DNA of 64,000 nucleotides from assembly GCA_021847835.1 (NCBI GenBank), contig JAJZPR010000002.1:1-64000 (forward strand), written 5' to 3'. Within the stretch, counting starts at the first letter, position 1, and each line of letters begins with the position of its first letter. This stretch comes from Pseudomonadota bacterium. GTDB taxonomy: Bacteria; Pseudomonadota; Gammaproteobacteria; Burkholderiales; Thiobacillaceae. Positions 1 through 64,000 of this stretch are shown one piece after another. A program made the translations under genes and the position numbers. The notes beneath the pieces are model-generated. The model searched no databases. It saw only the letters and a program-made list of their open reading frames with translations, and had not been told where the DNA came from.

Positions 1-93
1 GAACCCATCGGCTATATCCCGCCCGCCGAAGCTGAGGCAAACTACTACCGGCAACTCGCCGAAGAACGTGCCCGGGAAACCGAGCTAACTTAA
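1..93 (+). mobile_element. 3' end of IS3-family transposase (OrfB-like C-terminal tail), truncated by window start
   Basis: Frame 1 reads EPIGYIPPAEAEANYYRQLAEERARETELT*, the typical C-terminus of IS3-family transposases. Confidence 0.8.
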
Positions 94-140
94 ACCAAAC
101 AGCCTCCATGAAACCCGGGGCGATTCATCGAGGAAAAAAC

Positions 141-743
141 ATGGACGTAAGAACTGCTATCGAAACCCGGCGCGCGGTCAGGAAACTCGATCCGGCGCAT
201 GCGATGGGTGAGGACGAAATTCGCGAGCTGATGTCGCTGGCGATGCTGTCGCCCACCGCCTTCAACATTCAGCACTGGCGCTTTGTGCTGGTGCGCGACC
301 AGGCCCTGCGCGAACAGATACGTGCGGCCTGCTGGATGCAGCCGCAGATTACTGACGCCTCGCTGCTGGTGGTGATCTGCGCCGATGTGAAGGCCTGGCA
401 GAAATCGCCGGAACGGTACTGGCAGACGGCGCCGGCCGAGGTGCGTGAAGGGCTGCTGGAAGGCATCCGCCAGCACTACGCAGGGCGCGAGCGCTTTCAG
501 GTAGAAGAGGCCATGCGCTCCTGCGGCATCGCCGCGCAGACGCTGATGCTGGCGGCGAAGGGCATGGGCTATGACAGCAGCCCCATGGACCTGGGCGACG
601 TGGACGCCGTGGCCAAACTCATCAACCTGCCAGAAGACCACGTCATCGCCATGTATGTGGCGATCGGCAAGGGAACCGACGCACCCTGGCCGCGCGGCGG
701 GCAGCTTGCATATGAGGAGGTGGTCAGGACGGACCGGTTCTGA
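141..743 (+). CDS. Nitroreductase family protein
   Basis: ORF 108..743; MDVRTAIETRRAVRKLDP...LSPTAFNIQHWRFVLVRD nitroreductase signature; start chosen at 141. Confidence 0.8.
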   Translation: MDVRTAIETRRAVRKLDPAHAMGEDEIRELMSLAMLSPTAFNIQHWRFVLVRDQALREQIRAACWMQPQITDASLLVVICADVKAWQKSPERYWQTAPAEVREGLLEGIRQHYAGRERFQVEEAMRSCGIAAQTLMLAAKGMGYDSSPMDLGDVDAVAKLINLPEDHVIAMYVAIGKGTDAPWPRGGQLAYEEVVRTDRF

Positions 744-805
744 GCGGCAACATGAATCAAAGGTTTAAGCTCGAATTTATTTTCGACCTTAGGGAAAACT
801 CAGGC

Positions 806-1240
806 CTAACTCCCGCCCATGATCAGATTGAAAACCTGGCGCATCAGGTTCAGCTCGGACACGGGCATGCCGCGCATCTGGCTGATGGGCTTGAAGACGC
901 CGCCGAGCGGTTCGATCGCCGCGTGCGGCGCATCGAGTCCGATGAAGCGGGCGAGGTGGATGCGGATGGGGCCGCTGTCGTCGGACAGCCAGGCCTGGAA
1001 GTCGTCGTCGATCTTCAACTGCGCTGGGTCGAGGGCGTATCTTGCCGCCAGCGCATCGAGCACCGCGGCGGAGGTGTGTTGTGCGCCGGCGTCGCTTGGT
1101 GTCGGCATGTCGCTCGCGGCTTCCGGCAGGGGCGCGGGTGCAAGCACGCTGTCGCCGTAGCGGGCGAAGAGCAGGGCGCAGCTGTAGCTGTCGAAGTGGC
1201 AGAGGATGACGCGGTTGCGGTCGAGGATGTTGGTGTTCAT
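806..1240 (-). CDS. Hypothetical protein (144 aa), possible member of the NifA-regulated small-gene operon
   Basis: ORF MNTNILDRNRVILCHFDSYSC...; same strand as the upstream cluster of overlapping small ORFs. Confidence 0.55.
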   Translation of the reverse strand: MNTNILDRNRVILCHFDSYSCALLFARYGDSVLAPAPLPEAASDMPTPSDAGAQHTSAAVLDALAARYALDPAQLKIDDDFQAWLSDDSGPIRIHLARFIGLDAPHAAIEPLGGVFKPISQMRGMPVSELNLMRQVFNLIMGGS

Positions 1241-1284
1241 GGTGTTGTCCGTTATCCCAAAAGTTTTGCTGGGACTGGTTCAGA

Positions 1285-1355
1285 TGGATCGCCACGGCCC
1301 TGCGGGCCTCGCGATGATGGTTGAGGTGTCATTGCGAGCGTAGCGCGGCAATCCA
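1285..1355. repeat. Dispersed palindromic intergenic repeat (TGGATYGCC...CTCGCRATGA type)
   Basis: Left arm TGGATCGCCACGGCCCTGCGGGCCTCGCGATGA; right arm reverse complement TGGATTGCCGCGCTACGCTCGCAATGAC. Confidence 0.6.
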
Positions 1356-1387
1356 GGTTTCTTTGCTGATCATTCGAGTTCATCTGT

Positions 1388-1654
1388 TCACACCACGCGC
1401 TCGCCGTCGCGGTAGCCGGCATCCGCTTCGAATTCCAGGTAGTAGATTTTGAAATGGTCCTCGATGTGGTGTTCGTCCGGGATGGAGTCGGCCCGTTCCG
1501 GATAACGTTCCAGCAGCGCGGTGCGGTGCGTGCGCCAGGCATTCAGCAGGGCGAGACGGGCGCTGTCCCGGCTGCGCCCCGCGCCGCGGAACATGAAATG
1601 GTGGGTGTTCATTTCCGCTACCGCAAAGCTTTCCGGTGTGCCAGGTTCAGTCAT
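1388..1654 (-). CDS. Hypothetical protein (88 aa)
   Basis: ORF MTEPGTPESFAVAEMNTHHFMFRG...; overlaps the preceding ORF by 8 nt. Confidence 0.55.
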   Translation of the reverse strand: MTEPGTPESFAVAEMNTHHFMFRGAGRSRDSARLALLNAWRTHRTALLERYPERADSIPDEHHIEDHFKIYYLEFEADAGYRDGERVV

Positions 1655-1814
1655 CTTCCATCGACGGCTGCAGGATCACTTCGTCCGGCACGCCGTTGCC
1701 GTTCTGTTCAAAATCCAGTCCGCCGACCAGCGAGTAGCCGGCATCGCCTTCGATCAGCACCACGGCCTGCGCGGGCATTTGCTGCAAGGCGGCGATCAGT
1801 TGCGCCACGGTCAT
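1647..1814 (-). CDS. Hypothetical small protein (55 aa)
   Basis: MTVAQLIAALQQMPAQAVVLIEGDAGYSLVGGLDFEQNGNGVPDEVILQPSMEDD; ATGA overlap with upstream ORF. Confidence 0.6.
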   Translation of the reverse strand: MTVAQLIAALQQMPAQAVVLIEGDAGYSLVGGLDFEQNGNGVPDEVILQPSMEDD

Positions 1815-2122
1815 GACGGCCGGGCTATGGTGAGCCGGATGTCGACATCCCGGGCCAGCCAGCCCAGGGTAACTGCGCGGAAGGCCTTGTCGTCGGCGGT
1901 GTCCCAGATTACGCACAGCAGGGCCTCGTCCCTGGTCAGGGGCTCGTCCCTGTCCAGCTTTTCGCTGGCGGCGGCGCAGGCGAGGGGATCGGTGTTGTGG
2001 CTGGCGAACACTTCGCTGGCGGCCTTGATGCCGGCGGCGATTTCCTGCGGCGATGCCAGATGGACGTGATCGCCTTCGATTTTAAGGAGTGCTTCCATGC
2101 GGGACTCGGCTGCTGGTTTCAT
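1811..2122 (-). CDS. Hypothetical protein (103 aa)
   Basis: MKPAAESRMEALLKIEGDHVHLASPQEIAAGI...; ATGA overlap with upstream ORF. Confidence 0.6.
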   Translation of the reverse strand: MKPAAESRMEALLKIEGDHVHLASPQEIAAGIKAASEVFASHNTDPLACAAASEKLDRDEPLTRDEALLCVIWDTADDKAFRAVTLGWLARDVDIRLTIARPS

Positions 2123-2499
2123 GCGCCGGCCTCGCCTGCAGTAGGGGCCGGCCTGTATGCGAATACTTCGGGCTGGTTCTTGCGGTACACGCGCAGCCAC
2201 ATTAGGGTGGCCGGCACCAGCGAGCGCACGGCGAACCACAGCGCTTCCTCTTCCGCGCTGTCGCCGCTGCCGATCCGGCGCGTCAGGGACTGCCAGCCTT
2301 TCCAGTCGATTTCTTCAAGCAGGACTTGCGTTGACGGCGGCAGGTTGGCTATGGAGTCGCTCATGATTTTCAGTTGGCGCGTGGTTTCCGCGCGGGTAAG
2401 GCACGAGAACAGGAACTCGTCCTTCTCCAGCCCCTCGGTCAGGGTCAGCACGGCGACACCCGCATTTTCGATGATGGACAGCAGTGAGACATTGAACAT
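2119..2499 (-). CDS. Hypothetical protein (126 aa), first gene of putative NifA-regulated operon
   Basis: MFNVSLLSIIENAGVAVLTLTEGLEKDEFLFSCLTRAETTRQLK...; downstream of a sigma54/UAS-like promoter at 2567-2652. Confidence 0.6.
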   Translation of the reverse strand: MFNVSLLSIIENAGVAVLTLTEGLEKDEFLFSCLTRAETTRQLKIMSDSIANLPPSTQVLLEEIDWKGWQSLTRRIGSGDSAEEEALWFAVRSLVPATLMWLRVYRKNQPEVFAYRPAPTAGEAGA

Positions 2500-2566
2500 G
2501 AGAGATCTCCCGTAATTCGGTTTCTTCGTGCGGCATTTCCAAGACAGGCAGGCTTCCAACAACCCA

Positions 2567-2582
2567 AGCAGCCGGCATGCCA
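2567..2582 (-). promoter_or_regulatory. Putative sigma54 -24/-12 promoter (TGGCAT-GCCGG-CTGCT on minus strand)
   Basis: GG-N10-GC core preserved; deviates from TGGCAC-N5-TTGCW at two positions; ~68 nt upstream of the 2499 start codon. Confidence 0.5.
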
Positions 2583-2636
2583 AAAAAGCGCATGAACATC
2601 TTCGCGGGCCTGGGGCAGCGCAAAAGGAAATTCATT

Positions 2637-2652
2637 TGTCGCAAACCCTACA
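2637..2652. promoter_or_regulatory. Putative NifA upstream activator sequence TGT-N10-ACA
   Basis: TGT CGCAAACCCT ACA; ~64 bp upstream of the minus-strand -24 element, matching the nifB spacing (~66 bp). Confidence 0.5.
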
Positions 2653-2684
2653 AAGCCGACGAAGGTGAGGCGCATGCCAAAACC

Positions 2685-2918
2685 TCATTTGATTTTTTTC
2701 CGCTCGGAGGCGGAGTAGTTGCTGAAATGGCCTTCGCGCGCCGCCTGCCTGCGGGCGCTGGCGATGATGCCCGCAGTCTTGCCCGGAGCCTGGGGCATGG
2801 ACACGAGTTTTTGCAGCTCCTGGCTGCCGCAATCGGGGCAGGCGGGAACGTCGCTACTGCGGACCAGCAGTTCGAAAGTCTTGTTGCAGCGGGGGCAATG
2901 AAAATCGTGAAGCGGCAT
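2685..2918 (-). CDS. FmdB-family zinc-ribbon protein
   Basis: MPLHDFHCPRCNKTFELLVRSSDVPACPDCGSQELQKLVSMPQ; two CxxC pairs. Confidence 0.8.
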   Translation of the reverse strand: MPLHDFHCPRCNKTFELLVRSSDVPACPDCGSQELQKLVSMPQAPGKTAGIIASARRQAAREGHFSNYSASERKKIK

Positions 2919-2926
2919 GGGTGTCC

Positions 2927-2942
2927 TGTAGTGGTTGCGACA
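2927..2942. promoter_or_regulatory. Putative NifA upstream activator sequence TGT-N10-ACA upstream of nifA
   Basis: TGT AGTGGTTGCG ACA, ~90 bp upstream of a sigma54-like -24 element. Confidence 0.45.
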
Positions 2943-3022
2943 AAAAAATGGCTACAGAGGACATATGCAAAAACCAGGCCTCGCACCCTATGCATAAGGA
3001 ATTTAGGAGGCCGTCATCCTAT

Positions 3023-3038
3023 TGGCATGCCAATTGCA
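3023..3038 (+). promoter_or_regulatory. Putative sigma54 -24/-12 promoter of nifA
   Basis: TGGCAT-GCCAA-TTGCA; one mismatch to TGGCAC-N5-TTGCA. Confidence 0.6.
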
Positions 3039-3106
3039 TGTTTTGTCACGCTAGGGGAGTAAAAATCATCTTCAGGACCTGAAACAGGGTCGGCGAGGTC
3101 AGAGTT

Positions 3107-4732
3107 ATGGGTGCGTTTCCGGGTCGCGAGGCAGGTATCGAACTTGCAACTATCTATGAAATCAGCAAGATACTGAGCTCTTCTCTCGACCTGAACAAGA
3201 CGGCGCGGGAGGTGCTGGGCGTGCTGTCTTCGCATCTGAAGATGCAGCGCGGCATGGTCAGTTTGGTGCAGCCGTCGGGCGAGTTGCACGTCGTTGAGGC
3301 CACCGGCATGTCAGCCGAGGCGGCCAGCCGCGGTAAATTCCGCAAGGGCGAGGGCATTACCGGAAAGATTCTGCAAACCGGCATGCCCATCGTGGTGCCC
3401 GACGTGGCAAAGGAACCGCTGTTCTTGAATCGCACCGGCTCCCGCAGCATGGGCGAGGGACGCGTCGTTGCGTTTATCGGCGTGCCGATCAAGATTGGGC
3501 GTCAGACAGTCGGAGTCTTGAGCGTGGATAGGGAGGTGGACGGCAAGCCTGCCAGTTTCGAGCACGATGTGCGCTTCCTTTCCATGGTGGCAAACCTGAT
3601 CGGGCAGACCACGCGTCTGCATGAGCACGTCGCCGCCGAGCGCGAGGAGCTGATGCAGCGCCAGCACCGACTGCAGAAGGAATTGCAGGGCAAGTACAGT
3701 CTGGACAACGTCATCGGCCGCAGCAAGCGCATGCAGGAGGTATTCGCCGAAGTCCACCAGGCCGCGCCCGGCAAATCGACGGTGCTGCTGCGCGGCGAGA
3801 GCGGGACCGGCAAGGAAGTCATCGCGCGCTCCATTCATTACCTGAGCCAGCGCAAGGATGCGCCCTTCATCAAGGTCAATTGCGCCGCGCTTTCGGAAAC
3901 GCTGCTCGAATCAGAACTGTTCGGCCATGAGAAAGGCTCGTTCACCGGCGCCACCCAGGAACGCAAGGGTCGCTTCGAAATGGCCCATGGCGGCACGCTA
4001 TTTTTGGACGAACTCGGCGAGATTTCCCAGGCTTTCCAGACCAAGCTGTTGCGCGTATTGCAGGAGCGCGAATTCGAGCGCGTGGGCGGCAACAAGTCGA
4101 TCAAGGTCGATGTGCGCCTGATCGCCGCGACCAACCGCAACCTCGAGGAGGATGTGGCCAAGAAAATATTCCGCGCCGATCTCTACTACCGCATCAATGT
4201 CGTGAGCATTTTCCTGCCGCCGCTGCGCGAACGGCGCGAGGACATCCCGCTGCTGGTCGAATATTTCCTGGACAAGTTCAACAAGGAAAACGAGCGCAAG
4301 CTCGCCATTTCGCCGGAGGCCATGGAAATCCTGCTCAAGTGCAACTGGCCCGGCAACGTGCGTGAACTGGAAAACTGCGTGGAGCGCACCGCCACGATGA
4401 CGCGCACGAATGTCATCCATGACGTGGATTTGCCTTGCCAGCAGAACAAGTGCTTCTCTCAGGTTTTGCAGCACTATGGGCAGGTCCAGCAGGCGATCCC
4501 GATCATCCAGAACGACATGATCGCCCATAGTTTGGAGGCCGCCGGCGGAGGTGAAGCTTCCGCTGCCGACGCTCACGGCGAACCGGGCAACATGAGCGAG
4601 CGCGAGCGTCTGGTCTGGGCCCTTGAACAATGCGGCTGGGTGCAGGCGAAGGCCGCGCGCCTGCTGAATCTGACGCCGCGCCAGATTGGCTACGCGCTGC
4701 AGAAGTACAACATCGAAGTCAAGCGGCTGTAG
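3107..4732 (+). CDS. nifA: NifA, nif-specific sigma54-dependent transcriptional activator (GAF-AAA+-HTH)
   Basis: N-terminal [17 protein letters not shown]-like [16 protein letters not shown]-terminal Fis-type HTH; adjacent to nifB. Confidence 0.95.
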
Positions 4733-4733
4733 T

Positions 4734-4822
4734 CGGTTGTCAGTAATCAGTCGTCGGTAAGCGGTAGTCAGTTTTTTTTCTGCGCTGAGAACTGAAGACT
4801 GAAAACCGACAACTATCAACTG
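4734..4822. repeat. Inverted repeat built of 7-bp period TCAGTNN units
   Basis: Left TCAGTAA TCAGTCG TCGGTAA GCGGTAG TCAGTTT; right arm reverse complement TCGGTTT TCAGTCT TCAGTTC. Confidence 0.7.
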
Positions 4823-4860
4823 TAGTTTTCCCGACAATTTTTCCCACGCCAATCCCGCTT

Positions 4861-4876
4861 TGTCACAAGCGCGACA
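4861..4876. promoter_or_regulatory. NifA upstream activator sequence of nifB
   Basis: TGT CACAAGCGCG ACA, ~66 bp upstream of the -24 element. Confidence 0.75.
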
Positions 4877-4932
4877 AAACGCAAATTCTGCCAAGTGCCT
4901 GTATCCGTGCGTGTTTCGGGAAATTTCCACCG

Positions 4933-4948
4933 TGGCACGCTAGTTGCT
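4933..4948 (+). promoter_or_regulatory. sigma54 -24/-12 promoter of nifB
   Basis: TGGCAC-GCTAG-TTGCT, full consensus match. Confidence 0.85.
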
Positions 4949-5023
4949 GAATGTCCCGTGTAGCAGTTCATTTCCTGGCGGCCGCGAGTCGGCAGCCGAC
5001 GACAGAAGCGGACGGGAGCATTC

Positions 5024-6583
5024 ATGGACAATCAGGCAGGTGTGGTGAGCGTGGGGGTGGACCAGATCAAACCCCTCGATGAAATCATGCAGCAGATGGC
5101 CGAGCACAAGGGCTGCGGCACATCGGGCGGCAGCGGCAAGGCGAGTTGCGGTTCGGGCGCGGGCAGTGGCGACCTGCCGCCGGAAATCTGGGAGAAGGTG
5201 AAGAACCATCCCTGCTACAGCGAAGAGGCGCATCACCACTACGCGCGCATGCATGTGGCGGTGGCGCCGGCCTGCAACATCCAGTGTAACTACTGCAACC
5301 GCAAATACGACTGCGCCAACGAATCGCGTCCCGGCGTAGTGAGCGAGAAGCTCACACCCGAGCAGGCGGCGAAGAAAGTGCTGGCTGTCGCCTCCACCAT
5401 CCCGCAAATGACGGTGCTGGGCATCGCCGGCCCCGGCGATCCGCTCGCCAACCCCGAGAAGACCTTCAAGACTTTCGAGCTGGTGGCCAAGACCGCGCCG
5501 GACATCAAGCTGTGCGTGTCCACCAACGGTCTCGCGCTGCCCGAACATGTGGAGCGCCTGACCCAGTACAACATCGACCACGTCACCATCACCATCAACA
5601 TGGTCGATCCGGAAGTGGGCCAGCACATCTACCCGTGGATATTCTGGAAGAACAAGCGCTGGAAGGGCATCGACGCGGCGCGCATTCTCAGCGAGCACCA
5701 GTTGCGCGGCCTGGAGATGCTGACCGAGCGCGGCATCCTGTGCAAGGTCAACTCGGTGATGATTCCCGGCATCAACGACCATCACCTGGTCGAGGTGAAC
5801 AAGGCGGTGAAGTCGCGCGGCGCCTTCCTGCACAACATCATGCCGCTCATCTCCGCGCCGGAGCATGGCACCGTGTTCGGTCTCAACGGCCAGCGCGGGC
5901 CCACCGCGCAGGAACTCAAGGCCTTGCAGGACCAGTGCGAGGGCGAGATGAACATGATGCGCCATTGCCGCCAGTGCCGCGCCGACGCCGTCGGCTTGCT
6001 GGGCGAAGACCGCAGCGCCGAGTTCACGACTGAAAAGATCGAGGCAATGGAAGTGAACTATGACCTGGAAGGCCGCAAAGCCTACCAGGAGGCCGTGGAG
6101 AAGGAACGCCAGGCCAAGGTCGAAGCGCGCCAGGCCGAGATGGAAGACATGAGCGGCGAGTTCGCCGATCTGAAGATGCTGGTGGCCGTGGCGACCAAGG
6201 GCAGCGGCCGCATCAACGAGCACTTCGGCCATGCCAGCGAGTTCCAGATTTACGAACTCAGCACCTGCGGCGCCAAGTTCGTCGGCCATCGTCGCGTGGA
6301 CTTGTACTGCCAGGGCGGCTATGGCGAGGAAGACACGCTCGCCACGGTGATCCGCGCCATCAACGACTGCCATGCGGTGTTCGTGGCCAAGATCGGCGGC
6401 TGTCCCAAGGCCGACCTGAAGAATGCCGGCATCGACGCCGTGGACCAGTATGCCCACGAGTATATCGAGCAATCGGTGCTGCGCTACTTCAAGGACTACC
6501 TGGACAAAGTAAAGAGCGGCGAGATCGTGCACCAGGTGCGCGGCGATGCCGACATTCGCCAGGGCGCCTTCATCGCAGCATGA
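5024..6583 (+). CDS. nifB: NifB, FeMo-cofactor biosynthesis radical SAM protein with C-terminal NifX-like domain
   Basis: [32 protein letters not shown] radical SAM motif; C-terminal NifX/NafY-like domain. Confidence 0.97.
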
Positions 6584-6628
6584 AATTGCCGAATTAAATT
6601 TACCTGCAACAGCTAGGAGAGAAAGACC

Positions 6629-6850
6629 ATGGCATTCAAGATCATCACTTCCCAATGCACCGCCTGCTCGGCGTGCGAACCGGAGTGTCCCAACAACGCC
6701 ATCCGCGAGAAGGACGGCACTTTCATCATCAAGCCGGAGAAGTGCACCGAGTGCATCGGTTACTTCGACGACCCGCAGTGCGTCGCGGTGTGCCCGGTCG
6801 ATGACACTTGCGTCATCGACAACAGCTACCCTCGCTATCAAGCCGCCTAG
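6629..6850 (+). CDS. fdxN: 4Fe-4S ferredoxin, FdxN-type
   Basis: [20 protein letters not shown]...[22 protein letters not shown]; directly after nifB. Confidence 0.9.
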
Positions 6851-6856
6851 GAGAGC

Positions 6857-7225
6857 ATGATGCAATTCACCATGACTCCTGCCGCCGAGAAGTTCGTGCG
6901 CCGCATGATCCGCTTCGGCGGTGTCGGCGACAACGCCGGTTTCCGCTTGATGGTGAGCGTCGGCGGCTGTTCGGGACTGGCTTCCGAATTCAGCGTGGAG
7001 GCGGCGCCGAAGGAGGGCGACGCAGTGGTCGAAGTCAACGGCGTCAAATTCTTCCTGCCGGCGGAAAGCCGCCTGCTTCTGGAAGGCGCCACCATGGACT
7101 TCGCCGATACCCCGACCAACAGTGGGCTGACCTTCGTCACGCCGAACTCGCCGTCCTGTGGCTGCAGCAGCTCCAGCAGCAGCGTGGCCAGCATCGACAT
7201 CTCCAGCATCGGGCGCAAGCACTGA
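6857..7225 (+). CDS. nif-associated IscA/HesB-family iron-sulfur assembly protein
   Basis: FRLMVSVGGCSGLASEF... and C-terminal CGCSSS motif. Confidence 0.85.
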   Translation: MMQFTMTPAAEKFVRRMIRFGGVGDNAGFRLMVSVGGCSGLASEFSVEAAPKEGDAVVEVNGVKFFLPAESRLLLEGATMDFADTPTNSGLTFVTPNSPSCGCSSSSSSVASIDISSIGRKH

Positions 7226-7246
7226 GGCGGAAAAGGTGGACAGGCC

Positions 7247-7813
7247 ATGCAAGCAACGTGCACAACAAGTAGCGGGATGATGACAGCAAATCCAGTTGTA
7301 CCGGAGGGCATGAATCCCGCATGGCTGGAGCAGGCCTGCTTCGGCAGCAACCTGCCTGAGCAGGTCGAGCAGCACCTGTACCTGGCCGGCCTCAACTACC
7401 AGAACGACCAGATCGCCGAGAGCCACCTGTTCCAGGCCCAGGCGCTGGCGCCGGGCCATGCAGCGGTGCTGATTGCGCTCTACCGCTTCTACTTCTACAA
7501 GGGCCGTCTCCTGGATGCGCTGGAAGTGGCGCAGCGCTGCCTGATCAAGGCCGCGCGCGACAACGGCCTGAACGAGGATTGGCGACGCGTGCAGCCGGGC
7601 GACGCGGCGTTCGGCAGCTACGATGCCGTGTTGCCGCGCTTCTACCTCTTCACCCTGAAAGCCTGCGGCTATCTGCAAATGCGTCTGGGCCGGCTGGAGG
7701 AAAGCCGGGTCGTGCTCAACAGGATGCTGGAACTCGACCCCACGGACAAGCTGAATGCGTCGGTGCTGCTCAAGGTGCTCTATCGCCACGGCAGGGAGGA
7801 CGAGGATGAATGA
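7247..7813 (+). CDS. TPR-like nif-cluster protein
   Basis: Helical repeats QAQALAPGHAAVLIALYRFYFYKGRLLDALEVAQ...; ATGA-type overlap with next gene. Confidence 0.7.
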   Translation: MQATCTTSSGMMTANPVVPEGMNPAWLEQACFGSNLPEQVEQHLYLAGLNYQNDQIAESHLFQAQALAPGHAAVLIALYRFYFYKGRLLDALEVAQRCLIKAARDNGLNEDWRRVQPGDAAFGSYDAVLPRFYLFTLKACGYLQMRLGRLEESRVVLNRMLELDPTDKLNASVLLKVLYRHGREDEDE

Positions 7814-8600
7814 CATCGGCCCACCCACCGACTGGCAGGACTGCGAACTCGACTGTGCGAGATGTCCAAATAGTGAACTCAAGGCGCAAGAGCGATGCCA
7901 GCTTGGCTTGGCCTGCGTGCACGACCGCTACGCCAAGCGAATCGACCGCTTCTTCTTCTGGAATCAGGGCCTGGCCAAGGATTTCCTGGAACACCCGTAT
8001 TTCGAGGTGCGCGCGGTCGCGGCCAAGCACGTGGACGTCTTCCACCTGCCGCGCCTGCTCGACGACCCCGACGAAACCGTGCGCGGTAGCGCCGCGATCA
8101 GGCTGCCGGCCAAGCAACTGCTCAAGCTGGTGTTCGACCCGCACCGTGAAGTCAGAATCCGGGTGGCGGCACGCCTCGACCCCCACGATCTCGGTGCCAT
8201 GATCAGCGACCCGGATTACTACGTGCGTCAGGTGGTGGCGAAGCGCCTGCCGGACAGCCTGCTGACATTGATGATGCATGACGAGGAGCCTGACGTGCGC
8301 TGCGTTATCGCAAGTCGCATCTCCGAGGCCATGCTGCCGAACATGGCCAGGGACGAGGATGCCGGCGTGCGCCGGGAAGTGGCGCGGCGCATGAAGCCGT
8401 CGCAGTTGCAGATACTGCTGGACGATCCCGACTGGCGCGTGCGCTACGAAGTGGCGAGCCGCGCCGATCAGAATCATTTGCGGCACTTGGCCAACGATGA
8501 GGACGAACTCGTGCGCGATATCGTGCGCCAGCGTCTTGGACCGGCTACCGGCGACGTCAGTCAGTTGTTGGTGCAGAAGCCTGCACCCCAGGGGTTTTAA
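7806..8600 (+). CDS. Leucine-rich repeat variant (LRV) Fe-S protein of nif clusters
   Basis: N-terminal Cys cluster CELDCARCPN...RCQLGLACV followed by ~24-residue helical repeats (VRGSAAIRLP..., VRIRVAARLD...), like Azotobacter LRV. Confidence 0.8.
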   Translation: MNDIGPPTDWQDCELDCARCPNSELKAQERCQLGLACVHDRYAKRIDRFFFWNQGLAKDFLEHPYFEVRAVAAKHVDVFHLPRLLDDPDETVRGSAAIRLPAKQLLKLVFDPHREVRIRVAARLDPHDLGAMISDPDYYVRQVVAKRLPDSLLTLMMHDEEPDVRCVIASRISEAMLPNMARDEDAGVRREVARRMKPSQLQILLDDPDWRVRYEVASRADQNHLRHLANDEDELVRDIVRQRLGPATGDVSQLLVQKPAPQGF

Positions 8601-8612
8601 CAGGAGCAGGAA

Positions 8613-8918
8613 ATGGCAAAGATCAGCCGTGACAGCGACATCGTGGAAATCACCACCGACCCGATATTCGATTACGGGCAGAAGGTGAAATCCACCAAGA
8701 CCGTGCGCAACGATGGCACCTATGCTGGCAAGGACATCGGCGAAATCCTGGTGAGGAAGGGCGATGTCGGTTACGTCACCAGCATCGGCACCTTTCTGCA
8801 GCAGTTCTACATCTACGCCGTCGATTTCGTCGACACCGGCCATCGCGTCGGCATGCGCGGCAAGGAGCTTGAGGCGGTCGAGGACACAGTTTTGCGCAAT
8901 GAGGAGGCGACGGTATGA
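8613..8918 (+). CDS. nifZ: NifZ family protein
   Basis: FDYGQKVKSTKTVRNDGTYAGKDIGEILVRKGDVGYVTSIG... Confidence 0.9.
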   Translation: MAKISRDSDIVEITTDPIFDYGQKVKSTKTVRNDGTYAGKDIGEILVRKGDVGYVTSIGTFLQQFYIYAVDFVDTGHRVGMRGKELEAVEDTVLRNEEATV

Positions 8919-9031
8919 GCAGGGAGCAGTGCCTGCCGCCGCAGGCGGGAGGTGCGACCGTCCGCGAGTGCCATCAGGAGCCGACACCAAGGCACTTGAC
9001 GAATAGAGAACGTATCGGAGACGACGCATGA
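8915..9031 (+). CDS. Putative 38-aa small ORF coupled on both sides
   Basis: MSREQCLPPQAGGATVRECHQEPTPRHLTNRERIGDDA*; ATGA overlaps at 8915-8918 (with nifZ) and 9028-9031 (with nifZ2). Confidence 0.4.
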   Translation: MSREQCLPPQAGGATVRECHQEPTPRHLTNRERIGDDA

Positions 9032-9267
9032 TCGAACCGAGAGAACCGAAATACCAGTGGGGCCAGCGCATTCTGGCGACGGCCGATCTGTTCAACGATG
9101 GCACCTACCCGGATCGCGACCCCGAAGCCTTGCTGGTTGCGACCGGCACGCCAGGAGAAATCGTCAATGTCGGCTATCACGAGGAACTTAACCTGCCTGT
9201 CTACCTGGTGGAATTCCAGGTGGGCGCAGTGGTGGGCTGTCTCGAAGAAGAAATTACCCCGGCATGA
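9028..9267 (+). CDS. nifZ: Second NifZ family protein (tandem paralog)
   Basis: YQWGQRILATADLFNDGTYPDRDPEALLVATGTPGEIVNVGYHEELNLPVYLVEF. Confidence 0.85.
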   Translation: MIEPREPKYQWGQRILATADLFNDGTYPDRDPEALLVATGTPGEIVNVGYHEELNLPVYLVEFQVGAVVGCLEEEITPA

Positions 9268-9286
9268 GGGGCGCGGTGTGGGCCTC

Positions 9287-9604
9287 ATGCATCCCAACGA
9301 TGTGGACCGCAAGCGCATCGAGAAAGCGCTGTCGTCACGGGCACGCTACCGCTACGTGAATCCGGAAGTACGTGCGATCGAGGGCGGCTACCGGATACAG
9401 AGCCCCTGCTGCTCGCGCAACATCGACAAGAAAGGCGGCGTGATCGATATCGCCCGCCTGGAATATGTAAATGAGTTTCACCGTTGGCGCCTGTATCGCA
9501 AGGACCACGCGCTGCACGAGTGGCAGCTTTATGGAGAGTTCAGCGCCCTGGGCGCGCTGTTGCAACTTTTGAATCGGGACCCGGACCGGATTTTCTGGCA
9601 ATGA
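9287..9604 (+). CDS. nif-associated conserved hypothetical protein (possibly DUF3024-like)
   Basis: MHPNDVDRKRIEKALSSRARYRYVNPEVRAIEGGYRIQSPCCSRNIDKKGGVIDIARLEY. Confidence 0.65.
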   Translation: MHPNDVDRKRIEKALSSRARYRYVNPEVRAIEGGYRIQSPCCSRNIDKKGGVIDIARLEYVNEFHRWRLYRKDHALHEWQLYGEFSALGALLQLLNRDPDRIFWQ

Positions 9605-10770
9605 GGGAAATGGATAACACCATTTATCTGGACAACAACGCTACCACCATGCTCGCGCCCGAGTGCGTGGAGCCGGTGTTCGATTGCCTGTGCAGGCACT
9701 ACGGCAACCCGTCCAGTAAACACGGCGCCGGCGCGGCTGCCAAGGGGCGGCTGGAGCAGGCGCGCGCCTCGGTGGCGCGCATGCTGAATGCGGCGCCGGC
9801 CGAGATCGTGTTTACCTCCGGCGGCACCGAGTCCAACCACCTCGCCATCGCAGGCGCCTTGGCGGCCAGTCCGGGCAAGTCGCACATCGTTGTCAGCGCG
9901 ATCGAGCATCCTTCCACGCTGCGCCTGCTGTCGCATCTTGAGGCCGAGGGCGTGCGCGTCACGCGGCTGCCGGTGGGCAAGGAAGGGGAGCTGGATCTGG
10001 CCGCCTTGGAAAGCGCCGTCACCCCGGACACCGCGCTGGTGTCGCTGATGTGGGCCAACAACGAGACTGGCGTGCTGTTTCCCATCACAGAAGCCGCGCG
10101 CATCGCTAAATCCAAAGGCGCGCTGTTCCACAGCGACGCCGTGCAGGCGGCCGGCAAGGCCGTCATCGATCTGGCCCGGCTGCCGGCCGACCTGCTGTCG
10201 ATCTCCGGGCACAAGTTCCATGCGCCCAAGGGCGTGGGCGTGCTGTTCGTGCGCAAGGGGCTGAAGCTGCCACCTATGCTGTTCGGCCACCAGGAACGCA
10301 ACCGCCGCGGCGGCACCGAGAACGTGCCTGGCATCATCGGCATGGGCGTGGCCTGCGAGCTGGCGGCCAGCGAACTGGATGCCAAGGCCGCAGCCATGGC
10401 CGCGCTGCGCGACCGCTTCGAATCCGCCGTGCTCGCGCGCTTTCCCTTTGCGGTCATCAACGGCGGCACGATGCCGCGCGTGGCCAACACCAGCAGCGTG
10501 CGCTTCGGCGAACTGGAGGCCGAGGCCATCATCGACAAGCTCGATCGTGCCGGCATCCATGTTTCCTCCGGCGCGGCCTGCACCGCGGGCGGCAGTGCGC
10601 CTTCACATGTCCTTGCTGCCATGGGGCTGAGCGAGGCGCAGGCGCGCGCCACTATCCGCTTTTCCCTGAGCCGCCACACGACAGAAAGCGAAATCGAGCG
10701 CGTGATCGACGTGCTGGCTTCAGTTCTCAAACACATGACCGCCACCCCCGTGATCGACATGGCGGCGTGA
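9601..10770 (+). CDS. nifS: NifS cysteine desulfurase (start 9601 or 9610)
   Basis: MDNTIYLDNNATTMLAPE...SISGHKFHAPKGVGVLFVRKG PLP-Lys motif. Confidence 0.95.
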   Translation: MREMDNTIYLDNNATTMLAPECVEPVFDCLCRHYGNPSSKHGAGAAAKGRLEQARASVARMLNAAPAEIVFTSGGTESNHLAIAGALAASPGKSHIVVSAIEHPSTLRLLSHLEAEGVRVTRLPVGKEGELDLAALESAVTPDTALVSLMWANNETGVLFPITEAARIAKSKGALFHSDAVQAAGKAVIDLARLPADLLSISGHKFHAPKGVGVLFVRKGLKLPPMLFGHQERNRRGGTENVPGIIGMGVACELAASELDAKAAAMAALRDRFESAVLARFPFAVINGGTMPRVANTSSVRFGELEAEAIIDKLDRAGIHVSSGAACTAGGSAPSHVLAAMGLSEAQARATIRFSLSRHTTESEIERVIDVLASVLKHMTATPVIDMAA

Positions 10771-10795
10771 ACCGCTTTTCAACCAAGGAAACAGC

Positions 10796-11005
10796 ATGAA
10801 AGTAATGATCAGAAAAGACGCCCAGGGAGCCCTCTCCGCCTATGTGGCAAAAAAAGACCTGGAGGAGCCCATCGTGTCCATGGAACAGGAAGGCATGTGG
10901 GGCGGCGTGGTGACGCTGGGCAACGGCTGGCGCCTGGAACTGCCGGAGATGGCGCCGGAAACGACCCTGCCCATCACCGTGGAAGCCCGCCGCCTGGGAG
11001 AGTAA
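10796..11005 (+). CDS. nifT: NifT/FixU family protein
   Basis: MKVMIRKDAQGALSAYVAKKDLEEPIVSMEQEGMWGGVVTLGNGWRLELP. Confidence 0.9.
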   Translation: MKVMIRKDAQGALSAYVAKKDLEEPIVSMEQEGMWGGVVTLGNGWRLELPEMAPETTLPITVEARRLGE

Positions 11006-11007
11006 GT

Positions 11008-11262
11008 ATGATCAGCCAGGACGACCTTGCCCGCATCGACGGCCTGCTGGCAGCGCCGCCTGAAGGCAATCCGCTGGCGGATTTCCGCAAGCGTTTCCCG
11101 GGGCTGTCGCTCACTCGCTGCGACGCCCAGGACATGAGCGGCGAGGCGGCGTACCGCGAGTACGCGAAGTTCAAGCTCTACCTGGTGGACGGGCGTGATC
11201 ACTGCTGGCGCATCACCGATGATCCGGCGGCTGCGACGGGGATTGTTGTGGCGGCGAGGTGA
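11008..11262 (+). CDS. nif-cluster conserved hypothetical protein
   Basis: MISQDDLARIDGLLAAPPEGNPLADFRKRFPGLSLTRCDAQDMSGE. Confidence 0.7.
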   Translation: MISQDDLARIDGLLAAPPEGNPLADFRKRFPGLSLTRCDAQDMSGEAAYREYAKFKLYLVDGRDHCWRITDDPAAATGIVVAAR

Positions 11263-11267
11263 GAAAT

Positions 11268-11352
11268 AGTTGTCAGTTATTAGTTGTCAGTAGTCAGTGA
11301 TAACTAAAAACCGATGACTGATAACTGATATCTGACGACTGAGAACTGAATC
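11268..11352. repeat. Inverted repeat built of 7-bp period TCAGTNN units
   Basis: TCAGTTA TTAGTTG TCAGTAG TCAGTGA ... and inverted ACTGA units running directly up to the 11353 ATG. Confidence 0.7.
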
Positions 11353-12504
11353 ATGACCGAAGGCTGGATACCACTCTCCGATCCCGACATCAGCCTGCTG
11401 GAATTGGAGGCAGTGACTGACATGCTGAAATCGCCGCGCCTGAGCCAGGGGCCGGCGGTGGCGGCCTTCGAGTCCGCCTTTGCCGCCTATACGGACCGCA
11501 AGCACGGCGTGGCGGCGGCGAGCGGCACCCTGGGTCTGCTGCTGGCCTTGAAAGCCATGGGCATCGGTCCCGGTGACGAAGTCATCGCCTCACCCTACAG
11601 CTGGCACCAGATCGCGCACGCCATCGCCCTGGTGGGCGCGAAGCCGGTGTTCGCCGACATCGACTACTGGTCCGGCACCCTGGCGCCAGATAAGGTCGAA
11701 GCAGTAATCGCGCCGAGCACCCGCGCCATCCTCGCCGGCAACACCAACGGCCATCCCGCGCCGTGGGCGGCACTGCGCGACCTCGCCACGCGCCACGGTC
11801 TCAAGCTCATCGAGGATTCCACCGAGGCCATCGGCTCCACTTACCAGGGCCGCAAGGTAGGCGGCTTCGGCGATGTGGCCATTTTCGACTTCTCCCAGCC
11901 CGGCGCGCTGACCTGCGGCGAGGGCGGCATGCTGGTGACCGACGACGCCGAACTCGCCAGCAAGCTGCGCTACCTGCGAAGCCGCAAGCTGGATGAGCGC
12001 TTTTCCATCGTCATCGGCGGAATGTTGCCCTACCAGGCCGGCATGAACGAAATCACTGCGGCGCTGGGCCTCACCCAGCTGGCGCGTATCGAGCAGATAC
12101 TCGAACGGCGCAAGGTGACCGAGGAAATCTACTACGACTACGTGAAGTCCTTCGAGGGCATCAAGGACCCCTACATCGGGCCGGACGTGACCGAAGTGCA
12201 CTGGTTCCTGTACCTGGTGCACCTGGGCACGCGCTTCACCAAGAGCAGCCGAGATGCCATCGTCAACGACCTGGCCGCCGAGAAGGTCGAGGCCGCGGCC
12301 TATTGCCAGCCGCAGCACCTGCAGGCGTTCTACAGCAATCTGGGCTACCGCAAGGGCGACTTCAAGATCACCGAGAAAGTGGCCGACCGCATCATCGCTC
12401 TGCCTTTCCACGCACACCTGAGCGAGAATCAGATCGGCTTCATCGTGAAAACCGCCAAGGACGCGTCGATCAACATCGGCGCGGGTTCGGCAATTTATTT
12501 ATGA
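11353..12504 (+). CDS. DegT/DnrJ/EryC1/StrS-fold protein, nif-linked, lacking the PLP Schiff-base lysine
   Basis: PLSDPDISLLELEAVTDMLKS...AAASGTLGLLLALKAMGIGPGDEVIASPYSW...; AIFDFSQPGALTCGEGG where family members have FSF-x3-K. Confidence 0.85.
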   Translation: MTEGWIPLSDPDISLLELEAVTDMLKSPRLSQGPAVAAFESAFAAYTDRKHGVAAASGTLGLLLALKAMGIGPGDEVIASPYSWHQIAHAIALVGAKPVFADIDYWSGTLAPDKVEAVIAPSTRAILAGNTNGHPAPWAALRDLATRHGLKLIEDSTEAIGSTYQGRKVGGFGDVAIFDFSQPGALTCGEGGMLVTDDAELASKLRYLRSRKLDERFSIVIGGMLPYQAGMNEITAALGLTQLARIEQILERRKVTEEIYYDYVKSFEGIKDPYIGPDVTEVHWFLYLVHLGTRFTKSSRDAIVNDLAAEKVEAAAYCQPQHLQAFYSNLGYRKGDFKITEKVADRIIALPFHAHLSENQIGFIVKTAKDASINIGAGSAIYL

Positions 12505-12542
12505 CTTATTTTCGTTTAACCAAACACACAAGGAGCAGTGAA

Positions 12543-12848
12543 ATGCCGGTACTGACCATCATGCCTTCGGGCAAAACCCTGCAATACAACGAAGGAATGA
12601 GTATCCTTGAGGTCCTGCTCGCCGCCGGTGAATCCATCGGAACCAAATGCGGTGGCAAGGCCGAATGCGGCTCCTGCCACATCTTCGTCCATGACGGGCG
12701 CAAGAGCCTGTCCAAGGTGCAGCGCAGTGAGAACGAAAAGCTCGACACCATCGTCGGCGTAGGTGCGAAGTCGCGCCTGGCATGCCAGGCAAAGCTTGGT
12801 GGCGAGGATGTCACCATAGAACTGCTGGGTTTTTCATCCGGCTTCTGA
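12543..12848 (+). CDS. 2Fe-2S ferredoxin, nif-associated
   Basis: GTKCGGKAECGSCHIFVHDGRKSLSKV...SRLACQAKL. Confidence 0.85.
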   Translation: MPVLTIMPSGKTLQYNEGMSILEVLLAAGESIGTKCGGKAECGSCHIFVHDGRKSLSKVQRSENEKLDTIVGVGAKSRLACQAKLGGEDVTIELLGFSSGF

Positions 12849-12869
12849 ACTCACTGAAGGAGAAACGTC

Positions 12870-13079
12870 ATGGATAAAGATCAAGTCATGATTCACGTAC
12901 GCTTTGCGCCCAACGGTACGGTAACTGAAATCGGCGAGCGCCCCACTGCGCTGAGCGCGCAGGAGTGGTTCAACCTGCTTACCCGTTCCACCACCGACTG
13001 CTATGAGACCTTGTCCGGTGGACGCGCGCTGTTCCGCCTGCCGCGCGCTCAGGTGAACCAGTTGAAATCGGCAGCTTGA
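12870..13079 (+). CDS. Conserved hypothetical nif-cluster protein (69 aa)
   Basis: MDKDQVMIHVRFAPNGTVTEIGERPTALSAQEWFNLLTRSTTDCYETLSGGRALFRLP. Confidence 0.7.
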   Translation: MDKDQVMIHVRFAPNGTVTEIGERPTALSAQEWFNLLTRSTTDCYETLSGGRALFRLPRAQVNQLKSAA

Positions 13080-13091
13080 GGAGAAGCGATC

Positions 13092-13958
13092 ATGGATACC
13101 GACGCTCTGTTGAACGAGATCACCACATATCTGGAAGAGGGCGGCATCGTTCCCTACCTGGGGCCGGGGGTGCTCGATCTGGTTCCGGGCGGCAGCCCGG
13201 TGCCAAAATCTCCAGAGGAACTGGTGCAGCGTCTGGTAGCGAAGTCGAGCGTGCCGTTCAAAATTCGCGGCAATCTTACCGCCGCCGCGCAGTACGTCGA
13301 GAACTTCAAGCACCGCAAGACACTGGTCGGCATCATGTCAGAGGCATTCGCACCCAGCGTGCCACCGACTGCGCTGCATCAGTATCTCGCAGGCATCGTG
13401 CGCAAGCCGCTGCTGATCGTCGATGCCTGGTACGACAACGCCATGGAAACCGCCCTGCAATCGCGCAACCTGTGGGGGCAGGTGCAGGGCGTGAGCCAGT
13501 CCGAACATTTCGGCACCTGGGCGCATTACTTCCGGCCCAATGGCATGCAGGCCGACCCATTCGAGGCCGACACCTGGGATACGCTTCTGTACAAGCCGAT
13601 GGGCTCGATTTCCCCAGCAAAGAATTTCCTGGTTTCAGATACCGACTTCGTGGAAGTGCTGACCGAGATCGATATCCAGACTCCGATTCCGGAGATTGTG
13701 CAACAGCTGCGCACTGGCCAGCATTTCCTGTTCTTTGGCTGCCGCTTCCGAAACCAACTGGAGCGCACCTTTGCACGCCAGGTCATGAAGCGCTCCTCCG
13801 ACAAGCACTGGGCCGTGCTGCCGGGCGAGCTCACCAAAAACGAAGCGCGCTTCCTGCAGGAGCAGAACATCACGCGCATCGACATGTCGCTGGAAGAATT
13901 TATCCAGCGACTGGCAGGTGAAGCAGAGAAGCCGGAAAGGCTGGTCGTTGCAGTCTGA
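13092..13958 (+). CDS. SIR2-like family protein in nif operon (predicted degenerate active site)
   Basis: GGIVPYLGPGVLDL ... LLIVDAWYDNAMETAL ... HYFRPNG ... HFLFFGCRFRNQLERTFARQ order resembles SIR2-like GAGVS/TTNYD/KLHG/FxGxSxxD. Confidence 0.6.
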   Translation: MDTDALLNEITTYLEEGGIVPYLGPGVLDLVPGGSPVPKSPEELVQRLVAKSSVPFKIRGNLTAAAQYVENFKHRKTLVGIMSEAFAPSVPPTALHQYLAGIVRKPLLIVDAWYDNAMETALQSRNLWGQVQGVSQSEHFGTWAHYFRPNGMQADPFEADTWDTLLYKPMGSISPAKNFLVSDTDFVEVLTEIDIQTPIPEIVQQLRTGQHFLFFGCRFRNQLERTFARQVMKRSSDKHWAVLPGELTKNEARFLQEQNITRIDMSLEEFIQRLAGEAEKPERLVVAV

Positions 13959-13969
13959 CCAAGCCCTGT

Positions 13970-14463
13970 CATTGCGATCGGCCCTGCCAACTTCGACGAC
14001 ATTCCCGAATTGTAGATGCTTTTGGGCGAACCCTTCGCCCTGGAACACGATTTCACGCCAAATGCGGAAAAGCAGGCGCGCGCCCTGCGACTGATTATGG
14101 ATGACCCCAATTGTGGGAGGATATTCGTAGTGCGCAAAAACGGTGAAGCCATCGCCATGGCACGTCCTGGTGACAGTCGGCACCGCCGAGGGTGGGTTTG
14201 TAGGATTTCTAGAAGATGCCATCGTTGCCGAGCCGTATCGAAGATGCGGCTTCGGCCGTCAGTTGCTGGGCCACGTGTTGCAGTGGTGCCAGCAGCAGGG
14301 CCTGCTGCGCGTAACACTCTTGGCCGACCGCGACAACCACTCTGCACTCGCCTTTTACAAGCGTTCAGGCTTTAGTCGAGCAGATATGGCTGTGTTGCGG
14401 TGCTGGCTGGGGTGCAAAATCTTGCGTTTAAGACAAAAAACATCCCAAGAAAGAACTGCATGA
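13970..14463 (+). pseudogene. GNAT N-acetyltransferase pseudogene (in-frame stop plus frameshift)
   Basis: IAIGPANFDDIPEL*MLLGEPFALEHDFTPNAEKQAR... then a frame change to VTVGTAEGGFVGFLEDAIVAEPYRRCGFGRQLLGHVLQW...DNHSALAFYKRSGF. Confidence 0.75.
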
Positions 14464-14560
14464 CAAGAACATCGATGGCTATGCGGGATTGAAGGTTCGG
14501 TCGAGTTCTTGCCCATTAAAATCCCGACACGTTAGGGACATCTGAGGGACACGGACAAAT

Positions 14561-14596
14561 AAAAACGGCTTACCTCTCGGTAAGCCGTTCTTTTTA
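14561..14596. terminator. Rho-independent terminator
   Basis: aaaaacggcttaccTCTCggtaagccgttctttttatt. Confidence 0.8.
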
Positions 14597-14597
14597 T

Positions 14598-14673
14598 TGG
14601 CGTCCCCACGGGGATTCGAACCCCGGTTTGCGCCGTGAAAGGGCGATGTCCTAGGCCTCTAGACGATGGGGAC
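14598..14673 (-). tRNA. tRNA-Glu(TTC)
   Basis: GTCCCCATCGTCTAGAGGCCTAGGACATCGCCCTTTCACGGCG...GGGGACGCCA. Confidence 0.95.
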
Positions 14674-14681
14674 AGTAATCG

Positions 14682-14861
14682 TCATTTTTTGCTGAGTTGC
14701 GTGAGGGTCACGCCAAGCAGCAGTAATACAAAACCAAATGGAACCAGGGTAAACCACTCTTCTCCGGTTCCGCGACTGATGGCCAGCGTGAAGCCGACTA
14801 CCAGTCCTGCAACGCTGAAAGCCAAGCCCAGCAGAACACTGATGACGCCGAGTTTATGCAT
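14682..14861 (-). CDS. Small two-TM hypothetical membrane protein (59 aa)
   Basis: MHKLGVISVLLGLAFSVAGLVVGFTLAISRGTGEEWFTLVPFGFVLLLLGVTLTQLSKK. Confidence 0.6.
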   Translation of the reverse strand: MHKLGVISVLLGLAFSVAGLVVGFTLAISRGTGEEWFTLVPFGFVLLLLGVTLTQLSKK

Positions 14862-14876
14862 TGCAGCCTTTATTCG

Positions 14877-14952
<76 letters not shown>

Positions 14953-15040
14953 AACGAAGTCGCGCATTATAGGGGTGGGCTGGATTCTTGTAAAGCATTG
15001 CGTGCATCAAAGTAACTGAGATTGCTGTCTCACTCTAGCA

Positions 15041-15082
15041 CTCACCCTCACCCTAGCCCTCTCCCGTCAAGGGAGAGGGGGT
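15041..15082. repeat. CCCTCACCC...CCCTCTCCC / GGGAGAGGG palindromic dispersed repeat
   Basis: ctcaccctcaccctagccctctcccgtcaagggagagggggtt. Confidence 0.6.
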
Positions 15083-15096
15083 TACACCAGGGTTGA

Positions 15097-16482
15097 TCAT
15101 TCGTCGGGGAACAGTTTGCCGGGGTTGAGGATGCTGGCGGGGTCGAACTGTTTTTTCACGGCGCGCATCAGGGCCAGGGTGTCGGGGTCGATTTCCATGC
15201 CGACGTAGGCGCGCTTTTCGGTGCCGATGCCGTGTTCGCCCGACAGGGTGCCGCCGTAGCTCAGCACGGTGCTGAAGAGTTCGTTCAGACAGGTGCGCGC
15301 CTGCGCCATTTCCTCGGCGTTGTCGGGGTGCACCATCAGGTTGACGTGCAGGTTGCCGTTGCCGGCGTGGCCGAAGCTGACGATGGGGAAGGGGTAGCGG
15401 TGGCCCAGGTTGTCGAGGAAGTCGATGAAGTCGGCGAGTTTCGACACCGGCACCACCACGTCTTCGTTGATCTTGAGCGGGGCGTATTGCTTGACGGCGA
15501 AGGACAGCGACTTTCTGGCCGCCCATAAAGCCTGGGCCTCTTCGCGCGTGACGCCTTCGCGCACTTCCAGCAGGCCCTCGCCCTTCAGGGCTTCTTTCAG
15601 CGCGGCGATCTGGTGCGGCACGTCGCGCACGGGGCCGTCGGCTTCCACCATCAGCAGGGCCTCGGTGCCGAAGGGCAGGTCGTCGGCAGCACCGGTGGGC
15701 CTGATGGCCTCGATGGAACGGCGGTCCATGATTTCCAGCGCGCAGGGCAGCACGGCCTGGCTCATCACGCGCTCCACGGCTTCGCAGGCGGCGCGGTTGC
15801 TGTTGAAGCACAGGCGCAGCGTGGCCACGGTTTCGGGCGCAGGCAGCAGCTTGAGCGTGGCTTCGGTGACGAGCGCGAGCGTGCCTTCCGAACCGACCAG
15901 CAAACGGGTGAAGTCGTAGCCGGTCACACCTTTGGATGTGCGGCAGCCGGTGACGACGGTCCTGCCGTCGCCGGTGACGGCCTTGAGGCCCAGCACGAAA
16001 TCGCGCGTGACGCCGTACTTGATGGCGCGGGGGCCGGCGGCGTTCATGGCGAGGTTGCCGCCGATGCGGGAATAGGCGCCGCTGCCGGGGTCGGGGGCGT
16101 AAAAAAGCCCCCTGGTTCTGGCGAGCTGGTCGATGTCCGCGGTGACCACGCCGGGCTGTACGACCATGAGCCTGTTGGCGGGGTCGAATTCGAGCACGCG
16201 GTTCATGCACTCGAAGCTGACGACCAGGCCATTCTTTACCGGCAGCGCGCCGCCCACGTTGCCGGATCCGGCGCCACGCGGCACCACCGGCAGCTTGTGG
16301 GCGAAAGCGATTTTCATCAGCGCCACGACGTGCTCGTGGCCGGCGGGGAAGAGCACCGCGGCGGGGGTGACCTGCTTGGGGGTTTCGTCGCTGCTGTAGA
16401 GCGCCAGTGTCTCGGGATCGGCGAATACGCGATCCGGCCCCAACGCGTCGGTCAGTGCCCGGATGATGTCAGGGGGCAGCAT
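15097..16482 (-). CDS. FAD-binding oxidase, glycolate oxidase subunit GlcD-like
   Basis: VVPRGAGSGNVGGALPVKNGLVVSF..., C-terminal FGHAGNGNLHVNLM, SGEHGIGTEKR. Confidence 0.9.
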   Translation of the reverse strand: MLPPDIIRALTDALGPDRVFADPETLALYSSDETPKQVTPAAVLFPAGHEHVVALMKIAFAHKLPVVPRGAGSGNVGGALPVKNGLVVSFECMNRVLEFDPANRLMVVQPGVVTADIDQLARTRGLFYAPDPGSGAYSRIGGNLAMNAAGPRAIKYGVTRDFVLGLKAVTGDGRTVVTGCRTSKGVTGYDFTRLLVGSEGTLALVTEATLKLLPAPETVATLRLCFNSNRAACEAVERVMSQAVLPCALEIMDRRSIEAIRPTGAADDLPFGTEALLMVEADGPVRDVPHQIAALKEALKGEGLLEVREGVTREEAQALWAARKSLSFAVKQYAPLKINEDVVVPVSKLADFIDFLDNLGHRYPFPIVSFGHAGNGNLHVNLMVHPDNAEEMAQARTCLNELFSTVLSYGGTLSGEHGIGTEKRAYVGMEIDPDTLALMRAVKKQFDPASILNPGKLFPDE

Positions 16483-16484
16483 GT

Positions 16485-16916
16485 TTAACTCTTGGATTCT
16501 TCCGGCAGCGCGGCGATGAGTTGCGCCACGGTCTCGGCATCGAAATCCATGCCGACGTCCCAGCCCGGATTGAGCGAAATGGGGAAGCCGCCGCCGATGC
16601 GGCGCAGCACCCAGGGAAATTCCGCCAGCAGCCCGCCCGTGAAGTCGGGGAACATCTCGGCGAAGGGCTTGGCGCGCTCGGGGCTGGTGAACAGCACCAG
16701 GATCTGCGTGCCTTCGTCGTCCTCGATCACCAGCGGCTGCGCCTTGGTGGAGGCCTGGAACCCGGCGATGGCGTGCTTTTCGTCCTTGACCGGCATGAAC
16801 ACCTGGTCGCCGGCCAGGAGGCGGGCGACGAAATCCTCCGCCGCGACGGTGCCGAGGGTGACGTCGGCCAGCAGTTTTTCCAGGTCGTTGTGGGGGACGA
16901 AAGCGTTGGGGTCCAT
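16485..16916 (-). CDS. SseB-like domain protein
   Basis: MDPNAFVPHNDLEKLLADVTLGTVAAEDFVARLLAGDQVFMPV...GTQILVLFTSPERAKPFAE. Confidence 0.65.
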   Translation of the reverse strand: MDPNAFVPHNDLEKLLADVTLGTVAAEDFVARLLAGDQVFMPVKDEKHAIAGFQASTKAQPLVIEDDEGTQILVLFTSPERAKPFAEMFPDFTGGLLAEFPWVLRRIGGGFPISLNPGWDVGMDFDAETVAQLIAALPEESKS

Positions 16917-16976
16917 GGCGGAGTGATGTAGGCCTGCAAACGTGCTTGAATAGAGCAGGGATTTTAACCCAAGGGG

Positions 16977-17585
16977 GTGAATATGGCTGAATTGCTGAAC
17001 GCGCTGGGCAGGCGGTTTTCCTGCCGGCAATACACTGGCGAGCCGGTTGCCGACGCCGAGCTGAACCTCGTGCTGGAAGCCGGCCGCATCGCGCCCTCGG
17101 CCTTCGGCATGGAGCCGTGGCGCTTCATCGTGGTGCGGTCGCCTGCCGTGAAGGAGAAGGTGGCGGCGGCCTGTTTCGACCAGCCGGCCGCGGCGGGCGT
17201 GCCGCTGATGATCGCCATCGTGGCCCTGGCCGGCGTGCTGGAACCGGGTTCGGCCTATGTCGAAGCGCGCCTGACGGCCGAGGCCGGCGGCCAGCCGCCG
17301 CCCAGGGAGTTGCGCGAGGCCTACCGCGGCATGCATGCGCAGATCGACCCCAGGGGCTGGGCCATCGCCCAGTGCAGCTTCGCCGCCGCGCAGATGATGG
17401 TACAGGCGGCTTCCATGGGCCTGGCCACCTGCCCGATGGGGGGCTTCGACGAAGCGGCGTTGGCGCGGGCGCTCGGCCTGGCCGGGGGCGAGATACCGGC
17501 CCTGATGCTGGCCTTGGGGCATTGCGGAGAGGCGCGGGGCGAGCGGCGACGGCGGGGGATGGATGAGATTGTCACCGGGATCTGA
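16977..17585 (+). CDS. Nitroreductase family protein
   Basis: LNALGRRFSCRQYTGEPVADAELNLVLEAGRIAPSAFGMEPWRFIVV. Confidence 0.85.
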   Translation: MNMAELLNALGRRFSCRQYTGEPVADAELNLVLEAGRIAPSAFGMEPWRFIVVRSPAVKEKVAAACFDQPAAAGVPLMIAIVALAGVLEPGSAYVEARLTAEAGGQPPPRELREAYRGMHAQIDPRGWAIAQCSFAAAQMMVQAASMGLATCPMGGFDEAALARALGLAGGEIPALMLALGHCGEARGERRRRGMDEIVTGI

Positions 17586-17666
17586 ATCGTCATTCCGCCC
17601 CGGCATGGACCGCCGGGAACAGACATTTCCCGGCAAGCCGGGATTCAGGGTGATCGATGAGGCGGC

Positions 17667-18278
17667 TTATTCCGTTATCACGTCCGCATTCCTGGGTGGC
17701 GTGAACTTGAACTCGCCGGCGTTTACCGCAGGATTCTTCACCATGCCGGAGAATTTCAGCAGCGTGGTCTGGCCAAAGCTGTCTTTGAGTTCCATCGCCG
17801 CCAGGGTGTTGCCGGCAAAGCCCATGCGCACGGTCTCGAAGGTGCTTTCCTTGCTCCTGGGGCGCGCTTCCAGCCATTCCAGCCCGTTGCTGCTGCCTGC
17901 GTCCTTCAGGGTGAAATGTTTTTCGATGTTGTTGCTGCCCGCCAGCAGCGCCGCCGGGCTCGATCCCAGTGCCTCGCCCAGTTTGCGCACCGTCACCTGT
18001 TCGAGGTCGGCGTCATAGATCCACAGTTTGCTGCCATCGCCCACGATCAGCTGCTCATAGGGTTTCTGGTACACCCAGCGGAATTTTCCCGGACGCGAGA
18101 AGGCCAGCGTGCCCTCGGATTTCTGGCGCAGCTTGCCGTTCTGGTCCAGCACGGTCTGGGTGAAGGCGGCCCTGGCGGTGCGGGTATCGCCAATGAAGTT
18201 TTTCAGCGCATCCACGCCGCCGGCATAAGCGGAGGAGGAGAGCAGCAGGAAAGAAAACAGGCAGGCAGGGATTCTCAT
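17667..18278 (-). CDS. lolA: Outer-membrane lipoprotein carrier protein LolA
   Basis: ARAAFTQTVLDQNGKLRQKSEGTLAFSRPGKFRWVYQKPYEQLIVGDGSKLWIYDADLEQVTV. Confidence 0.92.
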   Translation of the reverse strand: MRIPACLFSFLLLSSSAYAGGVDALKNFIGDTRTARAAFTQTVLDQNGKLRQKSEGTLAFSRPGKFRWVYQKPYEQLIVGDGSKLWIYDADLEQVTVRKLGEALGSSPAALLAGSNNIEKHFTLKDAGSSNGLEWLEARPRSKESTFETVRMGFAGNTLAAMELKDSFGQTTLLKFSGMVKNPAVNAGEFKFTPPRNADVITE

Positions 18279-18418
18279 GATGGGCGAAATATGGGTTCGT
18301 TAATGGCTTTGTCCGGCAACAGACCGTACAGTTCCGCCGGCAATCCTCTGGAAGTGCGGGCCGTCGCCCGCGCAACGGCAAAGCAATCCGCCTGGTTTCC
18401 TGCCTGCGGCCGAAACCC

Positions 18419-19699
<1,281 letters not shown>

Positions 19700-19717
19700 T
19701 TATGAAACCTTAAAATC

Positions 19718-20136
19718 AGCCACAGAGAACACAGAGGTCACAGAGAAACCCTTTGTATGCCATTAACCAGTTTGCGTTCGCCAAAATTGATGATCAGTCC
19801 TCGCTTTAACCTGCTTGCTCGCAGATACGACAATGTCTGGGAAACAGCGTAGTCCGGCACATTCTTCAACGATTTGATTTCAACGACGACCTCCCCCGAA
19901 ACAAGCAGATCAAGACGTTGCCCCCTGATCGTTTGTGTCTTGTAAACCATATCGACCGGAACCTGGCGTTCGAACGCTATTCTTCTCAATTCAAATTCAT
20001 GACAGAGCGCTTCTTCGTATACTGCTTCCAGCAAACCCGGGCCAAGCAGTTTATGAACCTCAATGGCCGCCGCAATGATCGATTCGGTCAGTTTATCCAA
20101 GGTTTTTACTCTGTGGCCTCTGTGTTCTCTGTGGCT
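19718..20136. mobile_element. Putative GxxExxY inverted-repeat element (419 bp)
   Basis: 19718-19745 AGCCACAGAGAACACAGAGGTCACAGAG vs reverse complement of 20109-20136 AGCCACAGAGAACACAGAGGCCACAGAG (27/28), bracketing the GxxExxY gene. Confidence 0.6.
19738..20100 (-). CDS. GxxExxY protein (putative PD-(D/E)XK nuclease-like)
   Basis: (TTG start) LDKLTESIIAAAIEVHKLLGPGLLEAVYEEALCHEFELRR...QRLDLLVSGEVVVEIKSLK; GLLEAVY motif; stop codon inside left inverted repeat. Confidence 0.85.
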   Translation of the reverse strand: MDKLTESIIAAAIEVHKLLGPGLLEAVYEEALCHEFELRRIAFERQVPVDMVYKTQTIRGQRLDLLVSGEVVVEIKSLKNVPDYAVSQTLSYLRASRLKRGLIINFGERKLVNGIQRVSL

Positions 20137-21481
20137 AGCTTTTCTTCTTTTCCGCCCTATCCAGCCCATGCAAATAATTCAGCCGTTCGGCGATCTTGCC
20201 TTCCAGTCCCCTCGGCGTGGGCTGGTACCAGTTGGGCTCGGGCATGTCTTCCGGCAAATAGGTCTCGCCCGCCGCGTAGGCATCGGGCTCGTCGTGCGCG
20301 TAGCGGTAGGCGCGGCCGTAGCCCAGTTCCTTCATCAGTTTGGTCGGTGCGTTGCGCAGATGGATCGGCACTTCGCGCGAGCCGTCTTCGTTCACAAACC
20401 GCCGGGCGTTATTGTAAGCCACATACACCGCGTTGCTCTTGGGCGCGCAGGCCAGGTACAGCACGGCCTGCGCAATGGCCAGCTCGCCTTCGGGGCTGCC
20501 CAGGCGCTCGTAGGTTTCGGCGGCGTCCAGTGCCAATCTCAGCGCCCTGGGGTCGGCGAGGCCGATGTCCTCCGTGGCCATGCGGATCACGCGCCGCGCG
20601 AGGTAAAGCGGATCGCAGCCGCCGTCGAGCATCCTGATCATCCAGTACAGCGAGGCGTCCGGGTTGGAGCCGCGCACGCTCTTGTGCAGCGCGGAAATCT
20701 GGTCGTAGAAGGCTTCGCCGCCCTTGTCGAAGCGGCGCGTGCCGCGCACGAGGACATTCGACGTGAGTTCCGGGGTGACGGCGGATTTTTCCGAGCGCGC
20801 GGCCTCGGCCAGCTGTTCGAGGTCGTTGAGGAAACGCCGCGCGTCGCCGTCGGCGTATTCGATCACCTTGTCCGCCACGCCGGGCTCGAATGCCACATCC
20901 GGCAGCGCCTCCCGTACCCGCATGAACAGGGCCTGCAGGTCCTCGGCGGTGAGCGGCTTCAGCACATAGACCTGGGCGCGCGAGAGCAGCGCGCCGACGA
21001 CTTCGAAGGAAGGGTTTTCCGTGGTCGCGCCGATGAAGGTCACCAGCCCGGATTCGACATGCGGCAGCAGCGCATCCTGCTGCGCCTTGTTGAAGCGGTG
21101 GATTTCGTCCACGAACAGGATGGTGCGGCGGCCGACGCCTTTATTTGATGCAGCGCGGTTGATCTCGGCGCGCGCCACCGCCTCGCGGATGTCCTTGACG
21201 CCGGACAGCACGGCGGAGAGCGGAATGAAATCCGCCGCCATGGCGTCGGCCATCAGCCGTGCCAGCGTGGTCTTGCCCACCCCCGGCGGCCCCCACAGGA
21301 TGAAGGAATGCAGCTTGCCCGAGTCGAAGGCCACCCTGAGCGGCTTGCCGGGGCCGATGAGGTGCGCCTGCCCGACGACCTCGTCCAGCCTCCGCGGCCG
21401 CAGGCGGTCGGCCAGCGGCTGGTAGATGGGGTCGGATTCGAACAGGTCTGCGGACACGCCAGGAAAGCTCTGCAAGGTCAA
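20135..21481 (-). CDS. rarA: Replication-associated recombination protein A (RarA/MgsA)
   Basis: [27 protein letters not shown]...[21 protein letters not shown]. Confidence 0.95.
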
Positions 21482-21569
21482 CGAGCCACTCTACCATGGC
21501 TTGAATGCCGCAAATCCGCTGCGGCGCCGGAAAATCCGGCCGCAATGCGGCTCATGGATGGCTTTTTCC

Positions 21570-22022
21570 CTAGAAGTTCGCCTGCGCGCGCTTGCATTCG
21601 GCCACCGCCTTGCGGCCGGTCTGTTCATCGACCTCGTGCAGCTGGGAGCGCGCCATCCACACCCCCATCTTGACCTCCTGCCAGACGAAATAGGATTTCC
21701 CTGCCTTGGCATCGAGCTTGAGCACGGAATTGTTTTCCGCGATGGAACTCACTTCGTGCGGGCCGGGTGCGACCTCGAACAGGAAATAGGTTTGCGGCCC
21801 CGTTTGCCCGACGACCCTGCCGTCGAGCGCAACGGTCATCGGAATGGCGCCGCCGAACGACTCGTTGCGGTAAACATAGATGTTCGCCTTGTCTTCGCGC
21901 ACGGCAAAGGACTTGGCCTTCGCGTCATCGTCCATCGAGGCCATCGGAACCGATGCGCAGCCCCCCATCAGCGATGCGATAAGCAGGAATGCGGAAAAAA
22001 GGAACGTGTCGCTCAATTTCAT
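21570..22022 (-). CDS. Putative lipoprotein, DUF2846-like
   Basis: SLMGGCASVPMAS lipobox; ANIYVYRNESFGGAIPMTVALDGRVVGQTGPQTYFLFEVAPGPHEV. Confidence 0.7.
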   Translation of the reverse strand: MKLSDTFLFSAFLLIASLMGGCASVPMASMDDDAKAKSFAVREDKANIYVYRNESFGGAIPMTVALDGRVVGQTGPQTYFLFEVAPGPHEVSSIAENNSVLKLDAKAGKSYFVWQEVKMGVWMARSQLHEVDEQTGRKAVAECKRAQANF

Positions 22023-22101
22023 CGAGGTCTCCCATGAAGAAAGCCCGACAGATTCGTCAGGCGGTATTTGTGCGGCCTTGCCATCGTGGTGTGGCGTCTG
22101 G

Positions 22102-22533
22102 CTATTTCGGGGATTTTCTTGCCATTTCCGCCTTGACGCTTCTGAACGTCGGCCCCCATGCCGGATGGCCGGCTTCCGTCGGGTCCAGTTCGAACTTCGG
22201 GTCGAGCGCCAGCGCCCGGCGGAATTCCTCGCGGCACTGCATGTCGCGCCCGTGCGCGCAGTGCACGAAGGCAAGATATTTGTGCGCCACCACTTTGTCG
22301 GATTTGAGGATGAGCCCTTCATCGAGCGCACTTTGCAGATGCCTGAGCGCGCTCTTGTAATTGCCGTCCTCGTAGGCGCGGATTCCGGCGGACAGGTCCT
22401 GCTCGGCCTTGCGCGGCGCCAGCTTGTCCAGGCCGGTGTCACGCACGATCGAGGTCGAGCATGCCGACAGCAGCAGGGCGCCGCAAAACGCCAGCATGAC
22501 GGCGCGGGATGTGATCAACAAGTCTTTGCTCAT
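22102..22533 (-). CDS. TPR lipoprotein (TssQ-like)
   Basis: LLLSACSTSIVRDTGLDKLAPRKAEQDLSAGIRAYEDGNYKSALRHLQSALDEGL...KYLAFVHCAHGRDMQCREEFRRAL. Confidence 0.65.
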   Translation of the reverse strand: MSKDLLITSRAVMLAFCGALLLSACSTSIVRDTGLDKLAPRKAEQDLSAGIRAYEDGNYKSALRHLQSALDEGLILKSDKVVAHKYLAFVHCAHGRDMQCREEFRRALALDPKFELDPTEAGHPAWGPTFRSVKAEMARKSPK

Positions 22534-24011
22534 TTGAATTTGTGCTTGATCTTCAGCGTCTGGCCTGCCTCGACGTTCACTTTAACATGGCGGGGCGCGA
22601 AGCTCGCGTTGCGGATTTCGATGCTGTGGGTTCCGGCCTGGATTTCCAGTCTGGACAAGGGCGGCGACACGCCTGCCTTGCGGCCATCCACGAAAACTTC
22701 GCCCCAGGGGGTGATGGCGAAGGACAGGGTGGCCGTCGCCGCGGCGGCAGCCGGTTTAGGCTCGGCGCTTGCCGCCGCGGGGCGTGGCGCGGCTGCGTCT
22801 GCCAGACTGTCCTGCGCGGGCGGCGGAGGGGATTGCCCGTCCGCGGGTTTGTCTGCCGGGGTTTTGCCTGCCGCAGGCTTCGTGATGGGCTGCTGAACCG
22901 GCGCGGCCGCAATATCGGGTGCCTGTGGCTGGGGCGTCAGTTGCAGCACCGCGAACGCCGCCAGGGCCAGTGCCGGGATGGCCAGCAGGAAAACGGCACG
23001 CCGGGTATTCGTCGGAGGCTGCGCGGGCTTCATGCCCCCGGCGTTTCCGCGCGCGGCCCGCGACGGCAGAATTTCGGTTTCGACGTCGAGCGGATGCCTG
23101 CCGTCTGCGGAATTCCGCGGCGCCGGGGATGCCGCGCCTTTTTGCGCGGGCTTTGCCGCCTTGCCGTCTGCCTGCGCCGCCTCACCGGAAAAAGGGGCCT
23201 CCCAGTGCTCGAGCGCGCGGGCGAATTCACCCGCTGTCCGGTATCGGTCTTCCGGCCGCTTGGCCAGTGCCCTAGCGACGATGCGGTCAAGCTCGGGCGG
23301 TACGCGCGCATTGAGGGCGCTCGGTGGCGCCGGCGTCTCGTTCAGGATCCTGTACATGATGGCGCTGAGATTGTCGCCGTTGAAAGGCGCGACGCCGGTC
23401 AGCATTTCGTAGAGCACCACGCCGAGCGAAAAGATGTCGACCCTGCCGTCCGTGGCCTTGCCCGTCAGTTGTTCCGGCGCCATGTATTTCGGCGAGCCCA
23501 GCACCGTGCCGGCCTGGGTGCGCGAGCCGGTGGGGATGAGGGCGATGCCGAAATCCATGATCTTCACGTCGCGGCTGCGTGAAATCATGATGTTGGCGGG
23601 TTTGATGTCGCGGTGCACCACGCCGTTCTCGTGCGCGTAATCGAGCGCATTCGCTACCTTCGCCGCGATCGAGCAGATGTGCGCCAGGGGCAGCACCACG
23701 CCGGAATCGAGCACGTCGCGCAAGGATTCGCCTTCCAGGTATTCCATCGCGATGTAGGCGGCCTCGTCGGTCTCGCCGACGTCGTAGATGGTGACGATAT
23801 TGGGATGGCTGAGGCGGCCCGCGGATTTGGCCTCGCGGTAGAAGCGCTCCTCGAATTCGGCGCGCTCTTCCCTGGACAGTTCGAGGTTGATGGTCTTGAT
23901 GGCGACGACGCGCTCGATGACCGGATCGAGCGCCTTGTAGACCGTACCCATTGCGCCCTGTCCCATCACCGAGGTGACCTGATAGCGGCCGATTATTTTC
24001 TGGTTGGGCAT
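22530..24011 (-). CDS. Serine/threonine protein kinase with C-terminal PEGA-like domain
   Basis: MPNQKIIGRYQVTSVMGQGAMGTVYKALDPVIERVVAIK...VVHRDIKPANIMI...MDFGIAL. Confidence 0.92.
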   Translation of the reverse strand: MPNQKIIGRYQVTSVMGQGAMGTVYKALDPVIERVVAIKTINLELSREERAEFEERFYREAKSAGRLSHPNIVTIYDVGETDEAAYIAMEYLEGESLRDVLDSGVVLPLAHICSIAAKVANALDYAHENGVVHRDIKPANIMISRSRDVKIMDFGIALIPTGSRTQAGTVLGSPKYMAPEQLTGKATDGRVDIFSLGVVLYEMLTGVAPFNGDNLSAIMYRILNETPAPPSALNARVPPELDRIVARALAKRPEDRYRTAGEFARALEHWEAPFSGEAAQADGKAAKPAQKGAASPAPRNSADGRHPLDVETEILPSRAARGNAGGMKPAQPPTNTRRAVFLLAIPALALAAFAVLQLTPQPQAPDIAAAPVQQPITKPAAGKTPADKPADGQSPPPPAQDSLADAAAPRPAAASAEPKPAAAAATATLSFAITPWGEVFVDGRKAGVSPPLSRLEIQAGTHSIEIRNASFAPRHVKVNVEAGQTLKIKHKFK

Positions 24012-24126
24012 ATGCGACGAGGGTGGGAAGGGGCTTGCCTTTGGCTGTTTTATGATGTGAGAATGGGCGGGAAAATTATAACAAAGCACAAACACAACAA
24101 AGCCAAAAGGAAGGAAGAGTCGCATC

Positions 24127-24957
24127 GTGTCCGCCACGACTACCCCCGCATTGCTTGAAATCGCCGCCGAAACGGATGTCGGCCTGATCCGCAATCTCAA
24201 CGAGGACAGCATCGCCACCGATGCCAGGCTGGGCCTGCTGGTGCTGGCCGACGGCATGGGCGGCTACAAGGCCGGCAATGTCGCGAGCGAACTTGCCACC
24301 CGTGCCGTCAGGGAGGTGATGGACGAAGGCCTGAAAAAGGACGCCGGCCGCGATGTCGGCACCCTCGCGCGCAAGGCCGTCAAGGCGGCCAATCGCATCG
24401 TTTTCCAGGAAAGCCAGAAGCTGCCGCGGCGCGGCGCCGGTACGGGGCAGGAACAGCTCATGGGCTCGACGGTCGCGCTGCTGATGTTGCGCGACGGCCG
24501 CGTGACGATCGCGCATGTCGGCGATTCCCGCATCTACCGCCTGAGGAACGGGCGGCTGGAACTGTTGACGCACGACCATTCCATCCTGCAGGAGCAGATC
24601 GATCTGGGCCTGGTCAGCGTCAGGGAGGCGGAAACCTCGCACAACCGCCATCTGGTGACGCGCGGGCTGGGACTGCATGCCGATGTGGAGGTGAGCCTGG
24701 GCGTGCACGAAGCCCGCATCGGCGATGTTTATCTGCTTTGTTCGGACGGCCTGAACGACATGGTGGACGACGCGGACATCGAACTGGTGCTCAACTCGCT
24801 GCAGGCCAATCTGCCGCTGGCCGCTAAGCAACTGGTGATGATTGCCAACGACAATGGCGGCGAAGACAATGTTTCGGTCATTCTCGCGAAGGTCGGGGAA
24901 CAGCCATCGGCATCCGGGAAAATCAAGGCTTTCTTTTGCGGACTGTTCGGACGCTGA
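24127..24957 (+). CDS. PP2C-family serine/threonine phosphatase
   Basis: DVGLIRNLNEDSIA...VLADGMGGYKAGNVAS...VTIAHVGDSRIYRLR...NDNGGEDNVSVI; GTG start. Confidence 0.93.
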   Translation: MSATTTPALLEIAAETDVGLIRNLNEDSIATDARLGLLVLADGMGGYKAGNVASELATRAVREVMDEGLKKDAGRDVGTLARKAVKAANRIVFQESQKLPRRGAGTGQEQLMGSTVALLMLRDGRVTIAHVGDSRIYRLRNGRLELLTHDHSILQEQIDLGLVSVREAETSHNRHLVTRGLGLHADVEVSLGVHEARIGDVYLLCSDGLNDMVDDADIELVLNSLQANLPLAAKQLVMIANDNGGEDNVSVILAKVGEQPSASGKIKAFFCGLFGR

Positions 24958-24963
24958 CACGCT

Positions 24964-25647
24964 ATGGCAAAACTGATTCTGACCGTTGACGGCGAGGTGG
25001 CCGGCAACTATTTCATCGACACGCCGCGATTCACCATCGGCAGTCTGGAGGACAACAGCCTGCCGCTCGCCCATCCGGGCGTCAGCAGGTCGCATGCGGT
25101 GATCACGACGGTCGGCAACGATGACATCCTGGAGGACCTCGGCAGCACCAACGGCACCCTGGTGAACGGCAACAGGATCACGCGTCACATCCTGCAGCAC
25201 GACGACGTGATCGAGATCGGCAGCTGCCAGATCCGCTATCGCAGCCAGAAGGCCGTCAGCGGTCCCAGCCTCGACAGAACCATGGTGATACAGGGGCTCG
25301 CCCCCGAAGCGGCGGCGATGCCTGCGCCGCTTGCCGGCCTCGAACGGGCGGCGGCCAGGAAGCCCGGACAGGCGCGGGAAGGCGCCCGGCTTGGCCTGGT
25401 CAGGGTGACGAAAGGGCCGCAGGCCGGCAGGGAAATCGAACTGCCGCGGGTGCTGCGCACCTTCGGCGAGCCCGGGGTGCAGCTTGCCGTGATCAACCGC
25501 CGCCCGCACGGCTATTTCATCACTCACGTCGAAGGCAAAAAGCCGGCCTTGCTCAACGGCAAGCCCATCGGCGGCGAACCCCGGCCGCTGGCGCCCAATG
25601 ACGTCATCAGCATGGGCGACGAAGAGCTGCTGTTCCTGCTGAAATAG
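24964..25647 (+). CDS. FHA-domain protein
   Basis: FTIGSLEDNSLPLAHPGVSRSHAVITTVGNDDILEDLGSTNGTLVNGNRI. Confidence 0.9.
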   Translation: MAKLILTVDGEVAGNYFIDTPRFTIGSLEDNSLPLAHPGVSRSHAVITTVGNDDILEDLGSTNGTLVNGNRITRHILQHDDVIEIGSCQIRYRSQKAVSGPSLDRTMVIQGLAPEAAAMPAPLAGLERAAARKPGQAREGARLGLVRVTKGPQAGREIELPRVLRTFGEPGVQLAVINRRPHGYFITHVEGKKPALLNGKPIGGEPRPLAPNDVISMGDEELLFLLK

Positions 25648-25690
25648 GCGCAGCGGCGCGCGCAGGCCGCCCGCCAGGATCGCATTGCCC

Positions 25691-27250
25691 ATGAAAACCC
25701 TGGCCAGCTACGACGAGCTTCCCTACGACCGCCTGCCGTTTCCAGAGACCGAACCGGATTTCCTGGCGGCGCTGGCGCGGCTGCACGGATTCGAGGCGGC
25801 CGATGCGCGCACTTCGCGCATCCTGGAACTGGGCTGCGCGCAGGGCGGCAACCTCATTCCCATGGCGGCGCGCCATCCGGACAGCGAATTCGTCGGCGTC
25901 GATCTTTCGCGCGTACAGGTGGAGGAGGGGCGGGCCTTCATCGCGCAGGCAGGCCTGGCCAATATCCGCCTGTTGCACGGCGATATTGCCGCGCTCCCTC
26001 ACCCCGGCCCTCTTCCGCAAGCGGGCGAGGGGGACGCAGCGTCGCTGCGCGCCGCTCACGTCGACGACCTGGGCGAATTCGATTTCATCATCGCGCACGG
26101 GGTGTATTCCTGGGTGCCGGATGCCGTGCGCGCGGCGCTGCTGGCGGCCTGCCGCGAACGGCTCAGGCCGCAGGGCATCGCCTACGTCAGCTTCAACGTG
26201 GCAGCCGGCTGGCGCACCTACGGCCGGCTGCGCGAGTTGCTGATGCAACATGACGATTCCCGGCTCGGCCCCATGCAGCGCGTGGAACGGGCGCGCAGCG
26301 TGCTCGCGTCGGCATCGTTCGACGACGAGCGGCTGCGAAGGGAGGCGGACTATCTGAAGAACGCGTCCGCTTCCTATGTGTTCCACGAATACCTGTCCGA
26401 CATCAACCAGCCATTCGCCTTCTTGCAGTTCGTCGGCGATGCGGCAGGCCACGGCCTGCGCTATCTGGGCGAAGCGGGGTCGCGCCGCGCGCGCGTGGCG
26501 CTGGAAGACGACTGGGGGTTGTCGGCCGAGTCGCGTTACGAGCGCTGGCTGGAGGCGGAGGCCGCCCTCGACGATGCGCTCGACACGCGCTTTCGGCGCG
26601 CGCTGCTGGTGCGCGATGATTCGAGCCTGCCGCAGCCGCAGCGTGCCGAACTGCTGAAGACGCTGGCCTTCAGCGCCGATCTGAGCTCGGAGGACGAGCT
26701 GGATTTTGCCGAGCCCTGCGAGCAGCATTTCATGACCAGTGCGGGCGAGCGGCTGCCTGCCAATCATCCATTGCTCAAGGCCTTTCTCGTGGCGCTGACC
26801 GGCGTTCATCCGCAGGTCAAGGCTTATGAAGACGCGGCTGCTGCCGCATTGCAGCTGGCGCGCGAATACGGCTATCGCGGCGAGGCGGGCGACGCGTTTC
26901 TCGAAGCGCTGCTGGATTTCGTGCAGATGCAGGGCGTGCGCCCGCATGGCTTCATACCGCCGCACACCGAAACCTCGGCGGAGTTACCGAGGGCCACCGC
27001 CCTCGCGCGCGCGCAGGCGGCCATGCCGGGCTGGCCGGTGACCAATGCTTTTCATCTGGCGCTGGATGTCGATGAGTGGGGCCGACGACTGCTGGTCTCG
27101 ATGGACGGCAGCTTATCGATCGATGCGCTGGGGCGGGTGTTGCAAAGGGGGCTTGGCGAGGCAGGCATCCAGGCTGCGCCGGAACAGGCGGAAGCGCACG
27201 TGCAAGCCTGCGTGGCGTTTTTCCGGCGGCAGGGTTTGCTTGGTTGGTGA
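25691..27250 (+). CDS. Class I SAM methyltransferase with methyltransferase regulatory domain
   Basis: ILELGCAQGGNLIPMAARHPDSEFVGVDLSRVQVEEG...; long C-terminal regulatory region. Confidence 0.85.
   Translation: MKTLASYDELPYDRLPFPETEPDFLAALARLHGFEAADARTSRILELGCAQGGNLIPMAARHPDSEFVGVDLSRVQVEEGRAFIAQAGLANIRLLHGDIAALPHPGPLPQAGEGDAASLRAAHVDDLGEFDFIIAHGVYSWVPDAVRAALLAACRERLRPQGIAYVSFNVAAGWRTYGRLRELLMQHDDSRLGPMQRVERARSVLASASFDDERLRREADYLKNASASYVFHEYLSDINQPFAFLQFVGDAAGHGLRYLGEAGSRRARVALEDDWGLSAESRYERWLEAEAALDDALDTRFRRALLVRDDSSLPQPQRAELLKTLAFSADLSSEDELDFAEPCEQHFMTSAGERLPANHPLLKAFLVALTGVHPQVKAYEDAAAAALQLAREYGYRGEAGDAFLEALLDFVQMQGVRPHGFIPPHTETSAELPRATALARAQAAMPGWPVTNAFHLALDVDEWGRRLLVSMDGSLSIDALGRVLQRGLGEAGIQAAPEQAEAHVQACVAFFRRQGLLGW
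25995..26033. repeat. CCTCACCCCGGCCCTCTTCC...GGGCGAGGGG repeat inside a CDS
   Basis: ccctcaccccggccctcttccgcaagcgggcgaggggg encoding PHPGPLPQAGEG, related to 15041-15082. Confidence 0.65.
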
Positions 27251-27260
27251 ACTATCCGGG

Positions 27261-28004
27261 CTAGTTGGCTGCGCCGAATACCTTCTTCAGCAGCTCGCTG
27301 CCTGCCTTGAGCGGATTGGCGCGGATTTCGGCTTCCTTCTCGCCGATCAGGAGATAGAGCCGGTCGAGCGCCTGCCGGGTGACGTACTGCTCGACATTCG
27401 ACTGCTTCCTGTCGATCAGGCTGTACTGCGCGGCCATGCCGGCGTAGCGGTTGTACTGCTGCGCGAGGCCGACCCTGTCGGTGTGGGTCTTGACGATGGG
27501 CTGGAAGCGCTCGGTGAGTCTGGCTTCGGTCTTGCGGCGGAAGAAGTCGGTGGCCGAGGTCTTGCCGCCGGTGAGGATGCCCCTGGCATCCTCCAGGGTC
27601 ATGCCCTTCACTGCGTCGACCAGCAGCGTCCTGGCCTCGGGCACGGCGGCTTCGGCGGCGCGGTTCATGGCCAGCACCAGTTCGTCGGCCTGCCTGCCCA
27701 TGCCCAGCAGGCGCATGGCGCTTTCGGCTTTCTTCAGCGGTTCGGGCAGCGGGATTCTCAGTTTTTCGTCGCCGAAGAAGCCGTCCTTTTGCCCAAGCCG
27801 GGCGACGGCGGCATCGGCCCCGCGCACGAGCGCCTCTTTCAGGCCGGCGTTGATCTCGGTATTGGAAAGCGCGTTCACGTCGCCAGCGGCTTGTTCGTCG
27901 CTGGCGGGCTTGCCGAACACGCCCTTGAGCAGCTCGTTCCAGTCGACGGCCTGGGCGGGCATGGCGAGCGCCAGGCTGGCGGTCAGGATCAGCCAGGGTT
28001 TCAT
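27261..28004 (-). CDS. DUF4197 domain protein
   Basis: NALSNTEINAGLKEALVRGADAAVARLGQKDGFFGDEKLRIPLPEPLKK. Confidence 0.85.
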   Translation of the reverse strand: MKPWLILTASLALAMPAQAVDWNELLKGVFGKPASDEQAAGDVNALSNTEINAGLKEALVRGADAAVARLGQKDGFFGDEKLRIPLPEPLKKAESAMRLLGMGRQADELVLAMNRAAEAAVPEARTLLVDAVKGMTLEDARGILTGGKTSATDFFRRKTEARLTERFQPIVKTHTDRVGLAQQYNRYAGMAAQYSLIDRKQSNVEQYVTRQALDRLYLLIGEKEAEIRANPLKAGSELLKKVFGAAN

Positions 28005-28013
28005 TGCCGGCCT

Positions 28014-29408
28014 TTACAGGATCTCGGCTGCATGGTCGGCCAGGCGCGAGCGTTCGCCGCGCGCCAGCGTCACGTGCCCGCTGTGCGGCCAGCCCTTGAA
28101 GTGGTCCACCACGTAGGTCAGGCCGGAGCTGCCCTCGGTCAGGTAGGGCGTGTCGATCTGCGAGATGTTGCCCAGGCACACCACCTTGGTGCCGGGGCCG
28201 GCGCGCGTGATGAGGGTCTTCATCTGCTTGGGCGTCAGGTTCTGCGCCTCGTCGATGATGAGGAACTTGTTGATGAAGGTGCGGCCGCGCATGAAGTTGA
28301 GCGACTTGATCTTGATGCGGCTGCGGATCAGATCCTGCGTCGCGGCACGGCCCCAGTCGCCGGCCTCGTCGTCGGTCTTGTTGAGCACGTCGAGGTTGTC
28401 CTCCAGCGCACCCATCCACGGCGTCATCTTTTCCTCCTCGGTGCCGGGCAAAAAGCCGATGTCCTCGCCGACGGGAACGGTGACGCGGGTCATGATGATC
28501 TCGCTGTAGATCTTCTTCTCCAGCACCTGGGCCAGCCCCGCGGCGAGCGTCAGCAGGGTCTTGCCGGTACCGGCCTGGCCGAGCAGGGTGACGAAGTCGA
28601 TTTCCGGATCCATCAGCACGTTGAGCGCGAAGTTCTGCTCGCGGTTGCGCGCGGTGATGCCCCAGACGTTGTTCTTGTGGTGGCCGTAATCCTTGATGGT
28701 TTCCAGTTCGACGGTCTTGCCCTTCACGCTCAGCACCTTGGCATAGAAGGGGCTGTCGGACTCCTGATAGACGAAGCCGTTGATCAGGAAGCCGTCCGTC
28801 ATCGGGCCCTTGATGCGGTAATAGGTGTGGCCGTTGACCTGCCAGGATTCCATGCCCTTGCCGTGCTTGTCCCAGAAATCCGCAGGCAGTTCGGTGACGC
28901 CGGTGTAGAGCAGGTCGGTGTCTTCCAGCACCTTGTCGTTGAAGTAGTCCTCGGCGTGCAGGCCCAGGGCGCGCGCCTTGATGCGCATGTTGATGTCCTT
29001 CGACACCAGCACCACCTGGCGCTTGAGGTATTTCTGCGAGAGGTGCAGCACCACCCCCAGGATCTGGTTGTCCACCTTGCTCGCGGCAAGCGATACCGGC
29101 AGCGGGCCGTCGATGGCCTCGGTCTGCAAAAACAGCCGGCCGGTGGCGGCGTCGTGGCTCGCCGGCCCCAGCGGGATGCCCTCGTCCATGTCTTCCCAAC
29201 TGCGCACCAGTTCGTCCAGGAAACGGCTGGCCTGGCGGGCGTTGCGCGAGACCTCGCTCATGCCCTTCTTGTGCTGGTCCAGCTCTTCCAGGGTGATGAT
29301 GGGGATCAGGAGATCGTGTTCCTCGAAACGGAACAGGCTGGTGGGGTCGTGCATCAGCACGTTGGTGTCGAGGACGAACAACTTGGTTGCTGCGGTTTTC
29401 TTGGGCAT
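28014..29408 (-). CDS. PhoH family protein (PIN + PhoH-like ATPase)
   Basis: KLFVLDTNVLMHDPTSLFRFEEHDL...VTLLGQAGTGKTLLTLAAGL. Confidence 0.93.
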   Translation of the reverse strand: MPKKTAATKLFVLDTNVLMHDPTSLFRFEEHDLLIPIITLEELDQHKKGMSEVSRNARQASRFLDELVRSWEDMDEGIPLGPASHDAATGRLFLQTEAIDGPLPVSLAASKVDNQILGVVLHLSQKYLKRQVVLVSKDINMRIKARALGLHAEDYFNDKVLEDTDLLYTGVTELPADFWDKHGKGMESWQVNGHTYYRIKGPMTDGFLINGFVYQESDSPFYAKVLSVKGKTVELETIKDYGHHKNNVWGITARNREQNFALNVLMDPEIDFVTLLGQAGTGKTLLTLAAGLAQVLEKKIYSEIIMTRVTVPVGEDIGFLPGTEEEKMTPWMGALEDNLDVLNKTDDEAGDWGRAATQDLIRSRIKIKSLNFMRGRTFINKFLIIDEAQNLTPKQMKTLITRAGPGTKVVCLGNISQIDTPYLTEGSSGLTYVVDHFKGWPHSGHVTLARGERSRLADHAAEIL

Positions 29409-29419
29409 GGACAGGCTGC

Positions 29420-29875
29420 TTATTTCAGGGTTTGAATGAATTCAAGAACTTCCGCGGCATGGCCCGGCGCCTTGACTGCGCGCCACTCCCTGGCCAGCTT
29501 GCCGTTTTTGTCGAAAACGAAGGTGCTGCGCTCCACCCCGCGCACCTGTTTGCCATACATGTTTTTCAGCTTCATGACGCCGAACAGTTCGCACAGCTTC
29601 TCGTCCGGGTCCGAAATCAGCTCGAAGGGCAGGCCGAGCTTGGCCTTGAAGTTCTGGTGCGACTTCAGGCCGTCGCGCGAGGCGCCGACGATGACGGCGC
29701 CGGCCTCGGCGAACTTCGCGGCGAGGTCGCGGAACTCCATGCCCTCCGTGGTGCAGCCGGGCGTGTTGTCCTTGGGGTAGAAGTAAAGTACTACTGTCTT
29801 GCCCTTCTGGGCCGAGAGCCTGAACGGGCCGCCCGTGGAGTCGGCCTCGAAATCCGGGATGTCTGGATGCTTCAT
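29420..29875 (-). CDS. Peroxiredoxin, Bcp/thioredoxin-dependent thiol peroxidase
   Basis: MKHPDIPDFEADSTGGPFRLSAQKGKTVVLYFYPKDNTPGCTTEGMEFRDL. Confidence 0.93.
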   Translation of the reverse strand: MKHPDIPDFEADSTGGPFRLSAQKGKTVVLYFYPKDNTPGCTTEGMEFRDLAAKFAEAGAVIVGASRDGLKSHQNFKAKLGLPFELISDPDEKLCELFGVMKLKNMYGKQVRGVERSTFVFDKNGKLAREWRAVKAPGHAAEVLEFIQTLK

Positions 29876-30158
29876 GTCGTGTGTCAGCCAATACTGATGC
29901 CATTGTGGACTGACGGCGGGCGCCAGGCAACTATAAAATGCCATGCGCATCGCCTGGCCTTGGCTGCGTCCGTACAGAACGGCACGGCCGTCTCATTTTT
30001 GTGCCTGATTTTGATTCGGGTTCAAAAAACGTAATAAAAATGGAATAAATTGAGCCCCGCTCAAGTCTTTATATCCGGGTCGACTGGGTTTATAGTGGCT
30101 TGGGAGGTCCTGTCAGTCTGACTGAGATGACAATTTTCAAACGTAAGGAGACATAAGC

Positions 30159-30596
30159 ATGAAATTTTCCGGTCTTTTGGGCGCTGCCGTGCTCGCCGTT
30201 GCCACCCTGTCCGGTTGCGCCACCCAGCAGCAGGCAGAGCAACCCACTTCCAAGGTGGTCTACCACATCAATGACGCCAGCGTCGCCCGCATGGCCATGA
30301 ACAACGTGCGCAACCACAAGAACGCCGAACCCGGCGCCAAGATCGTGGTGGTCACCCATGGCAAGGGCATCGACTTCCTGCTGAACGACGCCAAGGACGA
30401 AAAGGGCGAGCCCTATACGGGCCAGATCGCCGGGCTCAAGGAGATGGGCGTCGATTTCCGTGTGTGCGCCAACACCCTCAAGGCTCGCAAGCTCGATAAC
30501 AGCGCGGTGATTCTCGATGCCAGCGTGGTGCCTTCGGGCGTGGCCGAAATCGGCAAGCTGCAGGCGCAGGAGGGTTACGTTTACCTGAAGCCCTGA
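30159..30596 (+). CDS. DsrE-family putative lipoprotein
   Basis: VATLSGCATQQQAEQPTSKVVYHINDASVARMAMNNVRNHKNAEPGAKIVVVTHGKGIDFLL. Confidence 0.75.
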   Translation: MKFSGLLGAAVLAVATLSGCATQQQAEQPTSKVVYHINDASVARMAMNNVRNHKNAEPGAKIVVVTHGKGIDFLLNDAKDEKGEPYTGQIAGLKEMGVDFRVCANTLKARKLDNSAVILDASVVPSGVAEIGKLQAQEGYVYLKP

Positions 30597-30617
30597 TATC
30601 AGGCTTTGCCTCCGTTG

Positions 30618-30643
30618 AAGGCCGCGCAAGCGGCCTTTTTTTG
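30618..30643 (+). terminator. Rho-independent terminator
   Basis: aaggccgcgcaagcggcctttttttg. Confidence 0.8.
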
Positions 30644-30671
30644 TGCCAAAACACTTCAAGCCACAAGAGGG

Positions 30672-30889
30672 CACAGAGAACACAGAGAAAATCCCATGCT
30701 CAATGCGCCAGGTCTTGTCAGTAGGGAATGATTTTCTGCGCTCACAGAAGTCTTGGGGGGTCCCTCTGTGAACTCTGTGAACTCTGTGAACTCTGTGAAC
30801 TCTGTGAACTCTGTGAACTCTGTGAACTCTGTGAACTCTGTGAACTCTGTGAACTCTGTGAACTCTGTGTTCTCTGTGTTCTCTGTGGT
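30672..30889. repeat. CACAGAGNN inverted-repeat unit without gene; 14 tandem nonamers on right arm (11 perfect CTCTGTGAA)
   Basis: (CACAGAGAA)x2 at 30672-30689 is a perfect 18-bp inverted match to 30870-30887; (CTCTGTGAA)x11 at 30764-30862. Confidence 0.9.
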
Positions 30890-30900
30890 CGTCTTTGGGT

Positions 30901-31478
30901 TTATTCAGGGAATTGGCGCGAACGGCTTTTGAGCAGCACGATGGCGGCGCCGCTGCCGCCGTCCGCGGGGCGCGCCTGGCAGAACGCCAGCACGTCCTCG
31001 CGCTGCATCAGCCAGTGGCGCAATTTGAGCTTCAGAACGGGCTCGCGGTTTTTCGAACGCAGGCCCTTGCCGTGGATGATGCGCACGCAGCGGGTGTCGC
31101 GGCGGGCACAGGCGAGCAGGAATTCGGCCAGGGCGAGGCGCGCTTCATCGCTGCGCAGGCCATGCAGGTCGAGCTCGGCCTGGATCACCCAGGCGCCGCG
31201 CCTGAGCTTGCGCAATGCCGCGGCCGGCACGCCGGGGCGGGCGTAGAACAGCCCCTCGCCGCTTTCCATTGCATCCCGGCCACCCTCATCGAGTATTTCC
31301 CAGGGATCGGCCAGGGAGTCGATCAGCGCCTGCTTTTCGTCCTTGAGGCGCTGACGCGGGACAGGCTTGGTCCGCGGTCGTGGAATGGCCGCCCGGTTGG
31401 CGGGCGGCAACGCAACGACGTCTGCCACCTCCTGCCGGAAGAGGCTGGCATCTTCTGGCGGGGAGGCGGGGCCGGGCA

Positions 31479-31479
<1 letters not shown>
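30901..31479 (-). CDS. Smr-domain endonuclease-like protein
   Basis: ELDLHGLRSDEARLALAEFLLACARRDTRCVRIIHGKGLRSKNREPVLK. Confidence 0.88.
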
Positions 31480-32480
<1,001 letters not shown>

Positions 32481-32518
32481 CTATCAAGTTGCCACGAAGT
32501 ACAGGCAGGCCGGCTTTG

Positions 32519-32556
32519 AACAGCTGATAACTGAAAACTGATAACTGACAACTATA
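32519..32556. repeat. TCAGTNN 7-bp period repeat array
   Basis: cagctgataactgaaaactgataactgacaact. Confidence 0.65.
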
Positions 32557-32586
32557 TAATGGCGCATTCGCATTATTAAAAGAGCC

Positions 32587-34878
<2,292 letters not shown>

Positions 34879-34924
34879 GGGTGCCTTGCCAAGGCCTCCA
34901 TCGCAGCCGCGGCAAGCCTCGATG

Positions 34925-36316
34925 TCATTTGACCGCCAGGCTCGGCCGATCTGATTCGGGGGGCGTCAGATAGGGCTTGTGATCCTTTTCCAGGCGGGAA
35001 AGGATGTCGTAATAATTGCGCACGCTTTCGACGAAAATCACGGCTTCGCCGCCACGCGCGTAACCATGGCGGGTGACCTTCTCGTAGCCGCCACGCTGCA
35101 GAAGAGGGAGGGTCTGCTTCACGTCCGTCCAGCTGTCCGGGTTCAAGCCCTTGGCCTGGGCGATGCGCCGCGCGTCCTCCAGATGGCCAAGCCCCTGGTT
35201 GTAGGCCGCCAGCGCCAGCCAGGTGCGGTCCGGCTCGGGGATGCGCTCGGGCAGGGAGCCTTTCAGCAGCACCAGATATTTTGCCCCGCCGAGGATGCTT
35301 TGACGCGCGTCCAGGCGGTTGCCGATGCCCATGCGGTCGGCGGTTTCCCCCGTCAGCATCATCAGCCCGCGCACGCCCGTGGGCGAAGTGGCATACGGAT
35401 CCCACTTGGACTCCTGGTAGCCGATGGCGCCGAGCAGCCGCCAGTCCAGCGAAGTCTGTTCCTGCGCCTCATGGAAAAACTTCCGGTAGCGCGGCAGGAT
35501 GGACAGCCTGCGCGCAAGGATGCCCTCGGCATGGGCCGGCTCCAGGCGGCCGACGTGGCCGTAGTGGCGTTCGTAAATCCGCTGCAGGGTGCCGTCGCGG
35601 CGCGCCTCGATGAAAAAGCGGTTGAGCTTGGCAAGCAGGGATCTGCCGCCATGCAGGGGCAACGCCCAGACCACGGGCTCCTTTGGGGACAACTCGTAGG
35701 CGATGCCCAGGGCGGGGTACTGATTGCGCGCCAGATCGAAATCCTGCTCGTTCACCACGACTGCGTCGAATTCCCTCTCGTCCAGCTTGGCAAGCAGCCC
35801 TTCCGGAAAAATATCCGGCAGGGTCGTCCATTGCAGTTTCGGATATTTGCGGCGGGCGGACTCGAGCAGTGAGTTGTGCCCGGCCTCCTGGGCGATGGCG
35901 ATGTTCAGCCTGGCGAGGTCGGCCAGATTCTTGATCCCGGGAGCCGGGCGACGGGTGACCACCACCACCCGGGTTTCGAACAGCATGGGCCCGGGCAGCA
36001 ACTGCTGCTCGTCGACCGATGCGGCGATCAGGTTGGCGGCGACGAGATGGGTTTTCCGTTCGCGCAGGGTTTGAAACAGTTCGGAGTAGGCCTCCGTCTG
36101 TTGCCATTTCACTGTCCAGTTGTATTTGGCGGCGAATGCCTGCACCACGTCATGCGTGTAGCCTTGGGGGTTTCCTTCCGGATCGAGGTAGAACGTGGCA
36201 GGCCCGAAAGGCACCGTCACCACCATTTCCGTGCTGGCGTCGGGATCGGGCAACGGGCGGCTGCACCCTTGCAGGGTCACCAGGGCCAGCCAGCCCAGGC
36301 ACAAGGCGCGAATCAT
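34925..36316 (-). CDS. mltF: Membrane-bound lytic murein transglycosylase MltF
   Basis: N-terminal SBP3 domain, C-terminal SLT domain (GAIGYQESKWDPYATSPTGVRGLMMLTGETA). Confidence 0.9.
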   Translation of the reverse strand: MIRALCLGWLALVTLQGCSRPLPDPDASTEMVVTVPFGPATFYLDPEGNPQGYTHDVVQAFAAKYNWTVKWQQTEAYSELFQTLRERKTHLVAANLIAASVDEQQLLPGPMLFETRVVVVTRRPAPGIKNLADLARLNIAIAQEAGHNSLLESARRKYPKLQWTTLPDIFPEGLLAKLDEREFDAVVVNEQDFDLARNQYPALGIAYELSPKEPVVWALPLHGGRSLLAKLNRFFIEARRDGTLQRIYERHYGHVGRLEPAHAEGILARRLSILPRYRKFFHEAQEQTSLDWRLLGAIGYQESKWDPYATSPTGVRGLMMLTGETADRMGIGNRLDARQSILGGAKYLVLLKGSLPERIPEPDRTWLALAAYNQGLGHLEDARRIAQAKGLNPDSWTDVKQTLPLLQRGGYEKVTRHGYARGGEAVIFVESVRNYYDILSRLEKDHKPYLTPPESDRPSLAVK

Positions 36317-36432
36317 GCCGGAAGTCTAGCATGCTGGCGCCGCCAAATTTGGGTTGGGCCAGCGGCAAACTCCATGTAAAATCCCGCCTTCGCCGTTTGC
36401 CGGCAACAGTTTGCCCGAGCGAAAACCTCTGC

Positions 36433-36524
36433 GGAGAGGTGGCAGAGCGGTTGAATGCACCGGATTCGAAATCCGGCATACGGGTTCTCCCGTATCGGGG
36501 GTTCGAATCCCCCCCTCTCCGCCA
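36433..36524 (+). tRNA. tRNA-Ser(CGA)
   Basis: GGAGAGGTGGCAGAGCGGTTGAATGCACCGGATTCGAAATCCGGCATACGGGTTCTCCCGTATCGGGGGTTCGAATCCCCCCCTCTCCGCCA. Confidence 0.95.
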
Positions 36525-36540
36525 ATTTCAAATTAGTTAA

Positions 36541-36560
36541 AGGCCCCGCGGGGCTTTTTT
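36541..36560 (+). terminator. Rho-independent terminator after tRNA-Ser
   Basis: aggccccgcggggctttttt. Confidence 0.7.
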
Positions 36561-36810
36561 GGCTTGCCCGGGCGGGGCGTATCCCCTTTGCTTCGCGGGG
36601 CCGGCACTGCCCGGACGGACGGGCCTTCGCGCAGGGTAACGCGAAGGCGGGAAATTTCCGTTTTCCCCGAATTGACACAACTCCTCCTGCCGTGGCAAAA
36701 GTTCAAAAATGCCGGCAAACTTCAATTTTTCCCTGCATTGTTTGTGGCAGGCTTGAAAATTCTTTCCGGCTCATCAAATATGAGTATTGTTATGGGCTAC
36801 ATTCCAGGTA

Positions 36811-37119
36811 ATGGCAGGCAAGCGCGAAACAGGCACGCTGCTTGAGCCGGCGAAAGCCAGGGTCAAGCCGCCGCCGCTTTATAAGGTTCTGTTGCTGAAC
36901 GACGATTACACGCCCATGGATTTCGTGGTGAGGGTATTGCAGCGTTTTTTTGGCATGGACCGTGAACGGGCGACGCAAATCATGCTCAAAGTGCATACGG
37001 AAGGCATGGCTGTTTGCGGGGTTTATTCCAAGGATATCGCCAATACCAAAGTGGAGCAGGTAACCCGTTACGCCCGGGACAACCAGCACCCCTTGCAGTG
37101 TACGATGGAGAAAAGTTGA
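36811..37119 (+). CDS. clpS: ATP-dependent Clp protease adaptor ClpS
   Basis: [46 protein letters not shown]. Confidence 0.96.
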
Positions 37120-37126
37120 GGTAATC

Positions 37127-39382
<2,256 letters not shown>

Positions 39383-39667
39383 GCGGCGCACCTTTCAGCC
39401 CGGCCGAGGCCTCTGACGTCCCGGCCTCGCTGCCGATCGTCCCCTGCGCCCGCGCCCGGGCGTCTTGAGCCTTGCCACCCTCGTTTTTTCGAAATCCCCG
39501 GCGCCTTGCGCTTGCGTCGTCTTCTCCGGCCAGGCCAGCCACAGGCTTCTATAACTTTTTGCCTATAACTTTTGGCTGATTACGAAAATTCCCGACAAAG
39601 GCTAACTTTTGCGCGTGGGCTAGCCCACGCAAACATTGATTTCAATTTTCATGGAGTGAATTAAAAG

Positions 39668-39970
39668 ATGAAGCTGATCATGAAACTGTTTGGCCTGATG
39701 TTTTTTCTGGTGGGCACAAGCTGGGCCGCGGTGAATGTCAATACCGCCACGCAATCCGAACTTGAGAGCGTAAAAGGCCTGGGGCCGGCGAAGGCAAAGG
39801 CGATTATCGAATACCGCGAAAAGAACGGCCCCTTCAAGTCGGTCGAAGACCTGGGCAAGGTCAAGGGCTTCGGCAAGGCCAGTATCGAGAAGCTGAAGAA
39901 CGAATTGTCTGTCGGCGCGGCTTCGGAGCAGTCCGACGCCAAGAGCATGACCAAGGCAACGACGAAATAA
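39668..39970 (+). CDS. ComEA-like helix-hairpin-helix DNA-binding protein
   Basis: AVNVNTATQSELESVKGLGPAKAKAIIEYREKNGPFKSVEDLGKVKGFG. Confidence 0.9.
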   Translation: MKLIMKLFGLMFFLVGTSWAAVNVNTATQSELESVKGLGPAKAKAIIEYREKNGPFKSVEDLGKVKGFGKASIEKLKNELSVGAASEQSDAKSMTKATTK

Positions 39971-40004
39971 GGGGATTGCCCGACTCATCGGCCCATGGCC
40001 AAAG

Positions 40005-40036
40005 AAAAAGGCTTGCATCGCTGCAAGCCTTTTTTG
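40005..40036. terminator. Rho-independent (bidirectional-type) terminator
   Basis: aaaaaggcttgcatcgctgcaagcctttttt. Confidence 0.8.
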
Positions 40037-40040
40037 TTTG

Positions 40041-40117
40041 TGGCGCGCCCGAAGAGATTCGAACTCCTGACCCCCTGGTTCGTAGCCAGGTACTCTATCC
40101 AGCTGAGCTACGGGCGC
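40041..40117 (-). tRNA. tRNA-Arg(ACG)
   Basis: GCGCCCGTAGCTCAGCTGGATAGAGTACCTGGCTACGAACCAGGGGGTCAGGAGTTCGAATCTCTTCGGGCGCGCCA. Confidence 0.94.
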
Positions 40118-40222
40118 GCTGCGAAGGCGAGATTATACACAAAATGAACGGGGAGGAAGTAGTGCCCGTTCGGTTTTTGCGGCTTTCCGGACGGCGGCGC
40201 CCAAAAATCAAAAAGCCCCGGC

Positions 40223-40256
40223 GGGGCTTTTTGATTTTGGCGCAGACGGAGGGATT
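40223..40256. repeat. Truncated duplicate of tRNA-Ser(GCT) 3' end plus adjoining terminator
   Basis: ggggctttttgattttggcgCagacggagggatt matches 40382-40415 with a single mismatch. Confidence 0.7.
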
Positions 40257-40396
40257 GCTCAGGACTGACGTTGCCTCCGTCAGTCCTTCGACCCTTCGGC
40301 GTCTTTCGCGAGCAGTGCTCGCTCACCGAACCCAAGAGGCTTCTCACCCTCCATCTCGGCAAAACAAAAAAGCCCCAAGCAGGGGCTTTTTGATTT

Positions 40397-40490
40397 TGGC
40401 GGAGACGGAGGGATTCGAACCCTCGATGCAGGTTTAAGCCCGCATGCTCCCTTAGCAGGGGAGTACCTTCAACCTCTCGGCCACGTCTCC
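40397..40490 (-). tRNA. tRNA-Ser(GCT)
   Basis: GGAGACGTGGCCGAGAGGTTGAAGGTACTCCCCTGCTAAGGGAGCATGCGGGCTTAAACCTGCATCGAGGGTTCGAATCCCTCCGTCTCCGCCA. Confidence 0.94.
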
Positions 40491-40546
40491 GGAAGAGGCG
40501 CAAGGATACCGGAAAACCGCTCCTTCCGCCACCCTGAACCCGAGTG

Positions 40547-41773
40547 TCAGGCGGCCTTGTCGAGGTTGAAGGCCTGGTGCAGCACGCGCACGGCAAGCTC
40601 CATGTACTTGTCTTCGACCACGACGGATATCTTGATCTCGGAAGTGGAGATCATCTGGATGTTGATGCCGTCATTGGCCAGCGCCTCGAACATCTTGCGC
40701 GCGATGCCGACGTGCGAGCGCATGCCGACGCCGACGATGGAGACCTTGGCGATCTTGTCGTCGCCGATGACTTCGCGCGCGCCGATGGCAGCCGCTGTCT
40801 TCTTGCAGATGTCCATGGCCTTGGAGAAATCATTGCGGTGCACGGTGAAGGTGAAGTCGGTGGTGTTCTCGTGTCCGACGTTTTGCACGATCATGTCGAC
40901 GTCGACGTTGGCATCCGCCACCGGGCCCAGGATCTGGTAGGCGATGCCGGGCTTGTCGGGCACGCCCAGCACGGTGATCTTGGCTTCGTCACGGTTGAAT
41001 GCGATGCCGGAGATGATGGCCTGTTCCATGTTTTCGTCTTCCTCGAAAGTAATCAGCGTGCCGTCGCCTTCTTCTTCGAAGCTGGACAGCACGCGCAGTT
41101 TCACCTTGTATTTTCCGGCGAATTCCACCGAGCGGATTTGCAGCACCTTGGAGCCGAGGCTGGCCATTTCCAGCATTTCCTCGAAGGTGATGGTCTTGAG
41201 CCGGCGCGCTTCGGGCACGATGCGCGGGTCGGTGGTGTAGACGCCGTCGACGTCCGTATAGATCTGGCACTCGTCGGCTTGCAGCGCGGCGGCCAGCGCC
41301 ACGCCGGTGGTGTCGGAGCCGCCGCGGCCCAGGGTGGTGATGTTGCCGTCGCTGTCCATGCCCTGGAAGCCTGCCACCACGACGACGCAGCCATCATTCA
41401 GATCGGCGCGCATCCTGGCGTCGGGGATGCTCTCGATGCGGGCCTTGGTATAGGCATTGTCGGTGCGGATCGGCACCTGCCAGCCGGTGTAGCTCCTGGC
41501 CTTGATGCCCAGGTCCTTGAGCGCCATGGCAAGCAGGGCGATGGTGACCTGCTCGCCGGTCGAAATCATGACATCCAGCTCGCGCGGGTCGGGCTGGGCC
41601 TGCATTTCCCTGGCCAGGGCGATGAGCCGGTTGGTCTCGCCGGACATCGCGGACACCACCACGACCACCTGGTGTCCCTGGGCCCGGTACTTGGCCACTC
41701 TTTGCGCAACATTGCGGATGCGGTCGACGCTGCCGACCGAGGTGCCGCCGTACTTCTGAACGATCAACGCCAT
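40547..41773 (-). CDS. lysC: Aspartate kinase
   Basis: MALIVQKYGGTSVGSVDRIRNVAQRV; tandem ACT domains. Confidence 0.96.
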   Translation of the reverse strand: MALIVQKYGGTSVGSVDRIRNVAQRVAKYRAQGHQVVVVVSAMSGETNRLIALAREMQAQPDPRELDVMISTGEQVTIALLAMALKDLGIKARSYTGWQVPIRTDNAYTKARIESIPDARMRADLNDGCVVVVAGFQGMDSDGNITTLGRGGSDTTGVALAAALQADECQIYTDVDGVYTTDPRIVPEARRLKTITFEEMLEMASLGSKVLQIRSVEFAGKYKVKLRVLSSFEEEGDGTLITFEEDENMEQAIISGIAFNRDEAKITVLGVPDKPGIAYQILGPVADANVDVDMIVQNVGHENTTDFTFTVHRNDFSKAMDICKKTAAAIGAREVIGDDKIAKVSIVGVGMRSHVGIARKMFEALANDGINIQMISTSEIKISVVVEDKYMELAVRVLHQAFNLDKAA

Positions 41774-41872
41774 TTGGTGTTATGCGGACGATAAAAAATG
41801 GCAATTCTACTGCAAATGGGGCGTTTGCACGCTGTCGCCGGAGGCGCGTGCCCGGCCGGAAAACCGCTCGCG

Positions 41873-43177
41873 TCAGCCTTGCCTGTGCTCGAACAGGGCG
41901 ATGGATTCGACGTGGGCGGTGTGCGGAAACATGTTGGCGATGCCGGCCGCCATGAGCCGGTAGCCCTTGACGTGGCACAGCACCTCGGCATCGCGCGCCA
42001 GCGTGGCCGGGTTGCAGGAGACATAGACGATGCGCCGGGGCGGATTGTCCGCGGGCAGGGATTTCACCAGTTCCATGGCGCCGTCGCGCGGCGGGTCGAT
42101 CAGCAGCTTGTGGAAATGCCCCAGGCCGGCATATTTTTCCGGGGTCATTTCGAACAGGTTGTCGACCGCATATTCCACATTGGAGAGGCCGTTCAGGCGG
42201 GCATTTTCCTCGGCGCGGGCAACCAGGGTCTTGCTGCCTTCGATGCCGACGACCCTGGCGCCGGAGCGGGCGATGGGCAGGGTGAAGTTGCCCAGGCCGC
42301 AGAAGAAATCGGCGATGCGTTCGTGCGGCCGCGGGTCGAGCAGGGTGATGGCGCGGTGCACCAGCGCGCGGTTGATATGCGGGTTGACCTGGGTGAACTC
42401 GGTGGGCCGGAAGGGATGCACCACATTGAATTCCGGCAGGCGGTACTGCAGCAGCCCGCCGTTTTCAGGATGGAAGGGGGCGGCGGTGTCCGGCCCCTTG
42501 GGCTGCACCCAGATTTCGACGCCATGCCGGTCGGCAAAGGCGCGCACGATTTCCTTGTCCGCATCATTCCACGGGTTCAGCAGGCGGAACACCAGTACGG
42601 TGGAAGTTTCGCCGATGGCCAGCTCGATCTGCGGGATGCGGTCGGAATTCGACAGCTTGGGAATCAGCTCGCGCATCGGCATGAACAGTGAAGCGACGTG
42701 CGGGGGCAGCACTTCGCAGGTATGCATGTCGGCGATGAACCAGGATTTCTTTTCGTGAAAACCGACCAGCGCACCGCCTTTCTTGTCCACGCGCTTGACC
42801 GAAAAGCGCGCGCGGTGGCGGTAGCCCCACGAGGGGCCGTACAGCGCGGGCAGGATGATTTCGGGTTTCACCTTGCCGATGCGCTGGAGATTCTCTTCCA
42901 GGATGCGCTGCTTGGCCGCGACCTGCGCGCTCACTTCCAGATGCTGCAGCACGCAGCCGCCGCAGCGGCCGTAGTGCACGCACTTCGGCGTGGCGCGCTG
43001 GCTGCTGGACTTGAGGATGCGGGTGGCATTGGCACTGTCGTACTTGGGGTGCTTGCGGAAGACGGAAATCTCCGCGGTCTCTCCCGGCAGCGCGCCGTCG
43101 ACGAAGGTGACCTTGCCTTCCACGCGACAGATGCCGTGGCCCTCGTGGTCGAGGGCGTCGATATGCGCTTCAGTCAC
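41873..43177 (-). CDS. rlmD: 23S rRNA (uracil(1939)-C(5))-methyltransferase RlmD
   Basis: TRAM-like N-term; [50 protein letters not shown]. Confidence 0.93.
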
Positions 43178-43179
43178 GG

Positions 43180-43956
43180 CTATTCCTTCCAGGCAGCAAG
43201 AAACGCCTGCCAGTGCTCGCCCTCCATGGCCTGCAGGGCGGCACGCACCTTGGCCGTCTCGCCGTGGTAGGCCTCGGTCGTGAGCGCGCCGCGCATGTGT
43301 TCGAAGCGAAGGTAGAGCAGATGCGTGTTGACCACATCGGTTTCACAGTAGTCGCAGATCTCGCCGATCCTGCCGCCCTGGAAGGCATGCCAGACCTGGC
43401 TGCCGTCCATGCCCAGCTTGCCGGGGAAGCCGCACAGCTTGGCCAGTTCATCCAGCGGCGCGTTGGCGCGCGGCTGGTACAGGGCGAGCACGTCCATGAG
43501 GTCGAGATGGCGGGTATGGTAGCGGCTCAGGTAGTTGTTCCACTTGAAGTCCTTGTCCTCCTCGCCCCATTCCCAGTAGCGGCGCGCGGTGATGCCGTGC
43601 ATGAGGCCGCGATAGTGCAGCACCGGCAGATCGAAGCCGCCGCCGTTCCAGGACACCAGCTGCGGCGTGTATTTCTCGATGCCGTCGTAGAAGCGCTGGA
43701 CGATGTCGCGTTCGGGTTCGCCGTCGCGGCCCAGCGTCCACACGCGGAACTGGTCGCCCATGCGCAGCGCGCAGGAAATCGCCACGATGCGGTGCAGATA
43801 ATGCGGCAGAAAATCGCTGCCGCCGGCCTGGCGCCGCTGCAGCAGGGCCAGTTCCGCGATTTCGCCGTCCGGCATGCCGGCGGGCAGGTCGTTGAGACGC
43901 GCGAAGCCGGCGCTGTCCGGGATGGTTTCGATGTCGAAGACGAGTACGGGGGTCAC
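43180..43956 (-). CDS. 3'-5' exonuclease, PolB-like family
   Basis: (GTG)[23 protein letters not shown]...[17 protein letters not shown]...[14 protein letters not shown]. Confidence 0.85.
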
Positions 43957-43994
43957 GCAGGAGCCTGCTGGCAAAAATGGTGATTTTACCGCCT

Positions 43995-45263
43995 TCAGAT
44001 GAGATGCGAGCCGATATCCTCTGCCGATACCGCGGCTTCGACATGGGTGGCGGCCACGCTGTCGATGGAAATGCCCAGTTCTGCGGAGAGCCGGGACATG
44101 AGTTGGCTGTCCTGATGCTCGCAGGCATGGGCCAGGCGCAGCAGTTTGTTGATGGCAGTGTCCTGCCCGGCCAGGCTCTCGTATACCTGGCGCGGCAGCC
44201 CGATGCGGCGGTAGAGCTGGTTGACGGACAAGGAAAATGCCGCCGGGTAAGTGGAGAAAAGCCCGGTTTCGAATGCCTCGTCCGGTTCGGCGATATCCGC
44301 CACGGCGCCCGCCAGCTTGCCCATCAGCAGGGCGCGGCTCAAGGCCACCTGCGTGTAGAGCCGATTGTCCGCCGTCACCGGCGTGCCGGCGAGCGCCGTC
44401 AGGATGGCGACGCGCTGCGAGCGCCTGCCGCCCATCTTGATCATGGCATGGGCGGCGGAATCGGCTTCGGTGCTCAGGCCGCCGGCCATGGAGCGCGCAA
44501 TCCTCATCATCTGGGTTTCCAGCGAGGGGTTCAGGCGGATGAACTGGATCAGGCTGGGCAGGCTCTGCCGCATGGCAACCGCGGCCAGTTCCAGGCGCAG
44601 GTCGTGATCGGGCTGCGCGTTCGGGTCGGGGCGCGGTCCGGTGAAGTATTCGCCCATGAACCAGCTGGTACCCGGCCAGCGGGGCAGCTCGAATTCGCGG
44701 GTGAGGTTGTGAACGACGAGTTGTCCACCCGGCAATGCCGGCGGTTTGGCGTGGGCGGGAATGCGCTGGAACTGCCACACTTCATGCACGAGGTCCGGCT
44801 CCGGCGCTTCCAGGCAGAATTTCATGCCGCCCGCAGAAGAAAGCCTGCCGACCTGCTCGACGATCTTCGCATCGGCATCGTTCAGCACCCACACGATGCC
44901 GGGGTGCGCGAGCTGCGCCAGCGCATCGGAGAACAGCACATCGCGGCTGATTTTCACGAACAGGGACTGGCCGCTGAGCAGGCCGTCCTGGCTGAGCGAA
45001 TAGAGGCCGGTCAGCAGCATGTCCTCGTTCATGCGCTTCAATTCTTCCCGGCGTTCGTCTGCGACATCCTTGCCGCGCAGCACCAGCTCGCGCGCCACAA
45101 CTTGCGCCTTCTGGTCGAATATGGGCTCGAAGGACAGGAAGCGGTTGCGCAAGTCCTCCTCGCGCACCGGGGTGGGCGCGTTTTCTCCGGCTACGTGAGT
45201 AACCACCCCGGACTCCAGGCCCCGGGTATCGACGCCGCCGCCTTTGCTGGATGAAGAAGCCAT
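43995..45263 (-). CDS. EAL/HDOD-domain signalling protein (YuxH-like)
   Basis: FLSFEPIFDQKAQVVARELVLRGKD...; C-terminal HDOD region. Confidence 0.75.
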   Translation of the reverse strand: MASSSSKGGGVDTRGLESGVVTHVAGENAPTPVREEDLRNRFLSFEPIFDQKAQVVARELVLRGKDVADERREELKRMNEDMLLTGLYSLSQDGLLSGQSLFVKISRDVLFSDALAQLAHPGIVWVLNDADAKIVEQVGRLSSAGGMKFCLEAPEPDLVHEVWQFQRIPAHAKPPALPGGQLVVHNLTREFELPRWPGTSWFMGEYFTGPRPDPNAQPDHDLRLELAAVAMRQSLPSLIQFIRLNPSLETQMMRIARSMAGGLSTEADSAAHAMIKMGGRRSQRVAILTALAGTPVTADNRLYTQVALSRALLMGKLAGAVADIAEPDEAFETGLFSTYPAAFSLSVNQLYRRIGLPRQVYESLAGQDTAINKLLRLAHACEHQDSQLMSRLSAELGISIDSVAATHVEAAVSAEDIGSHLI

Positions 45264-45331
45264 TTCTGCCGGTTTGGGAATGTCTCTGTCAGCGCTATCA
45301 TGCCATTACCGGACAAATGTGGGAATCAAGC

Positions 45332-46036
45332 ATGGTGCCTGACTGGCGGATATACCCGGACCGGACATCGCTGATCGAAGCCGCGCTCGCGATCATCCGG
45401 CAGTGCGAAGCCGGCAGCGGCGGCATGTTCTCCATCGTGCTGGCGGGCGGCCAGACCCCGCTCGAGCTCTATCGCAGGCTGGCAGGCGAGCCCATGCAAT
45501 GGCACAAATGGTGCGTGTATTTTGGCGACGAACGCTGCCTGCCGCCGGATCATCCGGAGCGCAACAGCTACCAGGCCCGGCAGGCGTTGCTGGATCACGT
45601 CCCCATTTCCGAAGGGCGCATCCATGTCCCGCCCGCGGAACTCGGGCCGCTCGATGCCGCCGCGCACTATGCGGCGCAACTGAAAAACGCGGGCGACTTC
45701 GATCTTGTCCTGCTGGGCCTGGGCGAGGATGGCCATACCGCCAGCCTGTTCCCGGGACGCGACATCGGCGCGGAACCGGACGCGGCGGATGCACTGCCGG
45801 TACTCGATGCGCCCAAGCCGCCGCCCGAACGCATCAGCCTGTCCGCCCGGCGGCTGTCGCGCGCGCGAACGGTGCTGTTTCTGGTGACGGGTGCAGGCAA
45901 GCGCGAGGCGGTCACGGGCTGGCGGCAAGGCAGCGGCATGCCCGCCAGCCGGATCCAGGCGCAACAGGCGCTCATCGTGCTTGCGGATGAGGCAGCCTGT
46001 CCGCAACGGTCGACGAATCAAGGAGGGCGTACATGA
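45332..46036 (+). CDS. pgl: 6-phosphogluconolactonase
   Basis: SIVLAGGQTPLELYRRLAGEPMQWHKWCVYFGDERCLPPDHPERNSY...LLGLGEDGHTASLFPG. Confidence 0.92.
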   Translation: MVPDWRIYPDRTSLIEAALAIIRQCEAGSGGMFSIVLAGGQTPLELYRRLAGEPMQWHKWCVYFGDERCLPPDHPERNSYQARQALLDHVPISEGRIHVPPAELGPLDAAAHYAAQLKNAGDFDLVLLGLGEDGHTASLFPGRDIGAEPDAADALPVLDAPKPPPERISLSARRLSRARTVLFLVTGAGKREAVTGWRQGSGMPASRIQAQQALIVLADEAACPQRSTNQGGRT

Positions 46037-47466
46037 AACGGAGCTGTTTGCTGGCCGGCATGATGGCGGCCGGTATTTTGTCCGCCGCATGGGCCGCGCC
46101 GGAAGAAAAACCCAGCACGCGCGCCGACCAGCGCGAAGTTGCCGTCACCATCTACAACGAGAACCTCGCGCTGGTGAAGGACGGGCGCAAGGTAAAGCTC
46201 GATCGCGGCGCCAACCGGCTTGCCTGGCGCGAGGTCTCCGCGCAGATGCGGCCGGAAACCGCGTTGCTGAGAAATGTTTCCAACCCCGCCGGCATCCGGC
46301 TGATCGAGCAGAATTTCGACTTCGACCTGCTGACGCCGCAGAAGCTGCTGGAAAAATATGTCGGGCGCGAAGTCACGGTCATCAGCGTCAATCCGGCCAC
46401 GGGCGCGGAGAAGCGCGAAACCGCCACGGTGCTCGCCAGCAACGGCGGCGTGGTGCTGAGGTTTGCCGATCGCATCGAGACCGGCGTGCCGGGCCGGCTG
46501 GCGTTTTCCGGCGTGCCCGACAATCTGCGCGACACGCCGACCCTGGTCATCACGCTGGACGGCAAGGCCGGCGGCGAGCAGAACCTGGAGCTTTCCTACC
46601 TCACCGGCGGACTGTCGTGGAAAGCCGATTACGTGGCCGAACTGAACGAGAGGGACGACCGCCTCGACGTCAACGGCTGGGTCACGCTCACCAACCGCAG
46701 CGGCACCGCTTATCCCGACGCCAGGCTGCAACTGGTGGCGGGGGATGTCAATCTCGTGCAGGAAGAGCTGGTGCGGGGGCGACCGGTCCAGCTCATGGCC
46801 AAGGCGGCTCCCGCCGAAGCCGACATGCGCGAGGAAGCCCTGTTCGAATACCACCTCTACACCCTGGAGCGTCCTACCACCATCGCCGACAACCAGACCA
46901 AGCAGGTGGCGCTGATGAGCGCGGCGTCGGTGCCGGTGAAAAAGGAACTGCTGTTCGAGGGCCAGAATTACTACTACTCCGGGCAGTACGGCGAACTGGG
47001 CCGGAAGCTGAAGGCGGCGGTGTTCGTCGAATTCGCCAACAAGGGCGAGGGCCTCGGCATCCCTCTGCCCAGGGGCGTGGTGCGGGTGTACAAGAAGGAC
47101 GGCAAGGGCAATGCGCAATTCATCGGCGAGGACCGCATCGACCACACCCCCAGGAACGAGACCGTGCGCCTGAAGCTGGGCGAGGCCTTCGATGTGACCG
47201 CCGACCGCAGGCAGACCGACTTTAGGAAACTGGGCGGCACCTCGCGCTACAACTACGTGTACGAGAGCGCTTACCGGATCGCCATCAAGAACGCCAAGAA
47301 CGAAGCGGTGACGGTCAAGGTGGTCGAACCCATGCCCGGCGACTGGCAGGTGCTGTCCGAGTCCCACCCGCACGCCAAGGTCGCCGCCAACACCGCCGTG
47401 TGGAGCGTCGCCGTGCCTGCGCAAGGCAAGGCCGAGCTGAGCTATCGCGTACTGGTGAGGTACTGA
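46033..47466 (+). CDS. DUF4139-domain secreted protein
   Basis: Signal peptide; REVAVTIYNENLALVKDGRKVKL...LSYLTGGLSWKADYVAEL. Confidence 0.8.
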   Translation: MKRSCLLAGMMAAGILSAAWAAPEEKPSTRADQREVAVTIYNENLALVKDGRKVKLDRGANRLAWREVSAQMRPETALLRNVSNPAGIRLIEQNFDFDLLTPQKLLEKYVGREVTVISVNPATGAEKRETATVLASNGGVVLRFADRIETGVPGRLAFSGVPDNLRDTPTLVITLDGKAGGEQNLELSYLTGGLSWKADYVAELNERDDRLDVNGWVTLTNRSGTAYPDARLQLVAGDVNLVQEELVRGRPVQLMAKAAPAEADMREEALFEYHLYTLERPTTIADNQTKQVALMSAASVPVKKELLFEGQNYYYSGQYGELGRKLKAAVFVEFANKGEGLGIPLPRGVVRVYKKDGKGNAQFIGEDRIDHTPRNETVRLKLGEAFDVTADRRQTDFRKLGGTSRYNYVYESAYRIAIKNAKNEAVTVKVVEPMPGDWQVLSESHPHAKVAANTAVWSVAVPAQGKAELSYRVLVRY

Positions 47467-47469
47467 CAA

Positions 47470-47814
47470 ATGCAGAGATTGAACAAATCGCGCGATGCCT
47501 GGAATACGCCTGGATTCAGGGAGGTCTTCAAGCGCGAAGCCGGACAGCTGGGCATGGCTGCGCTCCCGTTGCAGCAGGGCTTGTCCAGAAGCAGCCATGT
47601 CAGCGGCGACGGCTACGACGTGGTGGTGCTCAATGTCACGGAGGAGGCGCAGCGCATCCTGGTCAAGGCCGGCATCTTCTATCAGGGCATCGTCGCCGGA
47701 TGCAGTTGCGCCGACGACCCCACGCCGGTGGACGAGCAGACCGAGTACTGCGTGCTTCGGTTCGACATCGACAAGCAGACCGCCGAGACGGCAATCACGC
47801 TGCTGGAAGACTGA
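47470..47814 (+). CDS. Conserved hypothetical protein
   Basis: MQRLNKSRDAWNTPGFREVFKREAGQLGMAALPLQQGLSRSSHVSGDGYDVVVL. Confidence 0.7.
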   Translation: MQRLNKSRDAWNTPGFREVFKREAGQLGMAALPLQQGLSRSSHVSGDGYDVVVLNVTEEAQRILVKAGIFYQGIVAGCSCADDPTPVDEQTEYCVLRFDIDKQTAETAITLLED

Positions 47815-47827
47815 GGCCTAAGCGGCG

Positions 47828-49468
47828 CTACTTCCACTTGAGCCGCAGGTAATGCGCGCACAAGCCATTGGTGGACGCATCGTGCGAGGCGACGGCCTGG
47901 TCTTCGCCGAGCTCCTTGATCAGCGCGCCGGACAGGCGCTTGCCGATTTCCACGCCCCACTGGTCGAAGGCGTTGATGCCCCACAGCGTGCTTTGCACGA
48001 AGGTCTTGTGCTCGTATAGCGCGATCAGGCGCCCAAGGGTGCGGGGGGTGAGCTTCTGGTAGAGCATGGTGTTGGAAGGCTTGTTGCCGGGGAAGGTCTT
48101 GTGCGGCAGCAAGAGCCGGATGGTTTCCTCGTCGGCGCCTTCGGCCTTCAGTTCCGCCAGCGCTTCTTCCTCGCTCTTGCCGAGCATGAGCGCCTCGGAC
48201 TGGGCGAAACAGTTGGCGACCAGCATCTGGTGCAGGCCCTCGAAGGGATGGCTGGTGACGGCGGCGAGCATGAAGTCGGTGGGCACGAATCTCGTTCCCT
48301 GGTGCAGCAGCTGGAAGAAGGCGTGCTGGCCGTTCGAGCCCGGCTCGCCCCACACGATTTCTCCCGTCGGGTAGTTGACCTTTTCTCCCAGGCGCGTGGT
48401 GCTTTTGCCGTTGGATTCCATGCACAGCTGCTGCAGGTAGGCCGGCAGCCGTGAGAGGTGGATGTCGTAGGGGAAAACGGCGTGGCTGGGCGCGTCCCAG
48501 AAATGCTGGTACCAGATCGACAGGAGCGCCAGGGTGCCGGGGATGCTTGCGAGCGGGTCGGCGCGGAAGTGCGCGTCCATGTCGCGCGCGCCGGCGAGCA
48601 TCTCCTCGAACTGGTCCATGCCCACGTAGAGCGCGATGGGCAGTCCGATCGCCGACCACATGGAATAGCGGCCGCCCACCCAGTCCCAGAACACGAACAT
48701 GTTGGCGGGGTCGATGCCGAAGGCCCTGACCGCCTCCTCGTTGGTGGAAACGGCGACGAAGTGGCGGGAGACTGCAAGTTCCGAGCCCAGCCGCTCGACC
48801 AGCCAGCGTCGCGCGATCTTGGCATTGGCCAGGGTCTCCAGGGTGGTGAAGGACTTGGACGAGACGATGAACAGGGTGGTCTCGGCATTCAGGTCGTCCA
48901 GCGTGTCGCCGACGTGATTGGGATCCACGTTGGAGACAAAGTGCATGTTGATGCGCGCATTGCCGTAGGGCTTGAGCGCGCGGCAGGCCATCATGGGGCC
49001 GAGGTCGGAGCCGCCGATGCCGATGTTGACGATGTCGGTGATGATCTTGCCGGTGTGGCCGCGCCATTTGCCCTCGCGCACGGCGTAGGTGAAGCGGTGC
49101 ATCTGGTTCAGCACCTGCACCACGCCCGGCATGACGTCGTGGCCGTCCACCAGGATGGGCTTCAAGGGGTCGTTGCGCAGCGCCACGTGCAGCACGGCGC
49201 GGTTTTCCGTGAAGTTGATCTTCTCGCCGTTGAACATGGCCTCGGTCCATGCCGCCACGTTGGCCTCGTTGCCGAGCTGGCGCAGCAGCGCGAGGGTTTC
49301 GTCGTTGATCAGGTTTTTCGAATAATCGAGCAGGAAGTCGTCGAGCTGGATGCTGTAGCGCTCGAAACGCCCCGGGTCGCTCTTGAACAGCGCGCGCATG
49401 CGCACGCCGTCCCAGGTCTGGCGGTGCGCCTGAAGTTTTTGCCAGGCAGGAAGTTCGGATAGCAGCAT
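47828..49468 (-). CDS. pgi: Glucose-6-phosphate isomerase
   Basis: IVNIGIGGSDLGPMMACRAL...FNVSNVDPNHV-like; NGLCAHYLRLKWK. Confidence 0.96.
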   Translation of the reverse strand: MLLSELPAWQKLQAHRQTWDGVRMRALFKSDPGRFERYSIQLDDFLLDYSKNLINDETLALLRQLGNEANVAAWTEAMFNGEKINFTENRAVLHVALRNDPLKPILVDGHDVMPGVVQVLNQMHRFTYAVREGKWRGHTGKIITDIVNIGIGGSDLGPMMACRALKPYGNARINMHFVSNVDPNHVGDTLDDLNAETTLFIVSSKSFTTLETLANAKIARRWLVERLGSELAVSRHFVAVSTNEEAVRAFGIDPANMFVFWDWVGGRYSMWSAIGLPIALYVGMDQFEEMLAGARDMDAHFRADPLASIPGTLALLSIWYQHFWDAPSHAVFPYDIHLSRLPAYLQQLCMESNGKSTTRLGEKVNYPTGEIVWGEPGSNGQHAFFQLLHQGTRFVPTDFMLAAVTSHPFEGLHQMLVANCFAQSEALMLGKSEEEALAELKAEGADEETIRLLLPHKTFPGNKPSNTMLYQKLTPRTLGRLIALYEHKTFVQSTLWGINAFDQWGVEIGKRLSGALIKELGEDQAVASHDASTNGLCAHYLRLKWK

Positions 49469-49490
49469 GTCAGTCGTCAGTGATCAGTTG
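49469..49490. repeat. Short TCAGTNN 7-bp period array (3 units) abutting the pgi start codon
   Basis: tcagtcgtcagtgatcagttg. Confidence 0.55.
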
Positions 49491-49503
49491 CAAGGCGTCT
49501 GGT

Positions 49504-51666
49504 TCAGAGCTTGAGCAAAATGGCGGCCAGCGGCGGCAGGGTCAGCATGACGGAATGCGGCTGCCCCATCCACGGCTGCGGCTCGCTGGGCACGCCGCCG
49601 CCATTGCCGGCGTTGGAGCCGCCATAAAGTGCCGAATCGGTGTTGAGGATTTCCCGGTAGCGGCCGGCTGCGGGGACGCCAATGCGATACCCGTGGCGGG
49701 GCATGGGCGTGAAGTTCAGCACCGCTACGGTGCACTGCCCGTCGGGCGCGCGCCGCAGGAAGGAATACACGGAATGGTCGGCGTCATTGCAGTCCAGCCA
49801 CTGGAAGCCCTCAGGTTCGAAATCCAGCGCATGGAGCGAGGGGTCTTCACGATAGAGCCGATTGATGTCGCGCACAAGGCGTTGCACTCCGGCATGCCAG
49901 TCGATGTCGAGCAATCCCCAGTCCAGTTCCCAGCCGACCTGCCATTCGCGGCCCTGGGCGAACTCGTTGCCCATGAAGTTGAGCTTCTTGCCGGGGCTGG
50001 CGAACTGCCAGGCCATCAACAGGCGCAGGTTGGCGAACTGCTGCCAGACATCGCCGGGCATTTTTGAAATGAGCGAGCCCTTGCCGTGCACCACCTCGTC
50101 GTGCGACAGCGGCAGGATGAAATTCTCCGTATAGGCATAGAGCTGGCCGAAGGTGAGCTGGTTGTGGTGCCAGCGCCGGTGCACCGGGTCCTCGTGCATG
50201 TAGCTCAGGGTGTCGTTCATCCAGCCCATGTTCCATTTGAGCGAAAAACCCAGCCCGCCCAGGTAGGCCGGGCGCGACACCATGGGCCAGGCCGTGGACT
50301 CCTCGGCGAAGGTGAGCGCGCCGGGGAATTCCTCGTGCACCATGACGTTGAGCTGGCGCAGGAAGTCGATGGCTTCCAGGTTCTCGCGCCCGCCATATTG
50401 ATTGGGCAGCCACTCGCCCTCCTTGCGCGAGTAGTCCAGATACAGCATGGAGGCGACCGCGTCCACGCGCAGGCCATCGAGGTGAAACTCGTTGAGCCAG
50501 TAATGCGCGCTCGCCAGCAGGAAGTTTTTCACTTCGGCGCGGCCGTAGTTGAAGATGTGGGTGCCCCAGTCCTGGTGGTAGCCGCGGCGCGGGTCTTCAT
50601 GCTCGTACAGCGCCGTGCCGTCGAAGCGCGCCAGCGCCCAGTCGTCCTGCGGGAAGTGCGCCGGCACCCAGTCGAGGATGATGCCGATGCCGGCCTGGTG
50701 GCAGGCGTCGACGAAGGCGCGAAAATCGTCCGGCGTGCCAAAGCGGCTGGTGGGCGCGAAGTAGCCGGTCGTCTGGTAGCCCCAGGATTCGTCCAGCGGG
50801 TGCTCGGACACCGGCATCAGTTCGACATGGGTGTAGCCCATGTCCAGTACGTAGGGGATGAGGCTGTCGGCCAACTCGCGATAGGTGTAGAAACGCCCGT
50901 CCGGATGGCGTTTCCAGGAGCCGGCATGGACTTCGTAGGCATTGATGGGGGCGTGCAGCCAGTCCCAGCTTTTTCTTTTTTCCAGCCAGGCGGCATCCTG
51001 CCAGGCATGGCCGGAAGCGGGGCAGACGCGCGGCGCGGTGTCGGGGCGGCGCTCGAACCAGCGCGCATAGGGGTCGGCCTTGACCAGCACCTGGCCGCTG
51101 GCGCGGTTGCGGATCTCGAACTTGTAGTGTGCGCCTGGCTGGACGCCGGGCAGGAACAGTTCCCACACCCCCGAACCGCCGCGCGAGCGCATGGGGTGCA
51201 GGCGGCCGTCCCAACGGTTGAAGTCGCCCACCACGGACACGCGCTCGGCATTGGGCGCCCAGGTCGCGAAGCGCACGCCCGCGACGCCGTTCACCGTGGC
51301 CGGGTGGGCGCCCAGCATGTCGTAGGCCTGGAGCAGGCGGCCTTCGTTGAACAGATACAGATCGTGTTCGGACAACAACGGGGGGAAGCAATAGGGGTCG
51401 TGTCGCTCATGGCTGGCATGAGCATTGCTGCTGCGTATGCGGTAGGGAAACTCGGGCGCTGCCCGGCCATGCCATTCGAACAGGCCGCGCGCATCGGTTT
51501 TTTCCATGGGCCCCAGGCCGATGATTTCCACGCTGTCGGCATGGGGGTCGAACACGCGCACGACATGGCCTTCGGGGCCGGGGTGCCAGCCGAGGAAGGC
51601 GAAGGGGTCGTGGCTACGGCCGGAGGCCAGATCGAGCAATCGGGAGTCGATGGAGGCGTTTAACAT
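49504..51666 (-). CDS. glgB: 1,4-alpha-glucan branching enzyme
   Basis: [14 protein letters not shown]...[33 protein letters not shown]...[24 protein letters not shown]. Confidence 0.96.
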
Positions 51667-51730
51667 AGTTTTATCAATCCAAGCCTATCATAAGAGTATG
51701 TACACCCATTGTGAAAAGGAAAGGGGAGCC

Positions 51731-53014
51731 ATGCAAAATTCGCCAAGCGGCGAACCGCGCTTCGTCAGCCTGTTGACCAAGAAGACCGTGGCGCTCATCC
51801 TGGCCGGCGGGCGTGGATCGAGGCTGATGCAGATGACTGACTGGCGGGCCAAGCCTGCGGTTCCCTTCGGCGGCAAATTCCGCATCATCGATTTTCCGCT
51901 GTCCAACTGCCTCAATTCCGGCATCCGTCGCGTCGGCGTGCTCACGCAGTACAAGGCGCACAGCCTCATCAAGCACATCCAGCGCGGCTGGGGCTTCCTG
52001 CGCGGCGAATTCAACGAGTTCATCGACCTGCTGCCGGCGCAGCAGCGCATCGAGACAGACTGGTACAAGGGCACGGCGGATGCGGTGTTCCAGAACATGG
52101 ACATCATCCGCAAGTACGACCCCGAGTATGTGCTGATTCTGGCAGGCGACCACATTTACAAGATGGACTACGGCGAAATGCTGGCCGCCCACGTCAAGCA
52201 TCAGGCCGACATGACGGTGGCCTGCCTGGAAGTGCCGCTGGAGCAGGCCAGGGCATTCGGCGTGATGGCGGTGGACGAGAATGCGCGAGTGATCGAGTTC
52301 ATGGAAAAGCCCGACAACCCGCCGCCCATGCCGGGACGGCCGGATCGTGCGCTGGCCAGCATGGGCATATACGTGTTCAATGCCAGGTTCCTGTACGAGC
52401 AGCTCATTCGCGATGCGGACGATCCCCACTCCGAGCACGACTTCGGCAAGAACCTGATTCCCCACATGGTGCCGCGCTACCGCGTGATCGCACACCGATT
52501 CTCCGAAAGTTGCGTGGGCAGCGAAGGCATCGAGCCGTACTGGCGCGATGTGGGGACCGTGGACGCCTACTGGGAAGCCAATATCGACCTCGCCGGCGTG
52601 ACGCCCGACCTCAATCTGTACGACAAGCACTGGCCGATCTGGACGCACCAGGAGCAGCTGCCGCCGGCAAAATTCGTGTTCGACAACGATGACCGCCGCG
52701 GCATGGCAACCGATTCCATGGTTTCGGGCGGCTGCGTCATTTCGGGTGCGACGGTGCGGCACTCCGTGCTTTTTTCCAATGTGAAGGTGAACAGCTATGC
52801 TCAGATCGAGGATGCGGTCGTGCTGCCGGATGTGGTGATCGGACGCCACGCCAGGCTGAGGAAAGCAGTGATCGACAAGGGCTGCCTCATTCCGGAAGGG
52901 CTGGAAGTCGGCTTCGACCGTGAGCTCGATGCCAAGTCGTTTTATGTTTCACCCGGCGGCGTGACACTGGTCACGCCCGAGATGCTGGGCCAGCACGTCC
53001 ATTATGTGAGATGA
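51731..53014 (+). CDS. glgC: Glucose-1-phosphate adenylyltransferase
   Basis: [60 protein letters not shown]. Confidence 0.97.
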
Positions 53015-53023
53015 GCGCATGAC

Positions 53024-54724
53024 ATGAATGAGGCCAAACTGCACTTGATTCTATGTTGGCACATGCACCAGCCGGACTACCGCGATGCCGGGAGCGGCGA
53101 ATTCCGCCTGCCATGGACCTATCTGCACGCGCTCAAGGACTACTCGGACATGGCGGCGCACATCGAGGCCGAGCCGCGCGCGCGGGCCGTGTTCAATTTC
53201 GTGCCGGTGCTGCTCGACCAGTTGGAGGATTATGCCGAGCAGTTCGCCAGCGGCCAATACCGCGATCCTTTATTGCGGCTGCTGGCGCGCGAGGGCTACG
53301 ATGATCTGACGCGGGCCGAGCGGGATTTCATTTTCGATTGCGGCTTTCGCTGCGGTCACGAGCAGATGGTCGCGCCCTATCCCTACTACAAGCGCCTGCA
53401 CGAACTGTACGACCATGCCGAAAAGTTCGGCGGCAGGGGGCCGGATTATCTTTCCGCCCAGTACATGGCGGATCTGCTGACCTGGTACCACCTGGTCTGG
53501 ATAGGCGAAACCATCTGCCGCAGCGATCCGCTGCCGGTGCGCCTGATGGCCAAGGGCGAGGGCTTCGATTTCAATGACCGCAAGGCGCTGCTGGATCTCA
53601 TCGCACGCGTGGTCGGCGGCCTCATCCCGCGCTATCGCGCACTGGCGGAGGCCGGGCGCATCGAGATTTCCTCTACGCCGCACACCCACCCCATCGCGCC
53701 CTTGCTGATCGATTTCCAGTCGGCGCGCGAAGCCTGGCCCGAAGTGGTGCTGCCGCGCGCGCATCATTACCCCGGCGGCGCCGAGCGCGTAGGAGTCCAC
53801 ATCCGCGCAGCCATCGAATCGCATGTGCGGCGCTTCGGCCACGCGCCTGCCGGTTTCTGGCCGGCTGAGGGGGGCATTTCCGATGCCGTGGCACGGCAAT
53901 TTGCCAAGGCGGGCGTGAAATGGACTGCGAGCGGCGGCACCGTGCTCGCCAACAGCCTCAAGCACGCGGGGATGAAGGCGGAATCCCCGGCCGACTACCT
54001 GTACCGGCCTTATCGCATCGACGGGCCGGACAACGAAACCGTGTGCTTCTTCCGCGACGACAGGCTCTCCGACCTGATCGGCTTCGAGTTCTCCAAGTGG
54101 CACGGCGCCGATGCGGTGGCGCATTTCGTCGGCGAACTGGAAAGAGTCCACAAGGAAAGCGGCGACAGGGAAGCCGTGGTTTCGGTGATACTCGATGGCG
54201 AGAATGCCTGGGAATACTATCCCTACAACGGCTATTACTTCCTGTCCGGGCTGTATGCGGCGCTGGCCGGGCATCCTTTCATACGCATGACCACCTTCAG
54301 CGAATACTTGGCGGGCGCGGTGCCGGAGCGTATCAGCAAGCTTCCCGGCCTCACTGCCGGCAGCTGGGTCTACGGCACGTTTTCCACCTGGATCGGCGAC
54401 CCCGCCAAGAATGCCGCCTGGGATCTGCTGTGCGACGCCAAGCGCACGCTGGACACGATCGCCGCCGCCGGGACGCTGGATGCGCAGGCGCGCGAGGCGG
54501 CTTACCGCCAGCTCGCGGTGTGCGAAAGCTCCGACTGGTTCTGGTGGTTCGGCGACTACAACCCCGGACATGCCGTGGCCAGTTTCGACCGTCTCTACCG
54601 CGAAAATCTCAAGCGCCTGTACCGCCTGCTCGGCGTGGCGCCGCCGTCCCAGCTCGATCAGCCCATCTGCCGCGGCGAGGGCAAGGAGGCGGAGGCGGGC
54701 GGGACGATGCGGCGGTCGACGTGA
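53024..54724 (+). CDS. Glycoside hydrolase family 57 protein
   Basis: LHLILCWHMHQPDYRDAGSGEFRLPWTYLHALKDYSDM...GFWPAEGGISDAVARQF. Confidence 0.93.
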   Translation: MNEAKLHLILCWHMHQPDYRDAGSGEFRLPWTYLHALKDYSDMAAHIEAEPRARAVFNFVPVLLDQLEDYAEQFASGQYRDPLLRLLAREGYDDLTRAERDFIFDCGFRCGHEQMVAPYPYYKRLHELYDHAEKFGGRGPDYLSAQYMADLLTWYHLVWIGETICRSDPLPVRLMAKGEGFDFNDRKALLDLIARVVGGLIPRYRALAEAGRIEISSTPHTHPIAPLLIDFQSAREAWPEVVLPRAHHYPGGAERVGVHIRAAIESHVRRFGHAPAGFWPAEGGISDAVARQFAKAGVKWTASGGTVLANSLKHAGMKAESPADYLYRPYRIDGPDNETVCFFRDDRLSDLIGFEFSKWHGADAVAHFVGELERVHKESGDREAVVSVILDGENAWEYYPYNGYYFLSGLYAALAGHPFIRMTTFSEYLAGAVPERISKLPGLTAGSWVYGTFSTWIGDPAKNAAWDLLCDAKRTLDTIAAAGTLDAQAREAAYRQLAVCESSDWFWWFGDYNPGHAVASFDRLYRENLKRLYRLLGVAPPSQLDQPICRGEGKEAEAGGTMRRST

Positions 54725-54884
54725 GATCAGGATTCAGGATTCAGGGACCAGGGAAGCTCGTGCATCGCGCCCTTCAAAAATATGCGCGGCCGTAGGCCGC
54801 TCACCCCCTGACCCCTGACCCCCAGCCCCTAGCCCCTAGCCCCTTTTTCACGGACAATGCAGACTCTTATCCAGGAGTTCGCAC

Positions 54885-55376
54885 ATGAGTCAGCAGGTAG
54901 TCCAGTCCGGGCTGGTCGTCTACATCACCTATTCCATCCTCGACCAGGCCGGCAACGTCGTCGAGCAGCACGATCTGCCCGTGGGCTACGTCCAGGGCGG
55001 CAACAGCGGGCTGCTGCCCAGCATCGAGTCCGCTCTGGTCGGGAAAAGCGTCGGCGACCGGGTGGAAGTGATGCTGGCTCCGCAGGATGCCTTCGGCGAG
55101 CATGACCCGAGCCTTTCCTTCGCCGACGACATCGACAATGTGCCGCCGCAATTCCGCCGTGTCGGCGCGCAGGTGGAAATGGCCAACGAAGCCGGCGAGA
55201 CCAGGACCTTTTACGTCACCAGGATCGAGGACGGCAAGCTGACAGTGGACGGCAACCATCCGCTGGCCGGCCAGAACGCGACTTGCGTGGTGAACATCAT
55301 GGACATCCGGGAGGCCACGGCGGACGAACTGGCCAGCGGCATGGCGGCGGACTCGGCGCCGCCGCAACTGCATTAA
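54885..55376 (+). CDS. FKBP-type peptidyl-prolyl isomerase, SlyD-like
   Basis: VYITYSILDQAGNVVEQHDLPVGYVQGGNSGLLPSIESALVGKSVGDRVEVMLAPQDAFGEHDP. Confidence 0.9.
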   Translation: MSQQVVQSGLVVYITYSILDQAGNVVEQHDLPVGYVQGGNSGLLPSIESALVGKSVGDRVEVMLAPQDAFGEHDPSLSFADDIDNVPPQFRRVGAQVEMANEAGETRTFYVTRIEDGKLTVDGNHPLAGQNATCVVNIMDIREATADELASGMAADSAPPQLH

Positions 55377-55388
55377 AGGCACATCGGA

Positions 55389-55466
55389 CACAGAAGCGGC
55401 AGAGACAACAGAGTCAAGGCGCAGATATGGAAAGGTTTCCGCTGCTTCCTCTGTTACCTCTGTGCA
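55389..55466. repeat. Degenerate CACAGAGNN-family inverted repeat, no gene inside
   Basis: CACAGAAGC GGCAGAGAC AACAGAGTC ... CTCTGTTAC CTCTGTGCA. Confidence 0.6.
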
Positions 55467-55482
55467 GGTGAGGTTGCGAATT

Positions 55483-55511
55483 AAAAAAGCCGGGTTGCCC
55501 CGGCTTTTTTG
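55483..55511. terminator. Rho-independent terminator
   Basis: aaaaaagccgggttgccccggctttttt. Confidence 0.85.
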
Positions 55512-55528
55512 TTGCGCATGACCCGAAA

Positions 55529-56038
55529 TTACTTGGGGCAGGCCTGGTCGCCGGGAATCTTGCCCGGCAGGCGCAGGAAGGCTTCGAACGGACCCATCAC
55601 GCTCATGGCTTCCATCTTGGGGCCGGCGAACTTCAGGCGGCCGAACATCATGGCGCGCATGGGGCCGTATTCGCCTGCGCCCATTTCGTTCCAGCGCGAG
55701 GTTTCGGCGTGCATCAGATAATCCACATCGTAATCCAGCGTGGCGGTCTGCTGCTTGCCGCCATAGACGCACATGGCCTTGCCGCCCTTGGCAACGATCT
55801 TCATTTCGGTGATGTACTGATCGCCGCAGTCGGTGCGGTACATCTGGATAATCTTGTAGCCGCGGCCCTTGTCGTTCTTGATCCACTTGTCGGCAAGGCC
55901 GTCGGTCAGGGTGGCGTCCTTGTTCCAGGCATCGCAGGCCTGGGCGGTCCACTCGGCCGACATCATGGCGGGAGCGGCCTGGGCGCCGGCTGCTGCAACG
56001 GCCAGCAGGCTGGCGGCCAGCAGGGAAAGCTTGTTCAT
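55529..56038 (-). CDS. Secreted protein, SCP2 sterol-binding-like
   Basis: Signal peptide MNKLSLLAASLLAVAAAGAQA; ...SVMGPFEAFLRLPGKIPGDQACPK. Confidence 0.55.
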   Translation of the reverse strand: MNKLSLLAASLLAVAAAGAQAAPAMMSAEWTAQACDAWNKDATLTDGLADKWIKNDKGRGYKIIQMYRTDCGDQYITEMKIVAKGGKAMCVYGGKQQTATLDYDVDYLMHAETSRWNEMGAGEYGPMRAMMFGRLKFAGPKMEAMSVMGPFEAFLRLPGKIPGDQACPK

Positions 56039-56170
56039 CGTAGTCTCCTTCGTATTGTGGTGAGCATCGGGAGGATGCAGGCAGCAAGTTAAGCGCCATC
56101 CGGCAAGTTGTCAATGCGGCAAGGGCCCTGCCAGTTGATGCGGGTGGTGCACCCGCATCAGGGCCGCGGG

Positions 56171-56831
56171 CTACAGCGAATCCTCGACCAGCCTGATGCG
56201 GGCGCGCAGTCTCTCCAGTTCGGCAGCGTCTTCCTTCATGCCGGCGCGGCTTTCCAGCAGTTTCAGGTAGACCAGCAGGGGTCTGCTCCAGCCTTGCTCG
56301 GAAGCGGTTTCCGCCGCCAGCTTCAGCGTGGCGTCATCGGCCTGCTTGCGCGCGACCGCGATGGAAACCGCAACCAGGCGGGATAAGGGCTCGCCGATTT
56401 TCTGGAGGATGTCGAAATTCCTTGCGGGGTCGCGGTTGGCGAGAAACGCGCGGTATTGCGCAGGCAGTTTGCCGCCGTCCAGTTCATCCCATTGTCCGGT
56501 GAGGAAGCGGTGGTAGGCCTCGTTTTCCGCGCTCGCGCCCAGCCTGGCGAGTTCGAGATAGCCGCTGCACGGCTCGAAAACCAGGCTGGCCTGGCGTGTG
56601 GCGCAGCGGATCAGGTGCAGCCTGGCGGTTTCGTCAAGTTTTGCGGCGCTGCCGGCGGCAGCCAGCGCCTGCTCGAAGTAGCGTTCGGCCAGCGTGTTCC
56701 GGCCCTTGAGCTCGGCTTTCTGGTAGCGCCCGATCAGGCTGATGCTGTCCAGTTTCCAGTCCGGCGTTTTCGGCCCGCCGCCGCAGGCGGAGAGCAGCAG
56801 GGCCAGGGAAGCGATCAACAAATTTCTCATG
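56171..56831 (-). CDS. Putative lipoprotein linked to Mla-like operon
   Basis: MRNLLIASLALLLSACGGGPKTPDWKLDSISLIGRYQKAELKGRNTLAERYFEQAL; overlaps end of mlaD-like gene. Confidence 0.7.
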
Positions 56832-57777
56832 GCAGTTTCAAGTCCTTGTCCTGTCCGAACGGCCACATGCGGTTGATGTCGTTGAGAAGGTCGTTGGCCT
56901 TGCGTACCGAGTCGTCGACGTCGGCGCGCAGCTTGGCAAGATCCTGGGTGCCGTCCTTGACGCTGGCCGAGATGTCGACTGCGTTCTTTAGCAGTTCATC
57001 CACGCGTTTCAGGCTGCCCTGGGCTTCCACCAGCATGGCGCGCACCTGGGACAGCGCCGCTTTGCTCTGCTCGGATACGCCGTCCTCGGCAAATAGCCAG
57101 CGGTCGGTCTTGACCAGCATGGCATCGACCTTGGCCGAGACTTCGTTCAGCCGTGCGGTCAGGCTTTCGAGGTTTTTCAGGCTGTTGACGACCGGGCGCG
57201 CGTTCTCTTCACTGCCCAGCACGCCTTCAAGCACGCCGTACTTTCCGCTCATGCGGCCAGTGATGGTTTTCGTGTTGGCCAGCGTGCTGTTGAGTTCGCC
57301 GTCCCGCCGGGTGATGTGTTCGACGTTGGCCAGGATGTTCTTTGCGCGCTCGATGAGGGCGGGGATTTCCTGGGCGGGATCGGAAACCTGCAATAAAACG
57401 GTGGCCTGGTCCGGCAGCCTGGCCGAGCTCAGGTTGGGCGAGCTGACCTTGATTTTCGCGCCGCCGACCAGGGGTTTGTCCAGGCTGAAGATGCTGTCGG
57501 TTCTCAGCCATTTCGCGCCGCTCTGGGAGATTTCCGCCTTGATCACGATGCCGCCCGCCTCGTTCAGGTTGACGCTGGTGACCTGTCCGATGGGCATGCC
57601 CGAGAAGGTGAGCGGCATGCCGGGGACGATGCCATCGGCGCTGGCGGCGGCCAGCTGCAGTTGCATGCGCTGCTCGAAGAATCCGCGCGCGTGCAGCACG
57701 TAGACCAGGAATGCCAGCGCCAGGACGAGTACGGTGACGACGAAAAGTCCGACTTTGAGGTGCAGGTTCTTGAACAT
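56827..57777 (-). CDS. MlaD/MCE-family protein
   Basis: LKVGLFVVTVLVLALAFLVYVLHARGFFEQRMQLQLAAASADGIVPGMPLTFSGMPIGQVTSVNL. Confidence 0.9.
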   Translation of the reverse strand: MFKNLHLKVGLFVVTVLVLALAFLVYVLHARGFFEQRMQLQLAAASADGIVPGMPLTFSGMPIGQVTSVNLNEAGGIVIKAEISQSGAKWLRTDSIFSLDKPLVGGAKIKVSSPNLSSARLPDQATVLLQVSDPAQEIPALIERAKNILANVEHITRRDGELNSTLANTKTITGRMSGKYGVLEGVLGSEENARPVVNSLKNLESLTARLNEVSAKVDAMLVKTDRWLFAEDGVSEQSKAALSQVRAMLVEAQGSLKRVDELLKNAVDISASVKDGTQDLAKLRADVDDSVRKANDLLNDINRMWPFGQDKDLKLP

Positions 57778-57782
57778 TGTTG

Positions 57783-58223
57783 TCAGTCGTAGAGCGGGCG
57801 GTTCCAGTCGAAGTCAAACACTTCCCATTTTGCCGGCGTTCCGTCGAAGCGCGCGGCCAGTTCGCGCAGGAATATGGGATAGGGAATATCGTACAGCATG
57901 GCGCCGGGACGTTCGATCAGCAGTCGCGGGCGCCTCAGGATGAGGGCGCGCGCCAGCTTGGCGACGAAGCGCTCGGAGGGGGGCATGTCGGGATCGCGCT
58001 TGTCGGCGATCGCAGCGAAGCCCAGCCGGTCGAGCAGGGTCTGCGCCTGCCGCGAGGCCTCGGCTGCGCTGAAATGTTTCTGGTAGAGGGGGATCAGCGC
58101 GATGTTCTCGCGCGCGGACAGATTGGCGCGCAAGGGAAGATCGGGCGAAACCAGCGCGGCCTGTTCGTCCGTAAAATTTTTTACCGCCTTCGCCAGCGAC
58201 TGCGCATCGGCGAAGCTGGTCAG
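57783..58223 (-). CDS. Degenerate ABC ATPase-like (MlaF-like) protein lacking Walker A; probable CTG start
   Basis: SPDLPLRANLSARENIALIPLYQKHFSAAEASRQAQTLLDRLGF...PPSERFVAKLARALILRRPRLLIERPG; CTGA overlap with the mlaE stop; no P-loop. Confidence 0.65.
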   Translation of the reverse strand: MTSFADAQSLAKAVKNFTDEQAALVSPDLPLRANLSARENIALIPLYQKHFSAAEASRQAQTLLDRLGFAAIADKRDPDMPPSERFVAKLARALILRRPRLLIERPGAMLYDIPYPIFLRELAARFDGTPAKWEVFDFDWNRPLYD

Positions 58224-59014
58224 ATGTATTTCAGCGCTAATGACAGCACCTCGATCAGGACCAGGGCCAGAAATACCCGCATCATACCGCGCAGCACGGA
58301 CACCGGCACCATGAAAAGCTTTTTCGGCGTTTCCAGGCCGGCGGCCATGGGCAGCGTGGTGAGGGCGAGGCCGAAGAACGCGCACTTGACCGCCAGGCCC
58401 AGCAGCACGCCGATGCTGAACACGCCGGAAATCGTGGTCGAGAAGGCTGCGAATCCCGCCGTGCTCCATCCGTGAATGGCCGTGTAGGCCAGAATCAGCG
58501 TCAGCGTGCCGCCCAGCACGGTCAGGCCGAATACCGAGACGATGCCGCCCAGAATCCTGGGCAGGAATTCGAACTGCATGGGCTCCACCCGGCAATGCGA
58601 CAGGGCGTCGAGTTCGTTGTTGACCTTCATCAGCGCAACTTCCGTGTTGATGGCCGAGCCCGAGCGCAGCGCGATCAGCAGCGCGGTCAGGAAGGGCAGC
58701 AGTTCCAGCGGCAGCACGCGGATGATCATTTCGGTGGCGGCATCGAACAGGCCCACGTCGCGCGCGGTGGACAGGGTGATGGTGATGATGACCCAGGAGA
58801 TCGCCAGCACATAGATGAGATAGATGTGCAGGATCTGCACGGCGGTGAAGTAGATCTGCTTGATGACGGTGTCGAGCGTGGCGCGGTTCCAGGTGGCGGG
58901 CCGCGCCAGCGTGGACAGCACTTCGGACAGGAAGGCCAGCACGCCGTAGGACGTTCTCCACCAGCCTACTGCCTTGGCGCCGGTGCGTTCGACGAAATTT
59001 AACAGGAACTCCAT
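58220..59014 (-). CDS. MlaE-family ABC transporter permease
   Basis: TLDTVIKQIYFTAVQILHIYLIYVLAISWVIITI...LRSGSAINTEVALMKVNNELDAL. Confidence 0.9.
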   Translation of the reverse strand: MEFLLNFVERTGAKAVGWWRTSYGVLAFLSEVLSTLARPATWNRATLDTVIKQIYFTAVQILHIYLIYVLAISWVIITITLSTARDVGLFDAATEMIIRVLPLELLPFLTALLIALRSGSAINTEVALMKVNNELDALSHCRVEPMQFEFLPRILGGIVSVFGLTVLGGTLTLILAYTAIHGWSTAGFAAFSTTISGVFSIGVLLGLAVKCAFFGLALTTLPMAAGLETPKKLFMVPVSVLRGMMRVFLALVLIEVLSLALKYI

Positions 59015-59108
59015 GCGTTTTCGCGGGGTCTGTTGTTGGTCTCGGATTGTGTATTATGCCAATAGCGACAATAAAGTTTGCGAATTGCTTGAAAGTGAGG
59101 AGGTCACC

Positions 59109-59636
59109 ATGAGGCGTTTGTGCGGAATTCTTGCGTTGTCCCTGGCCAGCAGCCTGGCGCTGGCGGCCCCGGGCGTGGCGCTCAAGGATGAAAACGTGCT
59201 GTCCAAACCCAGTGCCACCGCTGCCGCAGTCGGCAAGATGAGCAAGGGCATGGCCGTGGACATCGTGGCCAAGCAGGGCGGCTGGCTGCAGGTCAAGGCG
59301 GGCAGGACGCAAGGCTGGGTGCGTCTGCTTTCCGTGCGCGCCGGTTCCGGCGGGGCGGGCGGCAATGGCCTGGCCGGGGTTGCCGGTGTGGCCGGTGCGG
59401 CCACCCGGCAATCCGATTCCAGCCGGGTGGTGGCAGTGGCGGGCGTGCGCGGCCTCAATGAGGAAGATCTCAAGGGCGCCAAATTCAATGCCGCGGAAAT
59501 GGCGAAGCTGGAAGGCTATGCCGTGAGCAAGGCCCAGGCACAGGCATTTGCCCAGAAATCAGGACTGAAGGCGCAAAAAGTGGCGGCCTTGCCCGAACCG
59601 CAAACGCAATCCGACTCGCAGTGGGGGAACAACTGA
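59109..59636 (+). CDS. Secreted SH3-domain protein
   Basis: MRRLCGILALSLASSLALAAPGVALKDENVLSKPSATAAAVGKMSKGMAVDIVAKQGGWLQVKAGRTQGWVRL. Confidence 0.8.
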   Translation: MRRLCGILALSLASSLALAAPGVALKDENVLSKPSATAAAVGKMSKGMAVDIVAKQGGWLQVKAGRTQGWVRLLSVRAGSGGAGGNGLAGVAGVAGAATRQSDSSRVVAVAGVRGLNEEDLKGAKFNAAEMAKLEGYAVSKAQAQAFAQKSGLKAQKVAALPEPQTQSDSQWGNN

Positions 59637-60520
59637 TGAAACGGCAAATATTATTGCTGACGCTGGCATTGGGCGTGTATTCCTCGGCAAGCAGCGGGGC
59701 GTTCGATTTCGGCAAGGCGCTCGAGGCCATGGGCCAGGTTCCCCAGAAGCAGAAATCCGATGAGGCGCAGCCGCCCGCCGATTCCCCTTCCGTGCAGCAG
59801 CTTGGACTGAGCCTTTTCGGCAAGACCAGCACGGCGGACGAGATCCGCATCGGGCGCCAGGTTTCCGGCGACCTGCTCGGCGCGGCTCCGCTGGTCAAGG
59901 ACGACGCATTGCAGCGCTACGTCAACAGCGTGGGCCGCTGGGTGGCCATGCAAAGCGGCCGCCCCGACCTGCCCTGGCATTTCGGCGTCATCGATTCCGA
60001 GGATATCAACGCTTTTGCGGCGCCGGGCGGTTTCATCTTCGTGACCAAGGGGCTTTACAAGCGCCTCAACAACGAAGCGGAACTGGCGGGCGTGCTGGGG
60101 CATGAGATCGCCCATGTCACCAAGAAGCATCACCTGAATTTGCTCAAGAAATCACAGTTGATCGGCGCGCTGGCGCAGACCGCGAAGAAGGAGGTCAAGA
60201 GTGGCGATGCAGCCGTGCAGAACCTGATCGGCAATGGCGCCGAAATGATGGCGCGCGGCCTCGACAAGGAGGCCGAGTTCGAGGCGGACCGCATCGGCGT
60301 GGTGTTCGCGGCGCGCGCGGGTTACGACGCCTGGGGGCTGCCGACGGTACTGCAGGACATGGCCACCATCCACACCAAGGATGACCGCTTGGCGCTGCTG
60401 TACAAGACCCACCCGACCGCGGCGGACCGCCTGACCCGCCTGGGCGAGGCGGTGGGCGACCGTTTCGACAGCCTGCCGGCCGGCAAGGAGTTTCCCGACC
60501 GCTTCCATCGCATCAAGTGA
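59636..60520 (+). CDS. M48-family metalloprotease
   Basis: FVTKGLYKRLNNEAELAGVLGHEIAHVTKKHHL (HExxH). Confidence 0.93.
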   Translation: MKRQILLLTLALGVYSSASSGAFDFGKALEAMGQVPQKQKSDEAQPPADSPSVQQLGLSLFGKTSTADEIRIGRQVSGDLLGAAPLVKDDALQRYVNSVGRWVAMQSGRPDLPWHFGVIDSEDINAFAAPGGFIFVTKGLYKRLNNEAELAGVLGHEIAHVTKKHHLNLLKKSQLIGALAQTAKKEVKSGDAAVQNLIGNGAEMMARGLDKEAEFEADRIGVVFAARAGYDAWGLPTVLQDMATIHTKDDRLALLYKTHPTAADRLTRLGEAVGDRFDSLPAGKEFPDRFHRIK

Positions 60521-62739
60521 AACTGCGCGCCGCCAGCAAGCTTGCCATCCCCTGGCTGCTGGCCGCGGGATGGCTCGCCCTGCTGGTGCTGCATGAGACC
60601 TCTCTTCTGCGCCTGGGCTTTGTCGAGCGGCTGGATGCCGTCATTTACGATTTCAGCCTGAAACGCAGCGCGCCGCGCGGGCTGGACGACCGCATCACCA
60701 TACTCGACATCGACGAAGCCAGCCTCAAGGAAGTCGGCCGCTGGCCCTGGAGCCGCGCCAGGATGGCCGCCCTGGTGGAGCGGCTGTACGACGACTACGG
60801 CATCGCCGCCATGGGGTTCGACGTCATCTTCGCCGAGCCCGACATCAGTTCCGGCATCGCCACGCTCGACCGGCTGGCGAAAAAGGAACTCGCGGCGGAT
60901 GCGCAGTTCCGCGCCCGCTATGCGCGCCTGCGCCCCGCGCTGGATTACGACGGACGCTTCGCCGAAACCCTGCGCGACAAGCCTCTGGCGCTCGGCTATT
61001 ACTTCATCACCCCGGGCCTGCCGGAAGGCGTTACCGGCGCGCTGCCGCCGGCCAACCTTCCCGCGGCGGCATTGGGGGAAAGCGCGAACAAGCTGGTCGA
61101 GGCCATCGGCTACGGCGGCAACCTCAAGCAGTTCCAGGACGCCGCCGGCATCGCCGGCTATTTCTCGGTATTGCCGGATGCGGACGGCACCATCCGCAAG
61201 CTTCATCTGCTGACCCGCTTCCAGGGCGGGCTGTATGAATCCTTCAGCGCCGCCACCCTGCGCGCCGCCATGGGCGGCGAGCCCCTGGCTGCCGGCGTGG
61301 AAGAAAGCAATGTGCTTGGCCGCAGGTATCGCCAGCCCTGGGTGGAAGTGGCCGGCATCCGCCTGAACCTCAATGCCGACGGCAGCGCCTGGGTGCCGTA
61401 CCGCGCGGGCGCGCCTTTCCCCTACGTGTCCGCCAAGGACGTGCTGGCCGGCAAAACCGACAAGAGCATGCTGGAAAACCGCGTGGTGCTGGTCGGTTCC
61501 ACCGCGCCGGGGCTCGCGGACTTGCGCGTCACGCCGTTCTCGAGCGCCTTTCCCGGCGTGGAAATCCACGCCCACATGATCGCCGGCATGCTCGACGGCG
61601 ACGCGGCTTACACTCCGCCCTGGGCGCAGGACGCCGTGCTTGCCCTGACGCTCATCATGGGCCTGCTACTGGCCATCACCCTGCCGCTGATCGGCCCGGT
61701 CTATGGCCTGGGGCTCACCGTTCTGCTGCTGGGCGGGATGGCAGGGGGGCAATACGCCGCCTGGCAGCAGCATTGGGTCTTGCCGGCGGCCGGCCCGCTG
61801 GTCACGGTGCTGGGCCTGTACCTGCTGTCCACGGCCTACGGCTTCCTGACGGAAACCCGCAACAAGCGCCAGATCACCAAGCTGTTCGGCCAGTACGTGC
61901 CGCCCGAACTGGCCGACGAGATGAGCCGCGACCCTACGCACTACAGCATGGAAGGCCAGTCGCGCGAGATGAGCGTGCTGTTCTCGGACATCCGCGGCTT
62001 CACCGATTTTTCCGAGAAACTGCCACCTACCGAACTGGCCGAGGTGCTGAACAGCTACCTCAGCACCATGACTGCCATCGTGCAGCAGAACAAGGGCACC
62101 ATCGACAAGTACATCGGCGATGCGGTGATGGCCTTCTGGAATGCGCCGCTCGACATGCCCAACCACGCCGAAGCCGCGGTGCAGACCGCGCTCGACATGC
62201 AGGCCGCGCTGCCCGCGCTCAACGAGCAGTTCGCCGCGCACGGCTGGCCGCAGGTGAAAATCGGCGTGGGCGTGAACAGCGGGCGCATGAGCGTGGGCAA
62301 CATGGGATCGAGCTTCCGCATGTCCTACACGGTGATGGGCGACGCGGTGAACCTGGGGTCCAGGCTGGAAGGCATCACCAAGCAATACGGCGTCGGCATC
62401 CTGGTCACGCAGACCACGGTGGATGCGGACGCCAGGCACGTGTTCATGAAAATCGACGACGTGCGCGTGAAAGGCAAGCTACAGCCGGTGGCGATCTACG
62501 AGCCGCTCGGCCCGAAGGATGCCGTCGATCCGGCCGAGCTTGATCGGGCAAAGCGCTTCGAGCGGGCTTATGCGGCCTACCAGGCCCAGCGATGGGATGA
62601 GGCAGAAACCCTGTTGGAAGCATTGAATGCGGAATCGCCCCGGCCGCTGTACGATATCTACCTTGAGCGCATCGCGCATTTCCGCGAAGCGCCGCCACCG
62701 GAGGACTGGGATGGCGTATTCGTTTACACGACCAAATAA
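60517..62739 (+). CDS. CHASE2-domain adenylate/guanylate cyclase
   Basis: DRITILDIDEASLKEVGRWPWSRARMAALVERL (CHASE2); REMSVLFSDIRGFTDFSEKLPPTELAEVLNSYLSTM (cyclase). Confidence 0.94.
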   Translation: MKLRAASKLAIPWLLAAGWLALLVLHETSLLRLGFVERLDAVIYDFSLKRSAPRGLDDRITILDIDEASLKEVGRWPWSRARMAALVERLYDDYGIAAMGFDVIFAEPDISSGIATLDRLAKKELAADAQFRARYARLRPALDYDGRFAETLRDKPLALGYYFITPGLPEGVTGALPPANLPAAALGESANKLVEAIGYGGNLKQFQDAAGIAGYFSVLPDADGTIRKLHLLTRFQGGLYESFSAATLRAAMGGEPLAAGVEESNVLGRRYRQPWVEVAGIRLNLNADGSAWVPYRAGAPFPYVSAKDVLAGKTDKSMLENRVVLVGSTAPGLADLRVTPFSSAFPGVEIHAHMIAGMLDGDAAYTPPWAQDAVLALTLIMGLLLAITLPLIGPVYGLGLTVLLLGGMAGGQYAAWQQHWVLPAAGPLVTVLGLYLLSTAYGFLTETRNKRQITKLFGQYVPPELADEMSRDPTHYSMEGQSREMSVLFSDIRGFTDFSEKLPPTELAEVLNSYLSTMTAIVQQNKGTIDKYIGDAVMAFWNAPLDMPNHAEAAVQTALDMQAALPALNEQFAAHGWPQVKIGVGVNSGRMSVGNMGSSFRMSYTVMGDAVNLGSRLEGITKQYGVGILVTQTTVDADARHVFMKIDDVRVKGKLQPVAIYEPLGPKDAVDPAELDRAKRFERAYAAYQAQRWDEAETLLEALNAESPRPLYDIYLERIAHFREAPPPEDWDGVFVYTTK

Positions 62740-62744
62740 CTGAC

Positions 62745-63509
62745 ATGAAACTCACCGTGCTCGGTTGCGGCGGCGGCATCGGCAGCGGCCGCCACACCAC
62801 CTGCTTCCAGCTGGACGACGACGTGCTGATCGATGCCGGCACCGGCATTACCGCGCTCAGCTTGGAGCAGCTTGCGAAGATCGACCATGTTTTCCTCACC
62901 CACAGCCATCTCGATCATGTGCTGGGGCTGCCGCTGCTGGTGGATGCGGTGGGCGACCGGCGCGACAAGCCCGTCGTCGTGCATGCGCTGCCGGACACCC
63001 TGGAAATTCTCGCCCAGCACGTGTTCAACTGGAAACTGTGGCCCGATTTCCGCGAGATTCCCGATGCTTCCGCGCCGTGGCTCAAATTCGAGCGCATGCC
63101 GCTCGGCTCCGAAGTCAGGCTGGGCGGCCGGACAATCGGCAGCCTGCCCGCGCACCATGCCGTGCCGGCCTGCGGCTATCGGTTCTCGAACGGCAGGCAG
63201 AGCCTCGTGTTCACCGGCGACACCACGCGCAGCGAGGCGCTGATGCACGCCTTGAACGAAATGACCGGCCTTTCCGACCTCATCATCGAAACCTCGTTCG
63301 AAAACGGCCTGCGCGACATCGCCGTGGCCTCCATGCACCACTGGCCGGATTCGCTGGCACAGGAGCTGGGGCATTTGAAAATCCATCCGCGCATCTGGAT
63401 CACCCATCTCAAGCCCGGCAACGAGGATGCCATCATGGACGAACTCAGGCGCTGCATCCCCGGGCGCGAAATTGCGCCGCTGACACAGGGGCAGGTGATC
63501 GAATGCTGA
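62745..63509 (+). CDS. MBL-fold hydrolase, class II cyclic-nucleotide phosphodiesterase-like
   Basis: DHVFLTHSHLDHVLGLPLLVDAVGDRRDKPVVVHA...FTGDTTRSEALMHALNEM. Confidence 0.8.
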   Translation: MKLTVLGCGGGIGSGRHTTCFQLDDDVLIDAGTGITALSLEQLAKIDHVFLTHSHLDHVLGLPLLVDAVGDRRDKPVVVHALPDTLEILAQHVFNWKLWPDFREIPDASAPWLKFERMPLGSEVRLGGRTIGSLPAHHAVPACGYRFSNGRQSLVFTGDTTRSEALMHALNEMTGLSDLIIETSFENGLRDIAVASMHHWPDSLAQELGHLKIHPRIWITHLKPGNEDAIMDELRRCIPGREIAPLTQGQVIEC

Positions 63510-64000
63510 GCGGCCGCAGTGCGCCCGACGCCCTGCTGCTGATGACCGGCGGCTGCCCGCATTGCCCCGCCGCTTTGCAGGCGCTGACGGTGTTGTTGAA
63601 GGAAGGCGCGATCGGACGGCTCGAAGTCATCAATGTCGCGGTGCATATCGAGGAAGCCGAGTCGCGCGGTGTGCAGTCCGTGCCCTGGATCAGGATCGGC
63701 CCCTTCGAGGTGGAGGGCGCGGCCACGCCCGCCAAACTGCGCGAACTGGCGCGGGGAGTGAACGATGACGGCGTTTTCGATGCCTGGCTGCTGGAAACGC
63801 TCAAGGCCGGCAAGCGCCGGAAATTCGAGGAACTGGTGAAGCAGGATCCGCAGCGCATCCACGCGCTGGCGCGGCTGATGAAGAATCCTGAAGCCAGCAT
63901 GGCCATCCGCCTTGGCATCGGTGCCGTGCTGGAAGAGCTTCAGGGTACCGGCTTTACCGAGCCGCTGATGACTGATCTGGCCGGGATGCTTGCTTCGGAT
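63503..64000 (+). CDS. Thioredoxin-family protein with C-terminal extension, truncated by window end
   Basis: MLSGRSAPDALLLMTGGCPHCPAALQALTVLLKEGAIGRLEVINVAVHIEEAESRGVQSVPWIRIG; CxxC. Confidence 0.8.
   Translation, partial: MLSGRSAPDALLLMTGGCPHCPAALQALTVLLKEGAIGRLEVINVAVHIEEAESRGVQSVPWIRIGPFEVEGAATPAKLRELARGVNDDGVFDAWLLETLKAGKRRKFEELVKQDPQRIHALARLMKNPEASMAIRLGIGAVLEELQGTGFTEPLMTDLAGMLASD

Follow-up and report, generated by a model that had tools for sequence, protein, structure and literature searches.

The window, by which we mean the whole 64,000-nt stretch of DNA that was analysed, carries a small GxxExxY gene that lies between rarA and serS and is enclosed by two inverted repeats (Table 1). 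These repeats had been described in the initial annotation as near-perfect, and indeed the arms match at 27 of 28 positions over 28 nt; a second, independent repeat finder lengthens the inverted repeat to 31 nt, with 357 nt between the arms. Reading of the sequence placed the GxxExxY stop codon (19738-19740) inside the left arm and the rarA stop codon (20135-20137) at the edge of the right arm, both as previously claimed, and the TTG at 20100 that had been proposed as the start is most likely the true one. An alternative in-frame ATG at 20169 starts the longest ORF (19738-20169), in which the right arm is translated as HREHRGHR. Because translation from this ATG runs across the right arm, a spurious N-terminus would probably be introduced by automatic annotation, and HREHRGHR-like stretches of database proteins may be repeat arms translated in error. 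The view that rarA and serS are usually close neighbours stands within the genus and for one further genome (G019), and falls for several other family members (e.g. G010), in which the two genes are apart. The window contains 19 occurrences of the two-unit motif CACAGAGNNCACAGAG (≤2 mismatches) versus 0.33 expected, and the repeats are therefore not due to chance. Nothing above chance was found in searches for a rho-independent terminator or a promoter at the window element.

Table 1. Coordinates of the repeat-bounded GxxExxY gene, its neighbours and the two other elements in the window
Feature	Position	Strand	Details
serS, downstream neighbour, host gene outside the element	18419-19699	-	TIGR00414, 553 bits
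Left outer end TATGAAACCTTAAAATC	19701-19717	+	Partial likeness to the ends of dispersed copies, AAAACCTCACTTCAAGC / AAAAACAGTCAGC
Left arm	19718-19748	+	AGC plus three CACAGAGNN units; holds the GxxExxY stop codon; inverted repeat 94% complementary
GxxExxY gene, PD-(D/E)XK nuclease core	19738-20100	-	TIGR04256 match 19747-20091
Right arm	20106-20136	-	Three CACAGAGNN units plus AGC; ends at the rarA stop
rarA, upstream neighbour, host gene outside the element	20135-21481	-	MgsA_C and AAA_assoc_2 matches over cut-off
Second element, gene-less	30648-30893		Outer end AAAACACTTCAAGC 30648-30661; left arm 30662-30687; right arm 30764-30887
Third element, gene-less, decayed, unit type NCAGAGGNN	55388-55464		Arms 55388-55413 and 55442-55464

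In agreement with its earlier assignment to the PD-(D/E)XK-like GxxExxY family, the encoded protein gave a full-domain match to TIGR04256 (125 bits, cut-off 35; positions 2-115 of 116) and a match to PF13366 (123 bits, cut-off 22), the sole domain found in the single ORF of the element. Its conserved pattern is D64, E74, K76 and Q88xxxY92 (D...ExK...QxxxY, numbered from the TTG start); across 53 sequences, E74 and K76 are invariant, and D64, Q88 and Y92 are kept in ≥90%. AlphaFold2 run on the 53-sequence alignment returned a confident minimal PD-(D/E)XK core (pLDDT 96.4), for which the nearest folds in Foldseek were Cas4, MGME1 and lambda exonuclease (E 4e-3, probability ~0.99). Motif and model together thus give the catalytic D...ExK and core fold of a PD-(D/E)XK nuclease, with no separate DNA-binding domain, and no solved-structure relatives were found by sequence. 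A virus origin of GxxExxY was rejected on its near absence from viral sequence, with 0 relatives in 50,697 phage records and two in IMG/VR. The literature searched, which left subscription journals and preprints outside, mentions TIGR04256 and PF13366 only in passing, with no link to repeats or mobility and no description of a connection between GxxExxY genes and repeats.

The original observation is confirmed as correct, but it was understated. CACAGAG-like inverted repeats had been predicted to be enriched around GxxExxY genes elsewhere. Inward-facing CRCNRAG units, at least two of them chained, flank the gene on both sides at 67 of 128 GxxExxY loci versus 0 of 2145 random same-size segments taken from these loci; when such units on one side suffice, the figures are 96 of the 128 and 69 of the 2145. 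These loci come from many bacterial phyla and from one Methanothrix contig; 80 of them, taken from searched genome contigs, are best matches and not a random sample. The proposal that the repeats form the boundaries of the gene is therefore borne out at both-sided loci well beyond the window, and units of other kinds make up the arms at many of the loci that fail the CRCNRAG test. Y1-transposase loci served as a gene-family control: of 30 from ten genomes, none had the units on both sides.

Within the genus and family, inverted arms of tandem 8-10-bp units were present at every GxxExxY gene with both flanks available, and at a gene lying at a contig end (L038) the arm is visible on one side only. 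The units differ from gene to gene: CACAGAGN, GAGGACA, CAGAGGNN, GGGAGGNN and CGCRGAGNN, and further CACAGATGA, CGCCAAG, CACGGGGAG and ACAGGATTT. GxxExxY has no conserved partner genes and its neighbours are varied (trpD/trpC, rarA/serS, fabD/fabG, radA, ade).

GxxExxY genes often lie between co-oriented housekeeping genes, such as fabD-fabG (L328), ade-mannose-1-phosphate guanylyltransferase (L330), radA-FAD protein (L327), trpD-trpC (L033) and, in the window (19738-20100), rarA-serS; in the cases that were read closely, the element edges coincide with stop codons. A frameshifted GxxExxY gene between perfect 21-nt CACGGGGAG-type arms (L040, G006 C63:1034-1382) is a decaying element, and a gene within a three-arm compound (+, +, -; G242 C28:125712-126348) suggests two elements in tandem.

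The genome-wide repeat search suggested in the initial annotation was productive. Across the 2.99-Mb source assembly, the exact two-unit motif matches 151 times (overlapping matches entered separately), and the reversed motif, used as a control, 0 times. This genome has one GxxExxY gene. Most motif sites are paired, plus with minus, into gene-less structures that usually span ~70-125 bp and lie in short gaps at gene ends. Beyond the units, the dispersed copies share 13-17 nt, with outer ends AAAACCTCACTTCAAGC at one side and AAAAACAGTCAGC at the other, and are therefore homologous copies with defined, mobile-element-like ends, not convergent hairpins. Folded as DNA, they give strong hairpins (z -5.6 to -10.4), a T-run follows one outer end, and the NN spacers of their units are free to vary while the seven-base core is kept. 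At the window element, positions 19701-19717 may be the counterpart of this conserved outer end, with a similarity of just 0.5-0.6 to the ends of the dispersed copies.

Both other elements in the window are gene-less. The right arm of the second has expanded to 14 tandem CACAGAG units, and G003 has a GGGAGG-type hairpin in the orthologous gap; the unit type of the third was also found around the trpD-trpC gene of G001 (L035). Growth of a single hairpin arm to ~10-14 near-identical tandem units was seen in this second element and at G254 C1:102100-102205 (L205) and G144 C114:13046-13133, with units CACAGAGTT, CACGGAGTA and CACAGAGGT. The opposite arm, where seen, still has two or three units, and the one-arm expansion apparently arose by slippage. 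Another dispersed palindromic repeat, TGGATCGCC...CGCGATGACG / GTCATTGCGAG..., occupies some gaps of the same kinds (G003 C11 near 88400 and C23 near 16500; G005 rarA-serS, L161).

Gene and repeats co-occur across genomes. Of 275 genomes sampled evenly from the class, 45 carry a GxxExxY gene and 28 are motif-rich, defined as having five or more three-unit motifs on both strands. The gene is present in 19 of the motif-rich genomes and absent from 9, compared with 26 and 221 of the others (OR 18, p 7e-11); some of the 26 genomes that have the gene without many motif copies carry other units. Four genomes (G119, G159, G161 and G270) have 43-72 motif copies and no PF13366 match over cut-off, and in the two of these inspected for it (G119 and G159) none of the paired arms leave room for a gene between them. 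The simple reading of motif-rich genomes without the gene is that it was lost after amplification. The hairpins of G119 and G159 are very regular (G119: L187-L197), and pure CACAGAG and pure CGCAGAG elements occur together in G119.

The type of repeat also matches the gene. In 9 of the 11 genomes where both are readable, the arms around the gene belong to the class of the dispersed copies (G000, i.e. the source genome, G052, G073, G121, G240, G144, G242, G254 and G306, with G121 and G240 sharing a genus); in the two mismatching genomes, G188 and G277, the arms of the gene are not of the searched motif. When unit positions 2 and 5 were mapped on the protein tree, they required 21 changes versus 27.8 and 13 versus 18.9, and 0 of 200 shuffles had as few; the units follow the GxxExxY protein tree. 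Residues T2, E3, L20 and column 99 near the C-terminus (trimmed-alignment numbering) vary with the unit sequence when kinship is left uncorrected. The strongly covarying T2 and unit position 5 (raw z 10.6) gave 2-3 usable pairs in an independent-pairs test on the tree, so that residue-unit covariation is not separable from shared ancestry and is not claimed here as contact.

Comparison between species revealed both occupied and empty sites. The empty rarA-serS junction that had been sought in relatives exists in G001, G002, G007 and G008; the junction is occupied by the window's gene in the source genome, by a gene-less GGGAGG-type hairpin in G003, G004 and G006 and by a third type in G005. 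At trpD-trpC, a GxxExxY gene is present in five species with five different unit types. The proteins encoded there share 53-75% identity, are mostly mutual nearest relatives and are under purifying selection (dN 0.20-0.43, dS >1.2). In the occupied species the trpD stop codon comes from the left edge of the element, and at the empty site, in G000, G002, G007 and G013, trpD and trpC nearly touch or overlap. Which sites are occupied thus differs between species. Neither of the two outcomes named in the initial annotation as refuting its interpretation was obtained, and that interpretation is supported. No target-site duplication was visible at trpD-trpC, rarA-serS or the nested sites described below, in comparisons made between species and not between a near-identical strain pair.

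Unit types turn over at shared positions. Twelve copies of the source genome have flanks alignable to G003, in a comparison of partly incomplete assemblies that covered 1.94 of the ~2.7 Mb of G003: at the orthologous positions, G003 has a hairpin of another type in seven cases, a relic in one, an unrelated palindromic repeat in one and nothing in three. Other-type hairpins, judged by eye, are hence found at 7 of 12 orthologous sites versus 5 of 79 other aligned gaps (p 6e-5). In addition, a compact GGGAGG-type hairpin is nested in the loop of an older, decayed hairpin at G003 C23:23445 and C20:280005, with a less clear case of such nesting at C20:100929. From the nested and replaced hairpins, new types seem to land in or beside old ones. 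Several unit types occur at once within one species, and the outer flanks of the two hairpin types differ.

We consider the best explanation, with a probability of about 0.6, to be that the unit belongs, as its gene-bearing member, to a selfish and dispersed REPIN/RAYT-like hairpin family whose dedicated protein is a PD-(D/E)XK nuclease and not an HUH transposase. The GxxExxY protein is predicted to bind and cleave the arms or hairpins, and this cleavage would drive hairpin copying or insertion, with host repair finishing the process. More specifically, the nuclease would recognise terminal inverted repeats of about three tandem 8-10-bp units (CACAGAGNN in the window) and cut at the arms or at the hairpin, after which host repair or replication would copy the hairpin into new gaps. 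The gene-bearing form would spread rarely, and short gene-less hairpins with the same arms far more often. Copies would settle in intergenic gaps, in many cases right at a stop codon; later types would preferentially land in or beside older hairpins, so that positions persist and unit types turn over. The homing-element variant of the initial proposal has no direct support.

One rival account concerns the turnover step. Resident hairpins might be rewritten in place, by genome-wide gene conversion to a new unit type as the specificity of the nuclease drifts, without insertions. One trpD-trpC gene lineage with five unit types in five species is what such conversion would leave behind, as are the different-type hairpins at 7 of 12 orthologous positions, but nested old and new hairpins show fresh insertion, several types coexist in one species and the outer flanks of the two types differ. 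We regard rewriting as unlikely, and it could coexist with the selfish-hairpin reading. Nor need the mobilising enzyme be GxxExxY: an HUH/Y1 (RAYT-like) transposase or some other enzyme could move the hairpins, with GxxExxY a passenger or a host-domesticated nuclease that has the same arms. Y1 transposases were found in all ten genomes tested, four of them hairpin-rich without GxxExxY, so another enzyme could do this, and the lengths and architecture of the hairpins are REPIN-like (PMC3116915). Against this stand the absence of two-sided units at the Y1 control loci compared with their presence at 67 of 128 GxxExxY loci, the agreement of units with the GxxExxY protein tree, and outer ends at which no GTAG/CGTC tag was noted; we think it unlikely that another enzyme is responsible.

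Less probable again is that the hairpins are host features, such as bidirectional terminators or mRNA stabilisers, that were spread by ordinary duplication, and that the nuclease is a regulatory or repair gene settled among them. The position of copies in short gaps at gene ends, their strong folds and the T-run after one outer end would suit such a role. It fits poorly with tandem, sequence-specific units in which the spacers are free and the seven-base core is kept, and with types that differ at orthologous positions, nested copies and outer ends common to the copies. Finally, GxxExxY could be a Cas4-like defence nuclease for which the repeats are self-recognition or target marks, a very improbable reading that draws on the Cas4-like fold, on a weak match to Cas4 (14 bits, E 0.01), which was the sole one among the PADLOC defence models and fell short of a defence-system call, and on the near absence of the family from phages and viral contigs. 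Against it, the gene lacks conserved partners, its neighbours differ, and it is itself bounded by the repeats.

Building on the selfish-hairpin reading, we tentatively propose, at somewhat less than even odds, a kind of mobile DNA, bacterial and possibly archaeal, that is run by a single ~120-residue PD-(D/E)XK nuclease devoid of any transposase domain. This nuclease would read arrays of 8-10-bp units and spread hairpins genome-wide, its unit specificity drifting along the protein lineage and successive types overlaying the same sites. This looks like a widespread and apparently undescribed type of element, run by an enzyme class unlike the known ones. GxxExxY is annotated in many bacterial phyla without a function, and the link to repeats provides a testable candidate substrate; it also explains a class of scattered repeats of the CACAGAG/CGCAAAG/CGCCAAG type. 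The natural range of unit types, together with the proteins that match them, can serve directly as data on how a 120-residue nuclease could read DNA. If correct, the proposal would show that a REPIN-like symbiosis, of a single-copy enzyme with a hairpin population, arose with an unrelated enzyme.

Several known systems share parts of this organisation. Cas4, lambda exonuclease and MGME1 are the nearest solved folds and have the D...ExK...QxxxY motif in common with the window protein, but it is much shorter, the E-values are weak (4e-3) and these enzymes have no known sequence specificity of the tandem-unit kind. As with MITEs and their autonomous DDE parents, short non-autonomous inverted-repeat elements share their ends with a coding copy; unlike MITEs or IS elements, the element has no DDE/DEDD transposase, its single ORF being PF13366, and no target-site duplication was seen. 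TIRYTs, which are Y1 transposase genes with long terminal inverted repeats, similarly consist of a small gene flanked by long inverted repeats, and these repeats constitute a family of moderate abundance (PMC3733652); in contrast, the TIRYT enzyme is a Y1 transposase, and a tandem-unit structure does not feature in the description used here. The closest comparison is with the RAYT/REP/REPIN system of REP-associated tyrosine transposases (PMC2817692, PMC3116915, PMC8266576). In both, a gene lies between two inverted copies of a genome-abundant repeat, many gene-less hairpin doublets occupy intergenic gaps, gene and cognate repeats co-vary, repeat abundance is tied to the presence of the gene (here with 9 exceptions) and persistence is vertical. 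However, a REP palindrome measures 20-40 bp, whereas each arm here consists of about three tandem 8-10-bp units. A single locus can also change its unit type, and no GTAG/CGTC tag was seen by eye at the conserved outer ends AAAACCTCACTTCAAGC and AAAAACAGTCAGC. Between the repeats lies a gene containing only PF13366, i.e. a PD-(D/E)XK protein, unlike the HUH/Y1 enzyme (PF01797) of RAYTs. Membership of the RAYT family therefore fails on the enzyme, and the functional analogy to REPIN/RAYT is kept: as first proposed, it fits a system that usually has one or a few genes alongside numerous hairpins without a gene, and in which the type of the repeats corresponds to that of the gene.
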